DNA from: Globodera rostochiensis
Taxonomy: Eukaryota; Nematoda; Chromadorea; Rhabditida; Heteroderidae
Reading direction: 5' to 3'
DNA length: 64,000 bases
Assembly: GCA_018350325.1 (NCBI GenBank)
Contig: JAEVLN010000014.1
Coordinates: forward strand, 1,390,001-1,454,000
Each line of letters starts with the position of its first letter. The stretch's first letter is position 1. Positions 1-64,000 of this stretch are shown piece by piece. The notes beneath the pieces were generated by a model. It worked only from the letters and a program-made list of their open reading frames with translations. It was not told where the DNA came from and made no database searches. The translations under genes were made by a program, and so were the position numbers.

Positions 1-1078
1 TTTGACAGTTTCGCGTCGCGAAGCAAATAATCGATCTTATCTAAAGAACAAAACGCCAAATTCGAATCCCCCAACGAAGGCTTATCCAATTGCGCACTCA
101 CCAACATCGAATCCGGCTGTTGGCTCAGAAACAATTTGGTAAAGCACCGATTTTTCACGCGGACGTCCCTTTAGGGTCCATTGGGCATTGCTCAACTGAA
201 CGATTGCTGTAAGTCTTACCATAACAATAAGTAAAAAACAATAATAATAAAATATTCATCAAGTTGAATTCCCCACCAAATCCTTCGGCGGTTGGATCAG
301 CTCGTCGATAAATTCGTAGTCAGTCTCCTCCAAAAATTCGTCCAATTTCCCCTTCAAGAACCCGTCGTTCTTCGTCAACATAAACTTGAAGATTCTGCGC
401 GACATTTCTTCGTGCTAAAATTGCCTTTTCTCCTCACTATTCGTCTCCTTTCATCACAATTTGACCTCAAAATCGGTGACGCCCATTTGCTTCAGAAATT
501 TCGACCCGAACATATGCGAGAACGGACCGTGGCCTGAATTTGGTAAAACCAAAATGTCCGGGATCCAAAAAATGTCCGGTACCCACCGAGATCGTGAATG
601 AGAGCGGCAATGCAAACACAAAGTTGGTCATTTGGCGTAATGCACAAGTCTGGTTGAATTGCCGCAAGGTGTGTAACCATTTGACGTGCGAGATGGTAGA
701 CGCTGAACAGCAAACAGCACAAATTTAGACAGAATAACCAACTGACCCCAAAGAATGCGAAAATCGGCTATGGTCAGCTGACGGGTAGACCCAGCTGCTA
801 CTCCCTTAAAAGGTAATGATGACAAAAGAATGGTCAGGGATAAATCATTGGAAAATGTGCCAAAACCAACTCACCAAGCTGTGAAACACGTCGAAGACGC
901 TGAAATTCCGGAGTATCGATGATCAGATTGATTGGGTAGAAGATATCGACGGTGCCGTAAACTAAGTCGCTGATTTGGAACTAAAAATTATGAATATTTT
1001 GCACAGATTCGTCCACCAATTAATTACCTGCTGGTCCATCGGACATGACCAGCACACCCATTGACGTTTGAAGCCCAT
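1..1078 (-). CDS. SAMHD1: SAMHD1-like HD-domain dNTP triphosphohydrolase, 3' end outside the window
   Basis: Exons on the minus strand are 1028-1078, 875-980, 747-804, 587-702, 466-533, 277-414, 102-195 and 1-40 (continuing off the left edge). All junctions are GT-AG and in frame. The spliced protein starts MGFKRQWVCW and contains IIDTPEFQRLRRVSQLG, RFSHSLG, HDLGHGPFSH, HEEMSRR, KGRPREKS and FDVDKIDYLLRD. These match the SAMHD1 HD core, which hydrolyses dNTPs to nucleoside and triphosphate in the nucleus. All metal and catalytic residues of the human enzyme visible here are kept: the His of RF(E/S)HSLG, the HD pair, the following His residues, and the Asp residues of DVDK.D. The N-terminal SAM domain of the human protein is missing; only about 17 residues precede the HD region. 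The start is the first ATG after a 3' splice-like TTGTTCAG. The C-terminal half lies outside the window. Confidence 0.9.
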
Positions 1079-2408
1079 TTTATTGAATTTAACCTGAACA
1101 AATATATAAAATTTATGAAAAGGTGTATTCGTGTTGCTTGCTTCAAAAATGCATTAAAAGACAAAAGAAAAGCGAACGCATGATCGTTTGTACATTTTAA
1201 ACGTTTTGCGACATAAAACAATTTTTGAAAAAAAAAAAATTTTTTTGAACAAATGTTTGAATTCGAGTCCGTCCGGCCCCATTTTTACTGTGGAAAGGTG
1301 TGCAATGTGCGTAATGAAAGCGAGCGAGGGAAAGGCTTCGGGAAAAACACGAATTGAATTTTGGCATTAGTCATCCATTAGCTTTATTTACTTTTTTTAA
1401 TCCACGACCACCAACCCAGAGTCGCTTGATTTTCTTGCAGAAAGAAGAGTAAAGGTGCTGGGGTCCAGCTTAGCTGAATCAGCTGAGTTGATGATAGGGA
1501 AGGGGAGGAGGGATGGCGAATTCGGTTGACGTGTGGAGAAGCATGAGGGAGTCACAGATGATCGTTCCGTCCCGTGGCCACTGGCCAGAACACAACTGCC
1601 TCACATTTGTTGGGGAGAACGGAAAGTGAACAGAGAATGGGCGGGGACACAATGATCGATTGGATATTTCCTTTTTGCGTCTCACAGAGCTCAACAAAGG
1701 TTCGGACAATGAGAGGAGCGTCTCGTTTAAAGTGGACCAACCTCTCTCTCTATTACCAAGCAAATCTTTCTTTTAATTTCATACGAAGCCCCCCCCCCCC
1801 CAAAAAACAAATTTTTTTGGCGGTACGTATCAAAGAAATTATAAAATATAAATCAAATTGACATAAAATTTGTTTGTTTATTGTGTTTAATTTTTGGATT
1901 TTATCTCGGGAATATTTGCAGCGAGCCATTTTCGTGCAGAATTACACGATAAGGGAAGGGAAGAATTTTGATGATGAATCGAAATTGGGACAGATGGATG
2001 GTTCATATGAGCGAATGAATAATTAATGTGCACATTGGCCCCCTCTCCCTATACACTCCGTCGCTTGAAATAACGCTAATATCGTGAAAGATTGCGATAA
2101 TTTAGCTGGGACGGACGATGGGATGAATAAAAAAGGCTAATGGCTAACGGTATTAAAAACAAAGGCGGCGGCTTCGGTCGGCGGACCCATTTAATTGACT
2201 GGTTGGCATACAAAACAATCGATGTAATTTTAATCGGTGCGTTGCTTCTTTGGTCTTCCGCAGGTTTAACAAAGCTTTTCCAACAAAGAAAAAAAATGCA
2301 AACCAATCGGAGGGCAACAAAAAAGTGTGAATAAATAAAAATACAGAGATACAAAATGAAATTTAATACTATGTAAACATTAATCGAATAGGAGATTGTG
2401 TATTGTGT
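1079..2408. other. Intergenic, no supported gene
   Basis: Open frames here are short, overlap on both strands and show no recognisable domain or exon pattern. There is a poly-A/poly-T block near 1228-1246 and a poly-C tract near 1790-1801. It separates the SAMHD1 start from the end of the next minus-strand gene. Confidence 0.5.
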
Positions 2409-4064
2409 TCACTCAATCAACTCAATGTCCGGTTCCTCATCTTCTTCTTCTTCCGGTGTTTTGTCATCTTAAAACATTGTGAAAACCAAACAAAGCAAAA
2501 AATTGAATTGAATTGAACCGACAAAGGGTTATCCGTCGTCCGGCATGCCAGTCTGGCTCCCGTGTCGCCTCAACATGGCCCAATTCGCCCTCCTCCTTCG
2601 CCTCCTCATCGGATACCGTTATTTGCACTTGCAGTGATTGCTCCATTTGACAATAATCAATTGAAGATTGTTGCTGCTGTCTGTCGTCGTCGTTGTCATC
2701 GCTCAGGTGATCATCAGAGTGAATTCCGACGACAACGGTAGTTGTTGGTGACGGAGGCAAAATGCAAACGATCTGACAATAAATTGAGAAGGATTCTAGC
2801 AATAAATATTTTTATCACCCGCTGCTGTTCAAATTCGCCAAAGTCGCACTCATCGTCGTGTACATCACCAACACTTTCCGACTCCACAAGAGGCGGCGAA
2901 CAATTCACTGTAAATGGAAAAGGTAAAAAAAAGGGAAATATTAACATAGGTGTCCATACGGGATATGACGAATTGTGGTTTGAACTGTTGGTGATGAACA
3001 TGCACATTCCTCCCATTGAGTTCAGTGCCGTCAACGGACGAAGCCACGTGAACGAATTTATCGTCTTCATCCGCTTCTCCCTCATCTCCATCCGTGGTAT
3101 TATCCCTTCTTTCGTCGTTGTAAACTGTTGGTATTGAACCGCTTCCATTTTTCATTTCGTCCTCCTCCTCTGCAGAAGAACGCACTTCGCCCTCCTCGAG
3201 CTCCTCGCCTCCGTTGCCTTTTTCCATTCTTCTCGCCATCTTAAATTTTTTTGCCCCCGCTCTCTTCTGTTTTTCTTTCAAAAGTCTGCTCGATTTTGTT
3301 GGATGTTTGCATAAGGACGTTGGATTTGCATTTGTAACCGGTGAAGATTGATTCTGTTGATCGGACGATGTCGACGGAAAGACACAAAGATTATCGTCCG
3401 ATTCCGAGGTTGACGAACTGTTCGACAGATTCTCGCCTGAAAACTATAATTTCATTCAAACTTTGGCACAACAAACTTTGCATCAAAGCCATAATTCGCT
3501 TTCTCGAGATTCCTTTGAGAAATCCATAAACGAGCATCGTCGCCTCCGGCTCCAACATCCCCTGAATTTTACGGATCAAAAGTTCTGCTGCAATTTTTGT
3601 TACTTTTAATTCTGGAAATATCCTGTTCCGTGTTCTCACATCCAGACTGCTCAAAACTTCGCTCGCCAACTGTTTTCGATTGTCGACAAAATCCAAGAGT
3701 GGACGAAATTTATCTGAAACGACTGTTTCTTAAGAACAAATTTTGAGTTTTAACTTTTCTTTTCCCGAAAATTTTCGATCGCCTCTTTCCTGCGTTTTTT
3801 CTTCGCATCGGTTCGACTCGGCTGAGTTTTCTCCTCCAGCGTTGGTCCCCAACGCGTTTTCCGCCGAATTTGAATTTTATTCACTCCGGTGGGTCCCGAA
3901 AAGGGCGGCGTTGGAGAAGTTGAAGAGGAGGCCCCGGCGGAGAGAGGGACCGATCGAACATTGCTCGCCCTTCTTGAACTCTTAGGCCGGAGAGCATTGC
4001 TTTCAGAATGGTCAGACTCAATGGACGACGTCGAAGCACTCCTACCCCGTTGTTTCCTTGACAC
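2409..4064 (-). CDS. Unrecognised acidic, probably nuclear protein with an SRW-type (ULM-like) motif
   Basis: Minus-strand exons are inferred from coding-like stretches with plausible splice sites: about 3766-4064, 3391-3720, 2955-3395, 2775-2904, 2500-2775 and 2409-2470. The first exon encodes an Arg/Ser-rich segment followed by IRRKTRWGPTLEE, which resembles UHM-ligand motifs of splicing factors such as SF1 and SF3B1. A helical segment follows, containing LDFVDNRKQLASEVL and KIAAELLIRKIQGMLEPEA. Long Asp/Glu- and Ser-rich stretches come next, and the tail is PEEEEDEEPDIELIE followed by a stop at 2409-2411. I do not recognise the family. The true start is not settled: no clean ATG opens the first exon, so a short 5' exon upstream of 4064 is likely. 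Exon borders are approximate. Confidence 0.45.
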
Positions 4065-4486
4065 AAAACACGATAAACAAAACTACAGACAAATAACCGC
4101 CATAATTCATCCAACAAAGATAATCCCAAAAAAAACTTCTCTCGGACGGTTGTTAAATAACACCGATTGGCGGCTTTTTAAAGAACCCACATTTACAAAC
4201 CAACAAAAATAATAAACTGAACTTCTTCGAGTCCTTCCGCCTATGTTTGTGTGACTTCCTGTGCCGTGACATCTGTGTCAAATAGACTTTATGAAGGCAA
4301 GAAATCACTTAAAATAGCTAAAAGCAAGAACAACAATGACTGTTGAGAAATTTGTTTGCGTCAAAATTGGAAAATCTTTATTAAGACCCTTAAAATAAAA
4401 CAATCAAATAAATTAAGCAGAGGAAAAGTGATCCAGAAGTATAATATAACAACATTCACATATTAACCGTGGCAAAATGAAAAGCT
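4065..4486. other. Gap between unrecognised gene and DDOST
   Basis: Probably holds the 5' part of the unrecognised minus-strand gene (possible first exon around 4065-4100) and the DDOST 3' UTR. Nothing else is recognisable. Confidence 0.4.
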
Positions 4487-6439
4487 TTAGGATGTCTTTG
4501 ACTTTTGAGCAGACTTTCCGGGAGGAGCGGGCGCCGAACTTGGCAAGGACGTCTCTTTGTAGTAAAGGAAAACGAAGGAGAACAGAACGACCTGACAATG
4601 CGCAAACATTCAATTAAAACACTCGTAATCTGAGTTTCAAGTTTATATATGGCCACAACATCCAGTCTCAACACCCGAACAATTAAATTATTCCATTAAT
4701 TCTGCTAACCCCAATCATCATAGAGAAGGCCGACACATAATAGGGATATGCACAACGACTGAACCGCTCGTATTGGGTGTGTTGCAGAGGGCGGACAGAG
4801 ACCTGGTTGTGAGTTGAATGGAACGTAATTACTTTGAATAATGAACAAATATACTTGTTGGACGTCGTTAAGATGGGTGTATCCGATCCGATGGTAATCC
4901 ACCAAAAACTTGTAGACGCCATAAACATCCGGGATTTTGAATTCGGCAGTGAGCTTCCCATCTAAATATTCGTATAAAAAATGTTAACAATTTTAATGCA
5001 TTGTTTTTACTATTGTTCTTCAACGTGATGCGCACGAAAGGGTCAATTCGCACAAATTCCATTTGCACATCTTTGCCTTGGAAGGGAAGCCATTTCCCGT
5101 TTTTCAATTCCTCAATGTTTATCTCGTATCTCTTAAAAGGATGGGGTTAATGGGGGAAAAACCCAAAAAAAAACAAAAATTCCAAAGCCCACCACGTTGT
5201 CCATAATTGTGTATTCGGCCGGCGGAAACTTTTGCCCCACAATGTGATGCTTCACGGAATTTAGGCGCAAAACGCCGGATTCTTTGAGCACCCATTTGAG
5301 GATGGACGCCGCCAACTCCTGGTTCCCACTTTTCGTGGCACTAAAAATGCCAAATCAAAAAAAGAATCACTTTTTTAATTTGGCATTACTTGGCAGCATG
5401 TCCAACACGGTTTACGGTTGCGGCTAAAAATTTGTTCGAGAAAAAGTCCAACGATCCCGACAGAACGACACGCGCATTGTTCCGAGCTTGCAAAGCGCCC
5501 AAAAGAATCGTCGATCTGCCAACAGCCGAGGGATACTGAAAACAATCAAAGTCCTAACTTTCAATTCCATTTTATTGTTGGTTGCCCCCATTCAGTTTGT
5601 CTATTACGCCTAGCTTTGGTCAAGAAAAATTATATTATAGTTTTTGATGGATTGTTTTGGCTTGGATTCCAATAAAAGTCCCTCTCATCGCCGAAAATGA
5701 CACATTTGGGTCGAAAAAACCTCATCCACCGCCGTGTTCGGACTGTAAGAATATGCGGTAGAGGAAGCCGTCATCAAGATCAGTTGCAACGGGTTGAGTT
5801 CGTCCACAACGAGCGCAATCCCCCGGTAAAGGACAGGGTTCAGCTGCCGCGCATTGTCCCCCGTGATAAGTGCCGATTTGATCAGTTGCTCATTGGGCAC
5901 AGCGATGGTCGTGTGCGATCCGTCATCCTAAAAAGATATAATGCCTACGAATTGATTGTTATCAGAACCAAAACGGTGTCATAGGTATGATGATCGATGA
6001 CCATTGACTGGTCCTCTCCGAATTCAAAGCCCACTTCAGCAGCAAGATCGCGAATGGCATCCCCCAAATTCGTGTCCGCAGCCACAACAACGTTCCCTCC
6101 ACCGTCGATGAACTTTGCGATTTCGGCCACGTTTATGTTCCCGCCAAATTCTAAAAAAAATCCTTTTAAATTCATTTTGAACAACTACTGATTACCATCC
6201 ACCGATGGAGCAAAAATGATCAGATGGTCATAAAGAAATTCGCCGAATTTGATCAGCGAAAGGTTCGGATCATCAGCCATTGCGATAATGACAGAATGAC
6301 CCCTTTCTTGGAGGGATTTGATGATGATTGAATGAGAATCCCGCGTTGCAGGATTGTCTATAAGCAAAAGGATTCTGTCAGCCGCCAGATTCGATGCGAG
6401 GAGGCACAGAGCAATCAGAAAAAGTGAAAACTTCATCAT
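4487..6439 (-). CDS. DDOST: Oligosaccharyltransferase 48-kDa subunit (DDOST/OST48/WBP1)
   Basis: Nine minus-strand exons (6196-6439, 5975-6150, 5721-5927, 5390-5535, 5193-5340, 5011-5131, 4855-4961, 4710-4802, 4487-4591) sum to 1347 nt, giving 448 aa, close to the human protein. The protein is a non-catalytic but essential subunit of the ER oligosaccharyltransferase that N-glycosylates nascent proteins. Visible family blocks are a signal peptide ([18 protein letters not shown]), [86 protein letters not shown] and [14 protein letters not shown]-terminal transmembrane helix ([11 protein letters not shown]) and a short cytosolic Ser/Pro/Lys tail close it. The start is the first ATG of the signal peptide. 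The exon 2 donor may lie 6 nt further on, which would add two residues. The gene diverges from the TXNDC11-like gene 592 bp away. Confidence 0.96.
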
Positions 6440-7031
6440 CAAGCTAAAGTTTCAATTATAATAAATTCGGCGTCCATGCAATCAACAAAACGCAAAAGCC
6501 GGGATCGGGACCAATCGAGACTGAAATGATCTTAATAGGTGCTGAAGGAATACTTGACTGTCGCTCCGCTTTTAAAGTTAAAACGGTTTCCAGCTTCTGT
6601 ACTGACAAATTAGTGTACCTTTTTAGCAAAGTTTCCACCAAAAAAGCTGAATTCTGTTATTTTGAGTAAAAATGGGTCGTTTGTGCCCTGAGGCAGACAA
6701 TAAACAAAATGCCAATTGCATTAATTTAAAAATAACTGTGCCGGTTCAATCTCCTTCCACACCATTTCAATTTTTGGGGGTTTCATACTAAAATAACAAA
6801 CTCTGGTGTCATTCTAAGCACTCGATGGATAGAAGCTATTTGTAAGCTAAACTAAGCAATTAACCCTTTACAAATTAGTGAAGATAAAGACAATGTAAAT
6901 ATTTTGATTATAAATTTTAAGGTATTTTTTACTACGCTTCCCTCTGATTACACTAAACGTGGCCGTTTTTGTTGTGTCCCAACTGCCAATGTAAACAAAT
7001 TTTGAAGACACACGGCGCTTCTCTTCTCCAT
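6440..7031. promoter_or_regulatory. Divergent intergenic region DDOST / TXNDC11-like
   Basis: 592 bp separates two divergently transcribed genes that both act in the ER, so both promoters should lie here. No specific transcription-factor site was recognised. Confidence 0.4.
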
Positions 7032-10000
7032 ATGACTGAGTCCGGAGAGTCGGTTTCATCTTCCAATTTTGATTCCGATAACACAAATCACTCGGAGCCA
7101 GAGGACGACTCTTTCATTGCCACCGACAAATTAGACGACTTTAACATAGACAAATTTGTTCAAGAACAAATTGACTCGGCCGTGTGCGAAGCAAGTCGCA
7201 TCTGTGCTGACCAAAGCGGAGGAAGTGACGGCAAAAAATCGGATGTGAAATTTGGTCGGTAATTTATGTAAATGTTTCTAATTATACCATTTAATTTTAG
7301 TTTCGCCATTGAAAACTTTTGCAAATTGGTGTGGAACAAAGTGCCGGTTTAACCTTAAAAAAATGATTTCGCTCGTCTCTCTTTTATGGTTTTTGGTCCA
7401 TTTGGCATTGTAAGTCAAATTAATAACGCCAAAACAAGAAATAATGTTGCGGCTGCAGACTGTTCTTGCGGACGAGTCCAATTGTGAGAGAGGGTCGCCC
7501 TCCCGTGCCTTTCTTCCGCCCTTCCAATGGGACAGTGCAAGACCTTTTTGAAGGGAACGGACTACAACCTGAACTACTCATGTCGAAGGCCGAATTTACG
7601 ATTGTGGTGATCTTCTAGCATTTAAAAGAAACATTTTCCAGACAATTTATAATTAAAAGTTATTATGCTTTTTTAGATGCTCTACGCCCCTTGGGATCAC
7701 CGGTGTAAACACTTCAGACGCTCATTTTCTGACGTTGCACACGCGTTCACAGACATTGGCTCGGTGTTTATTATTTCTGTTTATTTTTGAATTAACTCCT
7801 AAATTAAATTTTAAATTATCGTAATGCTTTTCGTTTTCTTCAATTTTATGCCTTTTTACTTTTACAGCAAATTGGGCCGACACTAGACTAATAAAATATA
7901 GCGTTTAGGTCAAATTTGTTGCAGCAAATTGCCATTATTACCGGGGACAATGCCGAAGAATGTACAAAGTGCATTCATTTCCCGTCATTTTTGCTCACAC
8001 TCCGTACCCAAATGGTCATCCGATTTTGTTCAACCAAGTTTTGTCATCCGACAGACTTTTCAGGTGAAATCCAACGACTTTTTTGATGGTTATGCATTTG
8101 CTTTTAGTTGGGTTTTTCATCTGTTGACTCCTCTCCAAAGGTTACATTCCGTCGATGAGTTTCAAAACGCCGTTTTTTCGTCCGATTTTTTGGTTGTTGG
8201 GCATTTTTCTCTGGAGGTTTTGTTTTTATTCTTCGAAAATATAAAAGAAGACAAAATTTTATCTCATTAATAAATAAGAACCAAAATTTAGAGGGACGTT
8301 CCTTTGCCTCGTTCTTACCACGTCTTTCTCAACGCCGCTTACAAATCGGCGGGTCATCGTTCATCCGTGGCATTTGCAATTGTTCTCAATGGGACATTGG
8401 CTCATGACGAATTGGGGTTCGACAGAGCCAATCAAATCAATTTGTATACGTTTTACGATGACAATTCCAACTCCGAACGAATTGCATCGATGGACATTGA
8501 GACGAGCAACACAAAATCGCGGGAAGTGATCGATTGGCTAGGGGAGCAAATTAATGAGAAATACGCGTCCAAAATCGTGCACGATTTGGAATTGGAAGGT
8601 GAGGAATGAGTCATTCAAGGGATTTGAACAAAACTCCCTAAATTGTTCGGTTTTATGGGATTGCCCTTCCCATAAAAATGTGTCCAACAATTAACCCCTC
8701 TCACCATTTTTTAGACTTGGAAAATGCCGGGAAGTCTGACGCGTTGTTCCGGAGACTGAACTCCTCCTCCGCAACTTTGGTCCTTTTTGCCAATTCGCTT
8801 GGCCTCCGTTCCCACAGCCAAAGTCAAATTGCGCTGAGAAATGTATAAATGTCGGGTCGGGCAAACTTCTTAATCAAACTCCATTTTAAGTTTGTCAAGA
8901 TTTTTCATCATTGTCCATCGAATTTGGATAATTTAGAGCGGCGACCGATGTCAGACACTTTTTTTCGGGCGCCATCGCTTGAGCATTTATTTGACAAAAG
9001 CCGAAAGATTTGCGCTTTGAGTGCTGAACAGGTCGACCGACCATTTATTTTTGTTTAATCCAACATTTTCAGGTCAATTTATGCTGTGCTCGGTTTTTAA
9101 GACTCGGAAAATGCCGAAGATTTGTTGAACATTCTGCAGAAGACCATTCTGAGCCCGGAGAGGGCGATGACGGTTGTGAGACAACGATTTCGTTACTTTC
9201 AGAGGGTATCCCGTCCCAAATATTACTTTTTGCTACCGACTTATTTGTTCTTCAGGTCAGCAGTTTAAACGCTTTTGCTGTGCTCGCAGAATTGGCAATT
9301 CCACGGAATCCGAACAGTTCACTGAAACAAATTGGCACCAGCGTTTGATGTGCAAATTTGGCAGACTGATCAGCATTAGACACCCCGAACTCAACCGAGA
9401 TTTCCACTCGGAACCGATGACAGAACTCGAACAGAACCTTTTCGGATTGGACTCCTCTCGGGGATGGATTGTCGGGGCCGGATGTCGACTGAACAGATCG
9501 CTCGGTTTTCTGATCATGGACAAACGCTTTGGACGTCATTTCATGCGCAAATGGGGCATTTCGACGACTGCTGACGGTGAATTGGACTCAGTTGCCATTG
9601 TGGGGAGAGAGGAGGAGCGAATATTTACAATGGAAAACGCCAAAACTGTGACAGTGTTCGTTTTTCCCCCTTTTTTGGATTAACTCCGTAAATTGAGTTC
9701 AGGTCGAATTTAGCCAATTTTATCGATGGGTTTTTCAACAAAACGATCAATTGGAAGCCCAAAAATCAGCAAATAACCGAACAGAATGGAGAAGATGGGG
9801 ACGAGGCTTTTTTTGCTACAAGCATTTTGGAAAGAATTAACCGGCGGATGTTTTTGGATGGCATTCTTAACTCGGTAATTAATTTAATTTGTTTATTTCC
9901 GCCAATTTTCATTTGTCAGGACCGTTCCTACGATGCCGTGGTGTTTTTCTCTGGCGGCGATTGGCACGGGCCCTCCCAAAGTGTGCTCCATTTTTTCCAT

Positions 10001-10748
10001 CAAACACAAAACTATTTCCAGGGCTTTGGGGAATTCATCAAATTTTACATGTAAAATATTTAATTTTACTATTTTAATGTAATTCTTTTTTCATTCCCCA
10101 GCATTGACTCTTCTCAGAATTCTTTTGACTGGCGTTTTGACTTTCACCGTTTGCCCGCCGTCGCTTTTTTTCCCGCTAAAAGGTCCCTTCATTAAAGCGT
10201 TAATTGTTGCCGTGCCGCCTTTAAAGTTTCCGCCTTCAGAGGCCAAGAAAGCTTCGCCTTCCGCCATGACATCGCCTTCACTGTGCCCAATTTGCTCGGT
10301 TTTATTTTCCCGCGTTGCCAAACACAACTCCGATGGCTGTTGGCCTTTGCCATTTGCAAAGGCAAGTGTTTGGAGAGAAATGCGCGCAGAATTGGACAAA
10401 TGGTCGCAAAAGCGGACGACGACATCCAAATGCTGCGCAAAATGCTTCGCAAATTGCATTCCCGGGAGGGACACATTCGCCCGCCTTTTGACGCCGTTCA
10501 CCATTTTCGCTCATTTCTGAGAAGGTGAATTTTGTCAAATTGCACAATAATTTTAAATGTTTTGCCCATTCAGACGGAAGTTGCAAAAGGCGGTGTTGTT
10601 GAGGCTGTCCGAGTTTGTTAACGCATTAAGGCATAAACAATTGGCCGAATGGGACAACGGAAAGCAAAGGGAAATGGCCACAAGTGCCGTCTTTGCCAAT
10701 TGGATAATGACAACAAATGGCAAAACAAGAAGCGATCTCCATCGATAA
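7032..10748 (+). CDS. TXNDC11: TXNDC11-like thioredoxin-domain membrane protein
   Basis: Sixteen in-frame exons: 7032-7254, 7301-7409, 7459-7606, 7677-7763, 7909-8063, 8108-8216, 8292-8598, 8715-8842, 8939-9020, 9102-9205, 9261-9655, 9703-9874, 9920-10050, 10102-10182, 10240-10524, 10574-10748; about 896 aa. The order matches vertebrate TXNDC11: an acidic N-terminus, one transmembrane helix (MISLVSLLWFLVHLAL), REGRPPVPFFRPSNGTVQDLF, a first thioredoxin fold (MLYAPWDHRC, VKFVAANCHYYRGQC), central degenerate folds (ANFIDGFFNKTINW), a last thioredoxin fold (DRSYDAVVFFSGGDWHGP, IDSSQNSFDWRF, RLPAVAFFP) and a C-terminal coiled coil (DDDIQMLRKMLRKLH). Mammalian TXNDC11 is an ER protein linked to DUOX maturation and ERAD. 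Here the last fold reads WHGPS where the human protein has WCGFC, so thiol-disulfide exchange there is unlikely. Junctions at 9020/9102 and 9205/9261 are the least certain, because alternative frames stay open. Confidence 0.88.
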
Positions 10749-11024
10749 TAAATTGTTAAATCCCTTTCAATCTTTGAATCAATTTGTTATGTTGTCACAT
10801 TATGTATAGTACATTCTGTCATCTTGGTACACAAATTTATATATTTATTTGTTTGTCTATTTTATTATTCTGAAAATATAGTCAAAGTGTAATAACTAAT
10901 CTTCGCGGTGAATGATTGAATGAATTCTCTTTTGCTTTGCAAAATGCCATGGTAACCCTTTGGGTAGGAAGCGTCATTCTCATCATTTGGTCGTTTATTT
11001 CCTTCCCAAAATAGCCTAACCCAA

Positions 11025-12907
11025 ATGTACGACCGGTACAACGGCTCTTCCGAAGAGGAGGAGCCGTCTGGATCAAAACCGTCTTCCACCACAACAAATC
11101 AATCGGTCCGAAGTCGCCGGCAACAGCGACGGAAGGATGATGAGGCCCATTTTGGTGTTAATGAGGGGGGTAAAGATGAGGGAACTTTTGGTGGAGGAGG
11201 GGGACAAAAGGAAGGACCGGCGGAGGGTCGGAAAGAATTCGCCGGAAGAAAAACGAAAGCGGAGGCCAAACAGCGGCCAAGGACTGCGGCATCGGACAAT
11301 TCAACCGCCGATAGTCGGAAAGAAGGCACAAAAAATGCGGAAGCCCCCGAGGCGATTGAGTGGACGAATTCCGCGCAGCCAATGCCCAAAATGCAAGACA
11401 AATTTGACCTCAAATGGCCCTCTTCCTTCCAATTCAGAAGAGCAGAAACCGCACTGTCAGCGAAGGTCGGACAGAATGACGACGATGGAACGGATTGGAC
11501 GGCGCCGACACTTCGACAAAACGCCTTCGACCACTTCTCCTTCACTTGCCATCTCTTCCCGCGTCTTTCGGAAAGCAATTTGCAATTCCACGACATTTAC
11601 TGGGACAGGGAACCGAACACGAAGGTGGTGAAGAATCACAAGTTGGCGAGAATCTCTTCTGTTCCTCATTTTCATTGTTGTACAGCTTGTCATTCTGCGC
11701 AAACGACGTGTTTGCGTGAACAAATTGGTCAGGTCGTTGTGTGTCCGGCAAACCGCTGCCGAAGGCGGTGGTCACCACCAAACGGAGTTCCGTGCGGACT
11801 TTTCACTGCTCGACCGACGTCCTTTTGCTCGTCGAGAAATTGTCTCGAACATTTTCACTGTCAGTGTGCCCGTTTTGAGCGGCGGAGGTCCGGCAAGGAT
11901 TTTCAGGAGAGGTCCCAAAACAAATCTTCATTTTATTGAAGACAAATTTCGTATGTAAATGTTCATCACTTTTCAGTTCCTTCGTCCGCCTCCGTTTTGG
12001 TCCGTTCAAATTACCGCCAACGGGCGGTTGCCCTGCAAATTTTGCTCCAACGGTCGACGACCGTCGCCAACAGCCAATCCCTTCACCTCGTCGGTCGTGT
12101 TGAAATGGAATTACTGGACGAAAATGCCAAAATGACACTTCCAAATCGCACCCATTCATTTGCATTCGACGACGGAGTTCGTTTTGACTTTGAAACGGCC
12201 GACGTTCCAAACAGAGAGCAAATCCACACGGAGTGAGTCGGTGCTGGGTGTAGGCACCGGCCCCTCCTTTCTGGCCACCTCTTTCCCGTTCATTAAACCC
12301 TTTTCCGTTTAAAAACAGTGTTTATTATTGCCCGGACTCTGATTAAGTTCGCTTCCCGATGTGCTGATCTGCGACGAGTGTTGGCTGCCCATGTTAGCCA
12401 TCTACCGGCAACTGATCTGCGAAACGCTGTCCGAAGAGGGCGATGTGTTCGCTGACAGATCGGGTTATCGGACAAATGGACAGTGACCAATTGGTGTTAA
12501 AATGTCACGAGCTTTAGTGTGGGTGGTGGACCCGGTGATGGCGACATTTCCGGGACTGCTGGACACGGACAGTGACGGAACCGCTCTTCTCATGGGACTC
12601 ATGCGCAAATTCAATGTGGACAAAGTGAGCCTCGGCTTCACTTTGTCACTACCCCCGCCCAATTCAGCGTGAATTGGCCCCACAGGAGGCCGCGCGTCGA
12701 TTTCGTTTCGTTTATATGCAATTCCTTCTGCCGCTGTTCGCACTGATCGACGACGGGCGATGGCGTCAAAAACTTTGGACATTTCTGAAGGGGCGCTTGG
12801 ACGCCGAGGAACCGAACCCAATCAAAATGTTTGCCACTGATCCGTGCAAATGCGTCGATATTTTTGAATATGCTTTGAATTTGTGTGGCGAACATTCAAT
12901 TGACTGA
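11025..12907 (+). CDS. Unrecognised 527-aa protein
   Basis: Six exons in consistent phase: 11025-11624, 11686-11950, 11977-12232, 12348-12463, 12518-12624 and 12668-12907, giving 527 aa. The first ~130 residues are charged and disordered (YDRYNGSSEEEEPSGSK, then Arg/Lys/Gly-rich). The rest is folded-looking. Distinct pieces are LVILRKRRVCVNKLVRSL, VALQILLQRS, SLPDVLICDECWLPML, WVVDPVMATFPGLLDTDSDG and a helical C-terminus containing RFVYMQFLLPLFALIDDGRW. There is no signal peptide and no convincing membrane span. I could not assign it to a family; a sorting or adaptor-type cytosolic protein is possible but unsupported. The start is the first ATG, preceding an acidic stretch. The gene lies 276 bp after the TXNDC11-like stop on the same strand. 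Confidence 0.6.
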
Positions 12908-13698
12908 ACGATTGCTTTTATTTGGTCATTCAAAAATTTTGGCTAAAGTTTGTACGATATAATTTTATTTTGTTGTATGTTAATTATCCTTTGAACAACT
13001 AAATAGGTAACCTGCTAAGTTAAATGAAATTTGGCACGGAACAACGGAAAGGTGCCGTTGGGGAGGGGGGGGGGGGATATCGGCCATTATCGGTATAAGG
13101 GAAGAAGGCATTAAAAAACATTGGTGCACGATATTTTGTTGATTAGAAATGACTGAATTGATTAGATACATAAGCAGACTGATTGATTGATTGACTGAAT
13201 TGATTAGATACATAAGCAGACAGATTGATTGATTGAATTACTGTAATTTATAGATGATGGGGTCGCGCAATTAAAGTATACGGCAAAATTGATAGGCAGG
13301 GGAAAAGTACAATACCATCAAATTAGGACAAACAATAACAACTACCACAATAAGAAGCTACCATACTAAGAAAAAGAGGTACAGGGTAAACATTTTAGTC
13401 TCTAAAATGCAACAGAACTTTTGTTTTTTCTATTAACAACTTACAAATTAGGATAGAATTGTGAAAGGGCATAGAAACACGAAAAGTCTGGGGCATCTGG
13501 ACACTGAGTAAATGATAAATGGTGTCACTGGGAGCAAATGTGGCTATACTTTACGGAAGCAATTAACAGAGAAGTGAACAAACATTTCAGAAATCTCCAA
13601 ACAAAGTGAGAAGGATGGCGAATTCTATAAAATCGAGGGGGTGGGGGGGGGGGGTAAATGTTGGGAGGAGACAGACAACCGACAACAAACAAAAAGCA
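12908..13698. other. Intergenic between two convergent genes
   Basis: Contains a short tandem repeat near 13150-13230 and G-runs at about 13067-13076 and 13640-13653. It lies between two convergent 3' ends. No coding signal was seen. Confidence 0.5.
13150..13230. repeat. Two-copy tandem repeat, period about 42 bp
   Basis: TGACTGAATTGATTAGATAC continuing with ATAAGCAGAC occurs at about 13150-13179 and again at 13192-13221, with GATTGATT simple repeats between and after the copies. Confidence 0.8.
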
Positions 13699-16600
13699 TC
13701 AGGTGAATACGGAGGTTGGCACAAGTCCTTCTTTGGAGGCAAAAGTGGGCGACAAATTCTCACGGCGAAGAAAGTTAATGGGAAACTCCACCAAAAGGCC
13801 GACCAACTCGGCGAGGCGTTGTCGCGCCTTCTCCGGCTCTTCCTCGGCCATCGTCTTCTCGGCCCGCCAAATTGCGAGCTCTTCGAACGTTTTCACCTCA
13901 AAAGACAATTCCATTCCATTCAATTCACGGATTGTCTCACCAAATTTGTTGGGTACCCTCTGAAGACTTCCTCGTAAATGCGAGTGTTTGAGGCGGCGAT
14001 TTGACACCAATGGTCCTCGTAAAAGGTCGGACAAATTGGGTCCGTCACATCGATCTCTGCCGCCTTTCCTGGAGATGTCTTCGGAAGGGAATCTTCCAGC
14101 AACCCCAAATGCTCTCGCATTAAACGCGTCCGAAGGGAGGAAGCAAATTTGCCCGCTCGGAACGCTTTGCCGTCCATTCGGCCGTCAACAAACTCGTGGT
14201 CGGTGATCAACAAACAAACCTATAAATATTTTAAATAATTCCAAATTATACACTCATTAGGCTCTAATCTGATTAATAAAAGAATTATTGTAAATATTGC
14301 CTCCGAATCGCGATTTCCCGCCTGGGAACGGTCGTTGATGTTTGCGCTTCCGATGATTGTGTGCATGTCGTCCACGATCATCAGCTTCGAGTGGATATAA
14401 ACCAATTCGGTGACCTTTTGAGGGGAAAAATTGAATTTTTATAATTTCCCCCCCCCCACCCCGGTTGGTTCCATACCAGTTTCCCGTAAAGTTGGGAATA
14501 CGTGCGCAGTGAACAAAACGAAATGTATTTTTGCACATTTTCGACGCCCGCCCTTTGCAAGTTTTGGATGAGCGAATGGTCGCCCTTTGAAATGGAAAGC
14601 ATCGTCCAGTGGAGCACGGCCAAGAGGGCCGAGTAGGACGTGGCCCCGATGTCCCCTTCAAAGCCCGGCAGGAGAGGGATTAGCACAAATACACGGAAAG
14701 TTTCCTTCTCCCTAAAAGACCAACAAAATATACTCGCGTTACTTCTTTGAACATCACCTGTACGCTCTGATAATGCGATCACACAAAACGCGACAAATTT
14801 CTAAATTATTAGACACGAATTTCCACAATCGGACGAATACTTTCAGGCCCAAAAGATTATTTTTCCGAATTTTGCTTTTATTTATAATAAATAATACCGT
14901 TGTTCACGTCGGCATTGTTTATCATCGAAACAAAGAATTGGTTTTCGATGTACACATAATGCCGTGCATTGGCAATCAGTGAAAGGTACGCTTGTTGAAT
15001 GCTGTCCTCCGTTTTGTCGATTAGCGAAGACCAATGGGAGCAGGAACGGAGCACCTGCACCTCCACCCGGTGAGTGTTGTCGCCGAACAGCACACGGGGC
15101 ACCCGGATGGAGTTGTACGACTTGGGCAACAAGTACGGGTACCTGCTGTCGCTCTTCAGCTTTTCCGTCTAAGAGTTCAAAGCATTTCAGAAAATGTATT
15201 TGGCATAATTCCAACCAACCTTTGCGGCATTCCATCGCTGGATAAAGTGTCGGGCAACATCCCTCGCCGCCGACCCGTAAACTACCGAATGGATGTCGTG
15301 CCATGGCATTCTCGGAGTGTCGTAACGATTGATGAAGTCTTTGCTCAACGAATTCGGCACAATTTATTATTTAAGAACAAATAATGTACCGTTAAAAGCA
15401 AGGTCGACATCGACAAAATCCTTGTGAACAAAGTTCACGTAATCTTTTCCCGGCCACAGTTTGCCCGCCCCCTGCAGTCCCGACATGTCCACTTTGGTCT
15501 CTTGAAGCCGACAATAACTAATTTAACAGAAGCAAATAAAAGCAAAATGTCTGCAGAGTTTACTTCACAATGTATTCGTCCGCCGTCTCCTCCGACGGGT
15601 GCATGGCCAATCGCCAGCGACGCCTCGCCTTCTCCGGCTTCAAATTGTTGAGTGCCCGTCGGATGAGAGTGCTCTGTTTGGGTTCCATCATAACCTGGCT
15701 GGTCGGCGTCGTCATCCCTTTCGAAACAGTCTTTGATTGGCTTAAAAGAACCAACCATCAAACATTTATTGCCATATTCAGGGGAAAAACGGGCTAACCC
15801 CTCGTTGGACGATGAGCCTTCGGTTGTGTCCAGTATGTCCGTCGTTTGGTGTTCCTCCAGTGCAGACAAATTGCTGGTAAAGTTCGAAAAACGGACCATC
15901 GGTTTTCCGTTCTCCACAAATATTTCCGTATTTTCCATTCCATCCGCCGAATGTCGTTGCCTTTGAATGGGTTTAGCCGGCGTGTCCTTGCTGTCATCAC
16001 TCTCCCGTCGTCCTGCTCGAACTCTGTCCACCGTCCGTTGCATTACGCCCTTCAACTTTTGCTGTATGGGCGTCGTTAGTGACGGCTCTTTCGGTTTCGA
16101 AATCGTTTCTAAAATAATAAAATTATTTCAGCAATTCCACACAAAGGCACCATTTTCTGGCGGTTTGCTTATCGTTTCCGTTGTTTTCTCGCCAATTTTT
16201 CGACCGGTCCCCCCGTCGATGATGTCCTCAGTTAGACGATGGACTTTTTGCAAGTTATCCCCGTCTGCCGTAACTTTGGTCTTCGTATCAACCGGAATTG
16301 GTTCCTCAAATTGACTCATTTTCTTAATATTTCTTAATCCAATTTACCATAACGACTTGTTCGGAGCGTGGCTCAAACACTACAGAACCCAGATCGGTAA
16401 GCATGTGTCGTCTGTCGTCCCATCGCCCGTAACAAAAATCAATCCCGCCGACAAAGGCAACGAGCTGGTCGATGATCAACAATTTTTCGTGATGAGCCCA
16501 AAAGAACGTGCCGCTGCCCAAATAATGGTCCGGATGACGAATTACCTAAACCAACAGTTACCCGAAGACAGAGTGTTTTACGACTCTCACCTTTATGTTG

Positions 16601-18579
16601 GGATGCAGTCCCTGCAAGTGCTTCTTGGAGTAGAGGCTTTTCAGTCCGAGTGCCATCTCCATCTCCTTGTAGACGAGGATGAAAATGCGAATGCCCTTCT
16701 CCGCGCGCCTCTTCAGCGCGTAGTCCAAACGCCAATAATTGCCCTCGGCCATCGGTCGGCGCAGAAATATTTCCGGACTCAGCCACCAATCGGCGATAAA
16801 AATTTCTTCGCGTGCCATTTCAATGAGAGAGGCCGCCTTCTCCCAACAGTCCTTGGCGTCCACAAACCATTGGCAATAGGAATTTAGCCGCTGGGGAAAG
16901 GAAGAGCCGTAGCGTTTCTTGTGCAGCCAAATCTGTCCCGTCTCCTCCAGAACGTGCTTAATGGTGTCGATCCAATCGTCAGTGTCCTCCTCGCTGTGAC
17001 ATCGCAAGTCGAGCACACTATGGGGAATGCTATAGTATACACAAAGACGATTAATTTCATCAAAACAAAAAGTTTCTCGAATTGCTCCTCTTGTTATATT
17101 AGTAATTTCTCCAAAAAGAACGACTTTTTTCTGATTAAAATATTTGATAATTGACTGACTGTTGCAGGTTCGAAAGTACCATCTCCTTTGGCCGAAGATT
17201 GACGGCCAATTCATGCGAATTGACCTCAAACTGTTCATCGAATAATAGCACGAGTCGAATTTCCTCGTTGGACGGGTTCACGTAGCTGACGTAAGTGTCT
17301 TTGACCATTAACCATCTAAACCCGAATGTAATTAGGCTTATATCCTTCTTTTGGGGATGCCTTTTGCTCCAGGGGAGAAGCCATCGAACACAAAATTGTT
17401 TGCAGCCAATGTACACTTTGTTCCCGCCCGGACGTTTTTTTGTTTTTCCTTCTTTGTACTTTCCGCCTAATTCGTTGATGAAAGAGTAACGCGAAACGTC
17501 CAAAAACTCGGCCTAAAAAAAGCAGAAGAATTAAATTAAGGAGGACAACAAGCAGTAAACTTAACCGTCTCGTGGTATTCACGGTTTATCGGAATTCTCA
17601 GAACCGCCCTAAGCCATTTCTCCAACTTTTGTGATCGTTCCTGCATGTGATCGTCGGCAATCATGGAGTCGGGGACCATTGGAAAATAAGGCATGCTGCT
17701 CATTGTCAGTTCATCGTCCATTTTGCTGTCATCCGCTTTAAACTCTAAAGAGAAATGGCCTTTTTCAACAATAAATGTTGGCTTTTCGGATATACCGTCC
17801 CAGGTCGAATCAGGAAGAAGGCCGTCCTCATTGTACTCGTCGATTTCGGGGTCTTTGGACAGTACGTGAAGCTGCAAATGATTTTACAAAAACATTACAA
17901 ACAAATTTAAACTCACTGTGCTTGAGTCGGTCGGACTCCTCGCCTTGTCCTGCTTCTCCTCCTCGTCCTCGCCATCATTCCCTTCGATGACTTCCTCCAA
18001 CCGGTTGCGAGCTCTTAATTTGGTTCAGTTAATTGGTAACAATGACTGAAGGATAAAAACCAATTAAATTCAGATTTCGATTGGTATTTGTAAAAATAAC
18101 AAAAATAATGTTTATAGCGGCGAATAATAACAGTCAATGGACCCTAAACAAGCCTCCGGACGGGCGCTTTAATCCGTTCCGCTGTTCGATGCGCCAGCAA
18201 GCGGCTGCTCAAAGCCGAGAAGTCTTTGTACCGTTTGATTGTTCTCCATTTGTAGCGGCCGTGTTCAAGTTCAATTGTGTATCTAATTAAGTAATTGTGT
18301 CGTTGCATCTTGCAAAATTTTGTGAAAAAAACGGCACATGAATGGGTTTAGGATGTGATAATTTGACGACACATCGCGCCTAACATGCACAATTGTGGCC
18401 TCCACTTGTAGTCCGGGGATCCAATAGCCATTCTTCCGGACCTCCTCTTGCTTCTCATAAATTGTCGAATAGGGAATATATCCGCGACGACGTCTCGGCG
18501 TTGTTTTAATGGCGAGTTCGTCGCCGCCATTAGTGTAATCGCACGAGCTGTCCACTGTAATCGATGAAGGCGCTTCCAT
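13699..18579 (-). CDS. PLD1: Phospholipase D with PX and PH domains (PLD1/2 family)
   Basis: Many minus-strand exons. Exon 1 (18338-18579) opens [10 protein letters not shown] and starts the PX domain ([11 protein letters not shown]). Exon 2 starts at 18282 and continues PX ([24 protein letters not shown]). The PX-PH junction reads [21 protein letters not shown] follows ([29 protein letters not shown]). The catalytic core has [20 protein letters not shown] motif 1 in [20 protein letters not shown] (near 16450-16500), a long Ser/acid-rich loop (about 15600-16320) as in PLD1, [21 protein letters not shown] text, and HKD motif 2 in [20 protein letters not shown] (near 14350-14400). The C-terminus reads [20 protein letters not shown] and stops at 13699-13701. 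The enzyme hydrolyses phosphatidylcholine to phosphatidate on endomembranes. Both HKD triads are intact. The junction after exon 2 (about 18010-18140) was not resolved. Confidence 0.93.
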
Positions 18580-19279
18580 CGTTTGGCTATGAATTACGAA
18601 AAAATGTAAAATTTACACGTTGAAACGAATAGAAAATGTACGCAAGATTGATTAGCTTTAACAGCAATTAGAGGGAAATAATGACAAGAAAGTCAACAAA
18701 TGCGAAGAATAGTTTGTGTTTGTTGCCTTGTACAAGAAGGGGGGGGGGGTGGAAGAAACGGGACGGGATGTTTTTTTTCTAATTTAGGACACGGGACGGC
18801 CCAGCACTGGAATGCACCAACCAATATGTACGTACGCATAGCGTTCGCCTTGCATGACTTATTCAGTTGACAAATGTTTTTTGCATTGATATGAATAAAA
18901 TGATTAATCGCAGCAATCTTCTTTTCCTTATACGCAAGACAACCAACCCCGTTGTCTTTGTTCTGTCCGCACATATCTCCCGATGAGTCTACGAGCGTGT
19001 AATTAAATCCTGCGAATTAGCATCATCAACAAAACATTTTAAACGGCAGGTATCCCATTCGTTGATCAATGCGACTAATTTCGGTTACCCGTGAGTTTCT
19101 CCTGATGGCGCCTGCCCGACCATCGGTTTAATTTTTGTGTACGCTCCGCCCCCCCCCCCCCCCCCCCCGAAGTTTTCTGAGTACGCCCCTGGCAATAAAG
19201 AGTGTTCAAATAATTGCTTTACACCAGTTCTCAAAAAACAGGCCATTAAGAAAGACAAAAATGGTTCGAGATCCGTCGT
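18580..19279. other. Intergenic between PLD and SPRTN-EME1
   Basis: Holds the PLD upstream region and the downstream flank of the fusion gene. There are a G-run at 18741-18749 and a C-run at about 19150-19169. No exon-like frames are present. Confidence 0.5.
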
Positions 19280-21934
19280 TCATTCGGTCGATTCAGTTCC
19301 GGTCCGACTTGTCAACATTTTGTAAATTTTCTGTGCCAACACAGGCCCCAACCGACGACCACTTTCCATTTGAATTTCCGAAAGTGCGAACATTGCTTGG
19401 CCCGCAGTGTTGTCCGGCTCCAATAGCCATTCCATCAACCTGAGTTAGTTGCTTTACTCTAAATCAGCACCAAACGTTTCAGTTTGTACTTGTACGGGTT
19501 CGGATGTGCCTCCATAATCGCCCTTTTCTGTTCCTCACTCATCCGATGTAAATGTTCTAACATTTTCTCCCACCAATCAGAAACCATTGACGGACCATCG
19601 GCAATTCCTTTCTCAGCAACGAAATGTGTTCCGTTGCTTAGGTCGGACTGTTCAACCTGTTCAAACCAACAACAATCAAAACTGTTTCATTTATTCACTA
19701 AAATAGTCGAAAAAAAACCAACCAAAATTTGCTTCTCCGCCTTCTTCTCCATTTTGGCCAGCGCTCTGTGATATTGCGCGATTAAAAATGAAAAATCAAA
19801 CGCATCAGAAACGAAGCGGAATTGGATTCGATGCTTTTCGAACGCTTCAAAAATAAGTGAAGACACCTGAAGATGATTAAGATATAAAAGATGCCATTAA
19901 AATAGAGAAATTAATTTAAAGAAACAGAGAATCCTCTTTTTAGTTTAAATTGATTTTCAAATTTGAAAACGCACAGTATTCTCGCGCACGTGATGTGTTC
20001 CGAAAACAACAACAGTAAGTTGAGGATCGCCACTGATTTTTTGGCGGACCGTGGCCATTTGCTCGTCCAAATAATCCATCATAGAATTTCCTCTGCTTTT
20101 CACCAACACGGAATACGTTTCACCGCTGAGCACACAACAGAAGACATTTTGCAGTTCCTATTTCGAATTTTTAAAATGATTTTTTAAAGACAACTCACCA
20201 TTCTTTCATTTTTGTGCAATTTCCCATCCTCAAGAAAAGCCTCCAGTCGTTTCTTGAGCCAAAACACTTGCATTAAATTATTGTGTGACTTGTCGTAGAC
20301 GATCTGTTCCGTAATTCCACGTTCTTCAAAACGTTTTTCCAGCTCCACGGCCAAATTGTCTTAAAGCATGATTTAAATGATGAACACGTCCAAAAAAATA
20401 ACCATTAAGGCAGAGAATCTTCGAAGAAAAATGGCAGAAAAGGTACTGCTCGCATTTAGTGTTTTTTGCCGACTGAATCTGACGACAAACTTTGTTCACT
20501 TCCTTGTTAAGCTAAACGCGTATTAAATAATCTAAGAAAAAGCAAAATAACAGAAAAGCCTCGCCACACCTTTTCCTGTTCGATCTCTTCCTTTGTTCTC
20601 CTCTTTCGTTTTGCTACTGGCTTCTCGGTCTCGCCGTCAACAGTACTCGTAGATTGAGAATTGGAAGGCCCTCTCCGCTCTTCTTCCATAAATGCCGATG
20701 TTGTAACAGCCTCATTGCCAAGAACGTAACCTTTGCAATTAATAGTCAGTTTAGCCATCAGCCAGGAGATGGAGGGATTCCCCCCCCCTTCCTCGAAATT
20801 CAAACCGTACCTTTGCCTGGAAAAAATATGTCAATTTTTGGTTGCGTTGTTTCCGTTTCGCTCGACCTTTTCCGATTTGTTGGGCTCTTCTTTACGTTTA
20901 TTTTCGTTGCCTTCTCCTTTTTCTCCGGCTCTTTGACCTTCACAAATTTACCTAAATTGCATTGTTACCCAACATCAACGCAACTTCCGTTCACGGAGCC
21001 CACCAGAACAGCTGGCCTGGTGCGTCGCCCACCATAAGTCATTGGCACTTGGGGCCCGGTTCATTGCACGCTTAACCCATCCGAAAAAGGGCGGTCTGTC
21101 TTTGCAAGGGCCCGTGCAACGCCACCAGTGCTGTTTGTAGTGGGCCACCTCGGCATGAAAGGAGTGGTAGACGGTGATTGAGGTGCCTGCCAATTTGTTG
21201 ATGCGGTGCATGTGCGATTGAAAATCGGGGCCATGACCTGAAATTTGGAGAAATTGGATGGAACAAACGACAAGGCGACCATCTCTGTCCTGAATTCCAT
21301 TCGTGACGAACTGATAAGCGTGGATCATTTCATGCTGTAATTAATTACCATAAATGAGAATAAAACTAACGGAATCTCACCAATAATGTTTCAACCAAAT
21401 CTCTCCTCGGACGCAGCTTAAGCAAAGGTTCGCTCAATCGGATTGAACAAAGCCGATTTCCGACGCTGAACCGACAGAGACCAGCACAGCTTAATCTCTT
21501 ATTGTTAGGCTTAAAAGGAATGAATATCCTAGACAACCTTGTCATCGTTTTACTCCACTCAACAATGCAGGCATTTGAGTTTAAAGTGCCCCAGAAGAAT
21601 TGGTGGTCAAATGTGACAAAAAGTTCGTGGATATTTGGGCTAGGGTCGACAAGTTCGTAAGAAGCGTCGACTAAGTTCAACAACGTCTTTGTTTGAGACG
21701 TTGCACATTCTTCCTGCCAAATCACGAAGTTATTTAACATTTCCAATTTTGAATACTTTCAAAAAAGAGGCAAAACCCAAAGGACCACCGTTGCCTAAAA
21801 TGCTAAATCATTAGAAGCAATTTAAGAATTTTTTTTTTTTGCTTACTTTGTCGATATCCTTCCAATCTTTCATCATCACTACTCCCAAGCTCAATAACAT
21901 CAAAGTCATTGGAAGTGCAGGGAGGTTTGTCCAT
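19280..21934 (-). CDS. SPRTN-EME1 fusion: SprT DNA-protein-crosslink protease joined to the MUS81 partner EME1
   Basis: Fourteen minus-strand exons, all GT-AG: 21847-21934, 21757-21794, 21538-21713, 21381-21495, 21280-21334, 21004-21237, 20811-20951, 20570-20730, 20403-20511, 20199-20359, 19975-20157, 19723-19866, 19490-19656 and 19280-19439. They sum to 1932 nt (643 aa) with no frame break. The N-terminal half is SPRTN: an acidic SIM-like FDVIELGSSDDE, ELVDPSPNIHELFVTFD, CSIRLSEPLLKLRPRRDLVE, the metalloprotease site HEMIH with a third His in HGPDF, and the zinc subdomain HWWRCTGPCKDRP...WWATHQASC. A PIP-box (QPKIDIFF) runs straight into a p97-binding SHP box (FFPGKGYVLG). From about residue 320 a Lys/Arg/Glu-rich helix leads into EME1: ELEKRFEERG, LTVVVFGTHHVRE, FDFSFLIAQYHRALAKME, AHPNPYKLMEWL and SGRRLGPVLAQKIYK. 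SPRTN digests protein crosslinks on chromatin; EME1 is the non-catalytic partner of MUS81. The C-terminal UBZ finger of SPRTN is absent. Two genes sharing exon 8 is the main alternative. Confidence 0.85.
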
Positions 21935-22460
21935 TCCTAAGAAATTCCCGGATGTTAAACCTAAAAAAATTATCAATTAAAGATTAGCCCGTCTCGCCAA
22001 CTCCGTCTCAGAGAATAGCAATCTCTTTCCACAGACAACAAAACCAAATTAAAATAATTCAAATGTTTAAATATTTTTATTTAACGCAAACATTTATATT
22101 TTGGCATTGTGTAATATTTCACATTTATGTTTTGGCGTTGTGTAACTTTTTAATTTGGAATTTTTTAAACAAAAATAGCTAACAAATTTAGCGTAAAAAT
22201 GTGTTATTGCACAAATTTTCGTTAATTTTCAAGCAATTTTCTTATTGTTAAAATCTTAAAAAAACTTCTCGCATCCTAAAAAGCTTCAAAAAATTACCGC
22301 AGGGACCCCTAAATTGATTTTGGAGTAATTTTTTCGAGCGTCCTAGGTTTCGCCAAATTTTCCTGTTATGTCCTTGAAAATTGACAGTCTGTCCTTGGGT
22401 TTTGTCTTTACCCGATTTGAACCCTGATTTACTGTAGTTTAGGATTAATTTTGGCTTAAT
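21935..22460. promoter_or_regulatory. Divergent intergenic region SPRTN-EME1 / eIF3g
   Basis: 526 AT-rich bp lie between two divergent start codons, so both promoters are expected here. A CTAAAAAAATTATC stretch near 21961 could be the 5' splice-leader acceptor of the fusion gene. Nothing else is recognised. Confidence 0.4.
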
Positions 22461-23715
22461 ATGTCATCTATTGGTGCTTCAAATCCGCTTGGAAGTTTGT
22501 GAGTTTTTATTTATTTTTCTTTGCATTTTAAATACATATTTAGGAGCAACGTTGGCTCCATTGGCAATTGGGTGGATGCTGTGGATCAAGAAACGGGTCG
22601 GTTTTAATATGTTTTTATTCATCTTGGGCAACTTTTAGCCTTAAAATCCAATAAAGATACATTTTTTGGATTTTTTTAGCACAAAAGCGAAGCGAGTTTT
22701 TAAAAGACGGCATCAAAACCGTTATTGATTACGTTGTTGAACCAGATGGAAGCAAAAGCAAGGTTTGAACCGGCTTATGAGCTAAACCTTTAAGTCCATG
22801 TTACTTATTGTTCAGGTGATTGCCACATACAAAGTAATTCGTAAAAAAGTGCCCCGTGTGGTCGCAGAGCGAAAAAGTTGGAAGAAATTTGGCGCTTCAA
22901 AGGATGACGGGCCCGGCCCGAACATCAACACGACGTATGTGGCGGACGAAGTTGAGGTCCAATTCACCAATCGTCCCGGGGAGCAGGACGAGCGGGACGA
23001 GAAGGCGTCTGACCCACTCCTGAAGGGACAGTCTTCGAAGGCACACTGCCGCTTTTGCAAATCGGACGAGCATTGGAGCGTCGTCTGTCCTTACAAGGTC
23101 GAGGCACTTTGGTGTTGTTAGTGGGGAGGAGGGGTTAAATTCTTTCAAATTAAATACATGTTAATTTTGCGGGTTAAGGAAATGTTCAAGGATATTTCTG
23201 AAGAAGAACAACCGGATCCGGACAAAGGCGGTCTCAATAAGCTAACCGCCGGACGTTACGTTCCGCCATCACAACGAGGCGGAGCGGGCGAACGTTCGAC
23301 GATGACCACCGGTGTGAAATGGGAAAGATTTATGTGCAAATTTCAAAATTTCTTGTTTAGGGACAGAACAGCGCCACTCGGACGATTACACCGTTCGCAT
23401 AACAAATTTGCCTGAGGATTCGGAAACTTTGGAGGACGATTTGCGTGCGTTGTTCAGCCGAGCTGGTCGCATCGTTCGCTTTTATTTGGCACGCGACAAA
23501 AGTACGGGGCGGCCGAAGGGATTTGCTTTCGTCACTTTTGCTACCCAAATGGACGCGGAGAAGGCCATTCAGGAGATAAACGGGGCCAAAATGGAACATC
23601 TCATCCTGAAGGTGGAGTGGACAAAGTGAGTTATGGGCTGATCAGAATTGATCAGATTGTGAACGGTTGGTTGTTTGGGGCTAATTTAAAATTAATTGCC
23701 AGACCGTCAACCTGA
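22461..23715 (+). CDS. EIF3G: Translation initiation factor eIF3 subunit G
   Basis: Seven exons: 22461-22498, 22544-22596, 22680-22762, 22816-23097, 23179-23311, 23361-23625 and 23703-23715; 288 aa. eIF3g is an RNA-binding subunit of eIF3, which recruits mRNA to the 40S ribosome and promotes scanning. Family blocks, in order, are NWVDAVD, DGIKTVIDYVVEPDGSK, VIRKKVPRVVAERKSWKKFG, a zinc knuckle CRFCKSDEHWSVVCPY, LTAGRYVPPSQR, and a C-terminal RRM with RNP2 VRITNLPE and RNP1 KGFAFVTF, ending LKVEWTKPST. The last exon contributes only 13 coding bases (end of Lys, Pro, Ser, Thr, stop). The length is slightly below human (320 aa), mainly from a shorter N-terminus. The start ATG precedes SSIGASNPLGSL. 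Confidence 0.96.
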
Positions 23716-23888
23716 ATGCTTTGCCGGTCGCATTTTGGCACCGGAATGACACAATTGGAAAAAGAATTTATTTAAGGTGATTTCTTCTGTGTTTGTTTTA
23801 TACATTACATTGTTGTGGGGAATTAAAAACAAGTTTATATTTCAATATCGGGTTTAAATGCTTGCTGGTTCTAGTTTTTTAACTTCCA

Positions 23889-24715
23889 TCATAAGTCGCC
23901 TTTGATGTTTGGCTGGTCAATCAGGTGGTAGAAGAAACTGAAATTAAGCCATTTCTAGGACAATGGGACAACTCGGCTCATTGCATTGCAATTCATACGC
24001 AATAAAAGTGTGTAAATTGCAAAACTGGCCGAGCGATACTCACTGACCAGTCCCGAACTTTGTTGAAGTCGTTCAGACAGAACAAATACCGGAAGTAATC
24101 GGGGGGGACTCCGTTGGTCGTCTCACAATAGGCCATGCAGCCTGGTAGAACTCCTCAAAAGTTGAACATTTTTCTCCTGCTTCCAATCGTTGCCCCTCTC
24201 CCAACCTTTGGCCTTGCAGCACTGGCGATGGTCTCCACGGCTGGAGGCACAATCCCACATTTGGCCAACGGTGGGGCCACGTGTGACGCACGTGGACAAG
24301 AAAATCAGGATCTTTTTGATGATTAGGGGATTTAACGGTGTGTGAATGCAGATAGATATGCCTACGGACTTCATTCTTCAGTAATTACCCCGAGGGTGTT
24401 TATTTTGGATGTCCCCCAAGGCAGTGACTTTCTTGCCTCATTTGTCAGATTTGGGCGTACCCGTCTTTCTTCCCCACTCACTGAGTTTGAGCTGAGCGCA
24501 TTCCAATCGCAGAAGCGGCTTTTGCAGTCAGCGTCCGCCTGGTCCAACTTGGCACAGCACATCTTCAGCTTCTCGTGCGGCGTGTGCCCCCGCGGCGTTT
24601 TCTCGGGCAATTGCTCTTGCGTTTGGGGCTGCTGGAAAAGCAGTGGGAACATCTGATTTTGACTGTGCGCAACAGAGGCCAACAGAAGCAAGGACAGCGT
24701 CGAGGAGACAATCAT
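23889..24715 (-). CDS. Secreted DB-module protein 1
   Basis: Four exons (24482-24715, 24206-24311, 24048-24153, 23889-23937) give 164 aa. A signal peptide ([18 protein letters not shown]) is followed by a Gln/Pro-rich linker and a nematode DB-type cysteine module: [71 protein letters not shown]. The spacing CC-C-C, WxCA, CC, CxxYC, C, C is characteristic of this extracellular nematode domain, whose molecular role is unknown. It is a close paralogue of the gene at 25203-26136, with matching exon phases around the module. Start is the ATG of the signal peptide. Confidence 0.85.
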
Positions 24716-25202
24716 TGAAAGTTATCGGAGGGAGATAAATTGGATGAGACCGCGTTCGTTGTGGTTATTGCAATCGCCCCGGGCGAATCCAGAGACGTCA
24801 TCCAAACCTCGTTAAATATTGGAGAAAACAAATCCCCCCCCCCCTCCACCTCCCTCCCATTCTCTGTTCGGACTTTGCATATCCCTCCTACCGACGGCAA
24901 ATCATCCATCTTCACCCACCCGTCCATCGACGGACTTGTTCTCTTCCCAAACCCCAAACCATAATTACAGCGATGATTCATCCATTTATTCATCTCATCT
25001 CCTCTTCCATCGCCTCTGTCTCCCAAAAAAACCCGTCGCATTTGCCCTAACAAATATTTGCGTTGACTCTCAATTCGATTTATTTGTCTTAGGATTGAAG
25101 AAGTTTTACACTTTCAATGAATTTATTCGAATAAATTAAGGAATTTACAAAGTGAATAAACTGTCAATTTGTCGCTTTACCATCGCGGCGGCGGCAATTC
25201 GT

Positions 25203-26136
25203 TCAATGCGCATCCAAATAGTCTTTAAAGCAGTCCCGAATTTCGTTGAAGTTCTCGACACAGAGTCTAAATTGCCTTTGGGGAAAGTGAAAAGTGTTGT
25301 GTACGTACGCATAGTCAATGTAATTGTTGGGCACTCCGTCTTGGGCTGAGCAGTACGCCATGCACGTCTTGGACACGCCTTTCTCCTTGGGTAGAATGGC
25401 AACACAATTAGAGAATATCCGACAAAAAAACAAACTTTGCAGCATTTTGTGTGGTCAACTCGACTCGAGGCACAGTCCCACATGTGACCCACCTGAAGTG
25501 GTAGAGGGTACGGTACTCCAGGGGGGGGGGGGGGAGAGGGTACAGTACTCCAGGGGGAGGGTACGGTACTTCAGGGGGAGGGGAGGGAGTACGGTACTCC
25601 AGGGGACGGAGGGGGGGGGGGGTTGTACAGTACTTTAAACTTTCAGTAGCACGCTCAGGCTTTGTGACTCATTCTTGAGTAATCAAAAATCGGGAAAACG
25701 CTATATCTGATCTGACCATGACCTCTGTCTGACCAGAAGAACCAAAGTCATGGAATTTGTCCAAAAAACAATTTTCCGAATGATTAATGCGTTTAGTTTT
25801 GTGTGTAACGCACCGTTTCCCCTCTGTCTTTGCACGTTGACATGAAGTTGAGCACCTTAAGGTTTAATTTAGTTCAGTTTCCGGGAAATTTCAAAAATTC
25901 CATCCCACCCGAACCCCCTCCCCCCGCCCGTTATTCTCAGAAACACTTACATTTGCCTGTGAAATTGCGTCAAAGTCACAGAATCGCTCCACACAGTATT
26001 TGTCATCCGTCTTGCTGTTCAATTTGGAGCAGCACTTTTTAAGTTTGGAATTGGCATCCGAAGAAACGATGGGAAAGTGGGGAAGAACGAAGGTTAAACA
26101 GAACAAAAGGGCAACACAATGAACAGATTTTGACAT
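25203..26136 (-). CDS. Secreted DB-module protein 2
   Basis: Five exons: 25951-26136, 25814-25855, 25436-25492, 25309-25385 and 25203-25275; 144 aa. A signal peptide (CVALLFCLTFVLPHFPIVSS) precedes the module [76 protein letters not shown]. Exon 2 encodes only 14 residues and sits between a 95-nt intron and a 321-nt intron that carries the GGTAC minisatellite (25507-25635). It is a tandem paralogue of the DB gene ending at 24715, 488 bp downstream on the same strand. Function is unknown beyond the secreted nematode DB family. Confidence 0.82.
25507..25635. repeat. Minisatellite with poly-G spacers in a DB-gene intron
   Basis: About four and a half copies of GGTAC(G/A)GTACT(C/T)CAGGGG, each followed by G-rich spacers of variable length (up to 14 Gs). 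Confidence 0.85.
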
Positions 26137-26339
26137 GGCACTTCTGCGAATATCTTCTGAATGTTTTGGGCATTTGAAGAGGAAAATGAGCGGCACAAAT
26201 TTTGCCCCCGCGGGGACGCGATGAGCAAAAGAATTATTACCCCCCGAAAGTGTTCTGCTGAAGTTCCAAACACTGAAAGGTTCGACACTTTTTAAATGGC
26301 TGTGGTGCAGGGGAAATGGGGACGGCTGCGAGAATCCGA

Positions 26340-26416
26340 AGGGGGGGGGGAAGCGAGACCCAATGGATGAAAAAATGGGGGGGGGGAGTGATGGGAGGGG
26401 GGGGGAGGGGGGGGGT
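26340..26416. repeat. Poly-G-rich low-complexity tract
   Basis: Successive runs of 6-10 Gs occur between 26340 and 26416, upstream of DB gene 2. Frames reading Pro-rich proteins across it are artefacts of the tract. Confidence 0.7.
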
Positions 26417-26714
26417 GGGTCGATGGTCGTAAGACGGAGGGTTGTCATCACCCAAAATAGGGCAGACAGAAAGCGATCAGGATGAACAGCGAGAGGCTGG
26501 CTAGCGAAGGGATGTCGCGCAAAACAGTTTAATTATTATTGTTTTTGGCGAATTCGCGGGATTTCGGGTCAACCGATCACTCATCCCAAACGCGGAGAAT
26601 GGCGTCCGACTATCGTTTTTGTGACTTTTTATGTTCGCTGTTCACCAACGGTGCCGTGCCGAAAGAGAAAAGAGTAAATGAGTTTAAAGTTTAAACTCTA
26701 AAACGCCATTTATG

Positions 26715-26728
26715 GTTGCCATGGAAAT
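26715..26728 (+). promoter_or_regulatory. X-box (RFX/DAF-19 site) upstream of BBS1
   Basis: GTTGCCATGGAAAT matches the nematode X-box (RYYNYYWWRRNRAC-like, imperfect palindrome) at 13 of 14 positions. It lies 144 bp before the BBS1 ATG, inside the usual distance for ciliary genes controlled by the RFX factor DAF-19. Confidence 0.85.
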
Positions 26729-26871
26729 TTGACTCATTTTGGTCGTGAATTGACGGCATTCATTTGCAATTTAACATTTGAAAGTTTTGTTGCGCTTCTT
26801 TCGATGCTTTCAATGCTGAACGGTATGAACACTTAAATAGGGTCGCTTTATCTTTTTGGAGTTAATCCAAA

Positions 26872-29269
26872 ATGTCCGTTCTGTCAGTGAATACCAGTAA
26901 CAAATGGACGCGTGCCCTGTGGGAGCCCGCCGCCGGCGTTGCGGCCACAAAGTCTTGCGTTGCTTTGAGTGACTTGCAGGGTCAGCACGACTTTCAGTTG
27001 GTGCTGGTGGACGAGTCGGCGACGCCAAGTCGGCTGAAGCTGTTCAAAGGGCTGAGGACGGTCATCGAATCGGTGTTGGCCGATGTGCCCTCCGGCATTG
27101 CCAGCTTTGTGTGCGATCTGGTGGGCATTATTGTGAAATAGAACTGCCGGTTATCGGCAGAAGCTTCTCCTCTTACTAAGGGAAAAGCCGAGTCGACTTG
27201 CTTGGCTGTCGCATGCGGCGCCAGTCTGCTAATCTACCGCAATATGAAACCCTATTACCGGTACAAAGTGCCGCAAAAGGACATTTTACCCTCCGAATCC
27301 GAACTTTGGAACCGCCTAAAGCAAGGCAAAATTCAGAAGGGCCAACTTATCGATGGGCTTAAGGTAATCATCCCACGGGACAATTTAATTTCAAATGAGG
27401 TCAATCAATGTAAAGCCTCAACAATTTAAGCAAGAATTTTGTGTCCAAATGTTTTACCCTTTCATTAGCAACTCCATATGGAACATTCAATTGGCGTGAT
27501 GAGTTACCAAAGTCAGCAGCTTTTAACTTTGGACCCAGACGCTTCGACGACCGGTGGAGGAGGCGAATCCATGCAAAATGCGTTCATCGAATTTGTGCTG
27601 AAAAAAGAGACGCGAGGGGAGGGCGACGGGGACGTACAACTGCAGAACGTGCAGATCACATGTCTGGCAACCATCCCGCGCAACCAATCGCAAACATCGG
27701 CGGTGGTTCGACTTTTGTTCCTTTCATTTTGCCCAACCATTCACAGGATGTGCTAATCCTCGGCACGGAACGGGGCTCAGTTTATTTTGTGGACTCGCAA
27801 GCTTACACCCTCCTCCAGCACAATACGATCGCGGCAGTGCCCGTAAAGATGCTTCCCGTTGGTTAGTGGGCGGTTCGTTCTTTACATCGGCCGGCATTTG
27901 CTCGTCAGGGCACTTTGACTTGGCATACCGGCTCATTGTGTGCACCCGGGAGCATGACGTTTTTGTGTTGAGGAGGAGCGGGAGGGGCGAGTTCAGCGTC
28001 AACTCATTTTTCATCCGGGAATATCCGTTCGATGTGGTGCTTTGTGCTAGCCTGGTAATGCCGTGGATCCAACGGCTTGGGTTATTGAATATTCTTCGTG
28101 AAGTTAGTGTTTGCCACCCGTAAACGCTGTATCGTCTTCTACAGCCTGAAGGGTCGCCGTCAAAATTCAATAAAATTTGAACACAACATCAACGACATCG
28201 AGCAGTTTTACTATGAGCCCAAACAGTTCAGTTTCAATGGAGGCCAAAGCTTCCATGTTTAATGCGCGACGTCTTCAGATATAACGGCGTTCTGGTCGCG
28301 TTGGTCAATGAAATTCATTTGTACGTCAACCAATTGCGCGTGGACACAATTCGAATGGACCATCCGATCGAATGGATTCGATTCGGGCGGATGGGTCGCG
28401 AGGAGGGCGTTTTGGTCATTGCCACCGTCGGTGGGTGAATTGGGGGGAGGGGGAATTGGTGGAAGGGCACAAACGAACGCTCTCTCCCAAAGGTGGGGGG
28501 CTTTGTGTCAAAATCTTTCGTCGAGTGGCCAATTTCGAGGAGAGTCGCCTGACGACGACGGCACAACGAAAGCCAACAAAGAATACAATTGAATTGCCGA
28601 AAAAGTCGCGCACTTTCGTTGATCAGAGCCTTAGGGAACGGCAAAATGTGCAACTTTTACACCAAGTAAATGGGCGGGGGAAGAGGGGGGGGGGGGGGGA
28701 ATTGGACTTCAAACGAATGCAATTCTTGCAGATTTACCAGAGAGATTGGTTTATGCTCAAATGGCACGCGACGAAAACATTTGCCGAGCTGAAGACCGGT
28801 CGTCAGGGTGGGGGCGGTTTGTCGTTGCCAACCGCCGATTCGGACGAGCCCATCCAAATCCAATACGACCTTTTGGGCTTCGGCCCGCTTTTTCGCCTCA
28901 AAATTCGACTCGTCGCCAGCAAGTGAGCAAAAAAAGACAACCATTTTATGAATAAATTGAGGAAACTGGACGGTCAGAACCGTTGGATGGCCTTTGTGTT
29001 CAACGCCGACGAGTACATTTTCACCGATCGGTTGGCGCAACACTTTTTTTCAATAAAAAGATTTTTTCAACAACTAAAGAATGATCCCAATCCCCCGGCC
29101 GCTGATGCCAAATCGTCCGGTGACTCTGTGCACGGACATTCGTTGTCTCCACCCGGAGAAACAACTCGTTGAGGAGGAAGTGCAAATGTTGTTGTGCCGG
29201 GAAGAGCGGGCCAGGCCGGTATGGACGGCCAACTTTCAAATGCCATTGAGCGAGTTGGAGATTATTTGA
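26872..29269 (+). CDS. BBS1: Bardet-Biedl syndrome protein 1 (BBSome subunit)
   Basis: Eleven in-phase exons: 26872-27108, 27181-27363, 27469-27702, 27747-27861, 27909-28054, 28104-28225, 28279-28430, 28493-28665, 28732-28922, 28962-29030 and 29080-29269; 603 aa (human 593). BBS1 is the beta-propeller subunit through which the BBSome binds ARL6 and carries membrane cargo in cilia. Family blocks are NKWTRALWEP, CVALSDLQGQHDFQLVLVDE, RLKLFKGLRTVIES, IYRNMKPYYRYKVPQ, DVLILGTERGSVYFVD, WIRFGRMGREEGVLVIATVG, ELPKKSRTFVDQSLRER and the C-terminal VWTANFQMPLSE. An X-box 144 bp upstream fits expression in ciliated sensory neurons. The last part of exon 9 to the 3' flank is duplicated at 33101-33598. 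Confidence 0.95.
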
Positions 29270-29405
29270 TGATAAAATTAACGATAATATTTTTATGTTG
29301 CAATTTTTAAACGCAAAAAAATGCTTTTCACTTCGCTTCTGCGCTCGATGGTGTCTTTACTGCTGCTGCGCAATCAGGGGGGGGGGATCGTATCGCGTTT
29401 CAGCT
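28909..29405 (+). repeat. BBS1 3'-end segment, source copy of a direct duplication
   Basis: Near-identical to 33101-33598. It covers the last 14 nt of exon 9, the last two introns and exons of BBS1, and about 136 bp of 3' flank. This copy keeps the intact reading frame. Confidence 0.93.
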
Positions 29406-31168
29406 TTAGGAAATTTTTTGTGAATGTGAGTCAATGATAATGTAATTAACGAAAATTTCCATCCTATTTTATTTGATTTTACGTTGCGCTAAACAAAAAA
29501 AGCCAAAACAATATTAGGAGTACTGTAACAGCTCACCCCCCAATTTTTCGAAAAAAATGTAAGTCAATGTATTCCCATTCCGTGTCCCGACAAAACGCCG
29601 ATGGAATTTTTTAAAATTTGGTGATTTTACGGAGCTAGGGGTGTTTTGAAAAAAGTTTTTGTCGAATCATACATATATACTAATCGACTCCGCTCGTCGA
29701 GCTGATTTAACATATCTTCAGACAATTTTAGAATAAAAAATATTTTCACAAATTTTTATCCAAATGGAAAAAACTGTGAATTTTTGGGCGTTTCGAACGC
29801 GCCGTTTTTGGCCGCCAGAGCGCTGGAGGTGGACACCGCGCTCTGTATGCCGAGTTATCTGTACCCCCCCCCCCCTCCACCATTTACTACAATATTTGTT
29901 TTTCTCCATTTGACACGCCTACATAATCTGCCCATAAATGCGTGGACATTTGACCTCTCCCTTCCATTCATTCAATTCCCCTCATTTGACTGGTCCGTGT
30001 TCTTCACAGTTCTGATTTGTGAGCAGCACTCGGGTGTTATCTGTGCTGCCTGCCCCCCCCCATTTAAACATGTTTATGGGGGATTCGGGGTCGTATAATC
30101 CGACCTCCGTTGCAACAAATTCGGGCCCAGAATTTGAACTTTTTCTCTAAATCATAATTTCCCAAATTTCTTTTGGTCTAAAATCGATCAAAATGCATGC
30201 ACCATTCGCAAATTCCCATCATTCGTCCATTTTGGATTTGGAGACCAAAAAGCAGAAAATCACACATATGTATGTAGTAAATCCCCAAAATATGCAACCG
30301 AAATAATTTTCACATAAAAATGTCATAGGTAGTTTATCTCAGACCCTTGGCAAAGAAATGGTATGTATCATTGTTTATTTGTATGCAAATCTTATGCATA
30401 TAAACAAATTTAGATAATTTATTAAAAACATTCTAACAAAAAATGTCTGAATTAAACCTCGAGCAGGTATGTTTATGGTGCCCGACCTGACTGTGCTTTT
30501 TTAAAAGAAATGTAGTATTCAGCGCATGTGCTTTTTTTGTAATGAATATTTTCAGATTTTTAAAAAATTTTTTCCATTAATTTTGTCCACTGGTCACCCT
30601 TAAAGTTTTGTCAACGTTGAGGAGTTATAACTCGGCTCAGAATGTTTTCAAAATCAAAGTTTTGATACCATTCGACTTTTCCCAACGAGACGAGTCGATT
30701 GATAACGAATTATAATAAATTGAGCCCTAATTTTTTTGAGTGTTGATATGCCGTAAACACACTTGTAATTCCACCTGCGGGATTATTTCTCAACCCCCTC
30801 CGATGGGGCAGGATTATTAGAGTGGGTGCGATTACGTGTTTACGGTATTTGACTTGTCAGAAATTTTGCTGGGATTGCTGCTTTAAATATGCTTGTAGTT
30901 CAACGTTACCTTTTAAAATTTGCTCTTTTAAAAAGTTACTAAAAATCCCAACACTATGCCAAAAAAGGCGTTTACTAAAAATCCCAGCATTATGCCGAAA
31001 AGAAGGCGTTTCTCCTTAATTTTTAAATTTTTTCCAAATGTTTCAGATTAGAGACCGGTAAAAAAAAATTTCCTGTAATGGGGTTTTTCAAAAAGTACGG
31101 GGCGGGAATTCCCGTCTTTTTCCCGTTCCCGTTAAAAATCCCGCCCGTCTCTATTTCAGACAATAAAA
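29406..31168. other. Non-coding AT-rich intergenic region
   Basis: No exon-like frames with splice signals. A frame near 29784-30098 is proline-rich only because of poly-C runs at 29865-29875 and 30054-30060. Two stretches (about 29668-29705 and 30685-30715) share a theme of a Cys/Arg-free ACGAGTCGATT-like core in opposite orientation and may be remnants of a dispersed repeat. Confidence 0.45.
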
Positions 31169-32107
31169 ATGGCCCGAAAGCGACTTCCCCCCGAACTTTT
31201 ATACGAAATAATTCTTTGCAAGGCGGGCTTCCGCCAGCAAATTCAGGTTTCCAATAAATTATCTAAAAAAAGTGCATTAAGGCAAAAAAAAGATTTTGGG
31301 CTCAAATAAAATACAGTCAATAGAATGAAAATTCAATATTCGTTTGCGATGATTCTAAGCCCCAAAAACAAGTAAAAAAAGCATATGAGCTGAGTACATT
31401 TCTTTTGAAAAAGGACATCTTGGGAACCCGGATCTCAAGTTATTTATGTATCTCCCGAGGAATTTCATTTCAGAAAGTTGAGCGTCTACGGCTCTCTTTG
31501 ACGGAATTCCGAAAGGAAGCGCTCTGGACAGTCATCAAAGAATCTCCAAATCAGGCGTCGACGGATTTCGTTCGCGATCTGGAAAATCTCTTTGCACAGC
31601 CAACCCCTCCAGCAATGCCCCCTCAGACGATGGTGACAACTTCGGACGGTTATGTAACACTTGAGGCAAAGCTTCCTACTCAGTTTGCGGAGACAAGTTC
31701 AGACGTTGGTTTTATCTTTCAATTATTTTCATGTATAAAAAAAAGAAAAAATGGTTTTTTCAGGATTCGCAATACTGCACTATTTGCCAAGGTCCATACG
31801 ACGACTGCGAGCATTTGTCATGCGCTTTTCAGCGGGGCTTAGAGAAGACTCCCAGCACGAGCAAGGCGGGGACTACCAAAGGCAGGGCGGGGACAAGCGT
31901 CGCGGGCCCCAGTAAGACGGAGACCAGCAAGGCAGGGGAGGAGACGACCAGTGCGATAGGCGAAGCTCCACGAAAACGTCGCAAGCTGAAGAAGTCGCCG
32001 ATGAAATTGTTCTGCAACAAAAAGGTAGCATAAATCATTATTTTACATATGATGAAAATCGTTTAATTATTTAGGAGGAGAGTTCATCGCCGGAGGAGCA
32101 AAAATGA
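31169..32107 (+). CDS. Unrecognised 200-aa protein with F-box-like N-terminus and Cys/His cluster
   Basis: Four exons in frame (31169-31246, 31474-31704, 31764-32024, 32075-32107; 603 nt). The N-terminus MARKRLPPELLYEIILCKAG resembles the start of an F-box but is too short to be sure. The middle contains RLSLTEFRKEALWTVIKES and a Pro/Thr linker. A possible zinc-binding cluster, YCTICQGPYDDCEHLSC, has four Cys and one His. The tail is Ser/Thr/Lys/Gly-rich with imperfect repeats (STSKAGTTKGRAG, SKTETSKAGEE), then a basic KRRKLKK nuclear-signal-like stretch and EESSSPEEQK. No family was recognised. Splice sites and uniform phase argue that it is real. Confidence 0.6.
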
Positions 32108-32902
32108 GGACGCACACACATGACGAAGACATTTTGTGCCGAATGGACACTTCTGTTGTGGTTTGACGATAAGGGTGGTAACCGCCGTTTGCCTTCTAAC
32201 ATAAAATGTAAAAATTTCGCGTGCTTTTCATTTCTTTTAACAATATTTTATGCAATTTTCCTTTAACTTTTTGCATAAATTTTGTTTCTTTTGATGAATT
32301 TTAACTCGGTTTTCTCCCGTCGCTTTTTTGTTCCGTTGTTGTTCCCCCGTACCATCTCTCGTGATGTTGTTCTTTTCCGCCGAGATGAAGACGGACGGCG
32401 ACAAATTGAACGACGGTCCTCCGGTTCTGCGAACAGCGGCGATTGTTATTTTGGTTGCTGAACTTTGCTTCCCACGTAAATTCCTCACTTTTTGCATTTG
32501 ACTGAAAAATGCCTTAAATTTAAAGGGCAGTCAGTGACCGTCAATGGGTTTCTTTAAAAGTGTTCAGCGCGTTAATCGAGGCAGGGAAATGCGCTCCAGC
32601 TATGGACGAGGCGCCGGAGCGTCCGAAAAAAAAGTCACCCAAAAAGGCAAAATTCGATGGACGACAGCGGAAAATCGAAAGAAGTGATTTGAGTTTTCGT
32701 CAAGTTGTTGGAGTTCGGGTAGTTCGTGATAGTTTAGTGACGCCAAAACTGAAAACCCGGGATTGAACCTGGACCGGAATTAGCTATAATGACCTGAGCG
32801 TGGGTTTCAGGTCGGGACCCGGACGTTCTGATCGATAAAATTTAACTCCCAAAATTTTTGTAGTCCTAAATCCTTTTCCATTTCAAAAAATAAATGTCTT
32901 AG
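32108..32902. other. Intergenic upstream of the orphan CK1 exon
   Basis: A short open frame at about 32580-32766 encodes a Lys-rich stretch (MDEAPERPKKKSPKKAK) with no splice links to a recognisable gene. The N-terminal kinase lobe (glycine-rich loop) expected before the CK1 exon is not found here. Confidence 0.45.
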
Positions 32903-33082
32903 GCTCGCCACCCGCAGTTGCTCTACGAGAGCAAGGTGTACAAGATCTTGCAGGGCGGTGATGGCATTCCGCACATTCGCTACTACGGCAATGAACGTGA
33001 CTACCACAGTCTGGTGGTGGATTTGCTTGGTCCATCGCTCGAAGACTTGTTCAACTTTTGCTGTCGACGCTTCACCATGAAG
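32903..33082 (+). pseudogene. Orphan casein kinase 1 exon
   Basis: One 60-codon exon flanked by a TCTTAG acceptor and a GTTTTT donor. It begins [19 protein letters not shown] and contains [30 protein letters not shown] and CCRRFTMK. This is the segment of casein kinase 1 that runs from the helix after the ATP-binding lysine to the start of the HRD region. Neither the glycine-rich loop and catalytic Lys upstream, nor the HRD/DFG motifs downstream, are present. Reading on past the donor enters the duplicated BBS1 tail and stops after [11 protein letters not shown]. It therefore looks like a truncated, exon-shuffled fragment rather than a working kinase. Confidence 0.85.
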
Positions 33083-33100
33083 GTTTTTAGAGGAGGCCCC

Positions 33101-33598
33101 CTCGTTGCCAGCAAGTGAGCAAAAAAAGACAACCATTTTATGAATAAATTGAGGAAACTGGACGGTCAGAACCGTTGGATGCCTTTGTGTTCAACGCCGA
33201 CGAGTACATTTTCACCGATCGGTTGGCGCAACACTTTTTTTCAATAAAAAGATTTTTTCAACAACTAAAGAATGATCCCAATCCCCCGGCCGCTGATGCC
33301 AAATCGTCCGGTGACTCTGTGCACGGACATTCGTTGTCTCCACCCGGAGAAACAACTCGTTGAGGAGGAAGTGCAAATGTTGTTGTGCCGGGAAGAGCGG
33401 GCCAGGCCGGTATGGACGGCCAACTTTCAAATGCCATTGAGCGAGTTGGAGATTATTTGATGATAAAATTAACGATAATATTTTTTATGTTGCAATTTTT
33501 AAACGCAAAAAAATGCTTTTCACTTCGCTTCTGCGCTCGATGGTGTCTTTACTGCTGCTGCGCAATCAGGGGGGGGGGGATCGTATCGCGTTTCAGCT
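33101..33598 (+). repeat. Duplicated BBS1 3' end (broken copy)
   Basis: Nearly identical (well above 95%) to 28909-29405 in direct orientation, 4.19 kb away. Differences seen are one T/C change near the left border, loss of one G (GGATGGCC becomes GGATGCC at about 33180), one extra T and one extra G in homopolymers. The lost G breaks the BBS1 frame in this copy. The left border lies about 19 bp after the CK1 exon; the right border falls just after TTTCAGCT. Confidence 0.93.
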
Positions 33599-33805
33599 CT
33601 ATTTGAATTTGTAAATGGCTGGGTTGGTAGTCTTTTGCTTCTCGTAATAAGATTTGGGGGTGTCCACTGCACGCAGCACATGGAGTCCGTCATTTGGGTC
33701 GATTCGGGTGGGACAAAAATAAATAAATGTTTTGATTGTTTAAAATACTTATTAATTAATGTTATAATCGGTTGATTTGATTGATGTGAGGGGAAAACAT
33801 TCACA

Positions 33806-35442
33806 ATGATTGCTAATTGTTCGCATTTAACCCTTCGCGGAATTCGACGTTTGACGAGGCGATTTGTTTACACCTCAAGCAAAATAATTTATGAACAAAA
33901 TGGAAATCCCCGCGAGGTTTTCAAATTGTAATTTAAAATTGCCCTCACAATTTCATAGGTCCTCCAACTTTCTAAAGAGAAAATCAATGAAACTGCGCTT
34001 GGAACAAATGAAGTTTTGGTCCAGTGGATGGCAAGTCCGATAAACCCGGCGGACATAAACCAAATCCAGGGAGGTTAGTTAGCCTTTGTAAGCGCATAAA
34101 GAAGCCGACTTTTTGGCTTTTAGTGTATCCGATAAAGCCGTCTTTGCCCGCCATTGGGGGAAACGAAGGCTGTGCCCGGGTTGAGAAGGTTTTTATTTCA
34201 AATTTAGCCCTGGGGGGCTTCGTCTAAAGATTTGTTCGTTTTTAGGTCGGTTCCGATGTCACGGAGTTGAGGGAGGGCGATGTCGTCCTTCCCGCCAACG
34301 CCGGTCTCGGCACATGGCTTACCCATGGCGTTTACCGACCTGGACAACTGTTCCCACTCGACGACTCGCTAAAGCTCGACTCAATCTCGGCCTCAATGCT
34401 ACAGGTAAAGAATAATTTAAATGGTGCCAAAACCACTCGATTTACGCGGACTCGACGTTTTAGGTAAATCCATCGACTGCCTACCGAATGCTTCACGACT
34501 TTATCAAATTGGTCCCTGGCGATCTTATCGTACAAAATGGTGGCAATTCTTCTGTTGGTCGCTTCGTTATTCAGGTCAATTGCTCAATATCGGAAATGGA
34601 CGACTCGGAGACGTATTCAGCAAAATGTTTTTTTGAGAAAAAACAGGGCCCTTTTGGTTTTGTAAATTAAAAATCCTGACCAATTTTCACCCCCTCCCCT
34701 CCAGATTTTTTTTCTAAATATGCCCTGGGGTGACTGGCACCCGAATCGCTGGATTGGGATGCTTTTTATTTATTGAATTTGTTGTACAGATGTGTCGGAA
34801 TTTGGGCTTTAAATCGATCAGCGTCGTGCGTGAAAGGCCGGAAATAAATGAACTGAAAGCGGAGCTTAAAGCATTGGGAGCGGACGATGTTTTTACGGAG
34901 GAAGAGGTGCAAATTGCATTTTATCCGAAGTCTTTTTTTTTGGACTTTGGTTTATTTAGTTCGCTAAAGAATTGAGGTCCAAAATTGGAGCAAAATTAGC
35001 GTTGAATTGTGTTGGTGGAAAGAGTAGCCTAAACCTTATCCGAGCATTGGCTGATGGCGGCTGTATGGTCACTTACGGGGGAATGTCCAAAAACCCCGTC
35101 CAGGGTATTTTGGGATTGCGATAATTAAACAATAAAATTCTTTCTAAGTGCCCACTTCTTCGCTGATTTTCAATAATGTTACCCTGCATGGCTTTTGGAT
35201 GTCGCGATGGTACGAGAGAGGACACATACCGGTAGAGTTGCAGGATAAATGCTTTTGAACATTGAAAAACAACAAACCATAAGGAGCGCACCAAAATGTA
35301 CAACACTTTTGGCGACTGGTACAAAAATGGGATGCTTTCCGTTCCGCCCGTTCGAAAATGGAAAATCGAAGAATTCGAGGAAGCGCTCAAAGAAGCGACA
35401 GAACCGATGTCCAAATTCAAACATGTGTTTGTGCACGAGTGA
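33806..35442 (+). CDS. MECR: Mitochondrial trans-2-enoyl-CoA/ACP reductase
   Basis: Multi-exon gene. It opens [20 protein letters not shown], a basic, Arg-rich mitochondrial presequence. The medium-chain reductase fold follows: [169 protein letters not shown]. The last exon is [20 protein letters not shown]..., stopping at 35440-35442. The enzyme performs the last, NADPH-dependent step of mitochondrial fatty acid synthesis, which supplies lipoate precursors. The first intron is 33915-33960 (donor within GAG|GTTTTC). The 3' end converges on RNF121, 139 bp apart. Confidence 0.93.
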
Positions 35443-35580
35443 CTTTTGTCCCAATCAAATTATTATTTTAACGATTCGGATTCGTACGATTCGAAAAATT
35501 ATAATAAATATACTAATGGTATTGCATCTCAGACAAACAAAAAATGGAACAGAAATAAGGTCAAATGGTGGGGGTGAAAC

Positions 35581-37706
<2,126 letters not shown>

Positions 37707-37732
37707 TGCAATAAGTGACGGACGATAGACGA

Positions 37733-37888
37733 TCAGAAACCAGAATTCTGGTGCCCCTTTTAAAAATCGAAAAACAGAAACCAGAATTCTGGTGCCCTTT
37801 AAAAATCAGAAAACAAAATTCTGGTGTCTAAAACGACCAGAAATTCTGATCAAAAACAGAATTCTGGTGCCATTCAGAAACCAGAAGA
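37733..37888. repeat. Minisatellite, core GAATTCTGGTGCC
   Basis: Five degenerate copies of (A)CAGAA(ACCA)GAATTCTGGTGCC with AAAAATCAGAAAA spacers, just upstream of the RNF121 start. The core holds the palindrome GAATTC. Confidence 0.8.
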
Positions 37889-37910
37889 ACAGAACAGAGC
37901 ACATCCCAGT

Positions 37911-38020
37911 TAGACATTATATCCCCCCTGTTAGACATTATATCCCCCCCTGCTAGACATTATATCCTCTCCTGCTAGACATTATATCCCCCCCTGATAG
38001 ACATTATATCCTCTTCTGCA
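37911..38020. repeat. Five-copy minisatellite TAGACATTATATCC
   Basis: Five tandem copies of TAGACATTATATCCCCCCTG with a period of about 21-22 bp. Variation is confined to the C/T-rich part. It lies 75 bp before the POLD2 start, in the divergent RNF121/POLD2 promoter interval. Confidence 0.9.
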
Positions 38021-38025
38021 ACTGA

Positions 38026-41755
<3,730 letters not shown>

Positions 41756-42128
41756 TATGTAAATGAAAACGGATGTTGTTGTTTAACAAATTAGTTGATT
41801 TTGATTTGATTTTGTCTCTTGTTACATATATTACGATGCCAAAGCCAGTTGGTGTTTTATTTGTGACTGACAAATTTTATGCAAATTGAAAGCCCATTGT
41901 TTTTTCTTAATATTTAATTTTCTGTTCGGCTTTGACATTTTTCCGCGCGGTTGGATGGGATTAGTTTGTAAAATTGCAGGCCAAGTGCAACATAAAGCTG
42001 ACTAGGCTGTTTAATAATAATATTCTTTTGGTCATTTGATTCCTGCATTTTTTCCTCTTTTTTTTTTGTGCATTTAACACTGTAATTAAGCACCAGTAAA
42101 CGATCACTCACGCTTCGCATTCGATTCG

Positions 42129-42347
42129 ATGTGGTACGAGAGAATTCCTGTCTTGTTCATAAGCTTCTTCCCCACTTACTTCGCGGTCAGCAAATATTAT
42201 CCGTTGCATTATGTGGGGACGAACGGCGCGAAGGAACGTCGACGCTTTGTGGGCGAAGAACGTATTGCACTTTTGCGCCGTGACAGGGAATTGACCGGCT
42301 ACGAGTACCGTTTGATGGGCATCGATTCAATTCCGGAGGAGGACTGA
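42129..42347 (+). CDS. NDUFA1: NADH dehydrogenase subunit NDUFA1 (MWFE)
   Basis: Single-exon 72-aa protein. It begins [20 protein letters not shown], one N-terminal membrane helix without a cleavable presequence. [14 protein letters not shown] and [13 protein letters not shown] follow. This matches the MWFE subunit of respiratory complex I (usual length about 70 aa; TNGGKEKR and RDRRISG in human). It is required for assembly of the membrane arm in the inner mitochondrial membrane. It lies 373 bp after MRPL37 on the same strand. Confidence 0.92.
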
Positions 42348-43036
42348 AAAATGGCGAAAGATGGAGCCTTGATAGATAATTGTATTTGGTAGGAGCGACC
42401 ACATCGATCATCTGTACTTCTTCGATTTCCCCGATAAACGTTAAATACTGACATTCAATTTCTAAGAGCGTGAACACAGCGTGGCAAAACTGGGGATATA
42501 TTTCCAATCCAAACTATAATGAGCTTGCTGCATGGGTCAACTCCAGCAGCAGACAAAATTCGCACGTGTAAGGTCCGCGAGCAAAAGGTCAGATAGACTA
42601 TTCGGCAAACAGAAGGTAGGGTGTACGGATAATTCGGCAGTTCTGCCCACTGCCGAATCAGAGCGCCGAAGATGGAGCCCAAATTCATCGAAAACATTTT
42701 GTCCGTCGGACCTTTTGTCAATCCCCATTCCCGGACCTTTTGTTGTTTTCCCCACTCCCGGACATTATACCCGGTTTTGCTTACCAGACTGTCTGGCCGT
42801 CGGATCTTTTGCCACGTACGGGAAGGCGTAAAATTTGGCCAAACAATGTATTATCAGCACCGCTGACCTACCCAAAAATTTCTCGAGCATAACTATTGTT
42901 ATAAATACTTTATTAAATTAACATATTTAATTAACAAATGTGTTTGTGTCATTTTAGTTAAGGTCAGTCAGTTATGGCAAATCTGAGGTAAATTTGTCGG
43001 AGGTCGTCGTTTAAGCGGATGTTTTCGTCCTGCCGT
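42348..43036. other. Intergenic, convergent
   Basis: Contains a perfect hairpin at 42630-42656 (ATTCGGCAG, 9-nt loop, CTGCCGAAT) and a degenerate CCATTCCCGGACCTTTTGT repeat (about 42700-42830). No coding signal. Confidence 0.5.
42630..42656. repeat. Perfect 9-bp stem hairpin
   Basis: ATTCGGCAG and CTGCCGAAT form an inverted repeat separated by 9 nt, downstream of NDUFA1 in AT-poor intergenic DNA. Confidence 0.7.
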
Positions 43037-44119
43037 TCAAACGATCGGCGGCTGACCAATGGTCGACCGAGGAGCCGTTGAGTGAACGCCGAGCACGAGG
43101 GGGTTCTGGAGGTGCAACGGATTGTCGAAGAACTGGTGGTCGTTGTTGTTGTTAGCAGACGTGGCGATGGTCACGTGCGAGTGGACGGGGGACGCGCGTC
43201 CGTCATTGAGTAAAGTTCGTGCGGAGGAGCTAATGCTTTGGTTGAACTCTTTTAATGTCCGGTCGAGTCGCCTAAAAACAGAAAAAGGAATCGAACAGAA
43301 CCAAATAAAAAAACCCAGAACCATAGCAAGACTTGACTTACGAAACAGTGTTGGGGTAACGTCTGAAGATGGCCAAACAGACGAGCGAGACCGCGATGAA
43401 CAACAAAGTCGAAAACAGCAGGAAAAAGGCAGTCGAGTTGGTCTCTCTATCACTTTCGTCAACCATCGCCTCGGCGTCCATAATGTCCAAACCGTTCTCG
43501 TGCTCTTCCTTAAAAATACCAGAGTTCAACGGATTCTTGTCACTTTGCATAGTATTCTTTTACGAATCGGTATGTTTACTTCGTCTGCTGGACGATTGTG
43601 AATTTTCTCGACGGTGTTCAGAGAAGATTCAGCCGTCGATCTCTTCGCTTCATTGCATCCACGCTCGTCCCAGCCATCGTCGCAGTCTTTGTGCCCGTCA
43701 CAACGACTCGTCGCCAAAAAGCAATCGCCGTTTCGGCATGCAATGTGTCCGGCAGGACACTTGTGCAGATACAAACAGTCAAGTTCGTCCTTAACTTCTA
43801 ATAGAGTTACAGCACAACTTACTACTCATATTCACAAAAATTAAATTTTAGCAATATATATTCCAAAACTTGTCTATTCTTTTGTAGTAACCTTTCCGGT
43901 AGAGCAGTCGAAGACCTGGTCACAGTGCCAAAATGAGGCTATGCAGCGCGTCCGCAATTCCCCGTCGCCGCAGTCAAAGTCCGTCTCACTGTTTTTGTCG
44001 CATTGGCCCCCCGCCTCGTGTTGCTGTTGTCCATTTCCTGACGCTGCGTGAACATTGTCTCCGAGTTTGTAGTAAAGTGAGAAACCAAGCAGCAGAAGAA
44101 CGAATTTTGGCGTATTCAT
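43037..44119 (-). CDS. Type I membrane protein with two LDL-receptor class A modules
   Basis: Exon 1 (43892-44119) encodes a signal peptide (MNTPKFVLLLLGFSLYYKLG) and a first, degenerate LDLa-like module (CDKNSETDFDCGDGELRTRC, FWHCDQVFDCS). The next exon carries a canonical LDLa repeat: CPAGHIACRNGDCFLATSRC followed by DGHKDCDDGWDERGC, with the calcium-binding DxxxDxxDxxDE pattern. A Glu/Asp-rich stalk, a transmembrane helix (AFFLLFSTLLFIAVSLVCLA) and a roughly 110-aa cytoplasmic tail (AIFRRYPNTVS... to QPPIV) follow, with the stop at 43037-43039. I do not recognise an orthologue. The architecture suggests a small cell-surface receptor or co-receptor. Confidence 0.75.
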
Positions 44120-44483
44120 TATTAGAAGTAAAATTTAGCCTAAATGCGTTTCCAAAATTAAACGTCTCACAGGCGCTCGTCGTGTCCTTCATATACCTAA
44201 CCGGTCTGACACCAGATCGCTAATCTGATGTTTTAACTCAAAATTGCCCCAAACACCAGGGGATTCAGTTCCCAGATAGACATACCCATCCTATCTCATC
44301 CTGGTAGCCAAACTCAGTTTAATTAATTGTTTCATTAGTGCGACGGTTTTCTTGAATTACCTATTTTCTGCAGTTTGTTTTGACTAATAACAGGGAAAAA
44401 TTTTTATGTCGGGAATTTCGTCAATCGTTGCTTGCCTAGTTCACGAACCAAAAGAAACAATTTCATCCTTTCCAAATTAAGAT

Positions 44484-45318
44484 GTTTTGAGGGGACGGAG
44501 GACGATTCGTTCCCGGCCGATTCGTTCCCCCCCGATTCGTTCCCCACCCCCGATTCGTTCCCTTTACCCCGATTCGTTCCCTTTATCCCGATTCGTTCCC
44601 CCTAATAAAAATGTCAAAAAACCTCAAAATTCGTACAAAACTCGAGCGTAGAACACGAATCGGGGTTCCGTTTTTGCGTATGTCGAACCCAGGACCAAAA
44701 TTCGAACAATTAGTCGAAAAAAAACTTTTTTCCAAAAAAAAATTTTCTAAAAAAAATTTTTTTTTAAGTCGTTGAAAAGTTATTTTCAGGGGTTTTTGGG
44801 ACTCTAGGGTTACTACTTTGATTCGGTTCCGAACCCCGGACCAGAAATCGAAAAATTTTTCGGAATTTTTTTTTTCTTCAACATCTATTTTCTGCAACAA
44901 AACCATTCAAAACACAATTCGTTAGCTCTTCCGATCATCCTTACATCAAATTTGAACCTTTAACGACTTTAAAAAAAAAAATTTTTTTTCGAAAAATTTT
45001 GTTTTTTTTTTTGGAAAAAAGTTTTTTTTCGACCAATTGTTCGAATTTTGGTCCTGGGTTCGACATACGCAAAAACGGAACCCGGATTCGTGTTCTACGC
45101 GCGTGTTTGTATGATTTTTTTAGGGTTTTTGTCATTATTAAGGGGAACGAATCGGGGTAAAGAGAACGAACCGGGGTAAAGAGAACGAATCGGGGTAAAG
45201 AGAACGAATCGGGATAAAGGGAACGAATCGGGATAAAGGGAACGAATCGGGGGTGGGGAACGAATCGGGGGGGAACGAATCGGCCGGGAACGAATCGTCT
45301 TTTTACCGTTTTGAGGGG
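44484..45318. mobile_element. Foldback element with long repetitive terminal inverted repeats
   Basis: Inverted arms of roughly 270-330 bp (left about 44500-44775, right about 44965-45303) enclose a 200-bp AT-rich centre. Each arm starts with 5-7 tandem copies of CGATTCGTTCCC plus short spacers, then a conserved unique segment (CGTAGAACACGAATC, TTCCGTTTTTGCGTATGTCG, AACCCAGGACCAAAATTCGA). The repeat copy number differs between arms. GTTTTGAGGGG occurs directly outside both ends (44484-44494 and 45308-45318), consistent with an 11-bp target-site duplication. No transposase frame is present, so the element is non-autonomous. A frame on the minus strand at 44941-45378 translates the repeats and is not a gene. 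Confidence 0.85.
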
Positions 45319-46750
45319 TATATGAGCAAGAGAAAATGAAACTGACATTACAATCAAATTCATACGTGACTGCGTCATGGAATGGTCAATTCGGCGCGAA
45401 AAGTCCGCCCGACCAATTCAGACCCACCCGAAAAAATATTGCCTGTCGAGTCCAAGCCGTTTATCGGCAAGTCGTTTTATCGGCGAGTTAAACTGTTCCC
45501 GAAAAAATGTGCAAGGCAAAAAAATAAAGAAAAAAAGAAAAATTAATTTGTTCAAAATTACACAAAAATGAAAACATAAAGATTCAAATCAGTGAAATAT
45601 TATTAAAATTTAAAAAAGCGTCCCCCGTTTGGTTTTTTGCGTCGTTTGTTTGCGGCACGTTCTGCACCGCAACTTCTTATGCAAATTAAAAAAAGAGGAA
45701 TATTTAAATATGTGAGGACACGGCTACAATAAGCTTCGTTCATTGTATCCCGAACCCGCTGCTTTTCCGGTCCGAGTCGCATTCTTCAAAATAATTGGCC
45801 GATCAAATGGGCCTGTCCGATCTGGTCTTCTTTAGCTCGGTTCGATGGGGCTGATCATCTCCGATCGAAATTGCACTGATCAGTTCTTAACTTTCATCCA
45901 TTGTTTAACAAACGGTTAATTTTTGTCTCCCCTCCCTCCACGAACCAATCGATCACTTTCCCAATCAGTCGTCGGTCCCCCCCCCCCCCTCACTCTTTCC
46001 CATCGGTTTCCCTTGCCCAAATTCGACCAATTTGCAGGGGTCACCCGCTGTCGTAGTCGAATCGAAATAAACTAAAACCCCTTGTTTAAGTTCATTGGAA
46101 TTTGATGAGAGAATTAAATGGGCGAGGTGATTTGATTTGCCCCTTTCTCACTTTACCCTGTCTGACTGAGTTGGCAAGTACTTTATGGAGAAGAACGAGT
46201 AAAAACAGGGATTACGTCCTTTCCCTGATCGTGTTACGTTCAATTTCCATCTGATCAACGATTTCGTGCTCATTCCAATCGTGGTGATCAGTCGATGCGA
46301 TGCATTCATTATTTCCAAAAGGGAAATGAAATTGAGGCTGATCAGAAGAAGGAAGGTGGCAATAACAAACTCAAAACAAATCGTCTTCCTGAACTTTAAA
46401 TAGGCCTCACAACCCAAAAACTTGTTTATTTCGAACTGCCACTTATGTTTTATGGTCCATTTCCATCAAAAACATCTCTAAGAGACGTGAAACTGATCGT
46501 AACTTTATCATTCAAAGGGCGGAGGGAGTGAACGATTAGCGGCCAATCCATCTGCGGGGCTTAAACCCTTCGCGTTGTCCAAATTGTCCGATTTCCACGC
46601 AATTCCCCCCCCCCCCCGCCCTCACATTTTGTCTTCTCTAACAAGATTAGGTAACTTCCGTACCCATTTAATTGGCTTTCCGCTTCATTCAACACAATTC
46701 ATTCGCATAACAACTCAAATCCATTCCAATCCTCACAAAATTCTCAGAGA
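45319..46750. other. Intergenic, upstream of the CLC gene
   Basis: Includes AT-rich DNA, C-runs at about 45978-45988 and 46604-46617, and scattered CACTGATCA/GATCAG palindrome-like words (46200-46340). No exon-like frame is supported. A hydrophobic frame near 46148-46417 (minus) lacks splice links and homology. Confidence 0.45.
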
Positions 46751-49700
46751 ATGAAACATCGCCGTCGGTTGGGCTTGACCGGGCTGAACAGTGCCCCGGG
46801 CATTGCCCGTGGGGAGAAGCAGCGGAGGCGGTGGGCTGACCCTTTGGTGACAATGGCAACAGAAAATGGCCAACCGGCGACGCTGGAGGGGACGGCAGAG
46901 CAGAGCAACGGCGGCAAAGAAAGGTGAGTTGGGAAGGCTTTGACCTAAACATTTATTCGGGACGGCAGCCAAACCCCGAAACCCCGGAAGCCATTAGACT
47001 GAGAGGGACCGTCCATAATCTTCCTTTCTTGGCACAGTTTGTGCCGACAGGCCCTTTTGCCGCCCGATCCAGAGGCGGAAGAAACGTTGGAGAATAAAGA
47101 GGAGACTTTGGCATTGCTTTTCAAAAGGCACTTACGAAATTTGGTCTGTCAGATTTGGTTGTTGACTCTTTAAACGGAATCAATTTCCCCCCCCCCCCCC
47201 CCGCAGGTGCATTTCTTCGTCGAAGATTGGTTCATCTCCGGCATGCTCGGCTTCATCACCGCCGCCCTGTCCATATCCGTCGATGTCGGCTATGAATATT
47301 TGAATCATTGTGGGTTCTGAATGAAATGACGTCCAGTGTTCCTCCATCTGATCATGTCCTTCCACTTCCTGGCATTTTATCCTTTCCCATTGTCCCCGAG
47401 CAATGGATTTTTCCCAATGCCCTCCAAATGTTCATCTTCCCAATTGTCCATTCACCTCCCCCAGATCGTGCCGTGCTGTTCGACATTGCTCGCGATTACG
47501 ATGTGATGTTGGTATGTTTTAGAGACTTAGCCCTTTCCCTTCTCCGTTTGCTTTGCTGGGCTTCGTCTCTTGGGTCGGCTTTATGGTCGTTTTTGTCGGG
47601 GCGGCCGCTTTGGTCTGCAAGTACGTCTCCGTCCAAGCGATCGGTCTGTCCCTTTCTCAAAGGCAATTTGGCCAAAGTGCCGTCCGTTCGTTGTTCAGGC
47701 TCCGGCATCCCGGAGGTCAAAGTGATCATGAACGGGTTCATGCTGCAGAATTACCTCTCCTTCCGGACTCTGGTTGCCAAAGTGCTCTCACTAACACTCA
47801 CTTTGGGCTCCGGACTGCCCGTCGGGAAAGAAGTGAGGGGGGGGGGGGGAAGAAATTGTCCATAAAACGCCCCCCCCCCCCAATGAAAGGGTCCCTTCGT
47901 CCATATGGGCGCCATTGTCGGCACTTTGCTGTGTAAAGTGACCCGGGCCTGGCAGAGCAGCGCCTTCTTCTCCAACGAAGGCCGCGAGATCGAAATTCTC
48001 TCGTCCGGTTGTTCTGTGGGCATTGCGTGCACTTTCAGCAGTCCGGCTGGCGGTAACGGCACGGAACACAAAAAATGCCAAATTTACCGTACCCTCCCGC
48101 CCCCTTACAACGGGCAGCCGTTCTGTACGGTATCGAGTGCACTCACAAATATTTTGCTGTCAAAAACTACTGGCGAGCCTTCTTTGCCACAACGTGCGCT
48201 GCGTTGATCTTCCGCTTCGCCAACGCGGTGATCATCCCACCGCATATTGCCGGTGGGCTCGAGAAAGGATTATCCAATGGCAATTAACCAATCAATCGAA
48301 GGGCTCGAGAAAGGATTATCCAATGGCAATTAACTAATCAATCGATCTAATTCTTTGGATTGCAAACATTGGCACTCACTCCAATCCCTTCCCCCGAAGG
48401 TACAATCACTGCCTACTACCAGACCAGTTTCCCCAACGAAGTGTTTCTCGTGGAGGAAATCCCCGTCTTTGGTAAGTCCGGCAATAAATAGGGGTTTGGA
48501 CGGACGGGTACCGGCCGAGTTGGCCCCGGTGGGCATTTACCCGATCCGGGTTAAAGTCCGATACCCACCCGGACAAAAAGCCATAAAAATATTATTCAAT
48601 CATTCGGCGTAATGCCAACCGAATTAAGTTCTGGTTGGCCTTCTCAGCGGACTCTTTGGCGCTTTGTTCGTTGTCTTTCACCGTCGGATTGCTTATTTCA
48701 AGAAGCGAAATCGAACTTTTCGAGCCATTTTTGGCAAAAAGTTTGCTTACGGACGTTCCAAATTTGAGCTTTGTGATTCAGTTCACTCGCTTTCACCATT
48801 TTCATGGCACTTATTGTTGGCATCGTCACTTTCCCGGACGGACTCGGCCGTTTCATCGCCGGAAAGGCATTTTTTAATTTAATTTTGGGAAGATCCGACC
48901 GTTTTCATGGCGGTCTTCTGATCACAAATTGATAAAACAAATTGAAATTGACCTGCTCCAATCCTACAGTACACATTCCGCGAGACGTTGGGTGATTTCA
49001 TTGCCAACTGTAGCATGAGTCTGTACAACGTCACCTCGATGGGCTGTGGAGGGCAGGTGATCCAACGCTGGACGATTGAGGACCTTTGGGCGGAGGAGGG
49101 CCCGCGCAGGAGTTCGTTTGGCAGACTTTCAATTTCTTTTTACTTTTTTGCGTCTCTCAGAGTCCGTGCTGGACTCCATCGACGAAAGCACCGACACAAC
49201 CGCTTTTATGTTCAGCTACAGTCGTGGGATTATGTGTTTAAAATGCCCCCATATTCAGGCCCAACCCTTTCCCGGTTTTGTTCGGTTATTTGATAGTCAA
49301 TGTGCGTTCATCGCCGCGGGGGTTGTGCACCAATTCCCTCCCCGCCATTGTTTAGTTCTTCCTCGTCGCCATTTGTATCACTTTGGCACTGCCCGCCGGC
49401 ATTTTCGTCCCCTCATTTGTGATCGGCGCGTGTGGAGGACGAATCATTGGAGAATTGGTCCGTCCGTTTGGCTTTTCGTTATTTGTTTGTTTGTTTAGAT
49501 GGTTGTGGTGTTTCCCGAGGGCATTCGCGGCTTAGACGGCCCCCAAATTTATCCCGGACTTTACGCCGTCGTCGGTCAGTTCAATTCGATTTCTCGGAGC
49601 CTTCGGCACTTTCCCTCAGGCGCTGCCGCGTACACCGGTGCCGTAACCCATTCCCTTTCAATTGCGGTGATCGTCTGCGAGACCACCGGTCAGTTGAGTG

Positions 49701-52049
49701 CCCTTCTGCCCGTTCTCATCGCTTTGATGGTCGGTTCAAATCGATCGGGGAAAGAATTTGACCAAAACAAAAGAATCGGTCACCAAACTCATTAAGGCAA
49801 CCGCCGCATAAACTGTTTGTTCCCTCCCTTTCAAGGTGGCCAATGCGGTCAGCTCCTTTCTGCAGCCGAGCATTTACGAGTCCATCATTAACATCCGCAA
49901 ATTGCCCCATTTGGCCGAACTTCCCCCGTCTCGGATAAGGTGCCGTGCCGTGGCTGGCATTTATTGCCTCTCAATTTGCGATCGGACTTTACCCTTTTAC
50001 CCCTTTTGTACAGTGTGCACACTCTAAAGGTGGAACAGGTGGGAGAAGCCGATCGATCGATCTCCGACACCAAAAAGGGAATATATCCAAACAAATGCTC
50101 TTCAGATAATGGTCCGGGACGTTGTGTTCGTCACCAAGCAGACCACGTACAAGGAGCTGCGCGAGTTGCTCATCTGCACGCCGCACCTTCGCTCCTACCC
50201 GTTGGTCACCGATGAAGGCACCGTTCTTTTTGGCATAAATTGTGCCAACTTTTACTTTGGGACTGTTTAATTTTGAATCACTTTCTTTAACCTCCCTTAT
50301 GACCTTTTCCCTAACTTCAGAAGAGCGAATTCTGCTTGGCTCGGTGGCACGCAAGTACCTGCACTATCTGTTGACCAGCCATCTCGGGCCCGACCCCGCC
50401 CTGCTGCTGCACGGAAGCAGACGGCGCAAAAGCCGAAACCCCAGCGGCTTCTCCAACGGCATTATCCATCGAAATTCAACACAACAAAATTCGTTAGCAG
50501 AAGCAGCCGCGCCGGCACAGCATAAAATGTCGATGATCAACGACCGGAACGTGTTCGGGAACACGTTGTTGTCCATCAGTCCGCTACACGACGACCAGGG
50601 GACCAGTGATTGGACATTTAGGAAGAGTTCATCTTTGAAATTGGCCACTTAAGAAAGAGGACGGCTAATGCCTTTGTTGATGCGCCATCAGAAGGAGGCC
50701 ATCTCTCTAAGCCAAACTCGAGTGGGTTTAGGGGAGGGGGAGGGGACTCCACGGGTAAAACCATCCTTTAGAGGGGGGGGGGACTCCACGGTCATCCTTT
50801 AGAGGGGGGGGGGGGGACTCCACGGGTAAAGCCATCCTTTAGGGGAGGGGGGGGGGCAAGCCATCCTTTAGGGGGGGGATGTTTTGGGTTCGAAAAATAC
50901 CACCCCACGGCCTATTTAATGTGGCATTCTTAAGTCTCTGCTCCGTCGCTCCACTTCCGTGCGCGACCGGACGGCCCAACTACGGAAGCCAATTGACTTG
51001 GACGAGGTGGCCATCGATGCGGCGCCCTTCCAGTTGGTCATCGGCACTTCGCTCTATCGGGTCCACACGCTGTTCGCACTGCTCGGCCTCAACCACGGTT
51101 AAAATTCGCAAATGACGGCATTGTGTGCATTCATTGCCCCTTTTTTTATTGTCCAGCTTATGTCACCAACAGAGGTCGTCTCGTCGGCGTCGTCGCACTT
51201 CGCGAAGTAATTAATGCCGGAGGAGGGGGGGTCTTTATTTCTATTTTCTGAACATCATCGCCATGTTTGCCCATCACCATGCTTTATTGCCTCCTTATTC
51301 CCTAGCTCCGTGCTGCACTTGCCCACATTTACACGCGCGGCGCTCTTCCAGCCGCCCAGTCGATGTCTCGACTTCGCCTGAACAGTTTGAACTTCGGGTT
51401 GTGCTCGACCGGTCGGAGTCGCGAGAACAGCGGAGAGGAGAACAGTGACAACGCCAACACAAATTCACTGAGGACGGACATGTCCCCCAATTCGCTCAGC
51501 GGGCCGCTGACGCAGAGCACGACAGTGACAAGTGAAACATCCGACGGGTCAGTGCGGAGGGATGCTGAAACTGGTGGTCCCCCGGGGGACTTCCCCGGGG
51601 GGTCGTCGTAAATGAAAAGCGACCCGACCGATCGGAAGAGATGAAAGGGGAAGGGGCATCCCGAAGATTTCATGCTAAAGTTGAACTAATTAGCTTCAGA
51701 AATTTGCCATTCTTTCAGGACGCTTCAAATCGTCTGTCCAACGTCCTTTTCGTCCTCTTTATCACAACAATTGACGCCATTTCTATCACCAGTAATGGCA
51801 TTGGCACCACCGGAGGAGGACAGTGACGAGGAAGAGACTGAAGAAGAGGAAGAATGGGACGAAGCCAAACTGTTGCTGGAGGGAGCAGAGGACCAATTGG
51901 TGGCCAATCGTGAGGCCAACAGGGCAGTTTCAAGAGCGGAGAGCAATGTCCCCCCGGGGCATGCAGCCGAGAATGTCTCTGTCCTTTTGGACCCGAGGCA
52001 AAGGCGCAGAGCGTTCAGCGATTCAGACACAGGACGAAGAATTAATTGA
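46751..52049 (+). CDS. CLC-family chloride channel (ClC-2 / CLH type)
   Basis: Large multi-exon gene. Exon 1 (46751-46923) encodes a basic N-terminus ([17 protein letters not shown]); exon 2 is 47100-47142; exon 3 starts at 47207 ([20 protein letters not shown]). Diagnostic motifs are [32 protein letters not shown] with the gating Glu in KEGPFVH split by the intron 47833-47889, [92 protein letters not shown] and [12 protein letters not shown]. Two CBS regions follow ([20 protein letters not shown]... and [20 protein letters not shown]...). A Ser/Asp/Glu-rich tail reaches 52049. The pore Glu suggests channel rather than pump when compared with ClC-2. Exon borders around 47480-47560 and 51550-51790 were not settled. 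Confidence 0.88.
47190..47206 (+). other. Poly-C tract forming a 3' splice site in the CLC gene
   Basis: A run of C bases ending in GCAG directly precedes exon 3 of the CLC gene. The usual U-rich nematode 3' splice site (TTTTCAG) is replaced by poly-C. Confidence 0.75.
48255..48344. repeat. Exact-type two-copy tandem repeat in a CLC intron
   Basis: GGGCTCGAGAAAGGATTATC plus the following 26 bp is repeated head to tail (48255-48300 and 48301-48344) with one C/T difference. The first copy begins right at the exon end (donor GTGGGC). Confidence 0.9.
50731..50879. repeat. G-rich minisatellite in a CLC intron
   Basis: About four copies of GGGGACTCCACGGGTAAA(A/G)CCATCCTTTAG joined by G-runs of 8-13. 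Confidence 0.85.
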
Positions 52050-52876
52050 ACTACCAAAGATCAAAACCCCTTTTTTTTTAAATGTTTTTCTTCGTCTGTC
52101 CGGATGTTACACATTTTCGAACGAATCGGAACCGCGTTTTCTGAATTGAACCCGGCCAGAATTGGCCTAACCCACAATTCATTAAGCGTTGTGAGTTCAT
52201 TGACTTGGAATTGTGCGAATAGTCTTTTCTGTTTAATGTCCTTAAGTCTAAAAAATGAAAATGTAACTCAAGCAAGCTTCAGACTAATTGGCATTATTTG
52301 CGTGTTTAATGAAGTGCACTTCTTTCTATGCTTATGCGATCATTAAATTTGATTTACGTCTTTTGAGGCGCACCCCAAAACTTTTTCTTTTAATTCACTT
52401 AAATTGGCCAAAAAAAGAGAGCAAATTGAGCAAAATTGGATTTTGTTGCCCCCCCCCCCACCAATCGCTCGTCCCATTGTCAGCTGCACAAATCCGCCGT
52501 CGCCGTTGGGTGGGGGTGGGGGGGGGGGGGGAATTCGATACTGTGGGCGTTGGGAAGTGGGCGGGCGGTGATTGGTGCCAATGGTGGGGAGGGGAGGGGA
52601 TAAAGGGGGCCGCCCAATTCGACCATCATCAATCACCTCATAATAATAATAATGAGGACAAATGGGCCATTAATATTTAAATATTTGTTCTGCTGTGAGC
52701 GAGATTTCCATCTCTCTGCACTCACTCTTTATTTTCCCCAAACGCTGGTCGATCGATCGATCGGAATTGATTTGTCCAAATCCCAAATCCATCATCTGCA
52801 TTAAAGATTGCGCACTGGCATTTATTCTAATTCTTTAAAAGCCCGGAAAAGTCCAACCAAATTCGTGTGAGTACAG
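52050..52876. other. Intergenic between CLC and bHLH genes
   Basis: Includes poly-C (about 52450-52459) and a G-run (52517-52530), GATCGATCGATCG at 52750-52762 and an ATAATAATAAT run (52640-52651). No coding exon is supported; probable CLC 3' UTR and bHLH promoter. Confidence 0.45.
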
Positions 52877-53756
52877 ATGAACGCCAATGCCAATGTGCTT
52901 CACCCCCAACAAAATCAGTCCCAAAATGTGCCGTCGTCCCTCGGCCTTTCGTTCTCTTCGTCAGCAGCCGATGGCACCGCAAATGCCGTCCCCCAGTCGC
53001 AACATCAGTCGGTGATTGTGCACACTCAGCAGACAATGGCAACGGCGCCGGAAGCGGAGGAAAATGGCGGGAAGAAGCCAAAGAAAAGGGGGAGGAAGAG
53101 GAAGAGAAAGGCTGAGGACGAAGAAGAAGCGGACCAGCAATCGGATGAGGACGAAGAGGGCGCTCACGGACTTCACACCGACGCATCGCCGGGGGCAATT
53201 GGAGTCCGAAGATTCATAAACCCATTCGAGCCCAGGGCGATCATCCCGTTACCGCACGAGCTGGAGATGAGGCGAGTGATGTGACAAGATCGGGTTGGAC
53301 ATGGACAACAAGGACACAATACGGCAAATGACACCAAATTATGTCCATTCAGCACCCACGGGACTACCGTTTGGAGACGCAATGAACGCGAGAGACAGCG
53401 CGTCCAGCAATTAAACTTTGGATACACACATTTGCGGGAACGTTTGCCACTGATTGACCGGTGACTTTAAAAACAGGCTCTTGTCAGGTCCTAACAGTCC
53501 GTCGGAATCGAAAAGGCCGCCAGACCGTACATTACAAAAACAGATGTTCCCGTGTCCTTTTGACTTTCAATCATTCAGCGATCGTCGCATGAGCAAGGTG
53601 GACAGCCTAAGGCTGGCCATCGCTTACATCCGCCATCTCGAACTGCTCCTCCACCACGGCCACGCGCATTGGGCAGAGTGTCACTGCTTCAAGCAAAGTT
53701 ACGGTGGCGGAGATGGGCGAAGCAGCGGCGCGGAAAGCACCCCGCCCCCGAACTAA
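52877..53756 (+). CDS. bHLH transcription factor, achaete-scute-like
   Basis: Three exons. Exon 1 (from ATG 52877) is Gln/Ser-rich, then acidic and basic (KKPKKRGRKRKRK, a nuclear signal), and ends at an AT|GTGACA donor (about 53279). Exon 2 (from about 53351) holds the basic region and helix 1: WRRNERERQRVQQLNFGYTH and LRERLPLIDR. Exon 3 (from 53578) continues DRRMSKVDSLRLAIAYIRHL then ELLLHH, and ends at 53756. The contact residues of the basic region (NERERxR) and the helix 2 pattern (MSKV(D/E)(S/T)LRLAIxYI) are those of the ASCL group. Function is inferred as an E-box-binding factor, dimerising with a class I bHLH, in neural or gland fate. The orthologue within the ASCL group is unclear. 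Confidence 0.87.
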
Positions 53757-54740
53757 GAAAGCGGAAGAGCAAAAAAAGCCTTTATGCACAGAACGAACAA
53801 CGGCGAATTGTTTTACTAGAGAGGGGGTGGGGGAGGACGAAACGCGATGAATGGATTGATTGATTGACGGACCGATCGGGTTGGATTTTGGATTGAGTTG
53901 TGCATGTTATGTCAGATAAACGAACAAAGGGAGGGAGCAGTTTTATTGATAGATACAATAATAAATATTAAAACTGTCGACGACAAAAGTTTACGGAATT
54001 TTGAACGATGGATGAATGAACGGTGAGTGTTTGACGAATTTTGGAAAAACACAATAAAACATTTGTTGCATGTTGAGAAGCTCAGTCAGAAAATGTGTAA
54101 GAAAGAATATTTTGATTGGTTTGTGAAGGGAACGGAAGGGGCGCCGGCGGGAGAAGGCATTCGGACGAGTCCGGGGGCGAGGTGATCATCAACGGAAATT
54201 GGGAAAAAAGCAAAATTTTTCTTAAAACTAATCCGAGAAATCTTTTCGTAGGACTCCGAAATAAAAGAAATTAAAGAAAGAAAGGAAAGAATGAATTTTT
54301 GAAAATGGATGGGTGATGATCCTCGTCCTCGAACCTGATGTGCACATTTACTGACGACAAAAGGCGTCTGTCTCATAAGAAACATCGATTGGAAAGGGTT
54401 TTTGATGAAAGGAAAACGTGCAGAAAAAAAACAACAGAGGGAAATGATTTAAGTCCTCAGGGGAGCCGTATATATATTTTTTAAAATTTCCAATTCGCAA
54501 AACGCACCAAAACATTTGCCTAAATTTTCATATACGGCTCTGGCGTTTTACTGTCATTTGAGTGGAATGAACGGTGTGTCCGTTTTGTGGGTGGGGCTTT
54601 GTTAAGTTCGATTTCCGTGAGAGGCGTCGGGTCGACGGGGCGGCTGATGTTGGGGGTGGACATTGACTGGCCGGGGAAGGGAGTGGGCTGGCGGGCAGAT
54701 CACTCATTGTCCATATTTGCTCCTCCCTCTTGTCCATAAA
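53757..54740. other. Convergent intergenic, 3' flanks of bHLH and RAP1 genes
   Basis: No coding signal. AATAAA-type words occur near 53957 and 54053 on the plus strand, compatible with bHLH polyadenylation. ATATACGGCTC-type words near 54468 and 54531 form an imperfect inverted pair. Confidence 0.45.
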
Positions 54741-56250
<1,510 letters not shown>

Positions 56251-57733
56251 CCTACGTGAAAGTCGCCTTCTCGGGGCTCAAATGCCCAAAATCGCCCAAA
56301 GCAAGCAGACTTAAGCGACCGTCCGGTTGAATTCGGATCCACGTGATCGAGGAGTTCACCAACGAAAGTCTCAGCCAACCCTCAGGCGGAAATTGAAGCG
56401 CTCTGTAAAAACAATTAAAAAAGTGACATGAATTTGCGGCCCAGCATTGATACGCCTGAAGATCCACATATGCGTTTCAGAGAATAAAACTCCCAAAATT
56501 TATAAACAAATTTCGAATTTTCGGCCAACCGCGGACTCACCGGCACACAAAGTAGCGAATAACGTTCGCGTGGAAAAAAAACAGCTCAAATGAGTCCTCT
56601 TTTTGCTTGGGCTTCGCGCGATGGATGAATTTTCGGAAGGCGGCCTTTTTGAAAAATAAAAACAATGGCGCGTCGACAACCTTTGGCCCACCTCAATCCG
56701 CGCACCGTCCGTGTAAGACTTCTCAATGAAACTTATTTATTTAGTAACGACTCTTACAAACATAAATCTCACATAATACTGCGGTCTCCATGAGCTTGAA
56801 GGCGGTTCCGGTTCACATGGAGCCCCCTCCACCAACAAATCCGTGTTCTTCCTGATTTCCGCAACATGTGGCAAATGCTTCAACGCTATTTGGGCTGTTT
56901 CGTCAGCTCTGTTTAATAATGCAAAATTTAAGCAACTTTAAAATCCTTGACTGTCGCCTAATGAAGGCATCTGATCGATTGATTTGGTGAAGGTATGTTA
57001 CATTCGACCAGACAAACGGATATCTAAACTACGGCCAAAACGCCCTCCCCGCCCCCCTCCCTACCTTTGCAAAGTCGACACAACACATTTGTTGAATTTA
57101 TGCCCTTTCCCAATTTCGAACCCCGCCAATCGCTTTCCGAGAATATCAGCTTGTTCACGTCCTAAAACAATTCTCATCACATCTAGCCATTTTCTTCCAA
57201 ACAAACCCAAAGATGTCAGTTCCCTTTTCTTTGAATCCAACTCGTATTGTCCGTGTCTTATTAGAAAAATGTTTCGTGTCGCTGTCGGAGTGACCTTAAT
57301 GGGAACCGAACATTATCTGCTGTCTCAGTCGCAAAAGATTATTTTCTTAAAAGGTGTCTAAACTTTCAGAAATTCACTTTCAGCCTATCCGACTGACCTT
57401 GGCGAGCATTTCCTTCTGTTTCTCTTCGTCTGCCACCCGAAACGCCTCAACATCAATCAGTGAAAAAGGATCTCGTCTAAAACACATCAAACAAACAATT
57501 AGCCATAACTAAAACAGTCCGTACTTGTCCCAATTGTGATCCCAACGCTGGACTTCTCCGCTGCCAAACGGATGAAGCGCCACCGAATTAGAATCGGCAT
57601 TTTTTTTGCCCGCCTTAACTTCCACAGCGTTTTCATCAGAGGGAACGCTTTTTCGTTTGGTCACCGCCAAACCTGCTGAAGCGCAAAGAGCAACCGCCAC
57701 TGGGGACGAATAAATAAAAACCCGTCGGAACAT
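56251..57733 (-). CDS. PGAM5: Mitochondrial Ser/Thr phosphatase PGAM5
   Basis: Minus-strand exons from ATG 57733 ([20 protein letters not shown], an N-terminal membrane/presequence helix) to TAG at 56251-56253. The WDPNWD multimerisation motif appears as [16 protein letters not shown]. The histidine-phosphatase signature is [20 protein letters not shown]. The C-terminal part is [20 protein letters not shown], then [20 protein letters not shown] and LSPEKATFT, closely matching human PGAM5. The family uses the phosphoglycerate-mutase fold but dephosphorylates proteins at mitochondria and regulates mitochondrial dynamics and stress signalling. Exon borders in the middle (56470-57400) were only partly traced; the second catalytic His (ICHAN in human) falls in that part. 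It is divergent with CPSF3, with 298 bp between starts. Confidence 0.92.
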
Positions 57734-58031
57734 CACTTCGCTTAATTAGAACCCGCGGACAAATATGTAAAGGGAAAATGAGTAGAAGGAAGCGACCAGA
57801 AGCAAAAGACAACAAACAATAAGCGAAACAGTAACACCTAAATGGTGGAAATCTGCTGAAATTGTCGAGTGAGTGATGAATTTATTATTGTTTATTTATT
57901 GTATCAAAGAGAGAAAACGACAAATGAAGAGAACAGTTAGAGAAAAAGTGAACGCATGCCGTTGAGCCTCCCTTTGCTTTGTCTCTTACACAATTAGAGC
58001 TCATTTAGTTATTCCCTAAAGTCTGAAAGAC
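57734..58031. promoter_or_regulatory. Bidirectional promoter interval PGAM5 / CPSF3
   Basis: 298 bp separates the two divergent ATGs, so both promoters and 5' UTRs must lie here. No specific binding site was recognised. Confidence 0.5.
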
Positions 58032-61000
58032 ATGGCCAGCGATGAGAATTCGGATGTGCTCACCTTCATGCCGCTCGGTTCGGGTCAGGAAGTTGGCCGT
58101 TCCTGCCATTTCATGCAGTTCAAGGGCAAGAAGATTATGGTGAGTGGCTGGGTGGGCATTTTCTCCTCGTTCCCCTGTCTTCCCGAACCCATTATAATTG
58201 TACGCTTCACCACATTCGGCATTTACATGCTTCATCTAACACTAAATCGTTTTGACATTATGCCCCCATTTTCAGTTCGACTGTGGCATCCATCCGGTTT
58301 GTGAGTTCGTAACCAATTTGTCAAAATTTTAAGCCATTGTGAGTTTCCATTCACACTTTGTTCATTGGCAGGGCATGCAAGGCGTCGACGCGCTGCCCTT
58401 CGTGGACTTCATCGACGTGGAGGAGTTGGACTTGCTGCTGATCACCCATTTCCATCTTGACCACTGCGGGGCACTTCCATGGCTATTGGAGAAGACCGCA
58501 TTTCGAGTTTGTTTCGGAATGTGTCAATCTCTCTCTAATAGCGCAAGCTCCGAACCTTTATTTAGGGATTAGTGTATAAAAAAATAATTAATTAAATTAT
58601 GTTTTTTTATGATTCAGTGATTAATTTTAGGGTCGTTGCTTTATGACACACGCAACCAAGGCCATTTACCGGACGTTGATTGGCGACTGCATTAAAGTTC
58701 ATCTTTGTGTTCATTTTTAAATTGTTTAAATCAAAAAAGTAAATTTTTAACTTTTTAAGATTGCAAAATATGGTGGCGGGAGCGGCGGCGGGCACGAGTC
58801 GAGGATGCTCTACACGGAGGAAGACCTGGAGAGGAGTATGGACAAAATTGAGGTGTAAGAGGGCATTTCTGATCAAGAAATACGGGAGGTCCTCCTTCGA
58901 GCGTTGCTTTTTGTTATATTTTGGCAAATTCTTTAGGTGCTCGACTTCCACGAACAAAAGGAAGTGAATGGCATCAAATTTTGGTGCTACGTTGCCGGCC
59001 ACGTGCTCGGCGCTTGCATGTTTATGGTGGAGATAGCCGGCGTTCGCACTTTGTACACCGGTTGGTCCGAAATTTTAGGGTTTGGCCACCCCTACCCCCT
59101 TTTTCTGGTGGCATTTGAACATCAGACTTCTTCAAGAAAGCCCGACCTCGTTGAATGGGAATCAATGATCCGCTTTCAAATTAACCTTTACTTAAATTTA
59201 GGAGACTTTTCTCGACTTGAGGATCGGCATCTTTGCGCCGCTGAATTGCCAAACGTTTCACCGGACGTTATGATATGTGTAAGTGATTCGTGAATTAAAG
59301 ACGAGTTATTTCTATTTTCTATCATATTATCCGAAAAATTGACTGGTTTTCTACAGGAATCCACCTATGGTACACAAATCCACGAAAGTCGAGAGGAGCG
59401 CGAGCGCCGTTTCACCAGCACAGTCCACGAAATTGTGGGCCGTGGAGGGCGCTGTCTAATCCCCGCATTTGCACTCGGAAGGGCACAGGAATTGCTGCTG
59501 ATTTTGGACGAGTAATTTATTATTTTTGGAGTATTGATTGAGAAACCTAAATTATTATGCTTGTTATCGCGTCATTTTTACGAAAATTAAAAAAGAATTT
59601 TTGATGCCTTTAGAAAGAGACTTTCTCTTTATTCAACTTTTTCAGGTATTGGGAACAGCATCCTGAACTGCACGACATTCCCGTGTATTGTGAGTCCAGC
59701 AACAGTGTTTTTATACAGCAATTTACGCACAGATGCCAGCTCTTTGGCTAAGAAATGCATGGCTGTCTACCAGACATTTGTCAGCGGAATGAACCAAAGC
59801 ATCAAACGCCAAATTTCAATCAATAACCCCTTCGTGTTCAAGCACGTCTCTAATTTGAAGGTTGACAATAACTCATAAGTAGTAGGGTTGTTATGCGACA
59901 ATTGAGTTTGGAATTGATCGTAATTAGACTCTTTTTGAATTACTAGCCAATGCTTTTAACTATTGAACATACAGTTATCCGATGCAAATCCGCAAAACGG
60001 CGAAATCATATGTTATTTTATAGAGCATTGACCACTTTGACGACGTTGGCCCCTGCGTGGTGTTGGCCAGCCCAGGAATGTTGCAAAATGGGCTAAGTCG
60101 CGAGCTGTTCGAGACGTGGTGTACTGACTCAAAGGTTTTGACTTTTCTCTACAAATTGTTTCGGTTATTCTAAAAGTTCTCTTTTTTTAGAACGGGTGCT
60201 TAGTCGCTGGATATTGTGTGGAAGGAACATTAGCAAAGGTAATTTTATCGTTTTTGTTTGTGGATAAAAATGTTCATTTGAAGCATATTTTGTCTGAACC
60301 TGAAGAAATTGTTGCGCTGAATGGCCAGCGTCTGCCGATGCGACTGCAAGTCAGTTAGGGAATGAATTATCATTAGCATTTTTCCAAAAGTTTTTTATTT
60401 TTCCGGTTTTTGTCGTGATGACGACGATCAATTTACAAGGATCATTTTTGGGTTGATTTTAATTGCTGTTGTGCTTAGCATGGATTTTCACATATTTTAT
60501 TTTCTTATCGCTCTAACAAGGTGGCCTACATCAGCTTCTCCGCCCACACCGATTATATCCAAACCTCTGAGTTTATCCGCGCCCTCCGACCGCCAAATTT
60601 GATTTTGGTCCATGGGGAAATGAACGAAATGAACCGACTGAAGGCGGCTGTTTTGCGTCAGTATGAGGACGACACGGACTTTCAGATTGAGGTGAGTTGT
60701 GCAAATTGTGTTTTAATTTGAGTAAACTTTAAAATTTTCCTTTTTTATCCCAAGTTTTGTTTTATTTTCGTAATTCGATTAATATTTTGAACTTAATCTA
60801 AACACAAAGGTTTACAACCCGCGCAACACGGAGTCCGTCCAGCTGTATTTTCGTGGCCAAAAAACGGCGAAAGTGGTGGGTCAATTAGCGATGGATGTGC
60901 CGGAGGATGGGAGCATTGTGAGCGGCATTTTGGTACGACGAAATTTCAACTACCATTTGCTACACCCCAACGAACTTAGTGGTCAGTTTTTAAATTTTTG

Positions 61001-61910
61001 TTTTGTTCATTGAATTCACGAAAGTATGTATGTTTTACAGCCTACACGGATTTGGCAAATTCGCGGCTGTCCCAGCGTGAAAGTGTGTCTTACGAAGGCT
61101 CCTTCTCATTGCTGCTGCACAACCTTCGGTTGCTCTCGACGGATGCTGCCGTTGTCACTTCGACGGGGGAAGAGGATGAGAAGCCGTCGCAACAACAGCA
61201 GCTGAAGACCAGCGGCAGCAAAGGCGGTGGAGCATCAACAGCAACAATGACGCCATCAACAGCATCGACGCCGATCCCTACGCACGTCGTCAAAATGTTT
61301 AGGGTACTCATAAGGATTCTAAGATTTGTTACTGTGAAACGGCTGTTTTTTTCACTTTAGAACGAAATTACAATTGCAGTTTATGCCGCCCAGCACATTG
61401 TGATCATCGAGTGGATGTCAAATCCGGTGAATGACTTGTAAGTGAACTGCTTGGTTAAATTTTTATTGCACTGAATTTCATAGGTTCGCCGATGCAGCAC
61501 TTTCCGCAATCCTTCACGCCCAAACCAACCCACTTCTCGAGAAAAGTTCTTTTGTTGCAATTTGTAGAACACCTTAATTTTTAGACGTCCCAAAGGAGTT
61601 CGAGCTCAAAACAGCACCAATTGACGACGGCTTGGAGGCAGCATTGGTTGGTACACTGCGCGAATTGTGTGGAGAGAAGAGTCGGGTGGAAGTGAAGGAG
61701 GAAGAAAACCAAGACGACGACGACTCAATGAGACAAAGAAGTGACCGGAGGGAGGGGAAGAGGCGGCGTATGATCGAGCTGGAACTGGACGGGAAGAGGG
61801 CATGTATTTGCCCGAGCAGTCTGCAAATCACCGACTGCGAGGATCAACTGCTGCACCACCTGTTGGCATCGGTGACGCAAAAAATAGCACATGGAATTTT
61901 ACCAATCTGA
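58032..61910 (+). CDS. CPSF3: Cleavage and polyadenylation specificity factor 3 (CPSF73 endonuclease)
   Basis: Many short exons starting [20 protein letters not shown]. The metallo-beta-lactamase domain shows [14 protein letters not shown], the zinc motif [48 protein letters not shown] and [17 protein letters not shown]. The beta-CASP domain shows [79 protein letters not shown] and [20 protein letters not shown] with [15 protein letters not shown]. The zinc-binding residues are intact, so it should be the active nuclease that cuts pre-mRNA 3' ends and histone mRNA in the nucleus. The C-terminal dimerisation domain ([20 protein letters not shown] to HGILPI) carries a Ser/Thr/Gly-rich insert absent in human (about 61165-61295). 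The start ATG lies 298 bp from PGAM5. Confidence 0.95.
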
Positions 61911-62191
61911 GGACTCACAAATCAGCAACAATGATAATGAATGGGAAGAAGATCTCTGAAAAAAGCCGTAATTTGTTTTGCAGTAATTTTGTTGATAAAA
62001 CTAGTAAAAGCGTATCCCCTAATATTTTGAGTGGAGTCAACGTTCGAGTTTAACTCGACACGGAACAATGCCTACTTAAACAACAATGTATTGAGTTCAA
62101 ATATGAAATGAAAGGTGCAAATTGGAAATACTATATAAAAACACAATTAGGTTATGGGCTTGGCAATGTCTATAGCCAATTCACAATCAGT
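61911..62191. other. Convergent 3' flanks of CPSF3 and CHERP
   Basis: 281 AT-rich bp with no coding signal. Confidence 0.5.
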
Positions 62192-64000
62192 TTAGAATTT
62201 CCCGAGCTTTTTTGCCATTTGCACGCTCTTCTGTTTTCGGTATTCTTCGTAAATGTCAGCTTTCGAACCGAGTCCTCGGAATTGGTCCATTTTATCGCGA
62301 ACTTCGCCACCGCCCACGGGCTCTTCGATGCCCTCCAAATTAAAAAGCAGTATAAACTCGTTAACAAAAAAGTCTGTCAGACCTGCTCTTTGGCACCAAG
62401 GCCCTTCCCCTCCCAGCCCATCTTTGCCATCAGCTGAGCACCCTTGTTTGTTTCCCTGTTCAACGGCATCGCCGGCACTTTGAAGGAAATTGCCGCCGGT
62501 TTTGGTGCCCTGCAATGTTTAAGATTAGACTATTCACAGTCAACAAAATTTACGGTTTGATTGGAATGGCAAACCCGCCAAAACTTGGCCGGTCCTCGGG
62601 AGTTGGACTGCGCGATCGAGAACGTCGTCTGCGTTTAAGTGTTGGGCTAAAACGACCACATCTCTTACGCGGATTGTTGTTAATAAACAAAAACGAAAAA
62701 CCTCAGAGACTTTCGGTTCTGTGGAGAGGCGGATCTTGACCCGGATGATGACCTTGACCGGCTATTCCGCGATCCACTCGAGCTCTCGCTGCTGCTGTCG
62801 TCAGATGATGAATCGGACGATGATGAAGACGAGGGACTTCTCGAATCAACTTTTGCAGGTTTGCTAAAATAATCGAACAAAATAAGAAACAAAGTTGACA
62901 TGAAAACCAACCTCTTTTTCTTATTTTCAGTTGGCAGTGGTGGCACAAATTTGTTGGTGATCGCATCCTCAAATGTTTTGCCCTCGTCCTTCATCTTCGC
63001 CTCCAGCTTGACTTTCATCTCACTTTTCTTGATGTAATGCTCCAACAGTCCGTTCATCTCCCATCCGTCTGCATCCCGAACACAATCAACAGGCGGAGGC
63101 AGTTGCAAGGCACTATAGAAACGTTCAATTTCACGCACCAACTGTTCACTGGGCGGCTCGGGTGGCGGCAGACGAAGGTCTTTCTCATGCAATGAATTAT
63201 ACTTTAATGGGACTTTCGTTTAATAACAGAAAACAGGCCCAACCCATCGGTTAGGCTAAAAACCAACCGTTATATCTTCAAGTTTGATCAGCGGGACCAT
63301 CATGCCAGCTGGTAGTTCATAATAAGGAGCTTTTGGGATGAGATCAACTTGACGTTGTTGTGGTGGAGTAAAGTGTGGAATTGGCGGCCCTCCAGCGGCA
63401 GGGGGAAGAGGAGGAAAAGATGGAGCCATCGTTGCTGGACCATTCCCAAGGCATGCCGAGAGCACAGGCGGTCCATGTGGTGGCGGATTTATCTCAAGCA
63501 GTGATGGAATTTTATGTGGCGAATTAACGGAAGAAAGTGGCTTCGTCTGGTCGAAGCGGGAAGAACGCCGACGGAGCTGTTCCGCTTTCTCTCGCTCGGC
63601 CGCTTGGCGTTTGCGTTCAATTTCCAGTTTTTCTTTAAAATTAACATAATACGAAATGCAAAGAATATGGATCAATTGAACTGTAAAATCTTCAACCCGG
63701 ATAAAGAGTGTTTCATGGGAAGCGACTAGGTTTTCATGACTGCTGAAAGAGTGCGAAACAGAAAATTCTAACCTCGGTAATCTCTCAAAGAAGCATCCAG
63801 TTCCGCAACCTTCGTTAGCACATGCTGTTCGTACTCTTTGTGCTGTTTGGTGTACCCCCCGAGCGTCTCTCCGATCTCTTTGTCCACTTCCGCAGCCAAT
63901 TGGTGCTGCTCCGCCACGGTCGCCGTTTGTTCCGCCAACATTGTCGCGGATGGATTTCGCAATTGTTTGTAGCATCCGTCGTCAAAATATTTGTGACCCT
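62192..64000 (-). CDS. CHERP: CHERP-like G-patch/SR protein, 5' end outside the window
   Basis: The C-terminal part of CHERP on the minus strand, stop at 62192-62194. From the cut edge inward: coiled-coil segment (QTATVAEQHQLAAEVDKEIG), Lys/Arg/Glu-rich helix (KLEIERKRQAAEREKAEQLR), a Pro-rich stretch, then APYYELPAGMMVPLIKLED. PPPEPPSEQLVREIERFYSA and DADGWEMNGLLEHYIKKSE follow, then an SR/acidic Ser tract (SSSSDSSSDDSSSESSSGSR). The G-patch is NKGAQLMAKMGWEGKGLGAK, then GGGEVRDKMDQFRGLGSKAD and YEEYRKQKS. All these match human CHERP in order. CHERP associates with U2 snRNP/SF3b and affects splicing. The N-terminal SWAP and CID domains lie beyond position 64000. Confidence 0.92.

Follow-up and report, generated by a model that had tools for sequence, protein, structure and literature searches.

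Many SPRTN (DVC-1) proteases, though not all, carry a C-terminal UBZ. DNA turns SPRTN on, the protease undergoes self-cleavage in trans, and members of the SPRTN/Wss1 family bear ubiquitin or SUMO (SIM) modules (partial text of PMC5128726). Human SPRTN remains partly active without its C-terminal tail, and activation of the protease by ubiquitin goes via a site that involves Leu38 and Leu99 (partial text of PMC12279946). MUS81-EME1, as described in the partial text of PMC10189953, did not cut DNA carrying native TOP1 and cut it after trypsin, and MUS81 cleavage went ahead despite streptavidin on the DNA. In fission yeast, Eme1 has SIMs at its N-terminus through which SUMO is bound (partial text of PMC9032445). 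Here, we report a computational analysis of a 64,000-nucleotide stretch of the genome of Globodera rostochiensis, the yellow potato cyst nematode (the window), in which SPRTN and EME1 are joined in a single reading frame.

Judged by DNA and gene models, the SPRTN-EME1 fusion is genuine (Table 1). The start and stop codons, the position of exon 8, the 14 exons, the 13 GT-AG introns and the open frame described in an initial annotation of this DNA were all reproduced, and every exon border listed there (some only were) agrees with ours. The sum of 644 codons given at that time holds for the exons as then drawn, which amount to 1932 nt including the stop, but homologues trim the gene to 642 codons. 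Residues RL of the 644-codon model are without counterpart in the UniRef proteins P0001 (G. rostochiensis) and P0002 (Heterodera schachtii) and in the Meloidogyne and Ditylenchus SPRTNs, which read ...MTSCAG..., and the acceptor of intron 3 was therefore placed 6 nt further downstream. The revised model has 1926 nt, and its 641-aa product is letter for letter that of P0001 (100% identity). By reading of the neighbouring frames, a phospholipase D-like gene (15435-17877, reverse strand) lies downstream on the same strand as the fusion and an eIF3g-like gene (22798-23629, forward strand) upstream on the opposite strand. A run of 20 C on the forward strand, thus of G on the coding strand, occupies 19149-19168, about 110 bases past the stop codon of the fusion, and a tRNA scan found none.

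Table 1. Features of the SPRTN-EME1 locus, in positions of the window
Feature	Position	Strand	Basis or remark
SPRTN-EME1 fusion gene, 14 coding exons, 641 aa (revised)	19280-21934	-	exons joined in frame; product equals P0001
Exon 1: start codon and SIM-like VIELGSSDDE (21869-21898), EME1-like N-terminus	21847-21934	-	motif comparison
Exon 2: linker of 13 residues ahead of SPRTN	21757-21794	-	exon layout
Exons 3-6: SprT metalloprotease and zinc-binding domain	21713-21538, 21489-21381, 21334-21280, 21237-21004	-	PF10263, PF22934 and human SPRTN matches
HEMIH zinc/active site, residues 138-142	21320-21334	-	motif in revised model
Exon 7: basic region, PIP-like QPKIDIFF (20821-20844), first part of SHP box (20811-20823)	20811-20951	-	motifs
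Intron 7, 80 nt	20731-20810	-	if retained: stop after ...FPGKGTV, 283 aa, SHP box incomplete
Exon 8, the junction: SHP end YVLG (20717-20730), linker, EME1 basic helix KRKRRTKEEIEQEK (20570-20611)	20570-20730	-	
Exons 9-11	20511-20403, 20359-20199, 20157-19975	-	
Exons 12-14	19866-19723, 19656-19490, 19439-19280	-	
Exons 9-14 together: ERCC4-like pseudonuclease fold, then C-terminal helix-hairpin-helix (HhH) domain	19280-20511	-	

The SPRTN half is recognised by Pfam matches of the fusion to the SprT domain (PF10263, 1.8e-28) and the zinc-binding domain (PF22934, 2.1e-25) and a match of human SPRTN at E 1.3e-84, in which Leu38 and Leu99 of the human protein have identical counterparts (counted from E112 in the alignment). 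As motif matches only, the PIP-like QPKIDIFF and the SHP box FPGKGYVLG are both present and overlap. The same patterns were found among other nematode SPRTNs in 5 of 20 (PIP), 14 of 20 (SHP) and 8 of 20 (UBZ). The three fusion rows show no UBZ pattern. The UBZ is not defining for nematode SPRTN, since only those eight of the 20 have it and the Meloidogyne, Ditylenchus and Panagrolaimus SPRTNs examined are without it. PIP and SHP boxes overlap or abut in the fusions (20811-20844 in the window) and also in the SPRTNs of Acrobeloides, Toxocara and Loa; the SHP block is repeated two or three times in Panagrolaimus superbus and in two further SPRTNs.

By sequence alone, the identity of the second half as EME1 is weak. 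The domain model PF21292 (EME1-MUS81_C) scored 24.7 bits on the fusion against a cut-off of 27.4, three stand-alone nematode EME1s also fell under the cut-off (21.0-24.9 bits), and the EME1 match in the PDB had an E value of 0.03, or 0.015 with a profile. An AlphaFold model combined with a fold search matched the fusion to human SPRTN and EME1, and the C-terminal half was found to have an ERCC4-like fold and then an HhH domain, with EME1 as the closest match. The model has a pTM of 0.45, at which it makes no prediction of how the two domains lie relative to each other, and a pLDDT below 50 at residues 257-294 and 300-310. The notion that this half is MUS81 instead of EME1, which the UniRef names of P0003 (Globodera pallida) and P0005 (Meloidogyne hapla) suggest and which could also be read from chain A being the listed chain in two of the 14 MUS81-EME entries of the fold search (2ziw and 4p0r), has a negligible probability, being opposed by the absence of the ERKxxxD nuclease motif from the fusion, by the fold search and by a separate MUS81-like gene with VERKTLDDL elsewhere in the genome (C1:6187934). 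The EME1 half would most likely pair with MUS81. About 38 residues of the EME1 part are partially repeated in P0003 (ALAKVEKKAEKQI...), which may reflect exon duplication or an artefact of the assembly.

The two halves meet in exon 8, which, as initially described, bridges the end of the SHP box (GKG followed by YVLG) and the basic helix KRKRRTKEEIEQEK with no intervening stop. The splice into this exon is backed by the stand-alone SPRTN of Meloidogyne incognita (P0121, 311 aa), which ends in FPGKGFMLGSK directly behind the SHP box; for the splice that leaves the exon, stand-alone EME1s such as that of Ditylenchus (KRKKRTKEEIEQEKLIKEVNK) provide the backing. The chance of an exon of 53 codons staying open is about (61/64)^53 = 8% by our own arithmetic, and one genome alone is thus indecisive on the junction; the proteins of H. 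schachtii and G. pallida are also continuous, so that the junction is more than chance. Database proteins of three species cross it, namely P0001, P0002 (637 aa) and P0003 (480 aa), and protein alignments, from which the linker indels were taken, show that the linker from SHP box to helix differs in length between fusions by whole-residue gaps.

The same exon bears on whether the locus yields one product or two. A locus that makes two proteins by alternative 3' ends, intron retention or trans-splicing, with the joined model as a prediction artefact or minor form, could be served by retention of intron 7 (Table 1) to give a short SPRTN, by retention of intron 8 to give a 354-aa form, or by an AATAAA in exon 7 of G. 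rostochiensis (20902) with an acceptor-like TTTTTTCCAG 84 nt further along (20818) and, in exon 8, the in-frame ATG of M295. Such spacing is similar to that of nematode operons. However, exon 8 holds both ends and is free of stops, and a cut at TTTTTTCCAG or a kept intron 7 would cost the SHP box its end. The conserved FF of this box is encoded by the T-run of the acceptor-like site, the KIN encoded at the AATAAA finds no direct equivalent in H. schachtii or G. pallida, M295 is missing from H. schachtii, and no TTT-type acceptor was found when exon 8 was scanned. The H. schachtii protein, moreover, is without methionine from the SHP box to the EME1 fold and has its first one inside the fold (PMQIFW), so that a separate EME1 in this species would have no start codon upstream of the fold. 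We regard two products from this locus as highly improbable, and a single protein appears likelier than separate SPRTN and EME1.

A search of related nematodes for the same domain pair, proposed beforehand as a check, located it in H. schachtii, and the G. pallida fragment crosses the junction. P0002 is a fusion as well (75% over 99%, identical at 477 of 635 aligned positions), while P0003 is N-terminally incomplete and extends from the zinc-binding domain to the end of EME1, without the SprT domain. The UniRef protein searches covered the best 120 of 1553 and the best 120 of 1186 matches, and further fusions may lie lower down. The initial annotation gave the two parts as separate proteins in human and C. 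elegans, and for the worm this is borne out: C. elegans has them as two genes, dvc-1 and eme-1 (partial text of PMC9097270), and they are separate proteins in other nematodes. In M. incognita, SPRTN (P0121) is apart from a 468-aa EME1 (P0004), the M. hapla EME1 being P0005, and in Ditylenchus destructor SPRTN (P0008, P0009) is apart from proteins named 'Essential Meiotic Endonuclease' (P0149, P0150).

Maximum-likelihood trees were built from 23 and 15 hand-chosen rows, with the SPRTN row P0107 trimmed at a default position; in both trees the position of the deep branches is weak, and the EME1 tree includes three long rows. The fusions cluster as a single clade (100/98) in the SPRTN half and the EME1 half alike, adjoining M. 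incognita and one further protein in the SPRTN tree (89/89) and three Meloidogyne and one further protein in the EME1 tree (100/98), with Ditylenchus placed further out than Meloidogyne. In the NCBI taxonomy, Globodera belongs to Heteroderidae and Meloidogyne to Meloidogynidae, both within Tylenchoidea. The simplest history would have two native genes fuse once in the lineage of the cyst nematodes.

A separate EME1 or SPRTN elsewhere in the G. rostochiensis genome was another point that the initial annotation had singled out for checking, and translated searches with each half matched this locus only, as did a search of the genome (92.6 Mb, 80 contigs) with the junction DNA. With PF22934, the genome gave this locus and one sub-threshold match containing stops (E 0.3). 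These searches score the best candidates only, and a strongly diverged second copy could escape them. PF21292 gave no match in the genome and missed the fusion locus itself, probably because the exons split the domain; this search is neutral on further copies. A match at C7:1610173 (VERKSLDDL, by reading) was rejected as a second EME1, as it reads as XPF, and a match on C20 (HEAIH) and a multi-copy element (HEASH) were rejected as a second SPRTN, being SprT-like only. The HEASH frame, which is above the Pfam cut-off, occurs in six places (C1:3233411, C45:3873787, C10:1584067, C12:5186959, C12:5190246 and C29:6783). Five retrieved copies are 99.3-99.9% identical across 2.2-3.2 kb and the frame thus gives the impression of a recent element, mobile or amplified, with a piece of SprT-like protease. 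The HEAIH fragment (C20:900111-900260) has a pattern near that of the multi-copy element and may represent an older copy or else a GCNA-like gene.

The origin of the fusion can be addressed from its N-terminus, where 52 residues precede the SprT homology and contain VIELGSSDDE (LIELGDSDDE in H. schachtii). A SIM-like motif starting at residues 7-11 is present in nine of 15 other nematode EME1s (e.g. Meloidogyne MNNTSGIIFLSDDSGG and Ditylenchus MDDSIQVIDLSDREE), a count from which P0003, P0158 and P0160 were left out as N-terminally incomplete; the six without it (P0151, P0152, P0154, P0155, P0157 and P0159) may in some cases be incomplete too. The comparison set of 140 proteins consisted of all others retrieved, essentially SPRTNs though without a one-by-one check, and only one of these has such a motif in its first 30 residues, where it is the SprT start itself. 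When the N-terminal 52 residues were shuffled, a SIM-like motif arose at P 0.0018 and 0.0070. H. schachtii retains MLNLVD, which the Ditylenchus SPRTN has right behind a short leader (PRMLNLVD). The position of the motif, ahead of SprT in Globodera and Heterodera and on an exon of its own in G. rostochiensis, together with the retained MLNLVD, makes a near-whole SPRTN frame appear set between the N-terminus and the body of EME1. The picture of SPRTN joined to EME1 is thus upheld as regards the single frame and modified as regards SPRTN standing in front, as the residues before SprT look EME1-like and SPRTN may have been inserted; a position of SPRTN within EME1 is the probable one. The SIMs of fission-yeast Eme1 provide a precedent for such a motif at the EME1 N-terminus.

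The SIM-like motif could also be of convergent origin, which is conceivable because SIMs occur in the SPRTN/Wss1 family as well and because six of the 15 other nematode EME1s are without it. This would suit an end-to-end fusion, in which the SPRTN stop just past the SHP box was lost and the frame ran on into a downstream EME1 already stripped of its N-terminus, the motif having arisen independently. One lost stop would suffice, since P0121 and three other nematode SPRTNs (P0007, P0122 and P0123) terminate 3-6 residues past the last SHP match, and SIMs are known in the family. In M. enterolobii, the SPRTN model P0127 (256 aa) lacks an SHP match, and its end is unlike that of P0121. An end-to-end origin is nevertheless unlikely, although it deserves serious consideration, in view of a motif that sits at the EME1 position (9 of 15 EME1s against 1 of 140 other proteins), before SprT in both genera and on a separate exon in G. 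rostochiensis.

On balance, we consider it fairly probable that this is a true SPRTN-EME1 fusion that arose once in cyst nematodes after the split from root-knot nematodes, with SPRTN nested in EME1, and that it forms a protease-carrying MUS81-EME1. The domain order by sequence is SIM-like motif, SprT, zinc-binding domain, basic region, PIP/SHP, linker, EME1 pseudonuclease and HhH. A near-complete SPRTN frame, from slightly ahead of where its homology begins (MLNLVD in Heterodera) to the SHP box, would have been placed in the poorly structured N-terminal region of EME1, and pairing of the EME1 half with MUS81 would give MUS81-EME1 dimers that bear a DNA-activated protease. The SUMO, PCNA and p97 motifs would recruit the fusion to DNA-protein crosslinks at stalled forks, where the protease would trim the trapped protein and the nuclease would then cut the DNA behind the leftover peptide; self-cleavage within the linker could afterwards free EME1.

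The order of protease and then nuclease fits the published biochemistry, since MUS81-EME1 cut the TOP1 DNA only after trypsin, and the halves of the fusion might separate, given that SPRTN cleaves itself in trans. Some bound proteins need no protease, as streptavidin did not block MUS81. A plant study, to judge by its title, reportedly places WSS1A, MUS81 and TDP1 in independent pathways, which we count against the mechanism. Also counted against it are the SIM mutants of fission-yeast Eme1, which by themselves showed no added camptothecin sensitivity (partial text of PMC9032445).

A fusion that is translated with its tether unused in coupled repair, either as a mere co-expression lock or because self-cleavage parts the halves, is in our judgement unlikely: it would be in keeping with self-cleavage of SPRTN on DNA in trans and with the low-pLDDT residues 257-294 and 300-310, but the fusion is retained in two genera, no other copy was found in the G. 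rostochiensis genome, and a protease-then-MUS81 order would make tethering useful. Less likely still is a self-releasing enzyme, in which SPRTN nested in EME1 would turn MUS81-EME1 into a latent protease-nuclease: SUMO and DNA at a crosslink would switch the protease on, the trapped protein would be digested, and the linker would be self-cut to free EME1 at the DNA site. If true, the protein itself would enforce protease action before nuclease action, and the freed EME1 would be without its regulatory N-terminus and perhaps hyperactive.

The protease-carrying MUS81-EME1 that we favour touches on whether SPRTN proteolysis and MUS81 cleavage form one pathway or parallel ones, for which the in vitro work, as far as the partial text goes, favours order and the title of the plant study independence. 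The sharing of a single chain by two genera, with neither half found elsewhere in the G. rostochiensis genome, is evidence from genetics that the two are functionally linked. Potato and beet cyst nematodes may have built both repair steps into the same molecule. The natural fusion is also a ready-made in vitro tool for use on crosslinked substrates, with and without self-cleavage. It would also place a SUMO-interacting-like motif in front of SPRTN in an animal, and it represents a lineage whose SPRTN has no recognisable UBZ.

No account of an SPRTN-EME1 fusion was found among the best-ranked matches in the open-licence literature, in agreement with the novelty initially claimed, and the sequences themselves are already in databases under the names SprT-like, hypothetical or, in G. 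pallida, MUS81. The fusion combines two known families in a new way and is no new family, and the apparently EME1-type SIM-like N-terminus ahead of SPRTN is a new observation here. Like SPRTN/DVC-1, the fusion has the SprT HEMIH site, the zinc-binding domain, the basic region and the PIP-like and SHP motifs, and it shares 65-68% identity with human SPRTN across the aligned solved domain; unlike them, it has no UBZ pattern, runs on into EME1 and carries a SIM-like, EME1-type N-terminus in front. With EME1 it shares the ERCC4-like pseudonuclease and HhH domains, the lack of a catalytic motif, the basic helix KRKRRTKEEIEQEK and the N-terminal SIM-like motif, and it differs from EME1 in a whole protease that is apparently housed in the N-terminal region. 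We know of no fusion to a nuclease subunit in yeast Wss1, also of the SPRTN family. Wss1 resembles the fusion in combining p97 modules (SHP, and VIM for Wss1) with a SUMO module, the SIM (partial text of PMC5128726).
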